Positions 1 through 64,000 of a stretch of DNA of 64,000 nt are shown one piece after another. A program made the translations under genes and the position numbers. The notes below the pieces were generated by a model, which saw only the letters and a program-made list of their open reading frames with translations, was not told the DNA's origin and made no database searches. Where the stretch lies: contig CALLMV010000012.1 of NCBI GenBank assembly GCA_938005615.1, forward strand, positions 1-64,000, read 5' to 3'. Each line of letters starts with the position of its first letter. The stretch's first letter is position 1. This DNA comes from an uncultured Verrucomicrobiae bacterium (GTDB lineage Bacteria; Verrucomicrobiota; Verrucomicrobiia; JADLBR01; CALLMV01).

Positions 1-2
1 AC

Positions 3-440
3 CGCGATCATCCCATCCGCTCCACCGGCGAGATGGATAGTTGGTACACGGGCAAGCCCTGCCATGTCACCCACAAGTCCCACATCAACGTCTGCGTCTA
101 TGACAGCACCTGGGAAGCCTCCGACGCCTTTGCCCTAGAAAATAGCGAAGCCGTCGCCGCTTGGGTCAAGAACGACCATCTCGGCTTTGAAATCCCCTAT
201 CTGTATCAGGGAGTAGTTCGGAAGTATCGTCCCGATTTTCTCGTGCGGCTTGTACGTGGCGAAATGCTCATCTTGGAAACCAAAGGCGAGGAGAGCGAGC
301 AAGACCGGGTCAAGCACCGCTACCTCGACGAATGGATAAATGCGGTGAACAACCAAGGGCACTTCGGACGATGGCGTCAGGAAATTTCCAAGCAACCTAG
401 GGAGGTCGAAGAATTGTTAATACGTATCCCGAAGGGGTAA
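3..440 (+). CDS. C-terminal part of DEAD/DEAH-type restriction endonuclease subunit (partial)
   Basis: The reading frame is open to the first base of the window, so only the C-terminal ~145 residues are present. The segment is rich in features of the nuclease end of type III-like restriction subunits (the BPTD_3080-like family): a GKPC motif, the stretch YDSTWEAS, AAWVKNDHLGF, then YRPDFL and LETKG. The D-x(n)-E-x-K arrangement formed by PDFL and LETKG is the usual PD-(D/E)xK nuclease core, here acting on DNA. The helicase part would lie upstream, outside the window. No methyltransferase partner is visible downstream. Family assignment is from recognition of the conserved text. The exact system type cannot be decided from this fragment. 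Confidence 0.8.
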   Translation, partial: RDHPIRSTGEMDSWYTGKPCHVTHKSHINVCVYDSTWEASDAFALENSEAVAAWVKNDHLGFEIPYLYQGVVRKYRPDFLVRLVRGEMLILETKGEESEQDRVKHRYLDEWINAVNNQGHFGRWRQEISKQPREVEELLIRIPKG

Positions 441-631
441 ATCTCTGACAGAAAGCCTGCCCTAACCGAATAAACAAAATAAAAAAAGACATGGGCAGCA
501 CTTTAATAGAACAATAACCCGATGCAATGAGCCCACTTTGCTGCTCTTGTTTTTACGAATTTACTTGAGGAAATTTCATTGTCGTTAAATCGACCTCTTC
601 GCCATAGAACTGGCCAAGAGCACTCAGCACA

Positions 632-1381
632 ATGTCACAAACCATACGCATCAACAAATACCTGGCCGACGCGGGGCTGGGATCGCGTCGCGCGTGCGAT
701 GCGCTCGTTGCCGCTGGTCGCGTAACGATCGACGGACGCCCTGCCCAACCCGGCGACACCGTGCCGCCTGGGGCGCGTGTCGAGTGCGACGGCCGCGTGG
801 TGAAACAGCGGCCAACAGAAGTCTGGGCACTCAACAAACCGCCAGGCTACCTGTGCTCGCGTGCAGCCCAAGGCCGTTTTAAGACGATCTATGAACTGCT
901 GCCACCAGAGTTGCACCACCTCGATTACGTGGGCCGCCTTGACGCGGAAAGCGAAGGCCTCTTGCTCTTGACCAACGATGGTGCCCTTGCACAAAAGCTC
1001 ACGCGCCCCGCGGCGAAAATTCCCAAAGAATACCTGGTGCAGCTCGACCGCCCGCTCGACTTCGAGAAGCACGCTCCCCGCCTGCTGCGGGGCATGAGGA
1101 TCGAGGAACGGCCCGCACGGTTTGATAAGATCGTGCCCGCTGGCGAGCGCAGCATCCGCGTGGTCCTTACGCAGGGCATAAAGCGACAGATTCGCGTGCT
1201 GCTGGGTTACCTGCGTTATGATGTGAAGCGGCTCACGCGCACGCGGATCGGCAGTTTTGAAATGGCCAATCTGCAGCCGGGGCAAATTCGTAAACTCCGC
1301 CTAGCCGAAATACGGGCCCTGCAAACCACACTGTTAAAGCAGGCTCATCAAAAACAAAAAAATCATACTGCCCGCTCTTGA
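632..1381 (+). CDS. rRNA pseudouridine synthase, RsuA/RluB family
   Basis: 249 residues. An N-terminal S4 RNA-binding domain (about residues 4-60, starting RINKYLADAGLGSRR) is followed by the RsuA-type catalytic domain. The catalytic Asp sits in GRLDAESEGLLLLTNDG near residue 102-118, and the C-terminal GIKRQIRVLLG motif is also present. It converts a specific uridine of rRNA to pseudouridine; RsuA acts on 16S, RluB/RluE/RluF on 23S, and sequence reading alone does not separate these. The ATG at 632 places S4 directly at the N-terminus, as in the family. No clear Shine-Dalgarno sequence precedes it. It is convergent with hrpB and appears to stand alone. Confidence 0.9.
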   Translation: MSQTIRINKYLADAGLGSRRACDALVAAGRVTIDGRPAQPGDTVPPGARVECDGRVVKQRPTEVWALNKPPGYLCSRAAQGRFKTIYELLPPELHHLDYVGRLDAESEGLLLLTNDGALAQKLTRPAAKIPKEYLVQLDRPLDFEKHAPRLLRGMRIEERPARFDKIVPAGERSIRVVLTQGIKRQIRVLLGYLRYDVKRLTRTRIGSFEMANLQPGQIRKLRLAEIRALQTTLLKQAHQKQKNHTARS

Positions 1382-1472
1382 AATAAAAAATTCTGCCCCG
1401 CGACTTGCAGAGGTGTCTGCATGGTCCGGATTTTATGAAAGTCTCAATCAGACTAAGACAAGCACAAGCACT

Positions 1473-4046
1473 TTAGGGCCATTGGTGCTTGGGATAGCGG
1501 CGGCTGAGCGCCGGTCGCAGCTCGGGGTAGGTGTTCTTCCAAAAGCTGGCCAGGTCTTCTGTCACCTGCACGGGGCGCATGTTGGGGGCAAGCAGTTCGA
1601 TGAGCGCAGGCACGCGGCCCGCGCCAATGAGTGGCGTGCGATCGCAGCCGATGAAGTCTTGCAGACGCGAGCTGATGACGGCCGCCCCATCCGCGCGGTA
1701 AGTGAGGCGGGCGCGCCGCCCCGAAGGCAGGGTGTGATGTGTGGGGGCATAAGTGTCCAGTGTGGCTGAATGAGCAGGCCCGAGCCAGTCGAGCAACGCG
1801 GGGTAGGGATCGAGGTCTTTGATGTCCTTGTAGGCATGATGTCCGAAAACGAGTTGCTCCAGCAGGGTGCAATGAGCTTCGGTATTCCACTCTGGCAGGG
1901 CCAGCTTGGGAAATTTTTGCGCCGCCCAGTGAAGGCGCTGAAGAAGGTTTTCGCAGCGATGGTCCCAGAGTTTCAGAGGAAGTTCGCCCGAGAGAATGCG
2001 CGAGGCAAGCTCGGCGGCAGATTCTTCCGGTCGGGCATCAGTGGGTGCAGCGTCCTGAAGGATGAGTTGCTGAAAGCTCACAACAGGGCGCGCTGTGAGA
2101 CGCCGGAGCTGCACATCCCATTCCAGTAAACGTTCGCGACGAATCTGTCCCGGGAACAGCTCCTCAATCCACTCGGGCCGGATGGCGGTGTTGAGCGAGA
2201 GTCGCACTTGTCCGGACTGTGCGGGCGGGGCACCCGGAGCGCGACGTGCATTCGCGTCGGTTGTGCGGCCGATTTCGTTGATCTCGGCACTGAGGAAAAG
2301 CGGCGAGTCGCGGATGTGGGAGTCGTCGTCGACTACGCCGACAAGTCCTTCGGCGGTGCGGGCGCGCAGTGTGCCTTGATCGAGGCGCTTGGCCAAGCGG
2401 TCGGGAAAGGCGGCAAGCAGGGATTTGGCAAAGGGCTCGGAGGAGGCGGGCGGCGTGCTCTCCGGCTGCCTACCTGCAGCTTCGGCGATGCCGAGGAGTT
2501 GCTCTGCGATGCGATGGACTTCGCGCGCAGCCAGGGCATGGATGCCGAGTTTGCGACACGGTTCGGGATAGTAGTTTTTCGCGCGCGCAAATTCCAGGGC
2601 CCGGAAAAGCGGGAAAAAATCGGAATCGGGAGAGGAGCCGAGGATGTCGTCGCGCAACTCCCGCGTGGTGCGGTCTGCCGGGCGTGTCAGCACGGGCCGG
2701 GCTTGGGTGAGTGCCGCTGCCAACACGGCTTGGCGCAGGCAGCCGCGCTGGTGTGCCTCGATAATGAGACGCGCCAGCCGAGGGTGCGTGGGGAACTCCA
2801 GCAACTGCAAGCCCAGTGCTGTGGGAGTGTTTTGCTCGTCCAGCGCGCCAAGCATGCGGAGCAGTCGCAAAGCCCGATCCGCTGCAGGCGGGTCTGGTGG
2901 TTGAAACCAGGGGAACTCTTGCCATCGCTTGTGACCCAACGCCGCAAGTGCCAGCAGCGGCTCGGCCAAATCTACGCGGAGAATCTCGGGCGTATCGGCA
3001 GGCGGCCTGGCGTCATGGTCGGCGCGTGTCCAGAGGCGCAGGCACAGCCCCGGGCGCGTGCGTCCGGCGCGGCCCGCGCGTTGTTCAGCCGCAGCACGGG
3101 AGATTTTCTCCACCCACAGCGTGTCGAGGCCGCGATGGGGATCGTAACGAGCGATGCGGGCTAGACCGCTGTCTATCACAAGGTCTACGTCATCTATGGT
3201 CAGGGATGTTTCGGCGACGTTGGTGGAAAGAATAATCTTGCGTGTATCGCCAGGGAGCACGGCCTGATCCTGTTGTTCCGGCGGCAACTCGCCATGCAAG
3301 GGCAGCACCAGGCAATCGCGCGCGGCATGCGTGGCGCGAACGGTTGTCAGGCAACGGTTGATCTCTTGCGCACCGGGCAGGAAGACAAGTGTGTGCCCCG
3401 AGGTGCGCGAATGGGCGCGTTCCAGGGCGGTTGCCACGGTGTCACAAAGTGGCTCGCGGGCATCGGGGGCTTTTGAGAGATACTCCGTGGTGATGGGGAA
3501 GGTGCGCCCCTCGGAGCGCAGCACGACTGCCTCGGGCATGTAGGTTTGAAGAGCGGTAAATTCCAACGTGGCCGACATGATGAGAAGGCGCAGCTCGGGC
3601 CGGGATTTTTTCAGCTCGCGTGCCAGCGTCAACATGATGTCGGTGTACAGGTGGCGTTCGTGAAACTCATCAAAGACAATCGCGCCAATCCCGGGGAGCA
3701 TCGGCTCGGCGAGAATGCGTCGTAACAATACACCCTCGGTGGCGAAAATAAGGCGCGTCTCGGGGCCAGTTCGGTTTTCGTGTCGAATCTGATAGCCGAT
3801 CTCGCCGCCGAGTTGCACTCCGCGCTCTTGCGATACGCGCCGGGCCAGCATCCGCGCCGCGAGCCGTCGCGGCTGCAACACAAAAACTTCGCCCCCAGGA
3901 TGGTGCGGTGAGTCCAGAATCCACTGGGGGAGTTGCGTGCTCTTGCCCGAGCCAGTGGGCGCACCAAGAAGAATCGGCCGACATGTTTTAAGTGCCTGCT
4001 CAAATTCAATGCGGATGTTGTGAATCGGTAGGGCAGAAGGAATCAT
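1473..4046 (-). CDS. hrpB: ATP-dependent helicase HrpB
   Basis: 857 residues, typical length for HrpB. Walker A GSGKST is at residues 32-37, and the DEAH-box variant DEFHER (a hallmark of this family) follows near residue 126. Motif VI appears as AEQRAGRAGRTRPG. The extreme C-terminus (TYPELRPALSRRYPKHQWP) is the conserved HrpB tail. The family is a superfamily 2 RNA/DNA helicase whose cellular role is poorly defined. The gene lies directly downstream of ftsZ on the same strand with 76 bases between, so read-through from the dcw cluster is possible but not shown. The start at 4046 (ATG) fits the family N-terminus, a few residues before the first helicase motif. Confidence 0.95.
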   Translation of the reverse strand: MIPSALPIHNIRIEFEQALKTCRPILLGAPTGSGKSTQLPQWILDSPHHPGGEVFVLQPRRLAARMLARRVSQERGVQLGGEIGYQIRHENRTGPETRLIFATEGVLLRRILAEPMLPGIGAIVFDEFHERHLYTDIMLTLARELKKSRPELRLLIMSATLEFTALQTYMPEAVVLRSEGRTFPITTEYLSKAPDAREPLCDTVATALERAHSRTSGHTLVFLPGAQEINRCLTTVRATHAARDCLVLPLHGELPPEQQDQAVLPGDTRKIILSTNVAETSLTIDDVDLVIDSGLARIARYDPHRGLDTLWVEKISRAAAEQRAGRAGRTRPGLCLRLWTRADHDARPPADTPEILRVDLAEPLLALAALGHKRWQEFPWFQPPDPPAADRALRLLRMLGALDEQNTPTALGLQLLEFPTHPRLARLIIEAHQRGCLRQAVLAAALTQARPVLTRPADRTTRELRDDILGSSPDSDFFPLFRALEFARAKNYYPEPCRKLGIHALAAREVHRIAEQLLGIAEAAGRQPESTPPASSEPFAKSLLAAFPDRLAKRLDQGTLRARTAEGLVGVVDDDSHIRDSPLFLSAEINEIGRTTDANARRAPGAPPAQSGQVRLSLNTAIRPEWIEELFPGQIRRERLLEWDVQLRRLTARPVVSFQQLILQDAAPTDARPEESAAELASRILSGELPLKLWDHRCENLLQRLHWAAQKFPKLALPEWNTEAHCTLLEQLVFGHHAYKDIKDLDPYPALLDWLGPAHSATLDTYAPTHHTLPSGRRARLTYRADGAAVISSRLQDFIGCDRTPLIGAGRVPALIELLAPNMRPVQVTEDLASFWKNTYPELRPALSRRYPKHQWP

Positions 4047-4122
4047 CAGCGGTGAAACAAAATCAAATATAGTCAGTACTCGTTCGCTGGCCTTGGCAAA
4101 TTGGGGTTGGAGAATTAGCTAG

Positions 4123-6603
4123 TTAATCTTGAACCTGACGGACGCGATACTGCTTTCTCACAAATGTGGGTATATCCAAGTTTTCTCCGTTGTAGAGCGT
4201 GGCATCGGTCTTTTCGAAACGACCTCGGGTGGGCACCTCGAAGTTGAGGCTTTCCTGCCGAGGGATCTGCTGCTGATGAAGTATAGCAGCCGTGTTGAGT
4301 GCAGACGAGGATACTTTGGGTTTTAGTGTAATGGGTCCAGATTCCAAGCTGTGATCTGGTTGATTGGGATCAACTGGAAATAAATTTCCGGAGTATGTTT
4401 TCTGATCTAAATTGACTGAACTTTGATTCTCTTGTTGTGTTTCTTGCTGTATTTGAGGTGACTCGATTTCGCCTTCACTAAGCGCCTTTTTCTTATCTTC
4501 ATCGGACTTTTCTTTGTTGGATGGGCTTAAAAAAATCTTACCTTCTGCAGTGTTTGAATATGATGGATTAAAGTAGTTATGCTCTTCTTTTTCGTAGCTT
4601 GCATAAAAAGGCGCATTGGGAGCTAGGTGAATCTTTGGCAAATAACTAAATAAACTATCTTTCTCTTCCTGTAACTTTTCCTGTAAAGTGTTCTGAGTTA
4701 CTTCTTTTTCATAGCTTTTGGTCTGCAAATTAGATTCAGAATTCTGTAATTTAGTGGTATCAGATTCTATTTCTTGAATAAAATTAATTCCTTGAGATTT
4801 ATTGAATGACTCGGTGTCAAAAGATTTAGTTATTAAAACATCAGATTGATTTGATGGTAATTGGGTTTTTTCATCAGAAATGATTTCTTCTTCAACTGGA
4901 TGCAGAGAACCTGCGGTAGGTTTAATTTCGTCCTCCGTTTCTGCAGGTTTTAAATAAGGTGTTTGGTCATCTAGTTTTTCACTAACATTTTTTTCTAGAA
5001 ACCCAATTTGCGGCAGTTTGTTAGGTATATCTCTCATTGCAATCCCAGGGTGTGAATTCAGATTCAAATTTACATGAGTGTCAGACTCTTTTAATTCAAA
5101 TTTGATCCTTACACCCTCAGATTCAATGTTTTCCCGAGAACTGTCTTGGTCTGATAGCTTATTCGTTATTTTTTCATTTGACTCTTGTATCTTTTCTTGT
5201 TCGGGCAAAGGTTCAGACGTATCACTTTGGAACTCTTGTTTTAAGATTGGTATATCTATTTTTGCGCTATCTTGAATAATAATTTCGTTTGGTAGGTTTT
5301 TTTTGTCGTTTTGAGTACTTTCATCTTCAACAAAGTTACAAGACACTTCTGAATCATGAAGTATGTTTCGTACCTCCAAATGCGTTGATTCCGAACTTTC
5401 TGGTAACTGTTTATCTATCTTGTCTGTGGTTAACTTTGAACTTGTCTCACGAACGCTTTGATTTAATTCTAAAGCTGGTTCTAGCTCTAATTCTTTTGAA
5501 TTTATTGGTAATTCAACTAATTTTAATTCATTTACAGGGCTTTTTCTTACATCTGAAAGTTGCTCTGCTGATGATTCTGTGTGAGGCGCTGGAAGTATTC
5601 TGTCTGAACTGTGGATATTATTCTTAACAATTGTTTTTGAAGCAATTACAAGGAGACTGAGTTCATCACCACGATCTGGGTCAAGCCTTGTGGCTATTTG
5701 GATCTTACAATCCTGCCGGAATTCCGCACGCAGTCTGCCGACGATCAAATCGACTTCACCAAAAAGCATGTTTGGGCCTCCGGTAATGGAGATAAGTACC
5801 TCGTCTGCCTGCTGCCGTAAATCTTGCTGAGAAAGAAACGGGCCTTTGAGTGCCGTTTCTACCACTTCGCTTGCACGATCCTCAGTTGCCGATTCGCCCC
5901 ATCCAACCCAACAAGCGCGGCCTGGTTCTCGGACAGATGGCTCCAGAAGGCGAGTGAGTTCGGGCCATTCAACACGCAAAAATCCACTATCAGAAAGGAG
6001 ATGGCAAAGACCACGAGAGATCTGACCCAGTACACTGTCCGCCAGCTCAAAGGCCTGGAAGACCGTTCCACTATCACCTATGAGTGAGAGCACGGCATCG
6101 CCCGGTAACACATACAGGGCGTCTGCTTGCGAAACGAGTTTATTCAGACCAGCCTCTGCCTGTGCAGCACGTCTTCGCCCCTCGAACTCAAAGGGTAAGG
6201 TAACTAGTGCGATAACCTTACAGCCTTTTTCTGCAGCAAGGCGCGCAAGTTCTGGCGCACCACCCGTACCTGTGCCACCTCCTAGCCCGCTTATGATGAA
6301 TAGTATTGTGGAGTCACCTAAGGCATCGAGGATTTCTTTCTGGCTAGACGCTACGGCTAGCGCGCCGATTTCAGGATCTCCCCCCGAGTCCAATCCGCGG
6401 GTGACTTTGATGCCGAGTGGGATCTTTTCTGGAACAACAGAAGATTCGAGTTTTCTGATATCGGTATCCATGGCAATGATCCGAGACTCTTGCAAACCGT
6501 TCAGGACTAAACGATCTAAGACTTGGATACCGGCGCCGCCAATGCCTGCCACGACTACCGTTGCAGGTGTTTCTTCTGGTGATGGGGGTTTGAGCGCGAG
6601 CAT
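4123..6603 (-). CDS. ftsZ: Cell division protein FtsZ with very long C-terminal linker
   Basis: 826 residues, about twice the usual FtsZ. Residues ~15-323 form the tubulin-like GTPase core: the glycine loop GIGGAGIQ, the tubulin signature GGGTGTG (108-114) and the SITGGPN strand. Residues ~324-808 form a hydrophilic, Glu/Ser/Asn/Lys-rich linker encoded by visibly AT-rich DNA. The protein ends with a recognisable FtsZ C-terminal peptide, LDIPTFVRKQ (about 809-818), which in other bacteria binds FtsA and ZipA-like tethers. Within the core the T7 loop reads RVEWPEL where E. coli has NVDFADV, so both catalytic Asp are Glu. The usual nucleotide-contacting Asn of the glycine loop and of the PND motif are Gln and Gly. 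It forms the cytokinetic ring at midcell. It is last in the dcw cluster, 12 bases after ftsA. Confidence 0.95.
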   Translation of the reverse strand: MLALKPPSPEETPATVVVAGIGGAGIQVLDRLVLNGLQESRIIAMDTDIRKLESSVVPEKIPLGIKVTRGLDSGGDPEIGALAVASSQKEILDALGDSTILFIISGLGGGTGTGGAPELARLAAEKGCKVIALVTLPFEFEGRRRAAQAEAGLNKLVSQADALYVLPGDAVLSLIGDSGTVFQAFELADSVLGQISRGLCHLLSDSGFLRVEWPELTRLLEPSVREPGRACWVGWGESATEDRASEVVETALKGPFLSQQDLRQQADEVLISITGGPNMLFGEVDLIVGRLRAEFRQDCKIQIATRLDPDRGDELSLLVIASKTIVKNNIHSSDRILPAPHTESSAEQLSDVRKSPVNELKLVELPINSKELELEPALELNQSVRETSSKLTTDKIDKQLPESSESTHLEVRNILHDSEVSCNFVEDESTQNDKKNLPNEIIIQDSAKIDIPILKQEFQSDTSEPLPEQEKIQESNEKITNKLSDQDSSRENIESEGVRIKFELKESDTHVNLNLNSHPGIAMRDIPNKLPQIGFLEKNVSEKLDDQTPYLKPAETEDEIKPTAGSLHPVEEEIISDEKTQLPSNQSDVLITKSFDTESFNKSQGINFIQEIESDTTKLQNSESNLQTKSYEKEVTQNTLQEKLQEEKDSLFSYLPKIHLAPNAPFYASYEKEEHNYFNPSYSNTAEGKIFLSPSNKEKSDEDKKKALSEGEIESPQIQQETQQENQSSVNLDQKTYSGNLFPVDPNQPDHSLESGPITLKPKVSSSALNTAAILHQQQIPRQESLNFEVPTRGRFEKTDATLYNGENLDIPTFVRKQYRVRQVQD

Positions 6604-6615
6604 AACTTTACCTAT

Positions 6616-7833
6616 TTATCTTACTCCTGAGAAGAACCGCTTTATCCGTTTTGTCAAAGGCACCCTTTCGTCTTCAGCATCTATCAGCCGACGCCCGTGC
6701 ATCAGCGTACCGAATACAACAGACAGCGCGGGTTGGGCGAGGTCCTCTACCGCGCCATTCAGATCGTGCGAACGCACGGCATTAACGCCTTTGCCGAATG
6801 TGACTTCTGCCAACAGTTCAATACCGTTAATCTTTGAACTGCCGCCTGTGAGAAAGATCCCGCCGCTGATTTGTGCCAATCGCTCAATTCCTATTCTTTC
6901 GCGAATGATTGCAAAAGTTTCCTCGACGCGTAGACGGATGACCTCTGCAAGGCTTTCGAGGTAAATTTTACGACCAGCGAACGAAGCTGAAGGCTTGATT
7001 TCTAAGACTTCATCACGCCGACTTCTTGAGACAACCACGCAGCCGTGACGTACTTTGATCTCCTCTGCAAATCTCGTGGGGATATCAAATGCCCGGGCGA
7101 TGTCTTGAGTAATGTGATCGCCACCCACACCAATAATTCCGAGGTCGTCTAGGCGTCCATCCAGATATAACGCGTAGTTGGTGAGGCCTCCACCGAAGTC
7201 TATGACTAGGGCGCCCAACTGGCGGGCTTCATCATTGAGCACGGCATCTGCTGCGGCGATCACGCTGAGTGTAAAGTTAGCAACCTCAATATTTAGTTCT
7301 GTGACGCGAGTGATGATATTGGTCAGCCTGCTTGTGACTCCATGCACGATCATATAATCGCCTTCGAGCTTATGGCCAGCTAGGCCAATGGGGTTTCGCA
7401 CGTATTCACCACCGTCAATCCGAAATCCACGTCCAAGAGTAATCACGCGCAACCGATCTGTTGTGAGCGGAATATCCTCGGCAATTTTTTGTACAGCCCT
7501 GACATCCTCATCGGTGATCAGGCCAGTCTCGTTATTTACGTCGATCTTCGCACGGCGAGACACACCTTGTAGATGTGCTCCTCCCAGTGCGAGATACACA
7601 CGGTCTATTGTTTCTCCACTGTTTTCCTCAGCCGCTAGCACAGCTTCGCGCAATGCTTCCGTGGCCTGAGCTTTATCCACGACTTCACCCTTGCGCACTC
7701 CCAGAGAATGGCTGATACCCAAGCCTAAAATCCGGAGAGCCTCGCCGGGTCTGGCCTGGGCGACAGCGACTGCGGTCTTGGTAGTACCAAGCTCAACAGC
7801 TGCTATGATTTTTTCTCTACTGCCGAAGATCAT
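6616..7833 (-). CDS. ftsA: Cell division protein FtsA
   Basis: 405 residues of the actin/Hsp70 ATPase fold: phosphate 1 region AAVELGTTKTAVAV (residues ~10-23), the SHS2/1C region around residues 85-165, phosphate 2 VIDFGGGLTNYAL (~209-221) and the adenosine motif IFLTGGSSKI (~322-331). In other bacteria FtsA tethers FtsZ polymers to the membrane and recruits downstream divisome proteins. The C-terminus ends in KRIKRFFSGVR, a short basic amphipathic stretch consistent with the usual membrane-targeting helix. The gene sits between ftsQ and ftsZ, the classic order, with 5 and 12 bases to its neighbours, so cotranscription is very likely. Confidence 0.95.
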   Translation of the reverse strand: MIFGSREKIIAAVELGTTKTAVAVAQARPGEALRILGLGISHSLGVRKGEVVDKAQATEALREAVLAAEENSGETIDRVYLALGGAHLQGVSRRAKIDVNNETGLITDEDVRAVQKIAEDIPLTTDRLRVITLGRGFRIDGGEYVRNPIGLAGHKLEGDYMIVHGVTSRLTNIITRVTELNIEVANFTLSVIAAADAVLNDEARQLGALVIDFGGGLTNYALYLDGRLDDLGIIGVGGDHITQDIARAFDIPTRFAEEIKVRHGCVVVSRSRRDEVLEIKPSASFAGRKIYLESLAEVIRLRVEETFAIIRERIGIERLAQISGGIFLTGGSSKINGIELLAEVTFGKGVNAVRSHDLNGAVEDLAQPALSVVFGTLMHGRRLIDAEDERVPLTKRIKRFFSGVR

Positions 7834-7838
7834 GTGCC

Positions 7839-8723
7839 TTACCTCTTAGAAACTAGCACGGCTGGCACGTTGCGCACTACGGTCAAATCCGCGCTTTGAA
7901 TTTTTTTAGAATTTTTTTCTGCATAGTCCAAAATTTTTCCGAGCCTTTCCAACTGCTGGTCAAAAATGGCTGGGGATTTAGCGAAGGTGATCCAGCCCGT
8001 TACACTTGTGGAAAGCCTCAACACAGTATCATCAGAGACATCAACGCGCGGACGGCCAATCCTTGAACGCAGGGGGGATTGCTCAATGGCCGCTAGTAGC
8101 TCAATGGCATTCATGATCGCATCCGAACGCACGGGCTCTCCTTGAACAACGTCAATTAGATTTGCGCCAGTAATTTCCGGCAGATGCATAAAGTCTTCAC
8201 CTGGTCGTGGTGACATAACAATACCCTGGCGATCGACAGCGTACATCAGGGCGCGACCTTGGCCCACTATCACATTAGTCACGACACGGGCCATCGGGCG
8301 ACGTTCGCTGACTTTTATGGCCAGTCTGTTGGGGAGAATTTTCCTGACATGCGCCTCGCCGATTTCACTCTGACTCATTAATCGTTCGCGGATCTCTCTT
8401 ATATTTAAGAGCACGAGATTAGTCTGGGACGGAATCTCTGCCCATTCGAGGACCTGGTCTCGACGCAAGCGTCCTGATGTCTCCACCTCGATGTGTACGA
8501 GCTTGTACTTTGAATTCTCAAATACCGCTTGTCGTGCAACCCAATGTAGTCCAATACCCGAGAGGACAAAAAGTGTGGCAAGCAGCCCTATGGCAAAGAA
8601 AAGCCCACCCAAGATTCGGAAACTTTTTCCACGCCTACGCTGCCGTTTGACCACAGCCTCCAAGCTGATGCCCATCTGCCGCCTAGTTGGATGATCGGCC
8701 AGTCTGCCATTCTTCCTTTTCAT
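7839..8723 (-). CDS. ftsQ: Cell division protein FtsQ
   Basis: 294 residues with a basic cytoplasmic N-terminus containing RQRRRGKSFR, one transmembrane segment at about residues 39-62, then a POTRA domain (YKLVHIEVETSGRLRRD through IKVSERRPMARV) and a periplasmic beta domain. This is the FtsQ/DivIB architecture, in which the periplasmic part scaffolds FtsL and the FtsB-like partner at the septum. It overlaps ddl by four bases (ATGA), the classical ddl-ftsQ arrangement, and precedes ftsA by five bases. FtsQ is poorly conserved in sequence, so the assignment rests on topology, the POTRA motif and position. Confidence 0.88.
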   Translation of the reverse strand: MKRKNGRLADHPTRRQMGISLEAVVKRQRRRGKSFRILGGLFFAIGLLATLFVLSGIGLHWVARQAVFENSKYKLVHIEVETSGRLRRDQVLEWAEIPSQTNLVLLNIREIRERLMSQSEIGEAHVRKILPNRLAIKVSERRPMARVVTNVIVGQGRALMYAVDRQGIVMSPRPGEDFMHLPEITGANLIDVVQGEPVRSDAIMNAIELLAAIEQSPLRSRIGRPRVDVSDDTVLRLSTSVTGWITFAKSPAIFDQQLERLGKILDYAEKNSKKIQSADLTVVRNVPAVLVSKR

Positions 8724-9622
8724 GAGTTTATCCCGTATAATTTCAGACTCAGTTCAAGGATTTTTTGACAAAGCTCTTCAAAGCTAAGACCGGCAGCCGC
8801 GGCGGCGCGAGGAAATAGGCTGGTTTCCGTCATCCCCGGTATTGTGTTAAGCTCAAGCACCCACGGATGGCTGCTTTCATCAAGCATAATGTCTACACGG
8901 GAATAGACCTGAGCTCCCGTAGCTTTTTGGGCTAGCAGTGCAAGTCGACCGACTTCAGCGGCCAATGTGTCTGGCAAAGGTGCAGGGCAAAGATATTCTG
9001 TTGCGCCCTTGGTGTACTTGCTCTGATAATCATATATTCCGCTGCGGGGGCGGATTTCTATGGCAGGCAGTGCCGTATCTCCAAGCAATGAGACCGTGAG
9101 TTCCCTGCCAAAGATTCTTTTTTCCACAAGCAAGACAGGCTCGGTCTTTAGCGACTCTTGGATCTCTTCGCGTGCTTGCTCATGAGAATCTGTAAGCTTG
9201 ATGCCCACGCTGGATCCTTGTGCCGGAGGCTTAATGACGACAGGCCCATCTAAAGTAAAGTCACTCACTCGCTTGACAGTTTGCCAAGGGGGTGTGCGCA
9301 CACCTTCTCGCTCAAATGCCAGCTTGGAAAGAATTTTATCAAAGGAAACACGACTACCGTCCAGACGCGAACCGGTGTAAGGAATGCGTTTTTTATCCAG
9401 ATAGTGCTGTACGCCTCCATCTTCACCAAAGGTGCCGTGAAGTGCGATGAATACACACTGTGTGCCTTCAGGTATGGGGGGAGTGGGATCGTTAACCAAG
9501 ACCTTGGTGACTTTATGTCCGAGACGCGCAAGGGCAGAGGCCACTGCTTCGCCGGTGCGTATGGACACTTCCCGCTCGGCAGAAATACCTCCTAGATAGA
9601 CAGTGATGTTCATGGCTTTCAT
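8720..9622 (-). CDS. ddl: D-alanine--D-alanine ligase
   Basis: 300 residues, the usual Ddl length. The N-terminal GGISAEREVSIRTG motif, LHGTFGEDGGVQ, the ATP-grasp segment VVIKPPAQGSSVG and the C-terminal ELNTIPGMTETS with metal-binding Glu/Asn are all visible. The enzyme makes D-Ala-D-Ala in the cytoplasm for MurF. It starts with an ATGA overlap on the end of the murC-murB fusion gene and ends in an ATGA overlap with ftsQ, so translation is probably coupled. An in-frame ATG at 9613 is an alternative start and would remove only three residues. Confidence 0.96.
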   Translation of the reverse strand: MKAMNITVYLGGISAEREVSIRTGEAVASALARLGHKVTKVLVNDPTPPIPEGTQCVFIALHGTFGEDGGVQHYLDKKRIPYTGSRLDGSRVSFDKILSKLAFEREGVRTPPWQTVKRVSDFTLDGPVVIKPPAQGSSVGIKLTDSHEQAREEIQESLKTEPVLLVEKRIFGRELTVSLLGDTALPAIEIRPRSGIYDYQSKYTKGATEYLCPAPLPDTLAAEVGRLALLAQKATGAQVYSRVDIMLDESSHPWVLELNTIPGMTETSLFPRAAAAAGLSFEELCQKILELSLKLYGINS

Positions 9623-11883
9623 ATATCTTCGCCAATAATGATGACCTCGTTTTCGAGCTCTATGCCGTGAATCTCACGGATGGTGTTTTTCACCTTGTCC
9701 ATCAACCTCAACATATCTGAAGCTGTCGCGTGATTTTGGTTCACCAAGAAGTTGCCATGCACCACGCTCACTGCTGCTCCGCCTTCGCTAAGGCCTTTGA
9801 GGTTGGAGATGTCTATCAATTTGCCTGCGGGACCCCAGTTGGGATTTTTGAAGAAACATCCTGCACTTGGAGCACTTGGCTGGCTAGACCAGCGTTTGCG
9901 AGAATATTTGCGAAGTTTTTCTGTGATCTGTTCTCGCGAAGATGGCACTGCACGCAATGAGGCAGAAACTACTAGTGCATTTTGCAACTCGGGGACAAAA
10001 CGGTATTCAGGATTGAATTTTTCTCTAGGCCAATTGTGGAGATTTCCTTCTTTGTCGAGGAACTGCACAGACTCAATAACGTCGAAAATCCATGAGCCCA
10101 TCGCCCCCGCATTCATTCTTAGGGATCCTCCAAGACTTCCCGGGATGCCTTCCAGAAATTCCAGTCCACCGAGATTGTGTTGTGCGGCGCCGTGAACGAG
10201 TTCTTTGAGCCGGATAGCAGCACCAGCGTGGATGACTTCTCCCTCGATCTTCACATCGGAGAACTGCTCGCGTGGAAGATGCAGAACTACTCCGCGAATG
10301 CCGCCGTCCTTGACCAACAGGTTAGAGCCTCGCCCCAGATACATGATCGGAATGCTGTGTGAGCAAGTAAATTTGATGACATCCGCTGCAGCGTTCACGT
10401 CATAAGGCTCCACGAGAAATTCTGCTGGACCACCCAGACGTATTGTTGTGCGGCAAGACATGTCTGCCATCCGGGTCACACGACCGCGGTGTTTGAGAAG
10501 ATCAGTCAGTTGCTCAGCAATCTTATGATGGCTGGCAGTGTCTAGCGCAAAGCTATGAATATCGCCCGCACCCATGATTAGTATCTGATCGCCGGGTGCT
10601 GACATAGGCCAGAGGTTGTTGCGCAGAGAGCTGCGTGTGTGGCAGTAGGTGACGTTTGTACAACCGTTGTGCCGCACAATATCTGCAAAGTTTTCCCCGC
10701 TGAAATCAGGAGGACGTTCCTCGCCTGCAGAGTAGATGTTTGTGATGAAAACCGCGTGCGCTGGAGCTAGCGCAGGTCCGTAATCTGCGGCGAAAGTTCG
10801 CGAGCGTGAGTATCGGTGAGGCTGAAAGACTGCTATCGTACGCCCGACATGCCCTGCCATCGCCGCACGCAGGGTGACCTTTACCTCCGTTGGATGATGC
10901 GCATAGTCGCTAAAAATTTTTACTCCCAAAGCATCGCTAAGTAGTTGCATGCGCCGATCTACACCGCGAAACTCAGCCACGCTATTAGCGGCTATCGAGA
11001 GATCACACCCCAGAAGCTTTGCTGCACAGAGTACAGCCGAGGAGTTGAGCACTTGGTGCCGGCCAGGCACCGAAAGCACATAGTTGACTTGCTCCCCTGA
11101 TAGCCAACGCACACCTGCCTGCGGGCAGGCAGAGTCGTGGTTGCCAAGAGTAACGAGCACATCAGTTTTTCCAGGAATTGTGCCGTAGCTGATTGTTTTT
11201 TGTGTGAGCTTTTTGCGCTGCTCATCTGGCACATCGTCCGCGCTACAGATCACAGCCTGGCGCGAAGAGTTTGCCACACGTAAGAAAAATTCTGCCATCT
11301 CATCCGGCGATTTGAAGTAGTCCACATGCTCCCATTCCGTGTTGAGCAAAATGGTGATTTCGGGAGCAAAGCAGGCTGCAGTACCGTCACTCTCATCAGC
11401 TTCTACTACGGCCCACTCTCCGGTGCCCCAGGCTCCAGGCGCCGGCAAATCGCGCGCAGTGCCTCCCACGTAGTAAGCGGGGTGAAGCCCGCAGTCGCGG
11501 AGCACCTTGGCAAGCATCGCCGTGGTACTGGATTTGCCGTGAGAACCTGTCACAAGAATGACTTTCTTACTGGCGAGGAGGCGAGCGAGAAATTCCGCCC
11601 GGCGCACGACAGGGATTTGTCGTGCCAAGGCGCTCTGAATTTCTGGGTTGCCCACAGGCACTGCACTTGAAGTTACGACGACGCTGGCTTGGCTAATGTT
11701 TTCCGCATCGTGTCGCTGGTAAAATTTTAAACCGCGTTCGACAAGTATCTTCGTGCAGTCGCTCTCTTTCAGATCGCTGCCTGATACCCGCCAGCCTAGG
11801 TCAAGAAGGATATGTGCAAGCGGGCACATACCAGAACCACTGACCCCAATGATGTGTGCTGAATCTTGGGATGAGCTATTCAC
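9619..11883 (-). CDS. murC/murB: Fused UDP-MurNAc--L-Ala ligase / UDP-MurNAc dehydrogenase (MurC-MurB)
   Basis: 754 residues combining two enzymes. Residues ~1-460 are MurC: N-terminal dinucleotide-like motif GVSGSGMCPLA, ATP loop GSHGKSST (113-120), EADESDGT, and SDYAHHPTEV. MurC adds L-Ala to UDP-MurNAc. Residues ~468-754 are MurB, the FAD-dependent UDP-GlcNAc-enolpyruvate reductase: TTIRLGGPAEF, YLGRGSNLLVKDGG, GLEFLEGIPGSLGG and FFKNP. The proton-donor position, usually Ser in SAGS, is Cys676 in SAGCFFKNP, a variant seen in some MurB groups. The order is inverted relative to the pathway (MurB acts before MurC). It overlaps murG and ddl by four bases each. Function is well supported; whether the fusion channels substrate is unknown. 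Confidence 0.95.
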   Translation of the reverse strand: MNSSSQDSAHIIGVSGSGMCPLAHILLDLGWRVSGSDLKESDCTKILVERGLKFYQRHDAENISQASVVVTSSAVPVGNPEIQSALARQIPVVRRAEFLARLLASKKVILVTGSHGKSSTTAMLAKVLRDCGLHPAYYVGGTARDLPAPGAWGTGEWAVVEADESDGTAACFAPEITILLNTEWEHVDYFKSPDEMAEFFLRVANSSRQAVICSADDVPDEQRKKLTQKTISYGTIPGKTDVLVTLGNHDSACPQAGVRWLSGEQVNYVLSVPGRHQVLNSSAVLCAAKLLGCDLSIAANSVAEFRGVDRRMQLLSDALGVKIFSDYAHHPTEVKVTLRAAMAGHVGRTIAVFQPHRYSRSRTFAADYGPALAPAHAVFITNIYSAGEERPPDFSGENFADIVRHNGCTNVTYCHTRSSLRNNLWPMSAPGDQILIMGAGDIHSFALDTASHHKIAEQLTDLLKHRGRVTRMADMSCRTTIRLGGPAEFLVEPYDVNAAADVIKFTCSHSIPIMYLGRGSNLLVKDGGIRGVVLHLPREQFSDVKIEGEVIHAGAAIRLKELVHGAAQHNLGGLEFLEGIPGSLGGSLRMNAGAMGSWIFDVIESVQFLDKEGNLHNWPREKFNPEYRFVPELQNALVVSASLRAVPSSREQITEKLRKYSRKRWSSQPSAPSAGCFFKNPNWGPAGKLIDISNLKGLSEGGAAVSVVHGNFLVNQNHATASDMLRLMDKVKNTIREIHGIELENEVIIIGEDI

Positions 11884-12998
11884 GTTTGTCTCCCCTCAAT
11901 CAGTTTTTCGATGACATCGGCCATCAGGATTTCGGGTCTTGCTGGTTTTTGTTTTTTCTGTGAGGCGGAAGCTTCATCTGAAGCTAAGAGCTTGTTCAAG
12001 AGTTCCAACAATCGTTGTGGAGAGGCCTCTTTTTGTTCCAGTACTTCGATGTGCCCGGAGCGTTGGACAGCGAGTGCGTTGTGGAGCTGATGATTATCGG
12101 CAGCGGTGGGCAAAGGAATAAAAACAGCCTTCAATCCAAACTCCAAAACTTCTGCAATCACACCTGCACCTGAGCGAGCGATCACTACATCTGCTAAGCT
12201 GTATAGTTCATCCATCGCATTGTGATATTCAAAATGAATACGATGGATACCTGCGGAACGTATGGGATTCGATGCGTTAATCGGCTCAGCTTTTCCTGTG
12301 ATGTGGAGTATTTGAATGTTATCTCGTTGTTGAGCCAGGAAGGGGGCCAGTTCGAAAATCAGCCTGTTGATAAACTCCGAACCCTGGCTGCCACCGAGCA
12401 CAAGTAGCGTTTTTTTGCCAGGCTCGAGCTGGAATTTTTTTTGTAAACCCACCTTGTCATGCTTAATGGCAGATGCGTCGTAACGCGTCGGTATCCCCAC
12501 GATTCTGCCATTGCCCAAGGCGGGAAGATTTTTTTCGCACTGCGGGAAACCGAGGAACGTGCAGTTGACTCGATTGGCTAACAGCCGTGTGGCTTTACCC
12601 GGGATGACGTTTGACTCGTGAATCGCACAAGGAATACCAAGAAAACGGGCCGCAAAAAGCGGTGGCACACAGTTGAATCCCCCCATGCCCAAGACGAAGG
12701 AAACGTTGTTTCGTTGGAGAAATTTTCTGGCGCGTAGCGTTCCGAAAATCAGGTTCAATACCAATCGCACTGCACGAATGAGAGCTGGACCGGCTGAGCG
12801 GTTTGCAGGCAATATCATCTCGGCTTCAATTTGATTGTTTTTGAGAATTTTCTTATCCACTTCTTTGTCTGAAACGCTGAGCAGCACCCTGTAACCACGT
12901 GCTATGAGTTGCGCGCGCACAACGAGCCCCGGTATCAAGTGGCCGCCGGAGCCTCCACAGGCAATAAGTACACTATGCTGCCGTTGCTGAGATGACAT
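11880..12998 (-). CDS. murG: UDP-GlcNAc transferase MurG (lipid II synthase)
   Basis: 372 residues. The N-terminal G-loop IACGGSGGHLIPG, the second glycine motif LVLGGSQGSEFIN, and the UDP-binding region VIARSGAGVIAEVLEFG with the conserved Glu are all present. MurG transfers GlcNAc from UDP-GlcNAc to lipid I on the inner face of the cytoplasmic membrane. The ATG at 12998 lies inside the last codons of ftsW (26-base overlap) and the gene ends in a four-base overlap with murC-murB, which supports coupled translation. The C-terminus has a small Lys/Ala-rich stretch before the last helix. Confidence 0.95.
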   Translation of the reverse strand: MSSQQRQHSVLIACGGSGGHLIPGLVVRAQLIARGYRVLLSVSDKEVDKKILKNNQIEAEMILPANRSAGPALIRAVRLVLNLIFGTLRARKFLQRNNVSFVLGMGGFNCVPPLFAARFLGIPCAIHESNVIPGKATRLLANRVNCTFLGFPQCEKNLPALGNGRIVGIPTRYDASAIKHDKVGLQKKFQLEPGKKTLLVLGGSQGSEFINRLIFELAPFLAQQRDNIQILHITGKAEPINASNPIRSAGIHRIHFEYHNAMDELYSLADVVIARSGAGVIAEVLEFGLKAVFIPLPTAADNHQLHNALAVQRSGHIEVLEQKEASPQRLLELLNKLLASDEASASQKKQKPARPEILMADVIEKLIEGRQT

Positions 12999-14142
12999 TT
13001 TGCTCCTGCTCCTGTGTTTTTTGTGGATACATTCGACGAATGGCTGGGCGGCTTCGCGATACGCTTATTAGCAACCCCACCATCGTCAGCGCCACAACCA
13101 GATTTGAGCCTCCGTAACTGATAAACGGCAAGGGAAGGCCCTTGTTCGGCAGTATCGATGTGACAACACCAATGTTGATGAACGCCTGCAGGCAGAGACT
13201 TGTTACCACACCGGTTGCAATAAGTGCGTGAGCATTAGTGTGTGCTTGGGTGGCTATGATGGTACCACAAATCGCAACCAATGTGAAACAACCCACGATA
13301 ATCAAAGTAAACCGCAAACCAAGCTCCTCGCCCACGATGGCAAAGATGAAATCCGTATGGGCTTCCGGAAGGTAAAACATTTTTTGAAGGCTTCTTTCCA
13401 AACCGAGTCCGTCTATACCTCCAGATCCTAACGCGATCAGGGACTGGCGCTGTTGATAGCCCGCACCTAGAGCGGCCTGTTTCTCTTGCCCCTCAATGTG
13501 TGAGGTCAATCGGCGACTACGCACAGGATCATTGAGTATGAGGACAATCAAGCCAACCAATGCAAGTGCACATAATCCCGCAATGTATCTTTTGCGTGAA
13601 CCTGCTACGAACATTACAGTCACTACCGTGCCTATTAAAAGCAAAGAGGTGCCGACGTCTTTCTGAAACAAGACCAATGCGATCGCAGAAAAACTGACAG
13701 CAGCAGGTAGAAAAAAACCGACAAAGAAGCTCCGCGTTTTTGGTAGGAATTTTTGGTACCACCAAGCCAAAAAGAGAATCAAAGCTAGTTTTGCCAGTTC
13801 ACTTGGCTGGAAGGTGAATCCCCCGATTTCAATCCAGCGTCTGGCACCTTTAATCATTTTACCCACTCCCTCCACGTAACACAAAGAAAGGAAAATCACT
13901 GTGACTATGAGCAAGGGAATGGTCATCCGCATCACCCAAGTTAGTGGGGTGAATGCGGCAACGATAAACGCCAGGATACCAATGGCCAGCCACACTGCCT
14001 GCGTCTTGACAATCGGCGAAAAACCCGTGCCTTCGCCATCAGCAAATGTCCCGCTTACTGCGCTAGACAACATCACGAAACCCAGCGCACAGAGCGTCAG
14101 CACACTGAAGAAAACAATCTGGGCAGGGTATCTTGTGAGCAT
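12973..14142 (-). CDS. ftsW: Septal peptidoglycan polymerase FtsW (SEDS family)
   Basis: 389 residues with about ten hydrophobic membrane segments. SEDS signatures include SELAKLALILFLAWW, LPEAHTDFIFAIVGEELG (extracellular loop 4, containing the catalytic Asp region) and PFISYGGSNL near the C-terminus. It polymerises lipid II glycan strands together with FtsI at the division site. I chose the ATG at 14142, which follows the TGA of the upstream LysM gene by one base; a TTG at 14157 would add five residues but overlap that gene. FtsW versus RodA is decided by the dcw context. Confidence 0.93.
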   Translation of the reverse strand: MLTRYPAQIVFFSVLTLCALGFVMLSSAVSGTFADGEGTGFSPIVKTQAVWLAIGILAFIVAAFTPLTWVMRMTIPLLIVTVIFLSLCYVEGVGKMIKGARRWIEIGGFTFQPSELAKLALILFLAWWYQKFLPKTRSFFVGFFLPAAVSFSAIALVLFQKDVGTSLLLIGTVVTVMFVAGSRKRYIAGLCALALVGLIVLILNDPVRSRRLTSHIEGQEKQAALGAGYQQRQSLIALGSGGIDGLGLERSLQKMFYLPEAHTDFIFAIVGEELGLRFTLIIVGCFTLVAICGTIIATQAHTNAHALIATGVVTSLCLQAFINIGVVTSILPNKGLPLPFISYGGSNLVVALTMVGLLISVSRSRPAIRRMYPQKTQEQEQNVISATAA

Positions 14143-14143
14143 G

Positions 14144-15763
14144 TCAATTCCTGGCAACTTCTGTAATCGGACGTGCGGGTATCAGTAGTTGCTGACCGAC
14201 TCGAAGAATATCGCCTTCGCTCAATGCGTTAGCCCGGCTCAGGGAATCCACAGAGATGCCGTAGCGCAACGCAATTTTGAAAAGTGTATCCCCTGCTTCC
14301 ACGATATATACTTCAGCGGGTGTTTGATTCCCCGTGCCGCTGCCCCGTGCCGGAGGCGGGGGCGGGGCAGGCGCTGTGTTAGCAGTGGACTGACCAGGGA
14401 TGATAAGCTTTTGACCGACTCGGATGTTGGGACTTTCCAAGTTGTTTGCCGCAATCAAATCTTCCAGTTTCACACCGTGTGCTCGCGCTATGGATGAGAG
14501 GGTGTCACCGGCCTTAACAACGTAGACTTTGTGGCCGGGATTTTTACCGCTTGCTACACTGGGTGTATTTGCGGGTTTGTGGATGGCAATTTCCTGGCCA
14601 ATCGTTATGAAGTCACCAGTGAGGTTATTGTCGGATTTGATCTGCTCCACTGTGGTGCCGTGAGATCTTGCAATTGATGAAAGAGTCTCGCCAGGAGCCA
14701 CTTTGTGGGTGAGGATTTTTGGGGCATTTGTGCTACCGACTACTGCTGCTGCTGGCGTTGTTGGGGAGTTCGCAGACGTTGCAGCTGAAGTCTGTGTGCG
14801 GTCGATTTGTGTCGCAGTCTCAATTTTTTCGTTGTTGGAAGTGATCTTAATTTTTTGTCCGATGGTAATCCGGTCATTGGACAGCTCGTTCAATCTTCGC
14901 AAGTGCTCGATTGAGACCTGATAGCGGCGTGCAATGGAGTAAAGAGTATCACCTCGTGCTACTGTATGCACCACCGGCACGGATGCTGTGTCCTTCACTG
15001 TAGTTGTTGCCACTGTCGCTTGGGGAGGTGTTTGAATCACTCTTGCAGATTGTGCCTTTGCTGGAGTGGGGGGTGCTGCCGAAACGGTGGTGGACTCAGA
15101 CCGTGAGACAGCTGGCGCTGCGGATGTAGTGGCAACTTGGGAAGCCTGTGCTCCCGTTCGGATGGTCAGTCGCTCACCAACAACTATTCGCTCATTTCTT
15201 TTGTTGTTGTCCATAAGGATCTGTGCGGGAGTTGTGCCATAGCGGCGAGCGATTACGGAGAGAGTGTCACCTGGACGAACAATGTATATTGTTTCTTCTG
15301 CGTCTTGATTCGACACTACAGCTGGCTCTGATTCTGCGGGGCTAGTAGGCAGCGTGGCGAGAAGCTCTGGAGCAGGTGTGGTTTGTTCTTCACTAGCAGA
15401 GAGCATTTCGGCTTCTCTTCGTGCGGCAGCTTCCGGAGTAGTATGTAATTCCATCGGCAGCGAAGGCTTTTCTGAAGTAAAGAATGGCCCATCGAGCGGT
15501 ACTTTCTCAGAGGGAGATTTTTGTGCAGTAATTTCGGAGGTCTTTATGGCACCTTCTTGAACGGTAGTTTCATGTGAGATTTCGGCTGATTTTGAGGTTT
15601 TTTGACCAGCACCTAACAGGTGAAAGCCAATTGCACCTGCAATCACAATGATGTGCAAAGCCAGAACGAAGAGGAATATCTTCGACGAGGAGCGTGATGA
15701 GTTTTCGATGGTTTCTTCCGCGATGTTTTCTATTAGTTCGTTGTTTTCTTGATTTTCTTGCAT
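14144..15763 (-). CDS. Membrane-anchored protein with five LysM domains
   Basis: 539 residues. A short acidic/Asn-rich cytoplasmic head (1-28) is followed by one transmembrane segment (29-50), a Ser/Thr/Ala/Glu-rich spacer, and five LysM repeats at about 158-201, 264-307, 350-394, 412-455 and 484-528. Each has the motif GDTL or GETL, then IARRYG-like and IxxGQxLxI. Low-complexity Thr/Ala/Pro linkers separate them. LysM binds GlcNAc-X-GlcNAc in peptidoglycan, so a periplasmic wall-binding role is expected; no catalytic domain is present. The gene has a strong ribosome site (AAGGAGG, five bases before the ATG at 15763), overlaps murD by 31 bases and abuts ftsW, so it is embedded in the dcw operon. 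A role in division or septal wall recognition is inferred from position only. Confidence 0.9.
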   Translation of the reverse strand: MQENQENNELIENIAEETIENSSRSSSKIFLFVLALHIIVIAGAIGFHLLGAGQKTSKSAEISHETTVQEGAIKTSEITAQKSPSEKVPLDGPFFTSEKPSLPMELHTTPEAAARREAEMLSASEEQTTPAPELLATLPTSPAESEPAVVSNQDAEETIYIVRPGDTLSVIARRYGTTPAQILMDNNKRNERIVVGERLTIRTGAQASQVATTSAAPAVSRSESTTVSAAPPTPAKAQSARVIQTPPQATVATTTVKDTASVPVVHTVARGDTLYSIARRYQVSIEHLRRLNELSNDRITIGQKIKITSNNEKIETATQIDRTQTSAATSANSPTTPAAAVVGSTNAPKILTHKVAPGETLSSIARSHGTTVEQIKSDNNLTGDFITIGQEIAIHKPANTPSVASGKNPGHKVYVVKAGDTLSSIARAHGVKLEDLIAANNLESPNIRVGQKLIIPGQSTANTAPAPPPPPARGSGTGNQTPAEVYIVEAGDTLFKIALRYGISVDSLSRANALSEGDILRVGQQLLIPARPITEVARN

Positions 15764-16971
15764 ATTGCCTCCTTGAACAGGTTACCCCGTTGCTTGTAGT
15801 CAGTGAATTGGTCGAGGCTGGCACAAGCAGGAGAGAGGAGTACGACGTCCCCCCTCTCTGCTTGCTGGACAGCCAACTCTGCGGCCTTTGAAATATTATC
15901 TGCCATGGTATGAGGTGTGTGCCACCAAACTTCTGCCAGTTTTTGACGCGCCTCCCCTATTAGGATGAGATGTTTAACCTTCTTGTGGATGAGCGGGCCA
16001 ATTCGGGCAAAGTCCATTGCTTTGTCACGCCCCCCTGCGATCAGTATTACCGGACGCTTGATCTCCTCAAGAGCATGTTCGAGAGCATGAACGTTGGTGG
16101 ATTTGGAGTCGTTGATATAAGTCACACCGTTGTGTTCGAGGAAAACTTCACGGCGGTGATCAGACTCGGAAAATTTTTTAAGTGCACGATGCGCGATCGA
16201 ATCGGGGACGCCACACAACAGACCAATAGTTAAAGAGAATTTTTCATTCGTTCTACGAATACTTTCGGGATCTTCATCCACGAGGACAGGATCCCTGAAT
16301 GGGCAGTTGTTTTTCAGAGAGGATCCTATCACTAGTGTGTCTCCTGGAAGATGGTTTTTGTAAATGCTCCATTTCGTGAGTGCGTAATCGCGAAGAGAGT
16401 CGTACCGATCGAGATGGTCGTCAGATATATTCAGAACAGCCGCAACTCTCGGTCGAAACGCAGGGCAATGCTCCAGTTGAAATGAGCTAACCTCACACAC
16501 CCACCAATCGCTTCTGCGCCGCAAACGGGCTACCTCACAAACCGGCTCTCCAATGTTCCCGACTGAATGTGCAGACCAGCCCCCTTCGCGCAGGATCGCT
16601 GTCACCATTTCTGTGACGGTTGTCTTGCCGTTGGTACCAGTAATGGCGACTACTGGACCTGCTAGCGCTGCAGCTCCAAGTTGAAACTCAGAAACTACAG
16701 GGGTGCCGGAGAGCTTAATGGCAACAATCTCGGGGCGTCGAGGATCCAAGCCCGGGCTGATGACAACCAAGTCGTGGATGCCTTTGCGCCAGGCGGGCCA
16801 AGGCTCTGGTGTGATTTGCGGATGAACATCTTGTAGAGTCGCCTGAGGGATCTCTTCTACTGCACTCCAGCGGTCATCTGTTATGGTCACCAGGTAATGA
16901 TTTTCAGCCAAGAGTCGAGCGGCTGCCATTCCGCTTTTCCCAGATCCAAGAATGAGTGCATGCTTTTTCAT
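15733..16971 (-). CDS. murD: UDP-MurNAc-L-Ala--D-Glu ligase MurD
   Basis: 412 residues from the ATG at 16971. N-terminal LILGSGKSGMAAARLL, ATP loop GTNGKTTVTEMV, NISDDHLDRYDS, and the C-terminal domain with AGGRDKAMDFA and LLSPACASLDQF are all MurD features. It adds D-Glu to UDP-MurNAc-L-Ala. The frame is open 87 bases further upstream, but the ATG at 16971 overlaps the mraY stop as TGATG and puts the Rossmann motif at the N-terminus, so this start is preferred. The 3' end overlaps the LysM gene by 31 bases. Confidence 0.95.
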   Translation of the reverse strand: MKKHALILGSGKSGMAAARLLAENHYLVTITDDRWSAVEEIPQATLQDVHPQITPEPWPAWRKGIHDLVVISPGLDPRRPEIVAIKLSGTPVVSEFQLGAAALAGPVVAITGTNGKTTVTEMVTAILREGGWSAHSVGNIGEPVCEVARLRRRSDWWVCEVSSFQLEHCPAFRPRVAAVLNISDDHLDRYDSLRDYALTKWSIYKNHLPGDTLVIGSSLKNNCPFRDPVLVDEDPESIRRTNEKFSLTIGLLCGVPDSIAHRALKKFSESDHRREVFLEHNGVTYINDSKSTNVHALEHALEEIKRPVILIAGGRDKAMDFARIGPLIHKKVKHLILIGEARQKLAEVWWHTPHTMADNISKAAELAVQQAERGDVVLLSPACASLDQFTDYKQRGNLFKEAICKKIKKTTN

Positions 16972-18071
16972 CACCTGATTTTCAAAGTCACCAAAGCCAT
17001 CAGCGCAAAGGCCAGCCCAATAATCCAAAAGCGCACGACAACTTGCGTCTCCTTCCACCCACCAAGTTCAAAATGATGGTGGATGGGCGACATACGAAAA
17101 ACTCTTTTACCTGTGAGTTTGTAGCCAGCTACCTGAATGATGACTGACAATGCCTCCATGACGAACACGCCTCCGAGCACGACTAGCAGCAATTGTTGGT
17201 TTATAATGATCGCTATGGCAGCAAATGTTGCACCTAGGGAAAGAGAACCAGTATCACCCATAAAGACTCTAGCTGGGTGAGCGTTAAACCAAAGGAAACC
17301 CAAGCAGGAGCCAGCAAGAGTAAAGGAAAAAACCGCTACCTCCGCTGCGCCTCGCACAAAAGGAATCTGCAGATAGCTGGAGATGTGTGCCTGGCCATGT
17401 GCGTAGCAGAAAGCCCCCAGAACTGCGGCCACAATCACAGAGAGACCCGCGGCTAGACCGTCCAGTCCGTCAGTGAGATTCACGGCGTTGGATGTGCCGA
17501 TAATAACGAGAACACCAAGTATCACCATCAACACTGCCACTTCCCGAAGCACTGGATCCTTGAGTGAAGGAATATAGAGCGAAGCTGCCATATTTTTTGT
17601 ATCGGGGTGAAGCAAAAGGGCGGAGACAACTGCTGTAGCTATGAGGAGTTGAAAAAGCAGCTTACCACGTGCAGTGGCTCCTTTGCTTTTTTTTCGTTTA
17701 ACTTTTAGGTAATCATCCCAGAAGCCGAGTAAACCAGTGCTTACCATGGTGAAAATCACAATCCACGTCAGATGCAAATCTAAACGAACCCACAGAAGGG
17801 TTGAAGCAAGACAAGAAGAAATAATCATCAGCCCTCCCATCGTCGGCGTGCCACTTTTTGAAATGTGAAGATCCGCAAGCTTGTGTACTTCTTCCTTCTC
17901 ACGCAGGGGTTGGCCGATTTTTAGAATTGTCAGTTTGCGGATGAGCCATGGGCCAATCCAAAGGCTTACCAGGAATGCGGTGAATGCCGCACAAATCGCG
18001 CGAAATGTGATGCTGTCAAACAATCGTAAAGGACCGAAGAAGTTTTGGTAATCTGCTAGGCGTTCAAGCAT
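16971..18071 (-). CDS. mraY: Phospho-MurNAc-pentapeptide translocase MraY
   Basis: 366 residues, ten predicted hydrophobic segments. Diagnostic motifs are FWDDYLKVKRKKSKG, NAVNLTDGLDGLAAG (catalytic Asp pair), FMGDTGSLSLGA and the HHHFELGGWKE histidine motif near the C-terminus. MraY transfers phospho-MurNAc-pentapeptide to undecaprenyl phosphate, forming lipid I in the cytoplasmic membrane. It lies two bases after murF and overlaps murD by one base. The N-terminus is a little longer than in E. coli but keeps the first membrane segment. Confidence 0.97.
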   Translation of the reverse strand: MLERLADYQNFFGPLRLFDSITFRAICAAFTAFLVSLWIGPWLIRKLTILKIGQPLREKEEVHKLADLHISKSGTPTMGGLMIISSCLASTLLWVRLDLHLTWIVIFTMVSTGLLGFWDDYLKVKRKKSKGATARGKLLFQLLIATAVVSALLLHPDTKNMAASLYIPSLKDPVLREVAVLMVILGVLVIIGTSNAVNLTDGLDGLAAGLSVIVAAVLGAFCYAHGQAHISSYLQIPFVRGAAEVAVFSFTLAGSCLGFLWFNAHPARVFMGDTGSLSLGATFAAIAIIINQQLLLVVLGGVFVMEALSVIIQVAGYKLTGKRVFRMSPIHHHFELGGWKETQVVVRFWIIGLAFALMALVTLKIR

Positions 18072-18073
18072 GG

Positions 18074-19414
18074 TTATCCTTTCAGAGCGTTAACAATGGT
18101 TTCCATCCGCATGAAACGAGAGCCTTTGACAAGGATGGCATCTCCCTCGCGTGTGTGTCTGCAGATATCAGATGCTGCCGCGTTGGCATCATCGTAGTAT
18201 AATAAGGGTTTGCCACAACCAGCGTAGAATCGAGAGAGTCGACCTACCGCTGCCACGAGCTCTGCAGAAGAGGCCGCAATCACACTTGCAAGTTGACTGT
18301 GAATCTGTGTCGCTTGGGGACCGAGCTCGCCCATGTCGCCGAGAATTGCGACTTTGCGGCCGGGAAATGTGTCGAGCACATGAAGCGCCTCTGCCATAGA
18401 GGCCGGGCTGGCGTTATACGTATCATCTATGATCGTAAGGCCACCCGCATGGTGGATATTGAGTCTGCCTTTTTCGCATTGAAATGTGGACAAAGCATTC
18501 GAACATTCCTCCAAACTCACACCGTAGGAATTGGCCATAGCTGTAGCCAGAGCAGCGTTGGTAGCCATGTGACGCCCTGGAACGGGCAGTGTGAAGGAAA
18601 CTGCGCTCTGACCACCGCGAGATGTGATTGTGAAGTTTTGGGATGTTGCGGCACTACTCAGATTGGTGATACAAAAATCTGCATCGGCATGAAAACCCGC
18701 ACTTAGTGTACGGCACGGAGACTTTGTACGGAGCTGGGAGTAAAATTCATCATCAGCAGGAAGTACTGCCAGGCCTTCAGCATTGAGAAAGTCGAGTGCG
18801 CTGCTCTCCTCACGGAATACGCCTTCGATGTCCAAAAGCTGTTCGAGATGTTCTTCTTTGATGTTGGTGATAATGAGGGCATTGGGCAGGCAGACTTCGC
18901 ACAGCTCGGCAATTTCTCCGGGGGCATTCGTCCCAATCTCGCAGACGATGAAATCATCGCTCGCATGGGCCGCTAGCAAAGTCATACTGACCCCGATGCG
19001 GTTGTTGTTGTTGTGTTGTGTTTTTGTGATGCGATAACGTGAGGACAACATCGCAGCCGTCATATCCTTGACTGTGGTTTTCCCGTTACTGCCAGCAACA
19101 GCTATTACTTTGATCGGCAGGGACTGCCGATAGCCGCGTGCAATACTTTTTAGGGCCTGCAGGGTGTCTTTGACCTGGATGACAGGCACAGGTGAGGATT
19201 CAGGGATATTTTTTGAAACAACTAGTGCGACGGCGCCTCGGTCGATGGCTTGCGAGATGAAGTCGTGTCCGTCGAAATGAGGACCTCGCAAAGCGATGTA
19301 GGCCTGGCCCGGCTGAAGTGTGCGTGTATCAGTGGAGATCGAAATCACTTCCACCGGCGTGTGAGGGGTTGATGAAACCGCCTCTGACCAGGTAAGGATG
19401 TCGGCCGTTGTCAT
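18074..19414 (-). CDS. murF: UDP-MurNAc-tripeptide--D-Ala-D-Ala ligase MurF
   Basis: 446 residues. Contains ISTDTRTLQPGQAYIALRG, the ATP loop GSNGKTTVKDM, KTQHNNNNRIGVSMTLL and DDTYNASPASMAEAL, all typical of MurF, plus a C-terminal ligase domain with LGDMGELG. It joins D-Ala-D-Ala, made by the Ddl encoded further down the same cluster, to the tripeptide precursor. The start overlaps the end of murE by four bases (ATGA) and the gene is two bases from mraY. Confidence 0.96.
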   Translation of the reverse strand: MTTADILTWSEAVSSTPHTPVEVISISTDTRTLQPGQAYIALRGPHFDGHDFISQAIDRGAVALVVSKNIPESSPVPVIQVKDTLQALKSIARGYRQSLPIKVIAVAGSNGKTTVKDMTAAMLSSRYRITKTQHNNNNRIGVSMTLLAAHASDDFIVCEIGTNAPGEIAELCEVCLPNALIITNIKEEHLEQLLDIEGVFREESSALDFLNAEGLAVLPADDEFYSQLRTKSPCRTLSAGFHADADFCITNLSSAATSQNFTITSRGGQSAVSFTLPVPGRHMATNAALATAMANSYGVSLEECSNALSTFQCEKGRLNIHHAGGLTIIDDTYNASPASMAEALHVLDTFPGRKVAILGDMGELGPQATQIHSQLASVIAASSAELVAAVGRLSRFYAGCGKPLLYYDDANAAASDICRHTREGDAILVKGSRFMRMETIVNALKG

Positions 19415-20868
19415 GCCTCCTCCTCCTTCTGCAAGATATCCTCCACAACGTTGCGGTCGGAGAAGGGATGGAAAACTCCTGCAATTTCCTGGGTGTTTTC
19501 ATGCCCTTTGCCAGCGATCACAACCGTGTCGCCCGGTTTGGCAGAGTGGATAGCAGCCCGTATTGCACTGCGTCGGCAGACAATTTTTTGCAATTCTCGA
19601 TCCCCAGCGCCGGCGGCAATTTCTTCAATAATTTTTTCGGGGTCCTCGTTACGGGGATTATCGGAAGTTATGAAGATGCTATCCGCCAGGCGTGCAGCGA
19701 TCCGCCCCATGAGGGGGCGTTTGGTGGTGTCACGATTGCCACCGCATCCGAAAACAACCAGCAGTTTGCCGGTTGTGATGTTTCTTGCATTTTGCAAGAG
19801 TTTTTCCAGCGCGTCGGGCGTGTGTGCATAGTCAACGATGATGCGTAGGCCGCACTTGTTAGGGACGTTCTCGAAGCGACCGGGTACGGCCGTGAGCTTG
19901 GAGACGGCTTCGGGCAAGTCATCGAACTGCATTCCCAGATGGAGCACGTTCACGCAAGCTGCTGCGATGTTGTAAACGTTATGTGTACCGAGAAGTTTTG
20001 TTTTGAAGCTGGCACTCCGTCCTTTCCATTGGGCGGTGAAGGTTGAGTTGTCTGGGAGTATGTGCTGATGGATGATGCGGAATGCGGCGGTGTTATTTTG
20101 ACCGTAGCCGATTTTAACTCTTTTGACTTCTGGGTCATGATTTAATCGCTGACCGAATGAATCATCCAGGTTTAGGAAGGCAAAGTTGGTAGCATCGTCG
20201 CCGAGATGCTGGGTGAATAGGAGACGTTTGGCCTGAAAATATTCTTCCATCGTCCCATGGTAGTCGAGATGGTCCTGCGTGAGGTTGGTGAATGTCGCGT
20301 AAGGGATGGTAATGTCCAGAAGGCGTTTTTGGTGTAACGCGTGTGAAGAGTATTCAAATGCGACGGTTTCACAATCTGCGGCTGAGGCAGCGTGCAGGAA
20401 TTTGTAAAAATCACAGATGTCCGGTGTGGTGAGTTTAGTGCTGTGAGTCTCGGAATTGACAAGGCCTCCGATTGTGCCGATAAAAGCGGCCCTGCGCCCC
20501 GAATTATTAAGCATTTGGTAGATGTAATATGCTGTGGAGGTTTTACCGTTTGTCCCAGTGACGGCGACGAGTGCTGGTTTTTTGCGAGCGCCGAGGTAGA
20601 AATTTTTTAGGACTAAGTCAAGCAGTCGCAGTGGTTCTGAGGTTCGGTGGATGATATTTTCTGGCAGCGCGGGGATTCTGGTATCCTCATGACAAACGAT
20701 GAGCGAAGCACCCGCTTCGAGGGCTTTGGTGATTTGTACGGTGCGTTTGTTCATGTCCCTGGCTAGTGCAAAATAGACCTCACCGGGATGCACTTTTTCG
20801 CAGTCTGTGGAGATACCCGTGATTTCTCGTGAGAGCGTGCATCCGGGTATGATTTGGTTGGTTTTCAT
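19411..20868 (-). CDS. murE: UDP-MurNAc-dipeptide--meso-diaminopimelate ligase MurE
   Basis: 485 residues. ATP loop GTNGKTSTAYY, NLTQDHLDYHGTMEEY, DYAHTPDALEKLL and the substrate-specificity motif DNPR (in TSDNPRNEDP) are present. In the MurE family DNPR marks ligases that add meso-diaminopimelate rather than L-lysine, so the organism probably has a Gram-negative type stem peptide. It overlaps ftsI and murF by four bases at each end (ATGA). Confidence 0.96.
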   Translation of the reverse strand: MKTNQIIPGCTLSREITGISTDCEKVHPGEVYFALARDMNKRTVQITKALEAGASLIVCHEDTRIPALPENIIHRTSEPLRLLDLVLKNFYLGARKKPALVAVTGTNGKTSTAYYIYQMLNNSGRRAAFIGTIGGLVNSETHSTKLTTPDICDFYKFLHAASAADCETVAFEYSSHALHQKRLLDITIPYATFTNLTQDHLDYHGTMEEYFQAKRLLFTQHLGDDATNFAFLNLDDSFGQRLNHDPEVKRVKIGYGQNNTAAFRIIHQHILPDNSTFTAQWKGRSASFKTKLLGTHNVYNIAAACVNVLHLGMQFDDLPEAVSKLTAVPGRFENVPNKCGLRIIVDYAHTPDALEKLLQNARNITTGKLLVVFGCGGNRDTTKRPLMGRIAARLADSIFITSDNPRNEDPEKIIEEIAAGAGDRELQKIVCRRSAIRAAIHSAKPGDTVVIAGKGHENTQEIAGVFHPFSDRNVVEDILQKEEEA

Positions 20869-22658
20869 CTTATGGCCAGGTCTTGATTTGCAGAAGCATG
20901 TTCAGGTCTTAAATCCATATGCTGAGCAATTCGTGCGGCAATGGCGGCAAATACAGGGGCAGCAACGCGACCGCCATAGATGCTGTCGCTTTGAGGTTCA
21001 TCCACCACCACGAGTAAAGTGAATGCAGGATTGTGCGCCGGCATAAAACCGATGAATGAGGCCAGATATCGCGTCTTGGAGTACTGGCGTTTTTCATTAT
21101 CCCATTTGTTGGCGGTTCCAGTTTTACCTGCGACAGTAAAGCCAGGGACTTGGGCAAGGCGCGCTGTGCCCTGCTCGGCCACTCCAATGAGTGAAGTAGT
21201 GATATCGCGAGCGGTAGAGGGCTTGATGACTTGAGATACGATCCTCGGAGAATATCTAGCCACAGCTCGACCCCTGGAATCGCGTACTTCGCGAACGATA
21301 AGCGGCCTCATACGTATGCCGCGATTTGCTATCACAGACATCGCACTGACCATTTGGATGGGTGTTGCCGCCACCTCGTGGCCTATGGGAATACGTGTGA
21401 TGGAAATTTTAGACCAGCGGTTGACAGGGCGCAGTGTTCCGCGGGCTTCTCCAGGCAGCATGGAATCTAGGAGTGGTTCACCAAACCCAAAGGCGCGGAT
21501 GGCCTCATAAAGGCGTTGGTTGCCTAAGCCCAGTGCCATCTTCGCGAAGCCGATGTTGCTACTTTTCTCCATGATTTGTTTGGCTGTGAGTAATCCGTGT
21601 CTGCCAACATCCCGCAGGGGGTAGCCGGCGAAGTCGAACACTCCGTTTTCGCAAAATATTTGGGTATCGAGAGTAATCTGCCCCGCTTCCAGTGCTGCGG
21701 CCATGGTGACGATTTTAAATGTGGAACCTGGTTCGAAAGTGTCTGTGATGCACCTGTTGCGGGCGTGTGCCCAGTTGATGGAGCTGGTGTCGTTGGGATC
21801 GTATGTTGGGATGTTGGCCATGGCCAGGATGACTCCCGTGGAAGGATTTTGCACGATTCCGTAAATCGACCGTGCTTGATGGAGTTGCAATGCTTTGGTC
21901 AGTTCTTCCTCGACGATGTGCTGTATTGTGGGATCAATTGTTAAAACAACATTGAAACCATCGTGCGCTGCAACATCCTCCTCGCGGTAAGCACGGATTT
22001 CACGGGCACGCGCGTCCCGCATGGCAACAACCCACCCATCGATGGCTCTGAGGTAGTCGTCGAATGTTGCCTCGATGCCACCACGTCCGACTTGTGCTCC
22101 ATCCACAAATCCGATGACTTGTGCTGCACTACCTCGCAGGGGGTAGTGCCTACGGTAAGTATCCACAGCTTCGATCCCAGGGAGATTGAGTTCTGAAAGA
22201 GTGTTCCAAGTTTCGAGCGAAACGCCTTCGCGCAAAGATACCAAAGCTCGCTGAGAGGCCAGCCTGTTTCTGACCCATTCAGGCTCTAGACCAAGCACCT
22301 CTGCAATTTGGTCGGCGATTTGATCTGTGCTGGTGAATCCGCGGGAATTCGGGTTGCGTGCAACCCGCCGAGTATCACGCTCAATGATCTGCCGCAACTT
22401 GATGAGGTCGGCCCAAACATGTTTTTGTGGCATACTGGTGGCGAGTATTCCCCCACTCGCATCGAGGATGTCTCCTCGACGGGCTTTCACGACTTTTTTT
22501 ATCGTGTGGTTGCTCATGGCGGCGAGTTTTAGCTCCTGGTGTCTGAAGAGCTGGAGCTCAACAAGCCTGAGAGAAAGCAGCGTCATCAGTGACACCAGCG
22601 CCACTGCGACCAGTTGAATTCTTGTGCGAAAGGATAGTCTGAACGCGGAGACATTCAT
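20865..22658 (-). CDS. ftsI: Septal penicillin-binding protein FtsI (PBP3-type transpeptidase)
   Basis: 597 residues. A single N-terminal membrane anchor (about 13-33) precedes the PBP dimerisation (pedestal) domain with RGDILDASGGILATS and RRHYPLRGSAAQVIGF. The transpeptidase domain has the three active-site motifs in order: STFK (SxxK nucleophile), SSN and KTGT. It crosslinks septal peptidoglycan in the periplasm and partners FtsW. It begins one base after ftsL ends and overlaps murE by four bases. No PASTA domains are present at the C-terminus. The class B division PBP assignment is supported by the dcw position. Confidence 0.95.
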   Translation of the reverse strand: MNVSAFRLSFRTRIQLVAVALVSLMTLLSLRLVELQLFRHQELKLAAMSNHTIKKVVKARRGDILDASGGILATSMPQKHVWADLIKLRQIIERDTRRVARNPNSRGFTSTDQIADQIAEVLGLEPEWVRNRLASQRALVSLREGVSLETWNTLSELNLPGIEAVDTYRRHYPLRGSAAQVIGFVDGAQVGRGGIEATFDDYLRAIDGWVVAMRDARAREIRAYREEDVAAHDGFNVVLTIDPTIQHIVEEELTKALQLHQARSIYGIVQNPSTGVILAMANIPTYDPNDTSSINWAHARNRCITDTFEPGSTFKIVTMAAALEAGQITLDTQIFCENGVFDFAGYPLRDVGRHGLLTAKQIMEKSSNIGFAKMALGLGNQRLYEAIRAFGFGEPLLDSMLPGEARGTLRPVNRWSKISITRIPIGHEVAATPIQMVSAMSVIANRGIRMRPLIVREVRDSRGRAVARYSPRIVSQVIKPSTARDITTSLIGVAEQGTARLAQVPGFTVAGKTGTANKWDNEKRQYSKTRYLASFIGFMPAHNPAFTLLVVVDEPQSDSIYGGRVAAPVFAAIAARIAQHMDLRPEHASANQDLAIR

Positions 22659-23006
22659 TTATCTTGGTGCCTGGGCATTTGCGATTTGCTGTTCAGCTTG
22701 GCTGGTGGAAGCCTCCTCATAAGCGCGGACGATCTGGGCTGAGGCAACCTCCTTGAGGGCCAGGCCCATTTCGCGCACTTGTTTTTGCAAGAATTCTGGA
22801 GTTTTGAGGCTGGAGAGGTTAGCCCTGTGAATTTGGATTTCGCGATTGATTTCCAAGATGCGTTTTTCGCGGGCTGCCAGCTCTTCGCTGATTCTCTTGA
22901 TATTTATATTCTGGATGATTAGCAGCAAAAAGAACGTAACGATGATGCAGGCCAACATCACGAGTTTCAGGATCGTCATCAACCGAATGGGAGCGTGGCC
23001 TCTCAT
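22659..23006 (-). CDS. ftsL: FtsL-like divisome protein
   Basis: 115 residues: a short basic N-terminus, one transmembrane helix at about 11-31, then a predicted coiled coil (ISEELAAREKRILEINREI and following heptads) ending in a low-complexity Gln/Ala tail. This bitopic coiled-coil architecture, together with the slot between rsmH and ftsI, is what defines FtsL; sequence similarity in the family is minimal. FtsL forms the FtsQ-FtsL-FtsB complex that activates septal synthesis. It overlaps rsmH by four bases (ATGA). Confidence 0.85.
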   Translation of the reverse strand: MRGHAPIRLMTILKLVMLACIIVTFFLLLIIQNINIKRISEELAAREKRILEINREIQIHRANLSSLKTPEFLQKQVREMGLALKEVASAQIVRAYEEASTSQAEQQIANAQAPR

Positions 23007-23968
23007 TTTGCGAACTCCTCTGCTGGCGACTGGCCCAATGCTTCCGCCACCCGCAGGCGGGCACTGCGTGCGCGGATGTTTGCCGCGATTTCCTTCTCAT
23101 CGGGCTGAATAGCGTGCCTGGTGATGATGCGCAACTTGTACTCAGGGTTGGGTACACTGTTTGGCCACTCTGGCGTGTCCAGCCATGGTCGCGATTTTTC
23201 CGTGAAGAAGTTTTTTACAATACGGTCTTCAATGCTGTGGAAAGAAATGATCGCCACACGTCCCCCAGGCTTGAGCAGCATGGGAACGCGTTCTAAAAAT
23301 CGGCGTAGGCGGCCTAACTCATCGTTTACTTGAACTCGCAGTGCCTGAAATACAAGCGTGGCTGGGTGATGACTGCGACCAGCTCTGGGAAACTTATTTT
23401 CGATCCAAGAGGCAAGCTGCCGAGTGCTGATGAAGGGTATTTTTTGTTGTTGATCAAAGATGCTACGAGCAAGCGCTTTCATCCGAGGAGAATCATCCAT
23501 TTGCAGAAAGCAGCTCATAAGTTCGTGCTGCGTGCTTCGTGCCAAGAACTCCGCTGCCGTAATGCCGCGCGTCGTATCCATACGCATGTCCAAAGGGCCG
23601 TCATGTTGAAAGCTGAATCCGCGAGATGGTTCGTCGAGCTGGTGAGAGGACACGCCCAAATCCAGCAGTATCCCATCAAGCGAGGACGGGTTGAGGTAGG
23701 TTTCATCAAATGCCTCATGACGTAACTCCAGCATTTCCGAAAATTCGGTAAGATGGCTGCGCGCGGCCTCCAGCGCTTGCTTGTCGCGATCTGTAGCAAA
23801 GAGGAAAACTCCTCTCTGCAAAAGCAGGCGAGCATGACCTCCACCGCCGATTGTTCCATCGAAGAAGATCTTGCCAGGTTCGGGGCGAAGCATAGCCACC
23901 ACAGACGAAGCCAGAATGGGTGTGTGGCCGCGCCAAGGGGCAGATTGTGAAGGGCTGTGGCATTTCAC
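23003..23968 (-). CDS. rsmH: 16S rRNA (cytosine-1402-N4)-methyltransferase RsmH (MraW)
   Basis: 321 residues from a GTG at 23968. HTPILASSVV, the SAM loop DGTIGGGGHARLLL, LLDLGVSSHQLDEPSRGFSF, DMRMD and ISFHSIEDRIVKNFF are all family signatures. The frame stays open up to 24112, but the GTG overlaps the stop of a small upstream ORF in a GTGA junction, and the resulting length matches E. coli RsmH (313 aa), so I prefer this start. RsmH methylates C1402 in the ribosomal decoding centre. It is in its usual place, first enzyme gene after mraZ, although two small ORFs intervene here. Confidence 0.93.
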   Translation of the reverse strand: MKCHSPSQSAPWRGHTPILASSVVAMLRPEPGKIFFDGTIGGGGHARLLLQRGVFLFATDRDKQALEAARSHLTEFSEMLELRHEAFDETYLNPSSLDGILLDLGVSSHQLDEPSRGFSFQHDGPLDMRMDTTRGITAAEFLARSTQHELMSCFLQMDDSPRMKALARSIFDQQQKIPFISTRQLASWIENKFPRAGRSHHPATLVFQALRVQVNDELGRLRRFLERVPMLLKPGGRVAIISFHSIEDRIVKNFFTEKSRPWLDTPEWPNSVPNPEYKLRIITRHAIQPDEKEIAANIRARSARLRVAEALGQSPAEEFAK

Positions 23969-24138
23969 TTCTGTCGATTTTTTCGTTTCGCGTGCACAAC
24001 GGCTGGGCGTTTCAGACCGAGGATCTCGTAGGCACCGCGCCGAGCCAGCTCCAACCCCGACCATCCGATCACATGGCCTTGCTCGTCTCGCTGCTGGGAG
24101 AATCCAAAACATAATTTTAACTTTCCATTTTGTCTCAT
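23965..24138 (-). CDS. Small basic protein of 57 aa between mraZ and rsmH
   Basis: The ORF runs from an ATG at 24138 to a TGA at 23965-23967. A textbook ribosome site, GGAGG, ends six bases before the ATG, and the stop overlaps the rsmH GTG as GTGA. The product is basic, with a tail KRKNRQK and a core reading GHVIGWSGLELARRGAYEILGL in pieces around residues 21-42. It has no obvious membrane segment. I do not recognise a family. The ribosome site, coupled junction and protein-like composition argue for a real gene; conservation cannot be checked here. Confidence 0.62.
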   Translation of the reverse strand: MRQNGKLKLCFGFSQQRDEQGHVIGWSGLELARRGAYEILGLKRPAVVHAKRKNRQK

Positions 24139-24191
24139 TTAGTCCTCCATTTGGATTTGTTTATTTCACAATTCCGACAGGAGGACCGCTC

Positions 24192-24371
24192 CTACCTGCC
24201 GGAAATTTTTCCTCCGGTTGATTTTTTCTGCGGTCTTTCGTCAAATTCGCCCGACCACAGGCCAAGTTGTGTTAAGCGGATGAGGATACTTGGCCCTGAT
24301 TGGACACGACTGCTGATGCTGCCAACGCCAGAACTAGTGACCAGGGGGGCTGTTTTTTTAGCGTTTTTCAT
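24192..24371 (-). CDS. Small basic protein of 59 aa following mraZ
   Basis: The ORF starts at an ATG (24371) two bases after the mraZ TGA, with GGAG eight bases upstream inside the mraZ 3' end; a GTG at 24377 forms an alternative GTGA overlap. The product begins MKNAKKTAPLVTSSG and ends in a Lys/Gly/Ser-rich tail; it is soluble and basic. No known family is recognised. Its placement between mraZ and a second small ORF suggests cotranscription with the dcw cluster. It is less convincing than the 57-aa neighbour because the composition is of low complexity. Confidence 0.45.
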   Translation of the reverse strand: MKNAKKTAPLVTSSGVGSISSRVQSGPSILIRLTQLGLWSGEFDERPQKKSTGGKISGR

Positions 24372-24373
24372 GC

Positions 24374-24799
24374 TCACAGCTCCAAGTCCTCAATCGTTGT
24401 TTGTCCGTGTTTCTTGGATTTCCAAGCGCTGGCGTCCCAAATCTGAAAGTGATCAAACGCCCCAGCCAAGATGATTTGTTTTCCGAGGGAGGCATGAGCA
24501 ATCAAGCGGTCGCAAATCTTCATGCGTCCCTGTGCGTCAAAGACCACCTTTTGTGCCTGCGAAAACGCCGACTCGATGATCTTGCGCCGAGAATCATTGA
24601 GCGGTAATCCTGCTAAGGACTCCTGTTTTTTCGACATCCAGGAGGCGGGGTAGGCTCTCAGGCAGCCTTCCCGGGAAGGGAAAAGAAAGACGCGCTGCTC
24701 GTACCCATCGTCTCGCCATTCGGCAGGCACGGAAACACGCGATTTTTCATCCATCACGTGCTCAAAAGTGTCTGCGTAGGTCGCTGGAGGGTTATTCAT
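24374..24799 (-). CDS. mraZ: Transcriptional regulator MraZ
   Basis: 141 residues with two AbrB-like (SpoVT/MraZ) half-domains. The first carries DEKSRVSVPAEWR and the second DAQGRMKICDRL, the usual DxKGRxxxP pattern, slightly divergent in both copies. MraZ binds tandem TGGG/TGGT repeats upstream of its own gene and represses the dcw cluster in characterised bacteria. Four such repeats lie immediately upstream (24822-24861). I chose the ATG at 24799; an in-frame TTG at 24805 would add two residues. It is the first gene of the cluster. Confidence 0.94.
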   Translation of the reverse strand: MNNPPATYADTFEHVMDEKSRVSVPAEWRDDGYEQRVFLFPSREGCLRAYPASWMSKKQESLAGLPLNDSRRKIIESAFSQAQKVVFDAQGRMKICDRLIAHASLGKQIILAGAFDHFQIWDASAWKSKKHGQTTIEDLEL

Positions 24800-24821
24800 T
24801 GTCAAAGTTGCTCTTGCATTA

Positions 24822-24869
24822 TTTACACCACTTTATCCCATCTTAACCCATTTTATACCACTTAGTCAA
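24822..24869 (-). promoter_or_regulatory. dcw promoter with four MraZ operator repeats
   Basis: Read on the minus strand there are four direct repeats with an exact 10-base period, consensus RTGGKNTAAR, with TGG at 24858-24860, 24848-24850, 24838-24840 and 24828-24830. This matches the known MraZ box arrangement (TGGK cores spaced one helical turn). A sigma-70 type promoter overlaps them: TTGACT at 24864-24869 and TAAGAT at 24840-24845, 18 bases apart, giving a predicted start near 24833 and a leader of about 34 bases. The repeats cover the spacer, -10 and start, which fits repression. Confidence 0.75.
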
Positions 24870-24958
24870 AGAATTTTTTGATTCTCAACTGGTTACATTT
24901 TTATAAATATCCGTAACTAATCAGGCAACTCAATGTCTCTCTCATCAGTGTAAAAAAT

Positions 24959-25501
24959 TTGGCTAGAGTAACCCCCAACCGCATTTTGACAGCCCTGATG
25001 GTAATTTTACTTTCTGTTGCGAACAGCAATTTGACCTATGCTGAAAGCCCTCAGAGCGAACAGAAAACTTATACAAATTCCAACAATCAGAGTTTGAGAA
25101 CAAAGAAATCCGTCTGGACGTTACTCATTTTCATCCATTTAATCCCGCTCTCATCCCGGAGAACATCAAAACACTACTCGCTTACACATTAGACACGCGC
25201 AACAGCACTCTAGGCGAATGGATGCTAGTAGCTGCTCCACCAGAGCAAGTACATGCGTTACTCAAAAATACGGCCAGCTACGGAGCACGGCATGCGCCCG
25301 GCCGCGAGCGGCAATATGATAACCAAAGATCTGCGAGGCAAATTCGTTTCCCTCGGCAAGTATGTCTATCTAGTGGATTTATCTGGCAAAGCCAAGGAAC
25401 TCATCACAGAAGAGATGCTCCCGGGAATTAGGCGCGAACTGAAGCCTTATGAACGCGCACCCCAACTAAATCCCAAAATCCCAAAGCGTAGATTATTCTG
25501 A
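24959..25501 (+). pseudogene. Broken gene for a small secreted protein
   Basis: Three reading frames must be joined to give a plausible protein. Frame one (TTG at 24959 to about 25055) encodes a signal peptide with a hydrophobic core and TYAES cleavage-like end. Frame two (about 25060-25290) encodes EIRLDVTHFHPFNPALIPENI, then GEWMLVAAPPEQVHALLKNTASYG. Frame three (about 25290-25501) encodes MITKDLRGKFVSLGKYVYL and continues to RRLF at the stop. Each frame runs into a stop shortly after the switch, so two frameshifts are implied. Either the gene is decayed or the sequence has indel errors. The protein family is not recognised. It is divergent from mraZ. Confidence 0.55.
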
Positions 25502-26362
25502 CTGATTTTTCGCGACCGGCCCAAGTATCGCATCCTGTGCACACTCCAAAAGAACCCGTGTCATCGCCGGCTCTGTGCCTATGGACGGGGCATACCAAAG
25601 GCGCCTTCCGCGCAACTGATGGCCCCGAGGAGAGTAGATGAAGTGACGCGGCCGAGACATATCCACTTTGTCGCAAATTCCAAGCAACACGGGGATGTCC
25701 TCGTACGCATGAAGGCCGTTCGCCACAAAAAACGGAACAACGAGCACTTGTGGAAACCGTGTCAACTCGCTCCAACGAGCCACCAGCGGCTCCATCTCCA
25801 TAAATGCCGACACGCACTCACCGAAAATCGCCCGCTTACGCACCCGCTCCAACTGCAGGGCCAACGTCTCCCCAGTGCGGGAGTTACGATCCGTCCCATG
25901 CCCCACCAGCACTAGTGACGTATCCTCCGGCCTCAATCCGCCGCACGCTACCATGCGCCGGGCACGAGCCACGAGCACATCAGCCAATGCCGGATGCAGT
26001 CCCGGCACCGAGGCATAGATGACCTCATGTGCACCAACACGCGTGCTTGTGCGCGCCAGCCCCAGCGCTTGCGGAATCACCTCCTGCGAAAAATACCCTT
26101 CAGCCAGGAAAAAAGGCAAAACCAAGATGCGTCGCAAATCTGACCGTTTCAGCAAAGCAGCAAACTCCTGAGTCAGCCGCGGCTCCTGCTTCCAAAAACC
26201 ACAGCGCACCTCCGCAAAAAGCCTTCTGCTGCGCAGCCGTGCCGCATGCCGCAGTGCGGGCTTCGCGCTATCAACATTCACGCTTGCGCCATGAGCTGCG
26301 AGTAAAACGGCACAATCGGGCTGCGGTGAAAAATTCAAATTATCATCCACTCCCTTTGGCAC
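25493..26362 (-). CDS. Tandem CbiX/SirB-type chelatase-like protein
   Basis: 289 residues made of two related halves, each like the CbiX/SirB (sirohydrochlorin cobalto/ferrochelatase) fold. Half one carries LLAAHGAS and ILVLPFFLAEGYFSQEVIP; half two carries LVLVGHGTDRNSRT and VLVVPFFVANGLHAYEDIP. The His of each HG motif and the His of GLHAYEDIP are the expected metal/tetrapyrrole ligands; the equivalent position in half one is Phe (GYFSQEV). The protein would insert Co or Fe into a tetrapyrrole in the cytoplasm. No other cobalamin or siroheme gene is adjacent. The start is a GTG at 26362 with no strong ribosome site, so the first ~10 residues are uncertain. Its 3' end overlaps the broken secreted gene by nine bases. 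Confidence 0.8.
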   Translation of the reverse strand: MPKGVDDNLNFSPQPDCAVLLAAHGASVNVDSAKPALRHAARLRSRRLFAEVRCGFWKQEPRLTQEFAALLKRSDLRRILVLPFFLAEGYFSQEVIPQALGLARTSTRVGAHEVIYASVPGLHPALADVLVARARRMVACGGLRPEDTSLVLVGHGTDRNSRTGETLALQLERVRKRAIFGECVSAFMEMEPLVARWSELTRFPQVLVVPFFVANGLHAYEDIPVLLGICDKVDMSRPRHFIYSPRGHQLRGRRLWYAPSIGTEPAMTRVLLECAQDAILGPVAKNQSE

Positions 26363-26394
26363 TCACAGGCAACTTGTTGGTGCCACATCAAAAG

Positions 26395-26775
26395 TCAACC
26401 AGACTGATCCACCGCATGCTCCATCAGTGCCGAAAGCGGGATGACGTCCAGCGCCCTTTCGTGCGTGGATTCAAGGTAAACCGGCGCCGCATACCCTGCA
26501 TCATAAGCCTGCAGCCATCGAGCCGCGCAAACACACCAGCGATCCCCGGGCTTCAAGCCAGGAAAGTGATATTCCGGCCGTGGCGTGACTAAATCATTGC
26601 CCACACTGACAGAGTATTTCAGAAACTCTTCCGTCATCAAGGCACAAACGGTGTGGCTTCCCACATCATCCTCATCCGTATGACAGCAACCATCTCGAAA
26701 GTATCCCGTCATCGGATCGAATGAACAGGCACGCAGCTTCCCTCCAAGCACATTTCTTGCACGTGATGTATTCAT
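26395..26775 (-). CDS. DUF2237 family protein
   Basis: 126 residues, the full length of the family. NVLGGKLRACSFDPMTGYFRDG, CCHTDEDDVGSHTVCA, PRPEYHFPGLKPGDRWCVCA and ERALDVIPLSAL are the family signature regions, with several conserved Cys. The biochemical function is unknown. Conserved Cys and His suggest metal binding, but this is inference. It sits 16 bases downstream of the HtrA-like gene on the same strand and may be cotranscribed with the sigma factor unit. Confidence 0.9.
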   Translation of the reverse strand: MNTSRARNVLGGKLRACSFDPMTGYFRDGCCHTDEDDVGSHTVCALMTEEFLKYSVSVGNDLVTPRPEYHFPGLKPGDRWCVCAARWLQAYDAGYAAPVYLESTHERALDVIPLSALMEHAVDQSG

Positions 26776-26791
26776 CTTTAACCTCTGCCTC

Positions 26792-27973
26792 TCATGGCGC
26801 CGCCTGATAAACAGCTCGACTCAACCCCTGTGCAGGACGTGACTCCACGAATGGAACATCATCAGGTCGCTCCACGATTGTAATGTGAAATACCAACTCC
26901 TGCCCATCACGAAGCACAAGCACAGGCACTTGCGAGCCCACGCGAGTGTGAAAAGCTGCTTCAATCATGTCAAAACGATCATGAATCTCACGGCCATCAA
27001 GCGATACGATTACATCCCCGGGCAAGATACCATATTCCTCCGCAGGGGTGTTGGGATAAATCTTTGTCACTAGCATCAAAGGCCGCCCAGTTTCCAGCGA
27101 CCTGCGCTCCTCCAACTCCACACCGATCCAACCGCGCCGTACGCGGCCGAACTCCTGTAAATCCGCAAGTACGCGCCGCAGTGCAGGCGTCGGTAAAGCA
27201 TACGTTAACCGCCCCTCGGCAGCCGTCCCCGTCACAATGCCCGACACGCTCCCGCGCGTATCCAGCAGCGGGGAACCGATCATCCCGGGAGTCAGTGGGA
27301 TGTTCATCCGCAAATGCGAGGCGCACAGCATACGCCCATCTGGAAGTGCCCGATCCTGCCCACTGGCCAGCGTGAAGAGCGGAGAAGAATCCCCATGAAA
27401 GGGGAAACCTAAAATCACAACAGCCGTCCCAGCTTGAATTGCTACGCCTTGTCTAAATTTCAGATACTTAACGTCTGCTAAAGGAGCCTTCAGCAGAGCA
27501 ACACTGCTCGGCCGATCAATCCCAACCACATGAGCGCTGACTTCCGGCCCGTTGTATTCTACCGCCACCTCTCCGCCTTCGGGCAGCAAGCTGGACGCCG
27601 TGACAATGTGGCCCTGATCGTCAATCAAAAATCCTGTACCGTTGAGAATTCCGATCGGCGTCTGTGCACGCACGCGCACTAAAGCATCTTTTGACAGCTT
27701 GTGTAGGGCCTCAAGCTCCTCGGCAATTTGCTCCATCACATGCGCGCCAGCATAATCTGCCGGCTTTTCAGCGCGCTGCGATCTGCCATCCACAGTCTCC
27801 GAATTCCGTGCATGATTCTCGCTTGCCCCGGAGAGGCTGTTTAATGCTGGATGGAACCATAAACTGCACAGTACACATATTACACACGGCGACTTAGCCA
27901 AACTTAAAAATTTTCCCAAATGACAAGCACCACTTCGCAAAGTGCGCCGCCTAGTAAGTAATGCGCGACTCAT
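26792..27973 (-). CDS. HtrA/DegP-like protein with all catalytic residues lost (pseudoprotease)
   Basis: 393 residues from the ATG at 27973. A hydrophobic secretion signal lies near residues 30-50, followed by a trypsin-like domain (about 105-275) and one PDZ domain (about 280-375, GWIGVELEER to VLVLRDGQELVF). The fold motifs are clear but the triad is gone: the His region usually TNNHV reads TASSL, the Asp region usually SDIALL reads SSVALL, and the Ser region usually GNSGGPL reads GMIGSPL. The protein is therefore predicted inactive, perhaps a periplasmic sensor or chaperone. It is the third gene of an ECF sigma / membrane protein / HtrA-like unit, overlapping the upstream gene by 23 bases. 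The frame is open to 28003 (TTG), and a TTG near 27897 would start just at the signal, so the start is uncertain. Confidence 0.85.
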   Translation of the reverse strand: MSRALLTRRRTLRSGACHLGKFLSLAKSPCVICVLCSLWFHPALNSLSGASENHARNSETVDGRSQRAEKPADYAGAHVMEQIAEELEALHKLSKDALVRVRAQTPIGILNGTGFLIDDQGHIVTASSLLPEGGEVAVEYNGPEVSAHVVGIDRPSSVALLKAPLADVKYLKFRQGVAIQAGTAVVILGFPFHGDSSPLFTLASGQDRALPDGRMLCASHLRMNIPLTPGMIGSPLLDTRGSVSGIVTGTAAEGRLTYALPTPALRRVLADLQEFGRVRRGWIGVELEERRSLETGRPLMLVTKIYPNTPAEEYGILPGDVIVSLDGREIHDRFDMIEAAFHTRVGSQVPVLVLRDGQELVFHITIVERPDDVPFVESRPAQGLSRAVYQAAP

Positions 27974-28382
27974 CGAAAACAACAGGTGTAGCCTCCACGG
28001 CAAAACTTCGAGTTAACGGTGCCGCCACGGGCATCTCAGGAAGTCCTTCTGAGAAGAAATCAAACAGCGGCGTGGATTGCAGCGGCTGCATGATTACCGG
28101 AGACGTGGGTGCGCTCTTGCGCTCTGCAGACACGATCTTCTCGGCCGTTTTATTAATCTGCACCGCACCCAAGAGTATCACGACTACGCTGGCCACTACG
28201 GGGCTCCACCTTACAACCCAAGCAGGTAACAGGAAGACGTCATCACCCGGAGATGCCTTCTGCTTCATGCGCTCGAGGCGAAGGTTGTAGCGGAAGAGTG
28301 TTTCCACTTCCTGGAGCCTCTCGGGTGAGGGCATTTCTAGCCTTTTGAGCGCGAGAAGTTTTTGCAGTTCCTGATCAGTCAT
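27951..28382 (-). CDS. Putative membrane anti-sigma factor
   Basis: 143 residues: a cytoplasmic N-terminal part of about 55 residues rich in Leu, Glu and Arg (LQKLLALKRLEMPSPERLQEV), one transmembrane segment at about 57-76, then a Pro/Ser-rich extracytoplasmic tail. No family motif such as a zinc anti-sigma HxxxCxxC is visible. The call rests on topology and on position: ten bases downstream of an ECF sigma factor gene and overlapping an HtrA-like gene, as in rpoE/rseA or algU/mucA loci. Confidence in the anti-sigma role is moderate; that the gene is real is likely. Confidence 0.7.
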   Translation of the reverse strand: MTDQELQKLLALKRLEMPSPERLQEVETLFRYNLRLERMKQKASPGDDVFLLPAWVVRWSPVVASVVVILLGAVQINKTAEKIVSAERKSAPTSPVIMQPLQSTPLFDFFSEGLPEMPVAAPLTRSFAVEATPVVFDESRITY

Positions 28383-28392
28383 AGCAAATATT

Positions 28393-29028
28393 TCATCCTA
28401 AATTACCTGCTCTGTGGTGGCGACCAAGCTTTTTCTGGAGGATCCTGTGCGCGTGGAACAACCGAGTTTTCACAGTGCCCTCGGGTACGTTGATGATTCT
28501 CGCAATTTCCATATGAGTTTTTCCTTGGATGTCGTGCAACACAACAACCGTCCTATGTTTTTCAGACAGTTCCTGGATTGCCTGGTTCAAAATTAGCTGA
28601 AGCTCCCGCAGTTCCTGCTCACGCTCTTCGGGTTGCTTCTTCGCGTTCCCGCCCGTCGAATCCTCCATCATCAACATCTCTGCGGCGTCCATGTCTAGCT
28701 CATCGAGGCTCAGTTTGCGTGAGCGGTTTCGTGCCTGGCGCAAAAAATTAATCGTCACGTTAAGCGCAATCCGATACACCCAAGTGGAAAACTTCGCATC
28801 CGAACGAAACTTCGGCAGTGCTTTGTAGGCACGCATCAGCGTATCTTGCAACAAATCAGAGGCATCATCGTGGTTCGAAGTCATGTGATAAATCGCGCCG
28901 TAAAGCGACTTCTTGTGTCTGGTAATGAGCTCTTCAAAAGCCGCATCATCCCCAGCCTGAGCGCGTGTGACCAACACCTCATCCGACACGGCGGGCAGAG
29001 GCTCGTCGTTGTTCTCTGGCTTGATCAC
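28393..29028 (-). CDS. ECF-type RNA polymerase sigma factor
   Basis: 211 residues. Region 2 spans about residues 25-100 (DDASDLLQDTLMRAYKAL, FRSDAKFSTWVYRIALN) and region 4 about 145-200 (LSEKHRTVVVLHDIQGKTH, IARIINVPEGTVKTRLFHA). Between them is a polar, Glu/Met-rich linker. This is the two-domain layout of sigma-70 group 4 (RpoE-like) factors that direct extracytoplasmic stress responses. The start is a GTG (29028) without a clear ribosome site. The downstream genes encode a membrane protein and a degenerate HtrA, so control by envelope state is likely. A tandem repeat 40 bases upstream may be its control site. Confidence 0.93.
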   Translation of the reverse strand: MIKPENNDEPLPAVSDEVLVTRAQAGDDAAFEELITRHKKSLYGAIYHMTSNHDDASDLLQDTLMRAYKALPKFRSDAKFSTWVYRIALNVTINFLRQARNRSRKLSLDELDMDAAEMLMMEDSTGGNAKKQPEEREQELRELQLILNQAIQELSEKHRTVVVLHDIQGKTHMEIARIINVPEGTVKTRLFHAHRILQKKLGRHHRAGNLG

Positions 29029-29067
29029 GGCCGATTCATTAACATGAAAACTTCACAAGGAGAACTG

Positions 29068-29092
29068 ATTTTCAGAAAACATTTTCAGAAAA
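29068..29092. promoter_or_regulatory. Tandem near-palindromic 12-mers between sigma factor gene and ispD
   Basis: Two identical copies of ATTTTCAGAAAA lie at 29068-29079 and 29081-29092, a 13-base period. Each copy is itself nearly palindromic (TTTTC-A-GAAAA). They lie between two divergent genes, 40 bases from the sigma factor GTG and 56 bases from the ispD ATG. The arrangement looks like a pair of protein binding sites. The binding factor is unknown. Confidence 0.45.
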
Positions 29093-29147
29093 TATCAACG
29101 GCATTTTGCGATTGATATTTCCAAAAGAAAATGACACCCCTGCCTCG

Positions 29148-29828
29148 ATGCAAATCGCCTCAGTCCTTGTAGCTGCAGGCGCCTCGCGGCGCATGGGCAC
29201 AGATAAATTGGACATTTTAATCCACGGTCGCACCGTACTTGAACACAGCATCCGACTCCTCGCCCAGGTGCCGAGCTGCACACAAATCATCATCGTCACA
29301 CGTCAAGAAAAACTCTCCGCTGTGCAAGACTTGGTTCGTACTGTCCCCTTCTCCGGTCAAATGCAAGTCGTACTTGGAGGTACAGAACGCCAGCATTCCG
29401 TCGCCAACGGCCTGCTTCACATTCACAAGGATGCCAACCTCGTCCTGATCCACGACGCTGCACGCCCATTCACCACAATGGAAACCTTCCACCTCACGGT
29501 AGAAGCGGCTTTAGAACGCGGCGCCGCAGTATGCGGTACCAACATCACGGACACCATCAAACAAATCGCACCAGACGGCCGCATCATCCACACTCCAGCA
29601 CGAGACACCCTGCGGGCAGTCCAAACACCCCAAGTCTTTCACACGTCACTTATCAAAGATGCCTACTCCAAACTAGCCCAGACAGACCTCATCATGACCG
29701 ACGATACCGCCGTCGCTTCCTGGGCAGGTTACGATGTCTTTGTCGTTACCACACAGGACCCCAACCCCAAAATTACCTACCCCGGAGATTGCGAGCTTTA
29801 TGCCCATCTTCTGGATCCGGCATACTAA
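29148..29828 (+). CDS. ispD: 2-C-methyl-D-erythritol 4-phosphate cytidylyltransferase IspD
   Basis: 226 residues from the ATG at 29148. The nucleotide-binding motif VLVAAGASRRMG with Lys a few residues later, LIHDAARPF, TDTIKQ and LRAVQTPQVFH are the diagnostic IspD segments. It couples CTP to methylerythritol phosphate in the MEP isoprenoid pathway, which supplies undecaprenyl lipid carriers as well as quinones. A TTG at 29106 in the same frame would add 14 residues unlike the family. It is 58 bases upstream of glgP on the same strand and divergent from the sigma factor gene. Confidence 0.93.
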   Translation: MQIASVLVAAGASRRMGTDKLDILIHGRTVLEHSIRLLAQVPSCTQIIIVTRQEKLSAVQDLVRTVPFSGQMQVVLGGTERQHSVANGLLHIHKDANLVLIHDAARPFTTMETFHLTVEAALERGAAVCGTNITDTIKQIAPDGRIIHTPARDTLRAVQTPQVFHTSLIKDAYSKLAQTDLIMTDDTAVASWAGYDVFVVTTQDPNPKITYPGDCELYAHLLDPAY

Positions 29829-29886
29829 AAGCCCCACCCCAGACAGTGCTTGGCAAATACCCCATCCCTACCGTACTGATAGTTGC

Positions 29887-32430
29887 ATGAGCCTGCCTTA
29901 TCGTTTTACCGTCGTCCCAAGTCTGCCAGAAAGCCTGGCCCCCCTTCGTGAACTCTCTGTCAACATGTGGTGGAGCTGGCAGGCAGAGGCCCGGTGGCTC
30001 TTTCGCGATATTGACCCCAAAGTCTGGGAGGAATGCGGCCACAGCCCGGTGAGTCTGCTTCGCAAAGTCAGCCAAAAACGCCTCGAAGAAGTCTCTCGCG
30101 ACGGCGCCTACCTCGAACGCCTCCACCGCGTGCGTTCCAAATTCGACGCCTACATGGCTAGGCGCGACCGTTGGTTCCACCAGACCCAACCCCACGACAC
30201 CCCGCTGCAAGTCGCCTACTTCTCCGCCGAATTCGGCTTCCACGAATCCCTGCAAAACTACTCTGGCGGCCTTGGCATCTTGGCGGGCGACCACTGCAAA
30301 TCTGCTTCCGACCTAGGTATTCCCCTAGTCGGAATCGGCCTCATGTACCGCCAAGGCTACTTCATCCAGCGCCTCAACTCCGACGGCTGGCAGGAGGCCG
30401 AATACATCAACTGGGACTTCCGCGGCCTTCCAGTAACAGAAGTGCGAGACACAACGGGCGAACCGGTCGAAGTCTCCGTCCAACTCCCCGGCCGCAAAGT
30501 CTTCATCCACGCCTGGCTCGCCCAAGTCGGCCTCACCCGCGTCTACTTCCTCACCACCGACATCCCCAAAAACTCCGAGGCCGACCGCAAGATCACCTTC
30601 CAACTCTACGGCGGCGACCACGAGATGCGTATCCAGCAAGAGATCGTGCTCGGCATCGGTGGCGTACGCTTCCTGCGCGCCCTGGGCATCTACCCCACCG
30701 CCTACCACCTCAACGAAGGCCACGCAGCCTTCCTTGCCCTGGAGCGCATCCGTGAACTGCACGACAGCCACGGCCTCAAATTCCACGAAGCCCTCCAACC
30801 CGTCGCCGCCAGCAACGTCTTCACCACCCACACCCCTGTGCCTGCGGGCAACGATGCCTTCTCCCCCGCCCTCATGCACAAATACTTCGATGACTTCATC
30901 AAACCGCTCGACATCGACTTCGACCAATTCCTCAAACTCGGCCGCCCCTGGGGTGTGGATGGCGATACACCGTTCTCAATGACGATCCTGGCTCTGCGCC
31001 TCTCGCGCTTCGCCAACGGCGTGAGCAAAATCCACGGAGCCGTCTCTCGCGACATGTGGCGCCCCGTCTGGCCCATGATCCCAGTAGATGAGATTCCCAT
31101 CGGCCACATTACTAACGGCATCCACACCCAGACCTGGATGGCCAACTCCCTGCTCCAGCTCGTCGAATCCCGCGCCGGGGCCATCTGGGAAGACCGCGTG
31201 GCCGATCCCGAAGCCTGGAAAGTCGTCGAACACATCCCCAACGAAGAACTCTGGCACCACCATTGCCAAATGAAGCACCACCTCGTCGAGTTCGCCCGAG
31301 AAAAAGTACGCGCCCAGCGCCTGCGCAACAATGAGCCTGCCGCTGCCATCCGCGCCACCAAACGGCTCCTGGATCCCAACGTACTGACCATCGGCTTTGC
31401 CCGCCGCTTTGCCACCTACAAACGCGCCACCCTCATCTTTCGCGACCTGGAGCGCCTCTCTCGCCTCGTCAACCACCCCGAGCGCCCTATCCAGCTCGTC
31501 TTCGCAGGTAAATCCCACCCCGCCGACGAACCCGGCAAAAAACTCATCCAAAAAATCTACCAAATCTCCCGCCTACCGGAGTTTGAGGGCAAAGTCGTCT
31601 TTATTGAAAATTACGACATCGACGTCGCCCGCCACCTTTACCACGGTGTGGACATCTGGCTCAACAACCCGACCCGCCCGCTGGAAGCCAGCGGCACCTC
31701 AGGCGAAAAAGTCGCTCCCAACGGCATCGTGAACCTTTCCGTACTCGATGGCTGGTGGGCCGAAGCCTGGCAGCGCCGCATTAACGGCTGGGCCATCGGC
31801 GAAGTCGTCACATCCAACGACCCCGAGGTGCAGACGAGCTTCGATTCAGAATCTCTCTACACCCTACTGGAAAACGAAATTGCCCCCCTCTTCTATCGCC
31901 GCGACCACCATGGCGTGCCCCACGAATGGATCGGCTGGATGAAGAACTCCATGATGACTGTCTCACCCTACTACTCCTCTTTTCGCCAAGTGCGCGATTA
32001 CACAGAAAAGTATTACCGTCCGGCTAGCGAACGTGGCACCCTCTTTTCGCGCGAGCACTTCGCTCCGGCTAAAGAACTCTCCGCTTGGAAAGACAAGATG
32101 CGACGTCACTGGGACGATGTGAAAATCACCGACTGCCACATCTCCCCCATCCCTGCCGAGGGCATTCCCGTGTGCCAAGGCTTTCAAGTCTCCTGTCGTC
32201 TCATAGCTGGCCCAGTGCTTAAGGCCTCGGATATTCTTGTAGAAGCTTACGCCGGATCGCCCGACGGGCGCGCCGAGATCTTCCCCTTAGAGCTCGGTAA
32301 AGACGGGCTCCACCACGGTACCATCGCCTTGAGCGAAAGCGGGCAATACGACCTGAACTTTCGCGCAACGCCGCACCATCCCATGCTCTCACAGAAGCAT
32401 GAGATGCGTATGATCACTTGGGCGGTGTGA
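29887..32430 (+). CDS. glgP: Alpha-glucan (glycogen/maltodextrin) phosphorylase
   Basis: 847 residues from the ATG at 29887. N-terminal NMWWSWQAEARWLF, then VAYFSAEFGFHESLQNYSGG and LAGDHCKSASDLG belong to the Thermus-type phosphorylase subfamily. The PLP-lysine motif is GTSGEKVAPNG, where most relatives have GTSGMK; the Lys is kept. It releases glucose-1-phosphate from storage glucan in the cytoplasm. The frame is open 150 bases further up, overlapping ispD, but that extension is Pro/His-rich and unlike the family. Codon use is strikingly biased to C-ending codons compared with the dcw genes, as also in the TPR gene at 36.8 kb, which may reflect high expression. Confidence 0.93.
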   Translation: MSLPYRFTVVPSLPESLAPLRELSVNMWWSWQAEARWLFRDIDPKVWEECGHSPVSLLRKVSQKRLEEVSRDGAYLERLHRVRSKFDAYMARRDRWFHQTQPHDTPLQVAYFSAEFGFHESLQNYSGGLGILAGDHCKSASDLGIPLVGIGLMYRQGYFIQRLNSDGWQEAEYINWDFRGLPVTEVRDTTGEPVEVSVQLPGRKVFIHAWLAQVGLTRVYFLTTDIPKNSEADRKITFQLYGGDHEMRIQQEIVLGIGGVRFLRALGIYPTAYHLNEGHAAFLALERIRELHDSHGLKFHEALQPVAASNVFTTHTPVPAGNDAFSPALMHKYFDDFIKPLDIDFDQFLKLGRPWGVDGDTPFSMTILALRLSRFANGVSKIHGAVSRDMWRPVWPMIPVDEIPIGHITNGIHTQTWMANSLLQLVESRAGAIWEDRVADPEAWKVVEHIPNEELWHHHCQMKHHLVEFAREKVRAQRLRNNEPAAAIRATKRLLDPNVLTIGFARRFATYKRATLIFRDLERLSRLVNHPERPIQLVFAGKSHPADEPGKKLIQKIYQISRLPEFEGKVVFIENYDIDVARHLYHGVDIWLNNPTRPLEASGTSGEKVAPNGIVNLSVLDGWWAEAWQRRINGWAIGEVVTSNDPEVQTSFDSESLYTLLENEIAPLFYRRDHHGVPHEWIGWMKNSMMTVSPYYSSFRQVRDYTEKYYRPASERGTLFSREHFAPAKELSAWKDKMRRHWDDVKITDCHISPIPAEGIPVCQGFQVSCRLIAGPVLKASDILVEAYAGSPDGRAEIFPLELGKDGLHHGTIALSESGQYDLNFRATPHHPMLSQKHEMRMITWAV

Positions 32431-33187
32431 ACAACTCTCTCGTAGCGGCATACACCACCTCTCAACGAGCAGAGTTGTTATCAGCAAGGTAAAAAATAAA
32501 ACTGCTCAGTTTACTTCCAAAAACCAGAGACTGTTGCTGGATGGTGGAGATTTAACGCAAACTGCGGCTGTCCACTTTTCCGTACCCTTGCTCAAGGCAG
32601 GACAGAGGTCTGACTTTTGCGAAGCACTTTTACGAAACCGTAGGTAAACCACAAGTTCGAGGGTAAACACCAGAACTATAGAAGAGTGCCACATTAGCAG
32701 AATTATAAAAAAAGTCAAGGCATGTAATTCCAATAAAAAAGTGGCGAGGCTGCAATGCTGTGCTTACATAGGAGAGTTAACTGTGTAACTCTATTTACCG
32801 AGTGCGAAAATATTGTCGCGTTTTTTTGGGCGTCAATTTATTTTAAAGATTCTTTCTGCTAGACTCAGCCAAGTCGTACAGCCGGTTCATAGATCATTTC
32901 GGGCAAATTTTCGCGCCAGAAGCTTGCAATGAAGACTGACTAGTTTGTGATAAATTTTCCGATGTATCGGACGAGGCCAGATTTTCAGAGCAGGGCGAGC
33001 CCCGGATTCTTTATTGTCTTGCCTCCATTGGGTTAATCTTTTCTCCACGGACACTTGTGAATGCTATCACCGGAGCTTGCATTGCTGCGAGGGAGCTTTT
33101 ATGAGCAAAAATTTCGTTCGTAACTGGCACAATTAGCCGCTTATTTACTTGCCAGGCTGTATTAACCCTTGATCGCTTTGTCTGCTC
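32431..33187. other. Long intergenic region between glgP and queE, no supported gene
   Basis: 757 bases lacking a convincing coding region. A 9-base inverted repeat (32430-32438 with 32471-32479, AACAACTCT and its complement) follows the glgP stop and may serve as a weak terminator, without a T run. A second hairpin, AGAGTTA-N6-TAACTCT, is at 32773-32792. A 59-codon frame, in phase with queE and continuing past its stop, is open at 33014-33187 on the minus strand but has no ribosome site. No tmRNA, RNase P or SRP RNA motif was recognised. Confidence 0.5.
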
Positions 33188-33931
33188 TCACACCCCGCGC
33201 TGCTCCGGCGGCCAGATGAATTTGTGCATCTGAAGTTGGAAGCGCACTGGCAGGCGATCCTGCAACATCCATTCTACAATTTTGTGCGCTTGGATGCCAC
33301 TGTGTCCAGCCACGTGGCCAAGGCGCGGTTGGAGAGGGAAGACCGCAGAAAAGAGGACCGCCGCCGCACGTTCGTGCAGCCGATAATCCAGTACGTACTG
33401 GCGGGCGTATTCGTAGTCCTCGCGGCTGCCGATCACGAATTTGACTTCGTCGCGCCTGGTTAAGTGCGTGATGTTGGGTTGGTAAAACCGCCGGGCCTCG
33501 CCCGAAGAGGGGCACTTGATGTCAACAATGCGGTGCACGCGGGCATCAACACGGCTGATGTCGTGCGCGCCGGAAGTTTCGAGCAGCACAATGTAGCCTG
33601 CATCGCAGAGCCTGCGGAGTAGCTCTGGGCAGTTGTGCTGCAGCAGTGGCTCGCCTCCTGTGACTTCGACAAGCGGAACAGCCTCGGCTGCAACACGGGC
33701 CAGGATGAAGTCGAGCGTCATGCGCTGGCCCTCGTAAAAGGCGTGCTCGGTGTCACAGTAGGTGCAGCGCAGGTCGCATCCTGTGGTGCGCACAAAGACG
33801 CAGGGCAGCCCTGCAAAGGTGCTTTCGCCCTGGATGCTGGTGTATATTTCATTGATGCGTAAGCTTGGCACGTGAGTCCCCGCTTGTTGTGCTGGGGTTT
33901 GTAGCACGGCTTGAGATGTGGTGGCTGCCAT
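33188..33931 (-). CDS. queE: 7-carboxy-7-deazaguanine synthase QueE
   Basis: 247 residues. Radical SAM protein with INEIYTSIQGESTFAG, the iron-sulfur motif CDLRCTYC (CxxxCxxC), VEVTGGEPLLQ and the C-terminal QMHKFIWPP. QueE converts 6-carboxytetrahydropterin to 7-carboxy-7-deazaguanine, a step in preQ0/queuosine synthesis. The pathway end point, Tgt, is encoded at 59 kb in this window. The first ~20 residues are low-complexity; the ATG at 33931 is kept for lack of a better start. It lies 20 bases after parA on the same strand. Confidence 0.94.
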   Translation of the reverse strand: MAATTSQAVLQTPAQQAGTHVPSLRINEIYTSIQGESTFAGLPCVFVRTTGCDLRCTYCDTEHAFYEGQRMTLDFILARVAAEAVPLVEVTGGEPLLQHNCPELLRRLCDAGYIVLLETSGAHDISRVDARVHRIVDIKCPSSGEARRFYQPNITHLTRRDEVKFVIGSREDYEYARQYVLDYRLHERAAAVLFSAVFPLQPRLGHVAGHSGIQAHKIVEWMLQDRLPVRFQLQMHKFIWPPEQRGV

Positions 33932-33951
33932 CTTGCGTCAGTACCAGCCCA

Positions 33952-34767
33952 CTATCCTGCGGATGTTGGCCTCGTATCGATGTTTTGACCTTTGCGTGGT
34001 TTGAGCTTGTTGCGAGTCAGTAATTCGAGGGCCAGTTGACGGTATGCCTGTGCCCCGGTGCTCTTGGGATCGTAAAGTGTGATTGGCTGACCAAAGCTGG
34101 GGGCCTCAGCCAGGCGTACGGTGCGCGGGACGATGGTGTTAAACATGGTATCGCCCAAGTGTGAGCGTACGTCGTTGATGACGACTTGGGAGAGCTTGGT
34201 GCGCGTGTCAAACATGGTCATTAGTACACCCTCTATCGGTAAAGGGATGTTCGCAGCCTGGCGGATGCGCTCGAGATAGCCCAGGATTTTGCTAAGCCCC
34301 TCTAGTGAGAGATACTCGCATTGCAAAGGGATAATCACAGAATCTGCAGCGACTAAAGAGTAGGTCATTAAGACACCCAGCGAGGGCGGGCAATCCAGAA
34401 AAACAAAGTCATAAGTACTAGACTGTCGCAGCGGCACAAGCAACGAGCGGATGCGCATCAGGTCATGTTCGTCTTCGCGGGTCTCGACCTCAATGCCCGC
34501 AAGGTCGCGCTCTGAGGGGATGATCTCCAGACCCGCAATGGGCGTATCGCGGACGACCTGCAAGAGCATCTTTTGGCCGAGTAAGACCGGGTAAAGGCTC
34601 TGGCCCGCTGTTTCCTCAATACCCACAGCCGATGTCGCACTGGCTTGAGGATCAGTATCAATCAAGAGTATTTTGTAGTCCATCTCGGCTAAAGTAGCTG
34701 CAAGTGAAACGCTGGTGGTCGTCTTGCCGACACCGCCTTTCTGATTGGCTACTGCAATTATTTTCAT
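33952..34767 (-). CDS. parA: ParA/Soj family chromosome partitioning ATPase
   Basis: 271 residues. Deviant Walker A KGGVGKTT (residues 10-17), Walker A' ILLIDTDPQASAT, Walker B VFLDCPPSLG and the MFDTRTKLSQ/VPRTVRLAEAPSFGQPI segments typical of chromosomal Soj/ParA. These ATPases bind DNA non-specifically when ATP-bound and move ParB-parS complexes. No parB gene and no parS site were found in the window, so its partner must be elsewhere. The gene lies between pgi and queE on the same strand, with a perfect inverted repeat in front of it (34785-34798). Confidence 0.93.
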   Translation of the reverse strand: MKIIAVANQKGGVGKTTTSVSLAATLAEMDYKILLIDTDPQASATSAVGIEETAGQSLYPVLLGQKMLLQVVRDTPIAGLEIIPSERDLAGIEVETREDEHDLMRIRSLLVPLRQSSTYDFVFLDCPPSLGVLMTYSLVAADSVIIPLQCEYLSLEGLSKILGYLERIRQAANIPLPIEGVLMTMFDTRTKLSQVVINDVRSHLGDTMFNTIVPRTVRLAEAPSFGQPITLYDPKSTGAQAYRQLALELLTRNKLKPRKGQNIDTRPTSAG

Positions 34768-34784
34768 GCGTTGGGATGCTCTAT

Positions 34785-34798
34785 CTAGACAAGTCTAG
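34785..34798. promoter_or_regulatory. Inverted repeat upstream of parA
   Basis: CTAGAC-AA-GTCTAG, two perfect six-base arms separated by two bases, centred about 24 bases before the parA ATG in the 84-base gap after pgi. Its size and place suit an operator for a dimeric regulator. No T run follows, so it is not a terminator. Confidence 0.4.
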
Positions 34799-34851
34799 CC
34801 CGCGAATTTGGTGTATTCAAACAGGTTGGCCTCAGTTCGTGTTATGCACCA

Positions 34852-36270
34852 CTAGGCACAGATAATGCGCGATTTATCGGGCTTGGGTGCCTTGTTGAAT
34901 TCGCGGGCTTTGTCCTCAAATCCTGTCCTGCCCAGGATTCCGTAAGCGAAGTGTTTGCCAAGTTCCACGCCCGGCTGGTCAAAGGCGTTGATATCATATA
35001 GTTCGCCTGCGTAGGCTGTTTGAGCCTCGAGCATCATCAGCAGTGCGCCCACAGTTTCGGGCGTGACTGCTGGCAGGCGGATTGCGCACACTGGACGCCC
35101 CTTCTGTGCGAGGGCGAGTTCAGACGCGGCCTGTTCGGCGTGGAAAAGTTCATTGATGGTATGGCCACCAAGATAGCCCGCGCTATCTACAGAAGGAAAT
35201 GCTTTAGGTATTTTGAGCTCGTTTTCAAACTCATCTACAGTGAGAAGCGTAATGACTTTGTCGAACGGGCCCTCCATGTAGAGCTGCATCTGGGAGTGTT
35301 GATCCGTCACACCCACTGATTTACAAGGGGTTTGTCCCACGAAAACGTCTCGGCCCTGTCTGTCTTTCTGCTTGCCCAAGCTTTCCGCCCATAGCTGGCG
35401 GAACCAGTCTGCAACATCTTTCAGCCTGTGGCTGTAGGACATCATGATCTGGATATTTTTTCCGCGCCTCGTATGCAGCAGGTAGTGTATTCCCGCCCCG
35501 GCCAGTGCCGGATTTTTTCTGTAATCTGAAGGTGCAAACGAGCGATTAGCCAGTGCGGCGCCGTGCAAAAGAGCTCGAATATCTATACCGGAAACAGCCG
35601 CCGAGAGCAGCCCCACGGCAGTAAAAACCGAGAACCGACCACCGACATTTGCAGGGATGGGCAACATAGGGTAACCCTCCTTGAGAGCAATCTCACGCAA
35701 AGATCCGCGCTCCGTGTCCGTAGTTGCGATGAAGTGGCCTCGGGCTTTTTTCGCGCCAAGCTTCTTGATTAAGAGCTGCCGCACCCACAAAAATGTGGCC
35801 ATCCCCTCGGCCGTATCTCCAGATTTGGAAATAAAGTTAAACACCGTTTTTTTAAGATCGATGACATCCAACAGGGCAGCCAACCTGTCCGGATCAATGT
35901 TATCTGGAAAATGCATTGTAGGGCGTTTGCCACGCTCTTTCCTTGGCAGTTCATTGTAATAGGGATGATTCAGCGCGCTATGCAGAGCGATGTTTCCTAG
36001 CGCCGATCCCCCTATCCCGATCACCACGAAGTGATCAAACTTTCGCACCACATCCGCCGCCAGAATTTCCACCTGAGCCACTAGCTCGTCATCATAAGGC
36101 AAATCGAAAAATCCGATCTTTCCCTCCGAGCGCAAAAGATTCACCCTCTCGTGGGCAGTCTTCAATCGTGGTGCCAATTCTTCAAGGTCCTCTATCTTAA
36201 TCCCCTCCTCACCGATCCGGTCGGTAAAAACTCCGTTAAAATCGTACCTTAGCAGCGCATCCTTGGCCAT
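34852..36270 (-). CDS. pgi: Glucose-6-phosphate isomerase
   Basis: 472 residues. VVIGIGGSALGNIAL, FNFISKSGDTAEG (phosphate-binding SKSGxT), ATTDTERGSLR and GGRFSVFTAVGLL are Pgi motifs, and the length fits the shorter bacterial/archaeal-like Pgi group. It interconverts glucose-6-phosphate and fructose-6-phosphate, linking glycogen breakdown (glgP nearby) to glycolysis. A Glu in GGHTINELF and a Lys near the C-terminus (QPGVELGK) match the catalytic base regions. ATG at 36270; gene is single or loosely linked to ridA, 44 bases upstream. Confidence 0.95.
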   Translation of the reverse strand: MAKDALLRYDFNGVFTDRIGEEGIKIEDLEELAPRLKTAHERVNLLRSEGKIGFFDLPYDDELVAQVEILAADVVRKFDHFVVIGIGGSALGNIALHSALNHPYYNELPRKERGKRPTMHFPDNIDPDRLAALLDVIDLKKTVFNFISKSGDTAEGMATFLWVRQLLIKKLGAKKARGHFIATTDTERGSLREIALKEGYPMLPIPANVGGRFSVFTAVGLLSAAVSGIDIRALLHGAALANRSFAPSDYRKNPALAGAGIHYLLHTRRGKNIQIMMSYSHRLKDVADWFRQLWAESLGKQKDRQGRDVFVGQTPCKSVGVTDQHSQMQLYMEGPFDKVITLLTVDEFENELKIPKAFPSVDSAGYLGGHTINELFHAEQAASELALAQKGRPVCAIRLPAVTPETVGALLMMLEAQTAYAGELYDINAFDQPGVELGKHFAYGILGRTGFEDKAREFNKAPKPDKSRIICA

Positions 36271-36314
36271 AAAAACTCACTAGGCCAGATTCAATAGTTT
36301 GTGAAGCAAGAACC

Positions 36315-36695
36315 TCACGAAGCATCCACCACAGCCTCGATCTCTACCAGAGCACCCAGAGGCAGCCCCGCGACTTGAATCGTCGAGCGAGCCGGAAAGT
36401 CCCCCGCAAAGTAACGCGCATACACCTCGTTCATCGCGGCGAAATTCCCCAGATCAGTCAAAAACACTGTATTCTTCACCACCCGTTCCAAACCCAGGCC
36501 CTGATCCTCCAGCAAATGCTGCAAATTCTCTAGCACCCGCTCTGTCTGCAGCTCGATCCCACCTTGCACCAACTTCCCAGACGCAGGATCAATCGGTATC
36601 TGCCCTGAGCAGAAAATCAAATCCCCAACCCTCACCGCCTGCGAGTACGGCCCCACAGCTTGTGGGGCATTCTGACTGACCAAAACTTTCTTCAT
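36315..36695 (-). CDS. ridA: RidA family enamine/imine deaminase
   Basis: 126 residues, full family length. AVGPYSQAVRVGDLIFCSGQIPIDP is the N-terminal signature; ARSTIQVAGLPLGALVEIEAV at the C-terminus carries the substrate-binding Arg and the conserved Glu of active RidA proteins. It hydrolyses reactive 2-aminoacrylate-type enamines formed by PLP enzymes. It lies upstream of pgi on the same strand and divergent from the TPR gene. Confidence 0.95.
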   Translation of the reverse strand: MKKVLVSQNAPQAVGPYSQAVRVGDLIFCSGQIPIDPASGKLVQGGIELQTERVLENLQHLLEDQGLGLERVVKNTVFLTDLGNFAAMNEVYARYFAGDFPARSTIQVAGLPLGALVEIEAVVDAS

Positions 36696-36754
36696 CTCAC
36701 TAACCCACTACACCACGTGCCCCTCCCAGCAAAGCACAAAGCGCTACCCCCAAG

Positions 36755-36810
36755 TGTCACCTACTTGTCACATCACAAGAATTGACCTCGCACGGCCCTC
36801 TTCGTAATAT
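36755..36810 (+). promoter_or_regulatory. Promoter of the TPR gene, predicted leaderless
   Basis: TTGACC at 36782-36787 and TAATAT at 36805-36810 are separated by the ideal 17 bases. The expected transcription start, seven bases after the -10, is 36817, which is exactly the A of the TPR gene ATG. No ribosome site is present. Upstream lie two TGTCAC direct repeats (36755-36760 and 36766-36771, 11-base period) and the inverted repeat CTTGT-N6-ACAAG (36764-36779), possible regulator sites. Confidence 0.6.
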
Positions 36811-36816
36811 ATATGA

Positions 36817-38217
36817 ATGCCAGTGGCAACAGAATCCGACCTCTCTCTGGGCCAACGCGATGCCCTCAAACGCGCCAAACTCGCCGCTCAGCGCGACAAC
36901 TTCGACTACGCCATCACTCTCCTCCAGGGCATCCTTAAAGACACCCCCAACTTCCTCGCCGGCCGCACCCTGCTGCGCGAAACTGCGATCCGCAAAGCCG
37001 CGCACACAAACAAACTCGCCAAAGGCATGGCCGCACTTCAAGTCGCTGGCCTGATCGCCAAAGCCCAACTCCAAACCAAAAAGAATCCACAAGAGGCCCT
37101 CCTCATTATCGAACAAGCCCTCGCGCTTGACCCCACCAACGCCCAGGCCAACAACCTCCTCAGCGAAATCGCCCAATCCCTCGACATGCTCGAAACCGCT
37201 GCACTCGCTCACGAAACCATTGCCAAAGCCGACCCAAAAAATACTCAGAACCTGCACGCCCTCGGAAAAGTGTACCTCAAACTCCGAGATCCTCGCGCCC
37301 GCGACATCTTCACAGCCCTCCTCGAAGCCAACCCCCACGATGGTGAAGCCCTCTCCCTGCTCAAAGATGCCGAGGCCCAACAATCCATGCAGCAAGGCTG
37401 GGAAACCGCCCAATCCTACCGCGACGTCCTTGCCGACAAAGAACAAGCTGAACTGCTTGAAAAACAAGCCTCAGTCGTCAAATCCGAAGAAGCCATCGAC
37501 GCCCTCCTTGCAGAAATCTACGAAAAATACCAGGCCGAACCCCAAAACGCCAAACTCGTCCAACAAATGGGCGACCTCTACCGCCAAAAGGAAGACCTCC
37601 CCAACGCCATCCAGTGCTACGAAGCCTACTACGAAATGACCGGCCGTGGCGACTCCCACATCGAAAAGACCATCGGCGACCTCAAACTCCGCCTCCTCAA
37701 CGAACAAATCGCCACCACCAAGGCCGAACTCGCCGCCCTTCCCGAAGGCCCGGAGGCCGAAGCCAAAAAAGCCCACCTCCAGCAACTCGAAAAAGACCTC
37801 GCCATCGCCAACCTCGCCGAACGCAAAAACCGCGTCGCCAAGTACCCCAACGACCTTCAATTCCGCTTCGAACTGGGCGAAGCCCTCTATCACAGTGGTG
37901 ACATCTCTGCCGCCATCCCCGAACTCCAGCTCTCCCTTCGCCAACCCGCCGTCCGCCTACGCGCCATGATGCTTCTGGCCCTCTGCTTCAAAGCCAAAGG
38001 CCAGTTCGACATCGCCGCCAAACGCCTTGAAGAAGCCGCCTCTGAAATCGCCGGTATGGACTCCACCAAGAAAGAAATCCTCTACAACCTTGGCCTCCTC
38101 CTCGAAGAAATGGGGCAGCCAGAGAAATCTGTCGAAGTCCTCAAACAGATTTACGAAGTGGACTATGGCTACCGCGATGTCGCCGCCCGCGTCGAACGCT
38201 CCTACGCCAAAAACTAA
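36817..38217 (+). CDS. TPR-repeat protein
   Basis: 466 residues, helical throughout, built of tetratricopeptide-like helix pairs, for example EALLIIEQALALDPTNAQANNLL, LHALGKVYLKLRDP, GDLYRQKEDLPNAIQCYE, ELGEALYHSGDISAAI and YNLGLLLEEMGQPEKSVEV. A Lys/Glu/Ala-rich coiled-coil stretch lies near 285-335. There is no signal peptide or membrane segment, so it is probably a cytoplasmic scaffold. The second of two closely spaced ATGs (36813, 36817) is in frame. Strong C-ending codon preference creates long spurious antisense frames. Stands alone between ridA and a long non-coding gap. Function unknown. Confidence 0.88.
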   Translation: MPVATESDLSLGQRDALKRAKLAAQRDNFDYAITLLQGILKDTPNFLAGRTLLRETAIRKAAHTNKLAKGMAALQVAGLIAKAQLQTKKNPQEALLIIEQALALDPTNAQANNLLSEIAQSLDMLETAALAHETIAKADPKNTQNLHALGKVYLKLRDPRARDIFTALLEANPHDGEALSLLKDAEAQQSMQQGWETAQSYRDVLADKEQAELLEKQASVVKSEEAIDALLAEIYEKYQAEPQNAKLVQQMGDLYRQKEDLPNAIQCYEAYYEMTGRGDSHIEKTIGDLKLRLLNEQIATTKAELAALPEGPEAEAKKAHLQQLEKDLAIANLAERKNRVAKYPNDLQFRFELGEALYHSGDISAAIPELQLSLRQPAVRLRAMMLLALCFKAKGQFDIAAKRLEEAASEIAGMDSTKKEILYNLGLLLEEMGQPEKSVEVLKQIYEVDYGYRDVAARVERSYAKN

Positions 38218-38768
38218 TCTCCTCAACCTTCAGCCAGAAAAGACCAACGCCGCTGAGCGCAAAAAGTCTGTATGTTTGATGCACTCAGTTCAAGCATCGT
38301 GCTGCGAGGACCGTTAAGACTGTCCCACAATTCTAGGAGCATGGGTCAGAATCAATTTCGCTTATGATCCCAGTTGCATACCTTAACCCGGTAACTTTCT
38401 GATACTTTTTGGTGTGTGTGTTGATTTATTGCTGACCCTGGCCAGAGTGAAGAGGAAAACTTCGCAGAAGAAGACCGTCTAAGCACTCTTCAGCCAGAAT
38501 ATGAAATTCTCGATCAGGAAAATGTCCTAAAACTATCCTGGTATCTCAGCAGATCGGTTTTGCGTAAGATCAGAGTCAAACCTTCAGCAAGACACAGAGT
38601 TTTGGCAGATCCTATCAAGAAAGAGGAAGGAGCAGACTTTTACTCAGCGACTTGAGGCTAATTTTTTTTGAGGAGCAGCTTGAATGTGATGCGGATAAAA
38701 GCAGCAGATCGGTGTAGCTGGTGATGTACTAAACCTGGGGTAGGCAGGAAAGTTCGCCTGGTCTGCTT
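38218..38768. other. Intergenic region, no supported gene, possible gene remnant
   Basis: 551 bases without a convincing gene. A frame of 76 codons (38425-38652, plus) with acidic, protein-like composition (DQENVLKLSWYLS in it) has no ATG and no ribosome site. Short 12-base repeats recur: CAGCAGATCGGT at 38547-38558 and 38702-38713, and CTTCAGCCAGAA near 38229 and 38498. This may be a decayed gene or element; no transposase motif was recognised. Confidence 0.4.
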
Positions 38769-41408
38769 CTAAGGTTGCCCGACACTGGGAGAAACCAATG
38801 AGACAACAGGTGCCGGCGTGAAAAGTCGCGCCGCCGCGCGGCGGATGTCTTCAGGTGTGACTGCGGCGATTTGCGCATCAGCGGTATATGTGGCATCTGC
38901 TCCTAGGCCGTACAGTTCATTGAGCGCCGCCGTGCGTGCCAGAGCAGAGATGCTTTGGCGTTGCATGAGAAGTTCGCTAATGAGCTTGGTCTGTGCGCGG
39001 GTGATGTCTGCCAGGTTGAGACTATTTTGGGCAAAGTGCTTTGCTTGAGCCAGCAGCTCTGAGATTACGTGTTCGGCCTTGTCGGGTGCGGCACCCGCGT
39101 AGAGGACAGCATGCCCTGGGAGTATGCCAATGCGTTGGGCCGCGCCGACAAAGTATGCGAGGCCTTGCTCCTCGCGAATGCGATGGAACAGGGGCGAGGA
39201 CATGTCGCTGAGGGCTTGGATGAGGACTTCGTAGGCAGGCCGATCGGGATCCAGCAATGCGATGCCAGGGAAACCAATTTGGATGACGGCTTGCTGCTTA
39301 GGAATAGTAAGACTGACTCGGAGAGGCTGAGCGGATGAGGAGGCCACGTCGCTCGCAGATGCGTACTCAAGCGGAGGAGCAAAGGCATCCGAAGGCAGTG
39401 GGGAGAAAAGTTTTTCTAGGAGCGGCAGGGCCACTTCGGTAGAAACGTCCCCGAAAATCGCTAGAACTGTGCTGCCTGCGCGCAGTGTCCGCGTGTAAAA
39501 TGAGCGAATGTGATCTACGGTGAATGTGTCTAGGCGTTCTTCGGTGCCCAACGGGTTGCGAGAGTAGGGATGTGCTGCTCCGTAAAGGTGCTGCCGGAGC
39601 AGGTCACTACAAATGGCCATAGGCTGGTCGCGTTCGCGACGAATAGCTGCGATTTGCAGAGAGCGTTCGCGCTGGAGTTCTTCTTCGGGAAATGACGGGT
39701 TAAGCACGAGGTCGGCAGCAAGCTCTGCTGCAGTGGGAAAATCTTGAGACAGAAAGCTCAGGGAGAGTATTGTTGTGTTTTGGCCTGTTTCGATACTGAT
39801 GGAGCCGCCGAGGTTTTCGATGGTGGTTGCAATTTGCTCGGCGCTGCGCGTGGCAGTGCCTTTAAGCAGGAGGTTGGCCGTGAGGCGTGCAAGGCCGTTG
39901 GTCTCGGCATCCTCTGCGAGGAGACCGCTGAGCCAAACGATTTGTAAAGTGGCGAGCGGCAGACGGGTCTGGTGCTGGTGTAGTATGCGCAGGCCATTGG
40001 CAAGTGTGTGCCGAGTTATCGCTGGGTGATGTGTTTGCGCATTTATGTGCCAATCCTTCCGCGGAGGCGCCCCCTCTGGGACAGACTCCTCAGCGGGGCG
40101 AAGGATGACCGTGCTGAGAGTTGAGGAAGTCAGGTACTTTGCTGCAGCTTGTTGGACGGAGTCTCTGGTGACGGCACGGATCTTTTCCGTGTAGTTGGCG
40201 GAGTAATCTGGGTTGCGGGCGAGAAACCAGGATTGGCCAATGTCTGCCGCTTGGCCGTCCATCGTCTCCAATCCGGAGAGGAAAGAGGTGAGTACCTGAT
40301 TGTGGGCTTTGCGAAGTTCGTCCTCAGAAATGCCTTCAACGATTAGCCGCTGGATCTCCTCTTGGATCGCGTTGAGGAGGTCTTGCTCTCTCTCAGGGTC
40401 GGCCACTGCAGCCACCGCGAAGATCCCTTGATCGCGCGGGGTGAAGCTGAACGCGCTGATGCTGTGGGCGAGATTTTGCTTTTCAACCAGGGCCTGATGC
40501 AGTCGTGAGGAGAGGCCTTGTCCGAGTATAACGGCAAGAACGTCCAGAGCATGGGCGTCCTGATGCGTGATTCCAGGCACATGCCATCCCATGCGCAGAT
40601 GGAGAAGTTCTGTGGGGAATGTGCGCACCTCAAATCGCGGAGCCAATTGGGCAGGCTCGGCCGGGATGTTGGGTTGCAGCATAAACCGCCGCGGCACGGC
40701 CTGGAGAAGTTTTTCAAACTCTTCTTGAACTGCTTGTGCTGACACGTTGCCAACAACAACAAAAGTAATATTCTCTGGCACGTAGCGACCAGCGTGGTAA
40801 GCCACCAGATCTTCGCGTGTGAGTTTGTTGAAAAGTTCTAAATGTCCTATAGTGGGATACCGGTAAGGATGTGTGGTGAATGCCGTAGCCAGCAATTCAA
40901 GAGTAGCTACGCGTGCGGGGTCATCCTTGCCCATGGCAAATTCTCGACGGATGACTTCTTGCTCTTTAAGGAATTCTTCTTCCGGAAATGTAGAGTGGAA
41001 GATTGCATCAACGAGAATATCGAGCGCTGAGGCCCAACCGGTGCTGGGCAAATCAATGAAGTAGACGGTGCGGTCCAGAGATGTGTAGGCATTCATGCGA
41101 CCGCCCAACTCGTGAGCCTCGCGGGCTATTTGACCAACACCTCGGCGAGTTGTGCCTTTAAAAAGCATGTGTTCTACAAAGTGAGATATCCCTGAGCCTA
41201 GCCATTGGTCTTCATGAATCGAACCACTAGCTACCCATGCCTGAACGGAAACCACGGGCGCGGAGTTGTCTTCACGAACGAGTAAGGTGGCTCCGTTAGG
41301 ATGTCGGAAGATTTGTGTGGCCATGTTGTGGCTGGCTGTAGCAAGTGTGTTATGAGAGATAAACTGAGCGATAATTGCTAAAGACATGTAAAACGATGTT
41401 TTATTCAT
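38769..41408 (-). CDS. Secreted M16-family zinc peptidase (fused active and inactive halves)
   Basis: 879 residues from the ATG at 41408. A signal peptide (about 1-27) is followed by two M16 units. The first (about 35-430) carries the inverted zinc motif HFVEH (HxxEH) and the third ligand Glu in EQEVIRREFAM. The second (about 445-870) starts ITRHTLANGLRILHQHQT but lacks HxxEH, as usual for the partner half. Such pitrilysin-like enzymes degrade peptides in a closed chamber, here in the periplasm or outside. A TTG at 41420 would add four residues. Followed by an intergenic gap; upstream neighbour is a ROK kinase 39 bases away on the same strand. Confidence 0.92.
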   Translation of the reverse strand: MNKTSFYMSLAIIAQFISHNTLATASHNMATQIFRHPNGATLLVREDNSAPVVSVQAWVASGSIHEDQWLGSGISHFVEHMLFKGTTRRGVGQIAREAHELGGRMNAYTSLDRTVYFIDLPSTGWASALDILVDAIFHSTFPEEEFLKEQEVIRREFAMGKDDPARVATLELLATAFTTHPYRYPTIGHLELFNKLTREDLVAYHAGRYVPENITFVVVGNVSAQAVQEEFEKLLQAVPRRFMLQPNIPAEPAQLAPRFEVRTFPTELLHLRMGWHVPGITHQDAHALDVLAVILGQGLSSRLHQALVEKQNLAHSISAFSFTPRDQGIFAVAAVADPEREQDLLNAIQEEIQRLIVEGISEDELRKAHNQVLTSFLSGLETMDGQAADIGQSWFLARNPDYSANYTEKIRAVTRDSVQQAAAKYLTSSTLSTVILRPAEESVPEGAPPRKDWHINAQTHHPAITRHTLANGLRILHQHQTRLPLATLQIVWLSGLLAEDAETNGLARLTANLLLKGTATRSAEQIATTIENLGGSISIETGQNTTILSLSFLSQDFPTAAELAADLVLNPSFPEEELQRERSLQIAAIRRERDQPMAICSDLLRQHLYGAAHPYSRNPLGTEERLDTFTVDHIRSFYTRTLRAGSTVLAIFGDVSTEVALPLLEKLFSPLPSDAFAPPLEYASASDVASSSAQPLRVSLTIPKQQAVIQIGFPGIALLDPDRPAYEVLIQALSDMSSPLFHRIREEQGLAYFVGAAQRIGILPGHAVLYAGAAPDKAEHVISELLAQAKHFAQNSLNLADITRAQTKLISELLMQRQSISALARTAALNELYGLGADATYTADAQIAAVTPEDIRRAAARLFTPAPVVSLVSPSVGQP

Positions 41409-41447
41409 TACATCACACAAGATTCAAATTTTAGTTTTTTGCAACGG

Positions 41448-42368
41448 CTATGGCATGCCCAGCATAGCAGCGCCAAAAACCCCTGCGCTATCGCCGAGTA
41501 TGGGTTTGAGAATAGCAGATTCAAAAGTGGGATTAAACATTTTGCGTTGGATGAGTTCACGAACCTCTTGTGAGTAGAGTTCGTCCACATTCCCCACCCC
41601 GCCCCCAATAACAATGGCGTCCGGGTCAAGTACGCACATGATGATGGAGATCGCATCAGAGAATTTTTCCTTGAGCATGGAGAGTGTTTGCACGGCAGCG
41701 GAGTCTGCACCCACTCGGGCTCGGGATACGATTTCAGGCACATTGAGCTGCACGCCCGTAAGCTGCTCATAGTAGTTCTGAATTCCAGTGCCAGAGATAA
41801 AAGACTCTACCGTGCCTCGAGTACCGTAAGGGGATACTGGACCTGTGGGGTCGAGGACGATTTGGCCCCACTCGCCCGCGATGCCGTGTCGGCCGTTGAT
41901 TACTTTGCCGTGGATCACAATGCCAGCGCCGCAGCCTGTACCCATGATGATGCCAAACACCGTATCATAACCCTTTGCGACGCCCCATGTGGCTTCTGCC
42001 AAGGCAAAACAATTTGCGTCATTTGTCATCACAACTTTGCGTTGGAGGCGAATTTCCAGATCCTTCTGCAAAGGTTGACCTCTCAGGCAGGCTGTGTTGG
42101 AGTTTTTGATTGTGCCTGTGTGTGTATCTGTCGTGCCTGGAGTGCCGACACCAATTGTGAGCGGGAGTTCAAGACCTGTTTGCTCACGAATGCCATCGCA
42201 GAGTTTTACAATTTGGTTAAGGATGTGCTCATAGCCTTTGTAAGACTCTGTGGGTAGGCGCAGACGAGCTAGTGGGTTAGTGATATCATCGGAGCGGATA
42301 AGTGCGGCCTCAATTTTGGTGCCTCCGAGGTCAATACCAAGCAGGTAATGTTGTTCGCTGGATGTCAT
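41448..42368 (-). CDS. ROK-family sugar kinase (glucokinase-like) without the zinc motif
   Basis: 306 residues from the ATG at 42368. N-terminal phosphate loop LGIDLGGTKIEAAL, catalytic Asp117 in TNDANC, GTGCGAGIV and the GEWGQ region mark ROK. The region that normally reads GH...CxCGxxGCxE is instead GEWGQIVLDPTGP then SPYGTRGTVE: His is Gln and all Cys are gone, so the structural zinc of most ROK kinases cannot form. The nearby FISGTG stays normal. Substrate is probably glucose or a related hexose, ATP-dependent, cytoplasmic, but it is not proven. The frame is open a further 126 bases upstream, overlapping the rarA start; family alignment supports 42368. Confidence 0.88.
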   Translation of the reverse strand: MTSSEQHYLLGIDLGGTKIEAALIRSDDITNPLARLRLPTESYKGYEHILNQIVKLCDGIREQTGLELPLTIGVGTPGTTDTHTGTIKNSNTACLRGQPLQKDLEIRLQRKVVMTNDANCFALAEATWGVAKGYDTVFGIIMGTGCGAGIVIHGKVINGRHGIAGEWGQIVLDPTGPVSPYGTRGTVESFISGTGIQNYYEQLTGVQLNVPEIVSRARVGADSAAVQTLSMLKEKFSDAISIIMCVLDPDAIVIGGGVGNVDELYSQEVRELIQRKMFNPTFESAILKPILGDSAGVFGAAMLGMP

Positions 42369-42450
42369 TGGCAGATGGTGCTTCAGTAAAGGGAAATTTG
42401 ACAAGAACAACCCAATTGGTTTGTGACAGGGAACGTGCTTGGATGAAATA

Positions 42451-43785
42451 ATGGACGAGCTCTTTCCCAAAGATCTGGCTGCCAGCGTGAGCAACCCTTC
42501 TCCTCCTGAAGTAACCGAAGAGATACATGCGCCTTTGGCGGAGCGAATGCGCCCGCAGACTTTAAATGAAATCCGCGGACAGCTTCACCTCTTGGGCGAA
42601 GGGCGCTTGCTGCGTCGAATGATTGACTGCGGCCGCATGACGTCAGTCATTTTTTTTGGTCCGCCCGGCACCGGTAAAACCACACTCGCACGCGTCCTAG
42701 CCAATCACAAAAACTGGGAGTTTGTAGAGCTTAACGCCGTGGAATCATCTGCTGCTCAAGTGCGCCAAGTCCTGGACCAGGCGCGTGAGCTTCGCAGGGT
42801 AAACAATCGGGATACCGTGTTGTTTCTTGACGAAATTCACCGATTCAACAAAGCACAACAAGATATCCTCTTGCCTCACGTGGAGCGAGGCACACTCAAG
42901 CTTGTGGGTGCAACCACGATGAATCCGTTCTTCTACATCAACGCCCCGTTGGTTTCTCGTTCACGAATTTTTCAATTCGAACCGCTAGGTTTTAATGAGA
43001 TCGTAGAAATTCTGCAGTCAGCCTTAAAAGAGCCACATCGAGGTCTGGGCCATTTACCCATCCTGTGTGAGCCAGAAGCGCTACACTACTTTGCCCTTCA
43101 GGCAGGCGGCGACGTCCGCCAGGCTCTTAACGCACTTGAGTTGGCAGCCCTCTCCACACCGGTTGATGTCCAAAGCGGGAAAATCCACATCAACATGACC
43201 ACCGCCCGGGAGTGTCTTGCCCAGCGCGTGGTCGCATATGATGCAGATGGCGATGGGCATTACGACACGGCGTCTGCATTTCAAAAATCCATGCGCGGTG
43301 GCGACTGCAATGCGACCTTGCTATGGCTGGCTAAGATGATCCACGCCGGTGAGGATCCGGCGTTTATCGCACGCCGCATAGTGGTGTGCGCCTCTGAGGA
43401 TGTGGGATTGGCAGATCCCACGGCTCTGCTGGTTGCCCAGGCCGCACAGGCAGCCCTGGAGCGCATCGGCATGCCTGAAGGTCGAATTATCCTCGCACAC
43501 GCCGCCTTGTATGTGGCTCGAGCACCGAAGAGCAATAGCACAATCACTGGAATAGATGCAGCACTCCAGTACGTACGCGAGGGTGGTAATACCCAAGTGC
43601 CAGCACACCTCCGCGACACGCACTACGCTGGAGCGAAATCCCTTGGCCACACGGGATACATCTATTCACACGAAGATCCTGCCGGCTCTGAAAAGCAAAA
43701 ATTTGCTCCCGATATTCCTGAGTTTTTCAAATTCAAAAGCTGGCAACGCACGGAGCAAAGGACCCCGCGGCAAGACGAAATGTGA
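42451..43785 (+). CDS. rarA: Replication-associated recombination protein RarA (MgsA)
   Basis: 444 residues from the ATG at 42451. [17 protein letters not shown], Walker [13 protein letters not shown], Walker [15 protein letters not shown], sensor [10 protein letters not shown] and the C-terminal [15 protein letters not shown] and [10 protein letters not shown] segments are the RarA signature. It is a clamp-loader-like AAA+ ATPase acting at stalled replication forks. A TTG at 42439 would add four residues. It is divergent from the ROK kinase gene (82 bases) and its stop lies 47 bases before the aldo/keto reductase ATG. Confidence 0.95.
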
Positions 43786-43832
43786 ATGAGGATTCATTTT
43801 GCAAAAAAAATTCCATTACGCAACATATCCCC

Positions 43833-44852
43833 ATGAAAACGCAAAGGCTCGGCAAAAGCGGAATCGTCGTTACCGACATGTGCCTCGGCACAATGACGTT
43901 TGGCTCTCGCAACACCGAGGAAGAATCATTCGCCTTACTCAACCATGCCTACGAGGCAGGCATCAATTTTTATGACACAGCAGAGATCTACCCCGTGCCT
44001 CCCCAGGCAGACTGGGTGCATAGGACCGAGGAAATCATGGGCCGCTGGCTCAAAACTAAGCCGCGTGAAAGTGTGATTTTGGCCACCAAAGTGGCCGGCC
44101 CAGGGCACGGCTGGTTTAAACCCCCGCTGCGCAGCGGTCTCACCTCTCTTGACCGTGTACATATCCGACGCGCCTTGGAAGGCAGCCTAAGAAGGCTAGG
44201 CACGGACTACGTTGATTTATATCAAACACACTGGCCCGACCACGATTTCGGCTATGAGGAAACGCTGACTGCGCTTGACGAATTGGTGCGGGACGGACTG
44301 GTGCGCGTCATTGGCTCTAGTAATGAAACCGCCTGGGGTATGATGAAAGCCCAGGCCACGGCTGAACGCCTGGGAACCGCGCGCTATGAAACAGTGCAAA
44401 ACAATTTCAGTATCTGTAACCGCCGTTTTGAAGATGCAATGGCCGATATTGCACGCCGAGAAAAGATCAGCCTCTTACCCTACTCCCCGCTTGCAGGTGG
44501 CGTCTGCAGCGGAAAATACAACGACGGTGCGATCCCTCAGGGAGCACGCTTTTCGGACTATTTGCGAGCGGGAGGTGAACGCCAGCGGGCCATGGCCAAT
44601 CGTTTTGTGAACGAAGGCACACTGGCCACAGTGGCAGGCCTGCGTGAGATCGCCCAGCGCCACGGCCTCAACTTGTGCGCGATGTGTTTGGCCTGGAGTA
44701 AACAACACGACTTTGTGGCCAGTACGATTTTTGGAGCAACCAGCCTCGAGCAGCTTCGGGAAAATCTGCTCGCCGCAGATTTGGTGCTTTCCGAGGAGGT
44801 TTTAAATGAAATCAACGAGTTGACAAAAAAGTATCCCTATCCGATGGGATGA
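43833..44852 (+). CDS. Aldo/keto reductase (Tas-like)
   Basis: 339 residues from the ATG at 43833. The TIM-barrel tetrad is intact: Asp and Tyr in [10 protein letters not shown], Lys in ILATKVAG and His in [22 protein letters not shown] and the C-terminal [13 protein letters not shown] match the NADPH-binding segments of Tas/YghZ-like members. Substrate unknown. The frame is open to a GTG at 43782 that overlaps the rarA stop, but the ATG at 43833 gives the usual family start [10 protein letters not shown]. It probably shares a transcript with rarA. Confidence 0.93.
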
Positions 44853-44866
44853 TGCTGATTGTGTAA

Positions 44867-44912
44867 ATTCGTTTTTTTAGAATATAAAATTCTAATCATT
44901 TAAAAAAGCGAA
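44867..44912. terminator. Bidirectional terminator-like hairpin
   Basis: TTAGAAT-ATAAA-ATTCTAA (44877-44895) is flanked by TTCG plus seven T on the left and a run of six A followed by GCGAA on the right, so the outer parts also pair. It separates two convergent genes, the aldo/keto reductase and the DUF3253 gene, and could stop transcription from both sides. Confidence 0.55.
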
Positions 44913-44972
44913 CGATTGTATGCACAAGGATTGTTTAGCCTTGGTGATACGTCATTGTTCTTAGCTGTTGTC

Positions 44973-45362
44973 TTAATCAGACAGTCGCACTCGGAAAGGA
45001 CCGCGAATCTTCCTCCATGGGCGTACGACCCCCTTCTGCAGCAGGCGGATCTTGTGCTCCTGCTCGAGGGCGTGCAACAGCGGCCGCAGCAGACGCAAAG
45101 GATCTTGAACACCGGGCAGAACGCGCTGTGATAACTCACCCGGGCAGATGGTGCTTCCCCGCTTCAGGGTACTGAGCTCTTGGAGGATGTCAGCGGTCAT
45201 CTCCGCTCGTCGTGTCGTTTGGATTTCGCGGCTAAGCTGTTGAAGACTGGCGCAACGGCGCGAGCAAATACCCGTACTGTCGTCTCTGGGAAGGGGAAGT
45301 CCGCAGACGGTACAGCAGTGTTCTTGCAAATGCAGTTGTGCGATATTATCAACGATCGGCAC
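44973..45362 (-). CDS. DUF3253 protein with N-terminal Cys-rich zinc-binding head
   Basis: 129 residues. The N-terminal part has paired Cys motifs CCTVCG and CSRRC spaced as a small zinc ribbon. The C-terminal part (about 55-127) matches DUF3253: ILQELSTLKRGSTICPGELSQ, LLHALEQEHKIRLLQKG and RGPFRVRLS, a predicted winged helix. It may bind nucleic acid; function is not established. The start is a GTG at 45362, nine bases after the proS stop, so it is likely cotranscribed with proS; no good ribosome site supports the exact start. Confidence 0.8.
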   Translation of the reverse strand: MPIVDNIAQLHLQEHCCTVCGLPLPRDDSTGICSRRCASLQQLSREIQTTRRAEMTADILQELSTLKRGSTICPGELSQRVLPGVQDPLRLLRPLLHALEQEHKIRLLQKGVVRPWRKIRGPFRVRLSD

Positions 45363-45370
45363 AGGGAGGC

Positions 45371-47095
45371 TTAACTAGCGGTGAGAAGTTGGTTGAGTAC
45401 CAATTGCACTTGAGTTGGGACTTCTTGCACAGGTACCAGAGTTGATTCTTTCCCGGCACGCAGCTTAAGCTCCACACCTCCGGAGTTCAGGGATTTTTCC
45501 CCGAGGGTGAGTCGAAGGGGTAGGCCGAGGAGATCAGCATCTTTGAATTTTACGCCTGGCCGCTCGGCGCGGTCGTCTACCAGTACGGTGATGCCTAAAG
45601 ATTCAAGTTGTGTTTCCAGTTGCTCGGCCATTTCGTGTAGGGACTCGTCGAGTAACAAAAGTGCCACTTGCCAGGGGGCGACAGAAGCAGGCCAGATGAT
45701 GCCGTTTTCGTCGTGATGTTGTTCAATAATAGCCTGAAGGCATCGGGTGACTCCAATGCCGTAGCAACCCATAAACGCAGGTTTGGACTGCCCATCGGTA
45801 TCTAAAAAACGTGCGCCGAAGGCTTCGGAATATTTTGTGCCGAGCTTGAAAACGTGTCCCACTTCAATAGCGCGACTGATGCGAAGGGGGCGACGTGTGG
45901 TGGGGTGTAGTTCGCCATCTAGTGCTGTGCGCAGGTCGCGGTACTCATCGACGTGCAGATCACGTGGCACGGAGATGTTGCGAATGTGGAAGCCTTCTTC
46001 ATTGGCGCCTGTAGTCATGCCGTGCTGGTCGCGCAAGCACTCGTCCGCGATCACACGGGTGATTGAAGACGGCAATGGTTTTAGTGCCCCTAGCGAACCA
46101 GGGGGGCAACCCATCATAGAGACGATTTCTTCGGGTGTGGCAGGGCGGATTTGGGAGAATCCTGCGGCGAGCACCTTGGCTTCATTCAGCACATGATCGC
46201 CGCGAAGCAGGAAAAGCACAGGTCGGGAATCTGCGATGTAAACAAGGGTCTTGACCTGGCAGCAGGCCGCTACGCCGTGCTTAATCGTGAGGTCTTCAAT
46301 CGTGGTGACATTTGGTGTGGGGAATTTCTCAAACGGCACGGGGGGAGGGTTGTGCGGGCGAGGGCTAGCCAGGGAGACAGCTTTTTCGATGGCGGCGGCG
46401 TAGGAACCATCGTCGGTAGTGGCTATTTCACTTTCACCTACGGCACATGGGACGACAAATTCGTGGGAAAAGCTACCGCCCATGACTCCGGTGTCTGCTT
46501 CCACGGCGAAGGCATGCAGGCCAATACGCCGGAAAATACGGCTGTAGGCATTATACATCGCCTGGTAGGATGCGGTCGCTCGATCGCTATCGCAATCGAA
46601 GCTGTAAGCATCTTTCATCAAAAATTCACGCCCGCGCATGAGGCCGAACCGGGGTCGGATTTCATCGCGAAATTTCGTTTGGATTTGGTATAAGGTGAGA
46701 GGGAGCTGACGGTAGGAGGCCAATACGGAGGCAACGAGGTCGGTGACGACTTCTTCATGCGTGGGCCCGAGCACTGTTTCTTCCGAAGTTCTGCGTGTGG
46801 CACTTTGTGCAGTAAACATCACTTGACGTGCCGCGTCGTATCGAGGGCCGCGTTTCCAAAGCTCAGCCGGTTGCAGCGCGGGCATGAGTAGTTCAATAGC
46901 CCCGGCTCGGTTCATTTCTTCGCGGATGATGCGTTCGATGTGATGAAGCACTCGCAGGCCTGCTGGCAGGAGGGTGTAAACACCAGCGGATAGTTTCCGC
47001 GCGAGGCCTGCTCGCAACAGTAGTTGGTGACTTTTAATCTCAGCCTCAGCGGGAGGCTCGCGAAGGGTTTGCAAAAAAGCGCGGGAGTATTTCAT
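45371..47095 (-). CDS. proS: Prolyl-tRNA synthetase
   Basis: 574 residues, bacterial-type class II synthetase. TLLPAGLRVLHHIERIIREEM, motif 2 RPRFGLMRGREFLMKDAYSF, an editing INS domain in the middle (about 225-390) and motif 3 MGCYGIGVTRCLQA, then an anticodon-binding domain (ending about 565). It charges tRNA-Pro in the cytoplasm. ATG at 47095 puts the first helix at YSRAFLQTLREPPAEAE as in the family. DUF3253 follows on the same strand. Confidence 0.97.
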   Translation of the reverse strand: MKYSRAFLQTLREPPAEAEIKSHQLLLRAGLARKLSAGVYTLLPAGLRVLHHIERIIREEMNRAGAIELLMPALQPAELWKRGPRYDAARQVMFTAQSATRRTSEETVLGPTHEEVVTDLVASVLASYRQLPLTLYQIQTKFRDEIRPRFGLMRGREFLMKDAYSFDCDSDRATASYQAMYNAYSRIFRRIGLHAFAVEADTGVMGGSFSHEFVVPCAVGESEIATTDDGSYAAAIEKAVSLASPRPHNPPPVPFEKFPTPNVTTIEDLTIKHGVAACCQVKTLVYIADSRPVLFLLRGDHVLNEAKVLAAGFSQIRPATPEEIVSMMGCPPGSLGALKPLPSSITRVIADECLRDQHGMTTGANEEGFHIRNISVPRDLHVDEYRDLRTALDGELHPTTRRPLRISRAIEVGHVFKLGTKYSEAFGARFLDTDGQSKPAFMGCYGIGVTRCLQAIIEQHHDENGIIWPASVAPWQVALLLLDESLHEMAEQLETQLESLGITVLVDDRAERPGVKFKDADLLGLPLRLTLGEKSLNSGGVELKLRAGKESTLVPVQEVPTQVQLVLNQLLTAS

Positions 47096-47131
47096 CGGCG
47101 GCTAGACTGCTGCCGCAAACCAGGGCAGGAG

Positions 47132-47734
47132 TCAAGGAGAGGTAATTTCCTCAACGGTGACTCCTCCCACGGCACGGATATTACTTCGGCCTAACTGCGG
47201 CCGTGTACGCGCGCGGGTTTCTAGATTGGAGGATCTGGTAGTGATATTTGAGGTGGATGTTCCGCTGTTGATAAAGATTTGCGTCAAATAAGTTTCCCCC
47301 TTCGAATTCGTCGCCACCCCAACGCCGATATCTGTGTAGTTTCCGAGGATGTTTTCTCTGTGGCCCGGGCTGTTCATCCACATGTTGATTGCGCGTTCGG
47401 CAATGTCACCTTTTGCGGCCTTGAGGTAGGCGACGTTTTCACCGATGCCGTTGATAGGGATTTCTTGACGAATTTTTTCAGTACGCAGGCTGAAGTTTTC
47501 GTGACCGACTGAGGTGCGTCCCTGGGACATGTTAAGCGAGTGCTCCAGTGCCTGCGTCGCGGCAGGAAAATTGGGACGTAGACTGGGAAGGCCGTGCTGA
47601 GCGCGTTGCGCGTTGGTAAGTTGGACGACACGCTCCGCGATTTTTGCAGAGGTATCGGCCGAGAATATACTTTGAGTAAATATAGTAAGGCCAAGGAATA
47701 AAAGCATTCTCTTCATCAGTGAGTGATTTTGCAT
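47132..47734 (-). CDS. Secreted CAP-domain (SCP/PR1) protein
   Basis: 200 residues from the ATG at 47734; a second ATG at 47716 also fits. A signal peptide (MLLFLGLTIFTQSIFSA) is followed by a CAP domain: LTNAQRAQHGLPSL, VGHENFSLR, INGIGENVAYL, MNSPGHRENIL and YTDIGVGVA, including the conserved His and Glu cavity residues. A Thr/Arg/Ser tail of about 45 residues follows. Bacterial CAP proteins are exported and of mostly unknown function. The frame is open further upstream to 47875, but that part overlaps the divergent gene. Neighbour proS lies downstream on the same strand. Confidence 0.9.
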   Translation of the reverse strand: MQNHSLMKRMLLFLGLTIFTQSIFSADTSAKIAERVVQLTNAQRAQHGLPSLRPNFPAATQALEHSLNMSQGRTSVGHENFSLRTEKIRQEIPINGIGENVAYLKAAKGDIAERAINMWMNSPGHRENILGNYTDIGVGVATNSKGETYLTQIFINSGTSTSNITTRSSNLETRARTRPQLGRSNIRAVGGVTVEEITSP

Positions 47735-47810
47735 CCTCGCAGCAAGTTGGCAAACGCTAAGAGAGATGGTTTTCGCTTGGATTTTTCCCGCAATTTGCGG
47801 AAATGCAACT

Positions 47811-48215
47811 ATGCCTGCTGCAGATAAAAGCCGCACCACCCTTAAAATCAACCGCTCGGCCACGGGTTCGCTCAAAGGATCGTTTTTCAGCCCAACTAAC
47901 GAGCAAGAGCTGCAAGACGCTGTGGATATGGCATTCGACTACCGCGGCGATGTGACACTCCACTTCCGCGATGGAACCGCTTTGGAATGCTTCGTAGCCA
48001 ACCGCATGCCGACCTTGCGACAGATTACTTGCTTCGTAAAAAATGAGGACGCACCGCGCACGTTTAGCTACGATGACATCGCGGCAATCGATCTCTCTGG
48101 CGAGGATCCCGCTGACGGCAAAAGCTGGGAGGCGTGGATGCAGAAAAAGGCCGAACAACGCAAAGCCGAAGCTGAAAAACTGCGCCAAGAAGCTCTCGCC
48201 CGCGGGGAGTTGTAA
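47811..48215 (+). CDS. Hypothetical protein, 134 aa
   Basis: From the ATG at 47811. The body has a short beta-rich part (GDVTLHFRDGTALECFVANRM and FSYDDIAAIDLSG) and ends in a highly charged helix (KSWEAWMQKKAEQRKAEAEKL and on), probably a coiled coil. There is no signal peptide or membrane segment. It reads like a conserved cytoplasmic protein rather than a random frame, but I do not recognise a family. It is divergent from the CAP gene and its stop is six bases before the end of the DUF4126 gene on the other strand. Confidence 0.72.
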   Translation: MPAADKSRTTLKINRSATGSLKGSFFSPTNEQELQDAVDMAFDYRGDVTLHFRDGTALECFVANRMPTLRQITCFVKNEDAPRTFSYDDIAAIDLSGEDPADGKSWEAWMQKKAEQRKAEAEKLRQEALARGEL

Positions 48216-48221
48216 GCAAAC

Positions 48222-49298
48222 TCAGTGGGCTGTGCTCAATGATGTCTGCTTCATGCTTCCTAGTAGGGCCGGGCCGTCGAGGACTTCCACTTCGGGGGCA
48301 TTGACGGTGATGAGGATGTCACCCAAGCGAGAATGCACGTCGCGAGCCCAATGGGCGTTGCGCAGAGAGATGTTGAAAGAAGCGAGCACGCCTTTGTCGC
48401 GCTTGTAGAAGGTGAGGCGGTGGGCGAGGAATTTCTCCTCGAGTTCGATGTTGCTGTCGCGCAGAGGCACGCGGCTGGCTGTCTCGTGAAGGAAGCCGGC
48501 GCCAACGAACCACAGGTCGCCTTCACCTTCGAGGGCAACGAGGTGGCCGCGCAAGTAGGAAGGAGTGTGGGGCACGCGGGCACTCCAGCAGGGCAGGGCC
48601 CATTTGATGCGGAAGTTATCCCCGGCGTGGCGGGTGAGGATAATTTCGAGTTTGTGGCCGATGCGAGTAGGCAGGGGGCCGGGGTTGCGGTTGGCAAAGG
48701 AGGTGAGTTTGCCGAGAGTCATGCCCAGATGGGCTAGCACCATGCGTACGAGGCTAGGGCCGAGGAAAACCATGGCAGCGAGGAACGCAATGACGACTGC
48801 CAGCATGATCCAGGGGTTCCAAAGGGTCAGGGCCACACCACCTACCACCACAGCGTCGCCCGCAAGGCTGGTGACGATGTTGGAGACGGGTTCGGGTGAG
48901 GTGTTAACGACAAGGCGAAAGCCGGCCTTGGCAGTGTGCACGGCGAGGGCGGTGCCGCCGGTGAGGAGGATGGTGATGATTTCGAGGGCAGGATTCATCT
49001 GGCCGAGAGCAGCAGCGGCGAGGAACATGGCCCCGATGGGGCGAACGGCGGTGTGGATGGCGTCCCAGAGGCTGTCCACCCAAGGGACTTTATCGGCGAA
49101 GAATTCAATGAAGTAGAGTGCCGCGGCGATGCCCCAGATCCAGGGGTTGGCGAAGACTTCTAGGGGCTGAAGATGCGGGCTGAGGCTGAGCCAGTTGAAG
49201 TGGATGCACATGCCCACAACAAAGACGGTGAGGTAGAGGCTGATGCCGGAGAGTGCGCCGAGGCCAAGCGCAGCAGCCAAGAGTTGGAGTTCGTTCAT
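48222..49298 (-). CDS. DUF4126 membrane protein with extra soluble C-terminal domain
   Basis: 358 residues. The first ~190 residues are hydrophobic with about five or six membrane segments and match DUF4126: LGLGALSGISLYLTVFVVG, EFFADKVPWVDSLWD, RPIGAMFLAA and GGTALAVHTAKAG. The remaining ~165 residues are soluble and beta-rich (YLRGHLVALEGEGDLWFVG, AHRLTFYKRDKGVLASFN), resembling a PH-like barrel. Function unknown. The gene is followed by a convergent hypothetical gene only six bases away. Confidence 0.82.
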   Translation of the reverse strand: MNELQLLAAALGLGALSGISLYLTVFVVGMCIHFNWLSLSPHLQPLEVFANPWIWGIAAALYFIEFFADKVPWVDSLWDAIHTAVRPIGAMFLAAAALGQMNPALEIITILLTGGTALAVHTAKAGFRLVVNTSPEPVSNIVTSLAGDAVVVGGVALTLWNPWIMLAVVIAFLAAMVFLGPSLVRMVLAHLGMTLGKLTSFANRNPGPLPTRIGHKLEIILTRHAGDNFRIKWALPCWSARVPHTPSYLRGHLVALEGEGDLWFVGAGFLHETASRVPLRDSNIELEEKFLAHRLTFYKRDKGVLASFNISLRNAHWARDVHSRLGDILITVNAPEVEVLDGPALLGSMKQTSLSTAH

Positions 49299-49375
49299 GG
49301 TGGTTTGTTATCCTTTCTAGTTTACAACAGTTAAAGTTAGCGCGGGGTTCATCTTTTGCGCGAAAAATTTTAGGT

Positions 49376-49405
49376 AATAAAAAAACCCGGCGCGGGGCCG
49401 GGTTT
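49376..49405 (-). terminator. Rho-independent terminator of the secreted 197-aa protein gene
   Basis: A nine-base stem (AAACCCGGC at 49383-49391 paired with GCCGGGTTT at 49397-49405) with a five-base loop; read on the minus strand it is followed by seven T. It lies 25 bases past the stop of the gene at 49430-50023. Confidence 0.85.
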
Positions 49406-49429
49406 GTCTGTAGGGACGTTGGTGAACGA

Positions 49430-50023
49430 TTATTCTGTGAGTTGATTTTCTGATTCGGAGTTCTCTTCGGGGTTTTGAAGTACCGAATTCTCTGAGTCGA
49501 TGCTTTTGATTGGGTGGAATTGGAGGGATTTGAGAATCGTTTCGATTTCCTGAATTTCTTTGTGCTCTTCGGCATTGGCTTCAAACCAGATTTCCGCGAT
49601 GGAGCCAGTGGGCAGGATAAACATGTTCAGGCCAATGCGATAGTTGGTGTCGTCTTCATCCTTGCCAGTGCCGCGGGTAGTGATGACGGTGTTGCCGTGG
49701 TGCGTCTCAGTGACTGGAGCTTCCAGAATGGCTTCTACGTAGAGGCTTTTTAGGTATTCAGCAGAGTCATTGAAGAATTCTCTTGAGTTTTCCTCTGTGC
49801 CATCAATGGCGCGGAAGTATATTACTGTTCCTTGTTGTGTTGAAAGTGTGTAGTAATCAACGCCATCTTCCGGTTCGCTGAAGAACCAAGAATCGGGAGC
49901 TGTAAGGGAGAAGATGGCGTCTTCTTTGTTGGGGTAGAAGACGGTTTGTTGGGCATTGAGCGCGCTTATGGTGAGTAATCCAGCGGTTAGCATTAAGGTT
50001 TTGAGGAGTTGTTTTATGTGCAT
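49430..50023 (-). CDS. Secreted hypothetical protein, 197 aa
   Basis: A signal peptide (LLKTLMLTAGLLTISALNA, cleaved before QQ) is followed by a compact domain of about 150 residues (FSLTAPDSWFFSEPEDG, VDYYTLSTQQGTVIYFRAI, IGLNMFILPTGSIAEIWFEA) and an acidic Asn/Ser/Glu tail. The domain layout is reminiscent of PsbP/DUF-type periplasmic proteins with an amphipathic last helix, but no family is recognised with confidence. It has its own terminator. Upstream neighbour is the SUI1-type gene on the same strand. Confidence 0.78.
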   Translation of the reverse strand: MHIKQLLKTLMLTAGLLTISALNAQQTVFYPNKEDAIFSLTAPDSWFFSEPEDGVDYYTLSTQQGTVIYFRAIDGTEENSREFFNDSAEYLKSLYVEAILEAPVTETHHGNTVITTRGTGKDEDDTNYRIGLNMFILPTGSIAEIWFEANAEEHKEIQEIETILKSLQFHPIKSIDSENSVLQNPEENSESENQLTE

Positions 50024-50094
50024 GCGCCGTGGTTAGCTGTGTTTTCGGCTTTGTAAAGGGAAAGGCGGGAGATGAGTTTGGGGCGAGGATGGTT

Positions 50095-50505
50095 TTATTT
50101 TTCACCGCGTGGTGTGTAGCCCAATGCGGTGAGACGGGCGCGGATTTTAGGAATGTGTTCTCCCTGGATTTCGATGGTGCGGTCTTTGACGGTGCCGCCT
50201 GTGCCGCAGTGTTTTTTGAGGTCGCGGGCGAGGGCGTCGAGTTCGCGGGAGTTGTGAGGGCGGGAGAAGTCGCGCAGCACGATGACGCAGCCGCCGTGGC
50301 GATGGGCAGTCTGGCGTTGGAGGAGGACGGTGCCGTTGTTTAACACTCGCGGTGCAGTTGCAGGTTGTGTCTGCGCCTGTGCTTCCGGGGTTTGGGAGGG
50401 GTGCGTTTGCTCTTCACTCACGGAAATATTGAGGGACGCAAAGGGGCTAGCGAGTGGTGTGGATGGGCCATCTGTGGGTATTTTCTCCGGGCCCTTACGT
50501 TTCAT
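50095..50505 (-). CDS. SUI1/YciH family translation factor
   Basis: 136 residues from the ATG at 50505. A Pro/Thr/Gln-rich N-terminal half is followed by the SUI1 domain: TVLLQRQTAHRHGGCVIVLRDF, LDALARDLKKHCGTGGTVKD and IEIQGEHIPKIRARLTALGY. The bacterial family is homologous to eukaryotic eIF1 and affects start-codon discrimination in E. coli YciH. The frame is open upstream to 50580, but MKRKGPEKIP is the better start. It follows yqeY by 31 bases on the same strand. Confidence 0.88.
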   Translation of the reverse strand: MKRKGPEKIPTDGPSTPLASPFASLNISVSEEQTHPSQTPEAQAQTQPATAPRVLNNGTVLLQRQTAHRHGGCVIVLRDFSRPHNSRELDALARDLKKHCGTGGTVKDRTIEIQGEHIPKIRARLTALGYTPRGEK

Positions 50506-50536
50506 GGGATTCGTTGAGGGGAAAAGCGATGTGTGG

Positions 50537-50983
50537 TCAAGCCGGGAGGAGGGCCTGGATTTTTGCACTGAGCGCTGCATTGTCGGCGCGACCAGCGGCT
50601 TTGGCTTGGGCAGCTTTCATGACGAGGCCCATTTGCTTTTTGCTGGTGGCGCCTGTTTCGGCAATGGCGTCTCTGACGATGGCTTCGAGTTCCTCTGGGG
50701 TGAGCGTGGCTGGCAGGAAGGTCTCGAGAATTTTGAGTTGTGACTCTTCCGCCTGTACTAGTTCGGGACGCGCGGCTTTGGTGAATTCTGCGATGGCGTC
50801 TTGGCGTTTTTTGATTTCTCGTCGGAGGATCAGGAGAATGTCGCCGGGAGTGGGTTGTTTACCGGTTTGAGTCGTGTGGTAGGTGAGGGCTGATTTGAGT
50901 CCGCGGAGTGTGTCGGTGCGCGTTTTGTCGCGGGCGAGCATGGCGGATTTGATTTCGGCGTCGAGCTGCTCAGGAGTGATCAT
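50537..50983 (-). CDS. yqeY: GatB/YqeY domain protein
   Basis: 148 residues, family length. LRGLKSALTYHTT, RREIKKRQDAIAEFTKAAR, LETFLPATLTPEELEAIV and MGLVMKAAQAKAAGRAD are the YqeY signature, homologous to the tail domain of GatB that contacts tRNA. The freestanding protein is common in bacteria; function is not settled. GatB itself is at 57.4 kb. ATG at 50983. It sits between a UVR-motif gene and the SUI1-type gene on one strand. Confidence 0.93.
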   Translation of the reverse strand: MITPEQLDAEIKSAMLARDKTRTDTLRGLKSALTYHTTQTGKQPTPGDILLILRREIKKRQDAIAEFTKAARPELVQAEESQLKILETFLPATLTPEELEAIVRDAIAETGATSKKQMGLVMKAAQAKAAGRADNAALSAKIQALLPA

Positions 50984-51027
50984 GAAGCTTGATTCTGATT
51001 GTGTCAGTTTTTGACGGGCTTTGTGGT

Positions 51028-51777
51028 TTAACCAAGTTTTGCGAGCTGGTCGCGCAGTTGGGCGGCCACTTCGTATTTTTCCTCAGAGATAGCTTGGGCC
51101 AGTTGGCGTTCTACACGTTCACGGGGAGAGATGGGCCGTGTAGACTCTAGTTCGTTGAGCCAATCTTTGAGGAACTGCAGCTCTGTGCATTCTTCGGGTG
51201 GTCCGTCGAATTCTGTTTCTTCCAGGAAGAGTTCGATTTGCTCTATGGCGTCGCGTACGGTGTCCAAAGCCTTGATGTGATGGCCATTTTCAATTTGGAG
51301 GATAGCAGCTGCACGGGCGTGCATCATGAGCATGTAGGGTTTGAACTGAAGCATGGACCAAGCGTGTTCGTCGGACTCAGCATAATCGGCCATAAATTCC
51401 GCGACTTGGATATTGCGCATGGTGTCGCGAATCACGCGGTGCCAATCCTGAAGCTGGAAGAGGCTCAGGTAGCGATGGTAATACTGAATGGCTTCTTGTT
51501 GAAGCCTGTGGCAGGCCTGATTATCGAGCAGAAATTCTTCGGGGTCGGCCCCTGACTGGGTATGTCGGTTAAAAGCGTCTTGGTAGTATGCGAACCAGCT
51601 TTCAAAATTTTCCGGGCGTTGTCCGTCTGGTCTGCCATCCAACTCCATTTGGATGATGCCCAAGTCGAGGCGGAGCTGAACCTTTTGGTGTCCGTCTCCT
51701 GAAGTAATCAGGCGAGCATTGATTTGTGAGGGGTCGAAGGGCCAAGCAGCGAGAATAGCATCTAGATCTTGGTTCAT
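51028..51777 (-). CDS. UVR-motif protein
   Basis: 249 residues. The first ~210 residues are helical and lack a recognised domain (RLDLGIIQMELDGRPDGQRPE, then a helical region that may be TPR-like). The C-terminal ~35 residues form a UVR (UvrB/UvrC) motif, RERVERQLAQAISEEKYEVAAQ and on, a two-helix interaction element. A role in protein interaction or stress response is possible; function is unknown. ATG at 51777; upstream is a hypothetical secreted protein gene, downstream yqeY. Confidence 0.85.
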   Translation of the reverse strand: MNQDLDAILAAWPFDPSQINARLITSGDGHQKVQLRLDLGIIQMELDGRPDGQRPENFESWFAYYQDAFNRHTQSGADPEEFLLDNQACHRLQQEAIQYYHRYLSLFQLQDWHRVIRDTMRNIQVAEFMADYAESDEHAWSMLQFKPYMLMMHARAAAILQIENGHHIKALDTVRDAIEQIELFLEETEFDGPPEECTELQFLKDWLNELESTRPISPRERVERQLAQAISEEKYEVAAQLRDQLAKLG

Positions 51778-51851
51778 CGTTTGGAAAGTTATGTCGCAGG
51801 GCTAAGTGTTGTCAACTTGCTAAGCCTCCTGCAGTTAGTTTTCTGAAACAT

Positions 51852-52889
51852 TTACAATTTAACATCGATCAGGTCCAAGACAGGTTGTCCAGACGCATCA
51901 AGAGTGCATTCACCGATAATAGTAATTTCGCGAGAAAAATTTCGTGGCAGGGCACGCAGCGCGGAAAGACGCTCCACTAGACCAGGTTTGATGGCAGCGG
52001 CTTGTACGAGGCTGCCGTAACGTACGGTGAGTTGTGCTCCTGTGGAAAGTAGTGTGAAACTTTCCCCGGGTTGGTCGTTTGGCCCCATACCAAATAGCCC
52101 GCGAACACGCACCATGTCATCCAGGTAATCTGCAGGGGCCTTTCTCAGCTCGGCAACTTCTACAAAGGGAAATTCGGACCAAACGTCGCGCCAGACGTCG
52201 AACGGCTCAACGCGTGGCAAAGCCTCGAGCCAGTCGTCGTCACTCTTCGCTAAAATTGCTGCGTCAGTCATCAGTGAGGAGATAGTTACAACCGTATCCA
52301 AGCGCGAATCCATACGCATTACTGCACGAGCTTGGAGACCGAAGTTTTTTAGTGCCTGCTCCTGCCCGATATTCATCCAAGGGAAATCGCCCTCACCTAG
52401 CGAAATTTCGCCAGAGGATGTTAATCGCCTGCATGTGGATTCATCTTCCGCACCCCAAGGAAGGCTGCTGAGCACAACGTCTCTTTGATGGTGTGGGTAC
52501 AATGGTAAAGCAAGCCAGGAAAACGAGCTTTGAGGAATCGCACGGTGCACAGCCATACGTTGCACGCGCGCCTCCTCCGCCAGCCGTTGGGCTTGGCGTA
52601 ACCCCTCTACTGAAATACCCCAGGCCTGGAGAAAACTCTCCGGCACAAGCTCAGGTTCCACAGCAGCTACCCCTTCGCCGTGTACGACGACGATACGGCC
52701 CTTGGCACTAGCTTTGACTGAGCGTATATTAGTAAATAGTCGTGTCGTTAAACCGCCCTCCTCGCGCACGATGAGCAATGCCTCACTGACCGGCGATGAT
52801 GCCCACCCAGAGGAATTCAAAACAAAAAACCCAGACACAATGCAAAATGTGTATATGACCGCTGCACTTTGAGTTTTCACTTCTATCAA
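51852..52889 (-). CDS. Hypothetical secreted protein, 345 aa
   Basis: The N-terminus has a hydrophobic segment (AVIYTFCIVSGFFVLNSSG) ending at WASS, a signal peptide. The remainder is soluble with no recognised domain; a segment DYLDDMVRVRGLFGMGPNDQ near the C-terminus followed by LTVRYG resembles an OB-type barrel. Start is a TTG (52889) with AGGA four bases upstream, or a GTG at 52880; no ATG is in range. Some adenylyl or lipid binding role cannot be ruled out, but nothing specific is visible. It is divergent from the MuiA gene. Confidence 0.68.
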   Translation of the reverse strand: MIEVKTQSAAVIYTFCIVSGFFVLNSSGWASSPVSEALLIVREEGGLTTRLFTNIRSVKASAKGRIVVVHGEGVAAVEPELVPESFLQAWGISVEGLRQAQRLAEEARVQRMAVHRAIPQSSFSWLALPLYPHHQRDVVLSSLPWGAEDESTCRRLTSSGEISLGEGDFPWMNIGQEQALKNFGLQARAVMRMDSRLDTVVTISSLMTDAAILAKSDDDWLEALPRVEPFDVWRDVWSEFPFVEVAELRKAPADYLDDMVRVRGLFGMGPNDQPGESFTLLSTGAQLTVRYGSLVQAAAIKPGLVERLSALRALPRNFSREITIIGECTLDASGQPVLDLIDVKL

Positions 52890-52965
52890 TCTTTCCTACG
52901 CAAATTTTTATCACAACGACACCTTTTTCGTTGGCAAGCTTTCAAGCTGTGGAATAAAGATCACA

Positions 52966-54666
52966 ATGCCTCGCCTAACATCAATCTTCACAATCTTCCT
53001 TGTCGGGTTACAGGGGATTGGGCTGACAGCCAAATCACTATCCATTGTATCTGTCATCAGCGAAGTCACCGTGTATTCCGACCGCGCCCTCATCACCCGC
53101 ACAGCCAGCGTGGATGTTGAACCAGGAGAAAATATTTTGGAATTTCCTGGCCTGCCCCTTGCGTTGGACGACAACTCCGTGAGGGTCAACTCCCTGAATG
53201 CGCCGGGCATCAAGCTGGAAAGCATCGAGGTTCGCCCCGTAAAGCCCGCCGAAAAACCCGTGGATACCAAACGCCTTGAAGACCAGCTTCAGGCCCTCCA
53301 GGATCAACATTCCCTCCTGCGCCAGCGGCTCGAAAACAACACCCGCCGCTCACAATACCTCAACACTCTTGCAGACCGCGTCCAGAACCTCATATCCCCT
53401 GGGAAAGAGAACAAAATTACTCCTGCAGAACTGCGCGAATACCTCGAGCTCCAGGGCGGAGAAGACCTCGCACTCCGCGAAGCCCGCCACACCATTGAGA
53501 TCAATATGCGCGCCGTGGAACAACAAATCAAAGAACTGCGCGAACAACTCGACGACACCAAACGCGGCAACCCCGTCACCACGAAAAAAGTCGTCATCGT
53601 CCTCACTGCCGAAGAACAAATCACCGTGCCCATCCGTGTCTCCTACGTGATGACCGGGGCCTCTTGGACGCCCGTGTATGACTTCCGCTCCGACCTCGCC
53701 CGCAACAAAGTCGAACTTCGATACTACGCCAACGTCTCCCAAAACACCGGCGAGGACTGGAACAACGTCATGCTCACCCTCTCCACAGCGCGCCCCAACA
53801 TCGGAGCACGCATGGGGGAGCTCACTCCATGGAAAATCACGACACGGCCGCCTTTTGTCGCTAACGAAATAGCATTGCAAACAACCCCAGCTCTTGCTCG
53901 ATCACAAACTGACGAATCGCGTCGAGTGGCTCGTTTGCGTGCCGGTGCAGGGAATGCAGACGGAATCGCCGGGGATATTAGCGAGGATGCTGCACAAGAG
54001 GCATCCGCTGCGCCGAGGCCTATGGAAGTCTCACAAGCACTCACTGAAGAGCTGGGCACCGCGATGGTGTTTCGCGTGCCTATCGCCGCCACCATCCCGA
54101 GTGACTCACGGCCGCGCCGATCCACCATCGCCGTCACCGAACTGGACGCAAAATTCCGCCACATCACCACGCCGCGCTTAGTCTCCGCCGTCTTCATCGA
54201 AGCACAGCTCACCAACGGCAAAGAAGCCCTCCTCCCTGGAGAGACCAACCTCTTCATGGGCGACGATTATCTAGGCAAGGGGCGGCTGAACTTCGTGGCT
54301 GCCAACGCCCCATTCACCGTGCTGCTGGGCGTGGATGACGCCGTGAAAATCAAACGCGACCCCACGGTGAGCAGCGAGGAAGTCAGCGGCCTGTTGGGCA
54401 AGCGCAAGGAAATCACCCGCGGCTTTCGCATTGAGGCCACCAACTTTCGAAGCAATCCCATCGACCTGGTGGTGCGCGACCAAGTGCCCGTTTCCGGTGA
54501 AGGTGATCTGAACGTGCGTGTGGACTGGAATCCGCGCCCCGCAAAACTGGCGGATGATACCGGCATTGCGGAATGGAACATCGCATTGAAACCCGGCGAA
54601 AAATCCACGATCGAATTTCGCGTGCGTGTGGATACCAGCCCCAACAACCAAGTTTACGGACTCTGA
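52966..54666 (+). CDS. MuiA-family protein (DUF4139, mucoidy inhibitor-like)
   Basis: 566 residues. A weak signal peptide (about 1-22) precedes an N-terminal DUF4140-like region (ISEVTVYSDRALITRTASV through EVRPVKPAEKPVD), a coiled coil (about 100-205) and a C-terminal DUF4139 domain: VSYVMTGASWTPVYDFRSD, VSQNTGEDWNNVMLTLSTARP and the terminal VSGEGDLNVRVDWNPR. This order is that of mucoidy inhibitor A family proteins. The upstream sequence TTGGCA, 18 bases, TAAAGA, then five bases before the ATG suggests a very short or absent leader. Biochemical role is unknown. Confidence 0.88.
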   Translation: MPRLTSIFTIFLVGLQGIGLTAKSLSIVSVISEVTVYSDRALITRTASVDVEPGENILEFPGLPLALDDNSVRVNSLNAPGIKLESIEVRPVKPAEKPVDTKRLEDQLQALQDQHSLLRQRLENNTRRSQYLNTLADRVQNLISPGKENKITPAELREYLELQGGEDLALREARHTIEINMRAVEQQIKELREQLDDTKRGNPVTTKKVVIVLTAEEQITVPIRVSYVMTGASWTPVYDFRSDLARNKVELRYYANVSQNTGEDWNNVMLTLSTARPNIGARMGELTPWKITTRPPFVANEIALQTTPALARSQTDESRRVARLRAGAGNADGIAGDISEDAAQEASAAPRPMEVSQALTEELGTAMVFRVPIAATIPSDSRPRRSTIAVTELDAKFRHITTPRLVSAVFIEAQLTNGKEALLPGETNLFMGDDYLGKGRLNFVAANAPFTVLLGVDDAVKIKRDPTVSSEEVSGLLGKRKEITRGFRIEATNFRSNPIDLVVRDQVPVSGEGDLNVRVDWNPRPAKLADDTGIAEWNIALKPGEKSTIEFRVRVDTSPNNQVYGL

Positions 54667-54720
54667 GCATTGCAAAGCGCAACGTGGCTCTGCACTGAGC
54701 CGCCTGAAAATCTTTGAGAG

Positions 54721-55527
54721 TTACTCCTCGTTACGCACGGGGTTGGTGAGCGCGCCAATCCCGTCAATCTCGATTGTCACTTCGTCGCCGGGCTTCAGCC
54801 AGACGGGCGGTTTACGTGCCATGCCCACCCCCTCGGGAGTGCCAGTGAGGATGACGGTGCCCGCAGGCAACGTGGTGCTGCCGCTGAAGGCCGCGATGAT
54901 TTGCGCAACGGAAAAAATCATGTCGCCCGTGTGAGATTCCTGCATCGTTTGTCCGTTGAGGCGGGTGCGGATGCCGAGGCGTTGCGGATCGGGGATCTCG
55001 TCGGTCGTGACCAGGCAGGGGCCAAGCGGGCAAAAGGTGTCGAAGTATTTCCCGCGCGTCCACTGGCCGCCGCCGCCGAGCTTGAGCTGCCAGTCGCGCG
55101 CGGAGACATCGTTGGCGCAAGTGTATCCCAGCACGTAACTGAGAGCGTTTTCTGGGGTCGCGTTTTTGCAGTCGCGCCCGATCACTACGGCCAGCTCGCA
55201 TTCGTAGTCCACCTCGTGGCTGGCGAGGCGTGTGGGGATGAGGATGGCGTCTCCCGGGCCGCAAGCGCAGTTGATGCCCTTGGCAAAGAGGATGGGGCGT
55301 TCAGGAGCTTTCGCGCCCGTCTCCTCGGCATGACGGCGGTAGTTCAGCCCGGTGCCAAGAATTTGCACGGGCGCGACTGGCGCGAGCAGTTTGGCGATCT
55401 GGGCTTTTTCAGAGGTGACGGTGTGCCCCCCGAAGATAGAGCCTTCGATGCGCAGTGCGCTGCCATCAGGCTGTTGAACTCCATAAAAAATTTTCCCGTC
55501 GGGCTGTTGGTAGCGGATAATGATCAT
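54721..55527 (-). CDS. Fumarylacetoacetate hydrolase family protein
   Basis: 268 residues. GTGLNYRRHAEETG, the metal-binding Glu pair in HEVDYECELAVVIGRD, YTCANDVSARDWQ with the metal Asp, and STTLPAGTVILTGTPEGVG are the FAH signature. Family members hydrolyse or decarboxylate 2-oxo acids such as acylpyruvates. Substrate cannot be read from sequence. ATG at 55527; 219 bases of non-coding DNA separate it from rpsI upstream, so it probably has its own promoter. Confidence 0.92.
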   Translation of the reverse strand: MIIIRYQQPDGKIFYGVQQPDGSALRIEGSIFGGHTVTSEKAQIAKLLAPVAPVQILGTGLNYRRHAEETGAKAPERPILFAKGINCACGPGDAILIPTRLASHEVDYECELAVVIGRDCKNATPENALSYVLGYTCANDVSARDWQLKLGGGGQWTRGKYFDTFCPLGPCLVTTDEIPDPQRLGIRTRLNGQTMQESHTGDMIFSVAQIIAAFSGSTTLPAGTVILTGTPEGVGMARKPPVWLKPGDEVTIEIDGIGALTNPVRNEE

Positions 55528-55746
55528 TTTTCAGCAATGGTATAGCGATCAAGGCTGCACTAAGAAATGAATTTGCGTGGGTTAGGGAAATTAACTTCAC
55601 CTCTGCCGTGTATGGGATGATTTAAGAGAGATTCTTTTCTGCAAATTAAAGTTCGTTTTAATTTATTGATTGTGCGCGAAAATATGTTAGGCCTTCAGTT
55701 AATAAGGCTCGCTTTGGTGGGAAAAAAGTTATAAAAGATCTGAAGC

Positions 55747-56151
55747 TTAGCGCTTGGAGAATTGGAAGCGTTTGCGTGCGCCAGGCTGGCCAGATTTCTT
55801 ACGCTCTTTCTCGCGAGGGTCGCGGGTGAGGTAGCCAGCAGCCTTGATTTTGGGTTTGAGGTTCTCGTCTAGCTTAAGAAGCGCGCGTGCAATGGCGTGC
55901 CGCACAGCGCCAGCTTGCCCATCGAGTCCGCCACCTTTTACACGGATTTTTACATCGAAGTCTTTCTGCGGGCCAGCCAAACGAAGGGAAGCGGTGGCGG
56001 TGTCTTGTTGGGTAGTCGTGACGAAATAGTCTGCGAAATCACGCCCATTGACAGTGATGTTTCCTGTGCCTTTGGATAACCAGACAGATGCCGTAGCGCG
56101 TTTGCGGCGACCGGTAGCTTGATGGCGATCGGAAGTTGTTGATGTGCTCAT
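55747..56151 (-). CDS. rpsI: 30S ribosomal protein S9
   Basis: 134 residues. ATGRRKRATASVWLSKGTG near the start, VKGGGLDGQAGAVRHAIARAL and the C-terminal RKKSGQPGARKRFQFSKR are S9 signature sequences; the basic C-terminal tail reaches the P-site tRNA in ribosome structures. It follows rplM by six bases in the conserved rplM-rpsI order. The C-terminus ends FSKR, as expected. Confidence 0.97.
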   Translation of the reverse strand: MSTSTTSDRHQATGRRKRATASVWLSKGTGNITVNGRDFADYFVTTTQQDTATASLRLAGPQKDFDVKIRVKGGGLDGQAGAVRHAIARALLKLDENLKPKIKAAGYLTRDPREKERKKSGQPGARKRFQFSKR

Positions 56152-56157
56152 GAAATG

Positions 56158-56586
56158 TTAAATTTTGACTGGTTCAGGGGATTGCGCCTCGTGGGGGTGC
56201 TTATCGCCGGCATAGACTTTGAGTTTGGTAAAGATACGACGGCCAAGTCGGTTATGCGGAATCATGCCGCGCACGGCTCGTTCTATAACGATTTCGGGAT
56301 GTCTTGCGAGCCGATCTTTAAAGCTTTCGATCTTTTCTCCGCCGATGTAGCCGGAGTAGGACATGTATTGTTTCTGCGTGTATTTTTTGCCAGAGACGGT
56401 CACTTTATCAGCATTTATGACCACAACAAAGTCGCCAGTGTCAACATGTGGGGTAAATGTAACTTTGTCTTTGCCGCGGAGAATAGTAGCGGCTTTCTCG
56501 GCCACCTTGCCGAGGATCTGGTTTTCAGCGTCGATGAGATACCATTTCCGCTGCTGATCTTCTTTTTTTGCGCTAAACGTTTTCAT
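56158..56586 (-). CDS. rplM: 50S ribosomal protein L13
   Basis: 142 residues from the ATG at 56586. RKWYLIDAENQILGKVAEKAA, GDFVVVINADKVTVSGKK, RHPEIVIERAVRGMIPHN and LKVYAGDKHPHEAQSPEP are L13 motifs. The frame is open 51 bases upstream, but that stretch is unlike the family. It is followed directly by rpsI. No ribosome site is obvious before the ATG. Confidence 0.97.
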   Translation of the reverse strand: MKTFSAKKEDQQRKWYLIDAENQILGKVAEKAATILRGKDKVTFTPHVDTGDFVVVINADKVTVSGKKYTQKQYMSYSGYIGGEKIESFKDRLARHPEIVIERAVRGMIPHNRLGRRIFTKLKVYAGDKHPHEAQSPEPVKI

Positions 56587-56656
56587 TTCGAGGACAAGTG
56601 AGCTAGAAACACAACACCAAGCAACCAGAGTGGTCAAGCGAATTTTGGGATGATGT

Positions 56657-57280
56657 TTAGGTCATGTTCTGATTGGTAAGCCAGCGTACCAATTTTTTCA
56701 TGGCCTCTGCACGGTGTGAGATGGTGTTTTTCACTTGGGCGGGGAGTTCCGCAAATGTGCGTCCGTCACTGATAAAGGCAAGTTCTGGGCGGCTATCCGG
56801 CACAAAAAGCGGATCATACCCGAAGCCACCTACACCGCGAGCTGTGTTCAAAATCTTACCAAATACGCGCCCCTCCGCCTGAAAAATAATTCGGCCATAG
56901 CTAGCCAGTGCCAAGGCGCTGGCAAAGTGTGCTGTGCGAGCACTTTCTTCTACACTGGCCAGCTTTTCCAGCAAAAGGGTATTGTTTGCTGCGTCGTCAC
57001 CATGAGTGCCTGCGAATCGCGCGGAGTTCACGCCGGGAGCTCCGCCGAGCGCGTCCACGCACAGGCCGGAGTCGTCCGCGAGGCAGAATTCCCCGGTGTG
57101 CTCGGAAGCAGCGATTGCTTTAATCGCGGCATTCTCTGCAAAAGTGCTGCCCGTCTCCTCGGGCACAGGCGCCGGTGCAAAGTCCCCGAGGGTGAGCACC
57201 TCCACATCACGAAGTAGCTCGGCAAGCTCGCGCGCCTTCTTTGTGTTGTGCGAAGCAAGAACGATGCGGTGAATTTTCAT
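56657..57280 (-). CDS. rdgB: XTP/dITP diphosphatase RdgB (HAM1)
   Basis: 207 residues from the ATG at 57280. LASHNTKKARELAELL, FAENAAIKA, LADDSGLCVDALGGAPG, GVGGFGYDPLFVP and SHRAEAMKKL are the diagnostic HAM1/RdgB segments. It hydrolyses non-canonical purine triphosphates, keeping inosine and xanthosine out of DNA and RNA. The frame is open a further 507 bases upstream, antisense to gatB; that extension is an artefact of codon bias. Upstream of rplM on the same strand and divergent from gatB (75 bases). Confidence 0.96.
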   Translation of the reverse strand: MKIHRIVLASHNTKKARELAELLRDVEVLTLGDFAPAPVPEETGSTFAENAAIKAIAASEHTGEFCLADDSGLCVDALGGAPGVNSARFAGTHGDDAANNTLLLEKLASVEESARTAHFASALALASYGRIIFQAEGRVFGKILNTARGVGGFGYDPLFVPDSRPELAFISDGRTFAELPAQVKNTISHRAEAMKKLVRWLTNQNMT

Positions 57281-57355
57281 GCACTCAGATTGTGAGACAG
57301 ACACTAAAGGCACAAGCCACTTGCGGCTTAGGTCAGGTTGTTTTACCAATCGTTG

Positions 57356-58834
57356 ATGAATTACGTTCCGACCATCGGCCTCGAAGTGCATGTGCAAGTG
57401 CGCACAGCCGCCAAAATGTTCTGCCCCGCCGCCAACAACTTCGGCGATCCGCCTAACACCAACCTTTCTCCCGTCTCTCTGGGTCTGCCCGGCGCGCTGC
57501 CCGTGCCCAACATCGAAGCGGTGAAGAAAACCATCCTCAGCGGCCTCATGCTGGGCTGCGAGATCGCCCCCTACTCCAAATTCGACCGCAAGTCTTACTT
57601 CTACCCCGACATGCCCAAAAACTATCAAATCTCCCAATACGACCTGCCACTCTGCAAGGGTGGGGGAGTCACTCTCGGACGCTTCGCCTACCCCAAGGAG
57701 GTGCAAAAGGAAGACTTCGCGGGTGCAAAAAAACGGGTGCGGCTTATCCGCATTCACCTGGAAGAAGACGTGGGAAAATCCACACATTTTGAAAACAATT
57801 CGGGCCTTGACTACAACCGCGCGGGTGCCCCGCTCATGGAGATCGTCACCGAGCCCGACATCAACTCCCCCGAGGAAGCCTACGCCTTCCTTACTTCACT
57901 CCGCCAGATCATGCAGCAAGCGGGTATCTCCGATGCCGACATGGAAAAGGGCCAACTGCGTTGCGACGTCAACATCTCCGTGCGTCCCGAAGGCAGCGAA
58001 AAATTTGGCACCAAAGTCGAAATCAAAAACATGAACTCCATCTCCGGAGTGCGCCGCGCCATCGCCTACGAGATCCAACGTCAGATCCGCGTGCTGCGTG
58101 AAGGCGGCACCATCCAACAAGAAACCCGCCGCTGGGACGATACGCTAGGCGAGACACAACTCATGCGCACCAAAGAAAGCGCACACGACTACCGCTACTT
58201 CCCTGATCCCGACCTTCTACCTATCCGCACCGACGAGGGCTTGCTCGAGGAAGTGCGCCACCTTGTGCCCGAACTTCCCCTGGAAAAAGAAGCCCGCTAC
58301 CAGCGCGATTTTTGCCTGAGCGAATACGACGCCAGCGTCCTTGCTTCCTTTCCCCACATCGCCGCGTTTTTTGAGGCAGCCGCTTCGGGTCCCGAAACCG
58401 CGAAGCCCTGCGCCAATTTCCTCATCAACGACCTACTTGCGGCACTCGGCACAGAAACCGACGCTTGGGCCTCCGCGAAAATCACCCCGCAGCACTTGGC
58501 CATCGTGGTTGCTCGTGTGGCAGAATCCAAAATTAACAACAAACAAGCCAAAGAAGTCCTCGCCGCACTGATCACCGAAGGCGGCGATCCCGACGCAATC
58601 ATCTCCAAGCGCGGCATGGTGCAAATCAGCGACACGGCACAACTCGAAGCCTGGGCGCGTGAGGCTATCGAAAAGTCCCCTAAGAGCGTGGCCGATTACA
58701 AAGCCGGGAAAATCGCAGCACTTAACGCTATCAAAGGACAAGTGATGAAACTTTCCCAAGGTAAAGCGAACCCTCAACTTGCGGGGGAGATTGTTCAAAA
58801 AATACTCGATCATCAAAAGGAAACCAAAGGCTAA
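57356..58834 (+). CDS. gatB: Aspartyl/glutamyl-tRNA amidotransferase subunit B
   Basis: 492 residues from the ATG at 57356. [64 protein letters not shown] and the C-terminal helical tail ([18 protein letters not shown] and on) are all GatB features. With GatA and GatC it converts mischarged Glu-tRNA-Gln or Asp-tRNA-Asn to the correct aminoacyl-tRNA. gatA and gatC are not in the window. No ribosome site precedes the ATG; a weak promoter (TTGCGG, 17 bases, TACCAA) would start transcription at the ATG. Confidence 0.96.
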
Positions 58835-58986
58835 CGTAATTCACTAAGCTCCGTAGAGCCTGTGTCCCCTAATTTTAAAATTGTTGCGGAAAAAATTGTG
58901 TAAAACATGTTTAATTTTCACAAACTTTTTCACTAATTTGCTTACAAAGTTAGCATTGCCTGTATCACTATTTATGCAGTTACAAC

Positions 58987-61661
<2,675 letters not shown>

Positions 61662-61667
61662 GCGTCA

Positions 61668-62330
61668 TTAATGTTTGAGGAACTTAAGAGCCAGAAATCC
61701 GAGCACAGCCAGAATCACAAACACAAAGCTCGCCCACTCAAAATGCTTCTCTAAAAACTTCCGGATCCTTACACCAAAAAAGCGAATCAGCAGAGCCACT
61801 GCAAAAAAACGAATCCCTCTCCCGACGAGAGAAAAGACGAATAATGACCAAGGACTGTAGTGAAATACACCCGAAGCAATTGTAAAAATCTTGTAGGGTA
61901 TGGGCGTGATTGCAGCTACCAGCACTGCAACAGCACCCCATTCATCGTACAAAGCTTGGGCTGCGGCCATTTTCTCTCCGCCGCTGTAAAACTCTACGAT
62001 CGGCTTGCCCACTGACTCGTAAAGCCCCCAGCCGATGAGCCAACCAAAGACCCCTCCCACAGCCGATGCTACCGTACACCAAAATGCATACAAAAACCAT
62101 TTCTTGGGCTTGGTAAAACACATTGCCAGCAACAAGACATCCGGCGGAATGGGAAAAAAGGAAGACTCTGTGAAGGAAAGGATGATCAAAGCAGGTAATG
62201 CGTACTTTGTATCTGCCCAGTGAATCGTCCAATCGTAAAGCCGGCGCAGTGCACCGCGTTTTGCAACAGCTTTAGTGGATGGTTGTGTCTGTTCAATTTG
62301 AGAGTTCGCAGGCGCAGGAGTTTCTGACAT
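61668..62330 (-). CDS. YqaA/DedA-like membrane protein
   Basis: 220 residues from the ATG at 62330. A polar N-terminal part of about 40 residues is followed by four or five membrane segments. The stretches LPALIILSFTESSFFPIPPDVLL, TVASAVGGVFGWLIGWGLYE and VAAITPIPYKIFTIASGVF, the last with the conserved Pro and Lys, identify the SNARE-associated (DedA/YqaA) family of lipid or ion transporters of the cytoplasmic membrane. It is six bases upstream of comM. An upstream start at 62360 would add ten residues. Confidence 0.88.
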   Translation of the reverse strand: MSETPAPANSQIEQTQPSTKAVAKRGALRRLYDWTIHWADTKYALPALIILSFTESSFFPIPPDVLLLAMCFTKPKKWFLYAFWCTVASAVGGVFGWLIGWGLYESVGKPIVEFYSGGEKMAAAQALYDEWGAVAVLVAAITPIPYKIFTIASGVFHYSPWSLFVFSLVGRGIRFFAVALLIRFFGVRIRKFLEKHFEWASFVFVILAVLGFLALKFLKH

Positions 62331-62536
62331 CGCCCGCAAGTTGAGCCTTTTAGCACGCAAAGAAAAGAAAAAGTCTAAGTTCCTTTATTAACCTTTTGTG
62401 TAGAATCCAAAGGACAACCTTGCCCTTATGCAAATTGTGTTTCAGCGTCCAGTTAAATAAATATGGACGAAATTTATTTTTAAAAACTAACTTTCTACAA
62501 CACTAGCACTTTATTTTTGCATAACAACTACTTGGA

Positions 62537-62555
62537 GGCATAAATATTATATGCC
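62537..62555. repeat. Inverted repeat just upstream of tRNA-Arg
   Basis: GGCATA-N7-TATGCC, ending one base before the tRNA gene. The loop is AT-only. It lies where the tRNA promoter -10 region should be and could be an operator or a processing signal; alternatively a chance palindrome in AT-rich DNA. Confidence 0.3.
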
Positions 62556-62556
62556 T

Positions 62557-62629
62557 GGCCCCGTAGCTCAGGGGATAGAGCAGAGGTTTCCTAAACCTTT
62601 GGTCGGCCGTTCGATTCGGCCCGGGGCCG
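62557..62629 (+). tRNA. tRNA-Arg (anticodon CCU)
   Basis: A complete cloverleaf of 73 bases. Acceptor GGCCCCG (62557-62563) pairs with CGGGGCC (62622-62628), the D stem is GCTC/GAGC, the anticodon stem GAGGT/ACCTT with loop TTCCTAA places CCT at 62590-62592, and the T arm is GGCCG-TTCGATT-CGGCC. The discriminator base is G. CCA is not encoded. It reads AGG codons. Confidence 0.96.
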
Positions 62630-62785
62630 CTCACCCATTTCTCAGCTTACCCTTGCACCTCAGTAGAGTGACTCTGTGAGAAAACCAACCTAAAACAACC
62701 AACTAATTACGACACAAAAACCTTGCCGCGCCACACGGGCCACCTAAGCTTGGCATTGAACTCAAATATTCGAATAACTTCGGCC

Positions 62786-63346
62786 ATGACAAAACAAAAC
62801 TTCAAACAAGCAACCCCTTCCGCAACCCTCCTCCTTCTCGCGACAATCAGCTTACTTCTGATTGGCACACCCGCAGCGCACACTAGCGAAAACCACGACG
62901 CACCACCAGCAGCAGCGAAACTGGACGACTCCACTTGGAAAGCAAGCGCCTCAATCGACTACTACCCCAACGGCAACATCTTCCTCTCCCAAGACAAACC
63001 CTGCCTGATCATCAACCTTTACACAGCAAGTGCTGAAGAGGACTCCGTCAGCATGATGATCACCGTGACTGACTTCAAACCCCAACCCGGCAACTTCGCC
63101 GACACCATGAAAGTGCAACTCACCAGCAACCCCAAAGACATCTTCGCCGGTTACCAGCACGACCTTCCCGAACAAAAAACCGACTTCACCTTTGAAATCA
63201 CAGATTGGGAATCCACCTCCGAAACTTCTGCTCAGCTCTCCGCAAAATTCTCCGGCACCCTGAGAGGCATCCTGGGCAAAAAAGACGTCCTCGTCACCGA
63301 CGGCGTCATCCAGAAAGCCCGGGTCCGCGTCAATCTAGAAAACTAA
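62786..63346 (+). CDS. Hypothetical secreted protein, 186 aa
   Basis: From the ATG at 62786. A hydrophobic signal segment (LLLLATISLLLIGTPAAHT) is followed by a soluble domain of about 145 residues (STWKASASIDYYPNGNIFLS, SMMITVTDFKPQPGNF, DFTFEITDWESTSETSAQL), predominantly beta-strand. No family recognised. Codons are strongly C-ended, like the TPR and glgP genes. A structured AT-rich terminator region follows. Stands alone between the tRNA gene and a convergent TauE gene. Confidence 0.8.
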   Translation: MTKQNFKQATPSATLLLLATISLLLIGTPAAHTSENHDAPPAAAKLDDSTWKASASIDYYPNGNIFLSQDKPCLIINLYTASAEEDSVSMMITVTDFKPQPGNFADTMKVQLTSNPKDIFAGYQHDLPEQKTDFTFEITDWESTSETSAQLSAKFSGTLRGILGKKDVLVTDGVIQKARVRVNLEN

Positions 63347-63396
63347 CCGCATTCTGTCAGCCCGCACCAAGCGCCGCTAGACAGTAAATGTATCTG

Positions 63397-63467
63397 AGTT
63401 AGCTAAATGATTTTTTTACTAAATCATAATATATGTATATTTTAATATACTTATATCTAACTTTTTT
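63397..63467 (+). terminator. Structured AT-rich terminator-like element
   Basis: Outer arms AGTTAG (63397-63402) and CTAACT (63457-63462) enclose two inner hairpins, ATGATTT-N7-AAATCAT (63407-63427) and GTATAT-TTTA-ATATAC (63435-63450). A run of T follows the outer arm. It lies downstream of the secreted-protein gene and could terminate it as a three-way-junction RNA. Confidence 0.5.
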
Positions 63468-63498
63468 AGCCGCGGAAGTCACACTCTTTACGCACAAA

Positions 63499-64000
63499 TT
63501 AAAAAATCGTGCGCAACAGAATCCAAATCGCTGTCAGTATGACGAACACTGAAAACATCCGGCGCAGAGCCGCCGCGGAAAGCCTCGCCTTAAAATGAAC
63601 TCCCAGCGACATCCCTACACCGGCGCCAGCCAGAAATAGCGCCGACATCTTAAAATCGACCGCTCCCGCTGTCGCCGCGTTTGCGAAAAACCCCGAAAGG
63701 CTAATCAAAAATATGGCCACGAGTGACGTAGCCAGAGCGTTGCACACCGGCATTGCCGTGACCAAAATCAGCGCTGGCACCACCAGAAACCCGCCCCCTA
63801 CTCCAAAAATCCCCGACAAGATGCCCGTCACGGCGCCTGCCCCGACCAACTTCAGCACACATGCCGGTGTGGGCCGACGCTCGCCCGACGGGTTGGGGCG
63901 GCAGGCGAATCTGCCCAGCTCGGGCGAATCCGCCATACCACCCCAGGAACGCACCCCAATGAAAATCATCAGCGCGGAAAACAACACCAACGTGACCGCC
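63499..64000 (-). CDS. TauE/SafE family permease, C-terminal part (partial)
   Basis: The frame runs past the right edge, so only the C-terminal ~167 residues are seen. Four or five membrane segments with GAGAVTGILSGIFGVGGGFLVVPALIL, the glycine-rich internal repeat of TauE/SafE transporters, and a final segment ILTAIWILLRTIF. Family members are thought to export sulfite or organosulfonate. The polar loop before it (PNPSGERRPTPAC) separates the two halves. Substrate is not decided by sequence. Confidence 0.88.
   Translation of the reverse strand, partial: AVTLVLFSALMIFIGVRSWGGMADSPELGRFACRPNPSGERRPTPACVLKLVGAGAVTGILSGIFGVGGGFLVVPALILVTAMPVCNALATSLVAIFLISLSGFFANAATAGAVDFKMSALFLAGAGVGMSLGVHFKARLSAAALRRMFSVFVILTAIWILLRTIF

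Follow-up and report, generated by a model that had tools for sequence, protein, structure and literature searches.

In an uncultured Verrucomicrobiae bacterium, a three-gene cassette combines an ECF sigma factor gene with genes for a single-pass membrane protein identified by homology as an anti-sigma factor and for an HtrA homologue in which the entire catalytic triad has been replaced while the PDZ domain has been kept. In all linked loci, the anti-sigma factor ends in an aromatic residue, a tail that would be of the type read by HtrA PDZ domains. We propose that the operon works as a switch for envelope stress: the catalytically dead HtrA would read the tail of the anti-sigma factor and shield it instead of cutting. 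We give this explanation an even chance of being correct.

RESULTS

An ECF sigma factor operon encodes a degenerate HtrA homologue

The DNA studied is a 64,000-nt stretch of contig CALLMV010000012.1 (GCA_938005615.1), referred to here as the window. A preliminary description had recognized a sigma factor, a membrane protein, and an HtrA-like protein as one unit, and both Pfam matches and gene coordinates confirmed this arrangement, with all three genes on the minus strand. The features are listed below; orthologue counts over 104 refer to the main set, in which 104 orthologous loci represent 32 families of the class.

28393..29028, minus strand: ECF sigma factor gene, 211 aa (Pfam Sigma70_r2, Sigma70_r4_2)
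27951..28382, minus strand: gene for the single-pass anti-sigma factor, 143 aa (assigned from zf-HC2 in orthologues and a structure model)
27951..27962, minus strand: I-T-Y codons and stop at the anti-sigma C terminus, the proposed PDZ ligand (F/Y-ending orthologues, 100/100)
26792..28003, minus strand: gene for the HtrA-like pseudoprotease, 403 aa from the TTG at 28003 (Trypsin_2, PDZ_2)
27152..27682, minus strand: degenerate protease domain, residues 108 to 284 (HtrA fold retained, triad gone)
27590..27592, minus strand: codon for S138, at the catalytic His position (His in 0/104 orthologues)
27503..27505, minus strand: codon for S167, at the catalytic Asp position (Asp in 0/104 orthologues)
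27278..27280, minus strand: codon for I242, at the catalytic Ser position (Ser in 9/104 orthologues)
26870..27148, minus strand: PDZ domain, residues 286 to 378, with the G-W-I-G-V loop at 291 to 295 (PDZ_2 match)

The sigma protein matched Sigma70_r2 (PF04542; 6.3e-19) and Sigma70_r4_2 (PF08281; 7.8e-14) and scored above the cut-off of TIGR02937; the presence of sigma2 and sigma4 regions only places it among ECF sigma factors. The HtrA-like gene shares 53 nt with the anti-sigma gene when read from the TTG at 28003; translation more likely starts at the in-frame ATG at 27973. Directly downstream (26395 to 26775) lies a gene for a DUF2237 protein (Pfam, 5.8e-55). By eye, rsmH-like and mraZ-like open reading frames (ORFs) were recognized near the cassette at window positions 23003 to 24805, and ispD-like and glycogen phosphorylase-like ORFs on its other side. 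The draft genome is small (1.67 Mb), and just two ECF-type sigma genes were found in it. Before the second of these (G000:C9:40153-40353; L300, G000 being the window genome) comes a gene for a small periplasmic protein of Spy/resistor-like type, and after it one for a small membrane protein whose last residues are NEF.

The catalytic triad is replaced and the PDZ domain is retained

The HtrA-like protein (here, pseudo-HtrA) has the trypsin-like domain and C-terminal PDZ domain of the HtrA/DegP/DegS serine proteases, peptidase family S1C (Pfam Trypsin_2, 1.1e-18; PDZ_2, 1.3e-14). As the preliminary description had claimed for the window copy, all three catalytic positions are replaced: S138 stands in place of His (TASSL), S167 in place of Asp (SSVALL), and I242 in place of Ser (GMIGSPL), each aligning with the corresponding triad residue of intact HtrA homologues. 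Among the latter are the other two HtrAs of the same genome, which retain intact motifs (NNHV/TDLA/GNSGGAL and NAHV/SDVA/GNSGGPL) and serve as an internal control. Judging from these replacements, the window protein is very probably catalytically dead. Its AlphaFold2 model had a mean pLDDT of 82, mostly above 90 across both domains, and the structures nearest to the model were DegP, DegS, MucD, and AlgW. It reached neither the DegS nor the Do-family curated cut-off of NCBIfam, scoring far below the thresholds (TIGR02037, 112.9 bits versus 416; TIGR02038, 85 versus 423).

Conservation extends to both domains. In the protease scaffold, G124, F125, and G243 are invariant, and in the PDZ domain, G294 (101/104), D330, and F351 (97/104) are near-invariant, with W292 kept in 90/104 orthologues. 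A G-W-[VIL]-G loop is conserved in the PDZ domain; by its position, the G-W-I-G-V loop of the window copy is likely to be the carboxylate-binding loop. The second PDZ helix carries a family-specific F-[FY] pair that includes F351, at a place where MucD has G-N. From general PDZ geometry, the conserved loop and this pair would line the peptide groove.

The cassette and the triad loss are conserved across the class

Orthologues in the same three-gene order were found in a search of 39 related genomes. When 286 genomes of the class were searched with a pseudo-HtrA profile, the best matches followed a two-peaked distribution: about 130 genomes had an orthologue at E < about 1e-62, while the remainder had mainly matches of about 1e-40 to 1e-57, and those read had intact motifs. 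In the main set, the catalytic His and Asp are retained in no orthologue, and Ser is retained in nine; the idea that the triad is lost in all homologues therefore holds without exception for two of its residues and not for the third. Intact triads in close relatives, which would have pointed to recent decay, were looked for among the orthologues and none was found. Because no orthologue in 104 loci from 32 families has an intact triad, recent decay of the protease was rejected. The replacing residues vary between families and are chemically unrelated, and some lineages have D or E in place of His. Residual or alternative catalysis by other residues, for which these acidic residues and the nine retained serines could be cited, is highly improbable given the unrelated replacements and the absence of His and Asp from every lineage.

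The linkage suggested by the preliminary description was likewise borne out, since the three genes occur together almost everywhere and the sigma gene lies upstream in 100/104 loci. Three of the four loci without a sigma gene (L067, L086, and L125) are at contig ends. The fourth (L261, in genome G135) has neither a sigma nor an anti-sigma gene nearby and is the sole true orphan of the 104 loci. A further named set of 80 loci, largely from Chthoniobacterales/Spartobacteria and partly overlapping the main set, includes a Chthoniobacter flavus MAG and Candidatus Udaeobacter MAGs. Contigs were searched with a profile built from a seven-sequence sub-alignment, a single-protein scan having given nothing and the full alignment being too divergent. 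Catalytic His, Asp, and Ser are all absent from the 80 named loci. The cassette search was confined to the phylum Verrucomicrobiota, and within it the cassette is also carried by a genome from another class (G288). A promoter motif shared across families was sought upstream of the sigma genes and none was found; in the named set, words enriched in this region resembled upstream coding sequence, with no shared promoter.

A dead protease might also be a neutral or decaying gene hitch-hiking in the operon, as the high variability of its catalytic positions could suggest. However, the gene is conserved over 32 families with its reading frame open in most loci, the scaffold and PDZ residues named above are invariant or nearly so, and it has been kept in a 1.67-Mb draft genome with two ECF-type sigma genes found. 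We therefore consider this explanation very unlikely.

Homology identifies the membrane protein as an anti-sigma factor

The membrane protein of the window gave no Pfam match. A zf-HC2 domain (N-terminal HxxxCxxC), the mark of class I zinc-finger anti-sigma factors, was detected in 7/24 orthologues, with a best match of 7.9e-9, above the curated Pfam cut-off. Because some orthologues carry this domain, the middle protein of the cassette is, by homology, an anti-sigma factor, which supports what the preliminary description had presumed. The window copy lacks the zinc finger and keeps the LLALKR-E-P motif that follows it (LLALKRLEMP-type), and its orthologues are highly divergent (13 to 29% identity to the window copy). 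A structure model placed helices at residues 3 to 15, 20 to 42, and 54 to 88, followed by a disordered tail. The hydrophobic membrane segment falls inside the single long helix at 54 to 88, and the gene adjoins the sigma gene (100/104 loci). The model suggests a topology of two cytoplasmic helices in the N-terminal part, one membrane helix, and a periplasmic tail. In family f6 (L052, L055, and L056), two tandem LLALKR-E-P type modules precede the membrane helix.

The anti-sigma factor ends in an invariant aromatic residue

The C-terminal residue of the anti-sigma factor was F (88 loci) or Y (12 loci) in 100/100 linked loci, with the window copy ending in I-T-Y. For 98 of the 100, the tail came from an automatic ORF choice that was blind to the last residue; in L100 and L103, the ORF with the anti-sigma motif was taken instead, and these end in VDF and RRF, respectively. 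Of the 98 tails tallied, 78 have L, V, F, I, or M as the third-last residue, so the usual form is hydrophobic-x-F/Y. Against a background drawn from the same loci rather than from proteome-wide C termini, an F/Y ending was seen in 1/100 sigma proteins and 0/103 pseudo-HtrA proteins. In the named set, 73/74 anti-sigma proteins end in F, the sole exception (L245) being a read-through in which the stop after SYEPSFRF is missing. Overlap between the end of the anti-sigma gene and the start of the HtrA gene was rejected as the cause of tail conservation: the genes do not overlap in L034, L035, and L050, and the tail is kept in all three.

The PDZ domains of AlgW and DegS recognize aromatic residues at position 0 and at position −2, examples being WVF (AlgW) and YQF (DegS) (PMC8545111). 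As a free hydrophobic-x-F/Y-COOH end, the anti-sigma tail would be a ligand of this type. Outer membrane protein (OMP) C termini are similar: in the window genome, BamA terminates in NVGYQF, and its last residue is F or Y in 30/30 relatives read (YQF, TKF, TRF, YAF, REF, and YSY). The preliminary description had interpreted the pseudoprotease as a sensor or shield. Of that interpretation, the anti-sigma identity, the linkage, and the old loss of the triad are supported; the role itself we still infer, and the invariant C-terminal Phe/Tyr, as an HtrA PDZ ligand type, may give it a molecular handle.

Tail and pseudo-HtrA occur together

Genomes without pseudo-HtrA often retain the orthologous sigma/anti-sigma pair. 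Among 26 such loci scored (L164, L167, and L168 were left out of tail scoring), the tail was absent in 20, representing 20 families, and kept in 6. Several of the tail-less anti-sigma factors stop right after the "PVSY"-like stretch that precedes the tail elsewhere. The six tail-keeping loci belong to families f3, f15, and f26, each of which also has cassette-bearing members; since the tail is kept there without an adjacent pseudo-HtrA, another tail reader may exist. The f15 loci (L144, L150, L154, and L156) have anti-sigma ORFs of about 310 to 340 aa with tails SIKF, TLKF, and TVKF and no neighboring pseudo-HtrA, and where read, a fumarase-like gene comes next after the anti-sigma gene.

These loci bear on an alternative in which pseudo-HtrA binds the tails of misfolded OMPs and touches the anti-sigma factor in some other way, the F tail being a degradation signal for the PDZ domain of an RseP-type or S41 peptidase. 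Peptidases of both types are present in the window genome (the RseP-type site-2 protease matches PF02163 at 5e-52, G000:C27), and the alternative accommodates tails retained in f3, f15, and f26. However, wherever pseudo-HtrA is present the tail is there too, whereas 20 families without pseudo-HtrA have no tail, and we regard this alternative as unlikely.

On a sigma-factor tree of 105 rows, the pseudo-HtrA state changes five times and the tail twice. Both tail losses lie within pseudo-HtrA-less lineages, and none occurs where pseudo-HtrA is present. With the tail lost only twice, co-loss rests on few independent events, and an independent-pairs test had too few events for significance. One locus first counted as lacking pseudo-HtrA (L142, G109:C1 near 75956) was reclassified as a more degenerate version: its protease domain is below Pfam detection, its PDZ domain is detected (PDZ_2, 4e-12), and its anti-sigma factor ends in QEF. 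That the PDZ domain has outlasted the protease domain in this genome suggests that the PDZ domain is the working part of pseudo-HtrA.

Co-variation with the tail over all 100 loci gave a partial r of 0.29 for the PDZ domain given the protease domain; at one locus per family, the values were 0.19 for the PDZ domain and 0.30 for the protease domain. Because the protease domain matched or exceeded the PDZ domain here, co-variation was rejected as evidence for PDZ specificity. Convergent PDZ changes in the Y-tailed lineages were also sought, and no clear site emerged. As far as sequence comparison can speak to it, the pairing of tail and PDZ domain has strong circumstantial support.

DISCUSSION

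A proposed envelope-stress switch

In the mechanism we propose, the membrane-spanning anti-sigma factor would keep the ECF sigma factor inactive, as its homology and the zinc finger of some orthologues suggest. The PDZ domain of pseudo-HtrA is predicted to bind the periplasmic hydrophobic-x-F/Y tail of the anti-sigma factor, a step with strong circumstantial support, and the bound pseudo-HtrA would shield the anti-sigma factor from site-1 cleavage, a role like that of RseB toward RseA. Unfolded OMPs, with their similar C termini, would compete for the PDZ domain and so uncover the anti-sigma factor. A separate active protease would then cut it, and candidates are encoded in the window genome (the two intact HtrAs and an S41 peptidase). 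The RseP-type protease, for which a candidate is also present, would cut next and free the sigma factor. Two features of the RseA-type pathway of regulated intramembrane proteolysis are seen here, namely a single-pass anti-sigma factor encoded beside its sigma gene and a site-2 protease elsewhere in the genome; the two-step cleavage under stress would be the third.

The sequence fits either direction of control, shield or activator, and it is the shield form that we infer. The main rival holds that pseudo-HtrA is an activator or adaptor that binds the tail and promotes cleavage, either by delivering the anti-sigma factor to an active HtrA or by forming mixed trimers with one. HtrAs are trimers, and two intact HtrAs are at hand in the window genome. 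There is also a precedent in MamO, an HtrA pseudoprotease that promotes MamE-dependent proteolysis (PMC4794232). On the other side, mixed trimers would be less likely given how far the protease core of pseudo-HtrA has diverged from the intact paralogues, and we judge the activator role rather improbable.

The shield model may extend to a class-wide pathway of Verrucomicrobiota in which the anti-sigma factor has a built-in mimic of an OMP C terminus, this mimic is read by a dedicated HtrA pseudoprotease, and sensing works by competition of two classes of C terminus for one PDZ domain. We advance this extension tentatively, at somewhat less than an even chance. If it is true, sensing would proceed without allosteric activation of a sensor protease, unlike in DegS.

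Comparison with known systems

The type of pathway, with an ECF sigma factor, a membrane anti-sigma factor, and an HtrA protein with a PDZ domain, is already known. The Escherichia coli RpoE/RseA/RseB/DegS system shares with the window cassette an ECF sigma factor, a single-pass anti-sigma factor, and a periplasmic HtrA protein with a PDZ domain, and its signal is the YxF-type motif at OMP C termini (PMC8103513; PMC8545111). The window cassette differs in that its HtrA is apparently dead and encoded within the sigma operon, the anti-sigma factor itself bears the YxF-type tail, and there is no RseB gene. In Pseudomonas aeruginosa (AlgU/MucA-MucB-MucD), the AlgU sigma factor, its anti-sigma factor, and the HtrA protein MucD share one operon, as do their counterparts here. 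MucD and AlgW, although among the nearest structures to pseudo-HtrA, are both active proteases. AlgW reads through its PDZ domain the C-terminal WVF of periplasmic MucE (PMC8545111); the activating tail is therefore on a separate protein, whereas the window tail is on the anti-sigma factor.

The fold of RseB and MucB is unrelated to that of HtrA, whereas the shield proposed here would have the HtrA fold and carry a PDZ domain. The likeness lies in the putative role, RseB being a periplasmic shield of an anti-sigma factor (PMC8103513). MamO of magnetotactic bacteria is likewise an HtrA-family pseudoprotease with a noncatalytic role (PMC4794232). However, MamO serves magnetosome biomineralisation and metal binding with no sigma linkage and keeps His116 and Asp149 with Thr in place of Ser, whereas pseudo-HtrA is sigma-linked and has lost both His and Asp. 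A search of the open-access literature, with subscription papers outside its scope, found no prior description of a dead HtrA in a sigma/anti-sigma cassette, and a comparable envelope-stress pathway in Verrucomicrobiota was not found in the open-access literature searched. What appears to be new is the combination of a dead HtrA with an anti-sigma factor that has an OMP-like tail.

The standard example of a PDZ domain that reads misfolded OMPs to activate a protease is RpoE/DegS. In the cassette, this reading module has seemingly been kept across a bacterial class with the protease activity lost and the ligand motif placed on the anti-sigma factor. The cassette suggests protease-free sensing of envelope damage and offers a case in which a pseudoprotease could be tested as a signaling receptor, and its three-residue tail would provide a specific, easily mutated handle on envelope-stress control in Verrucomicrobiota.
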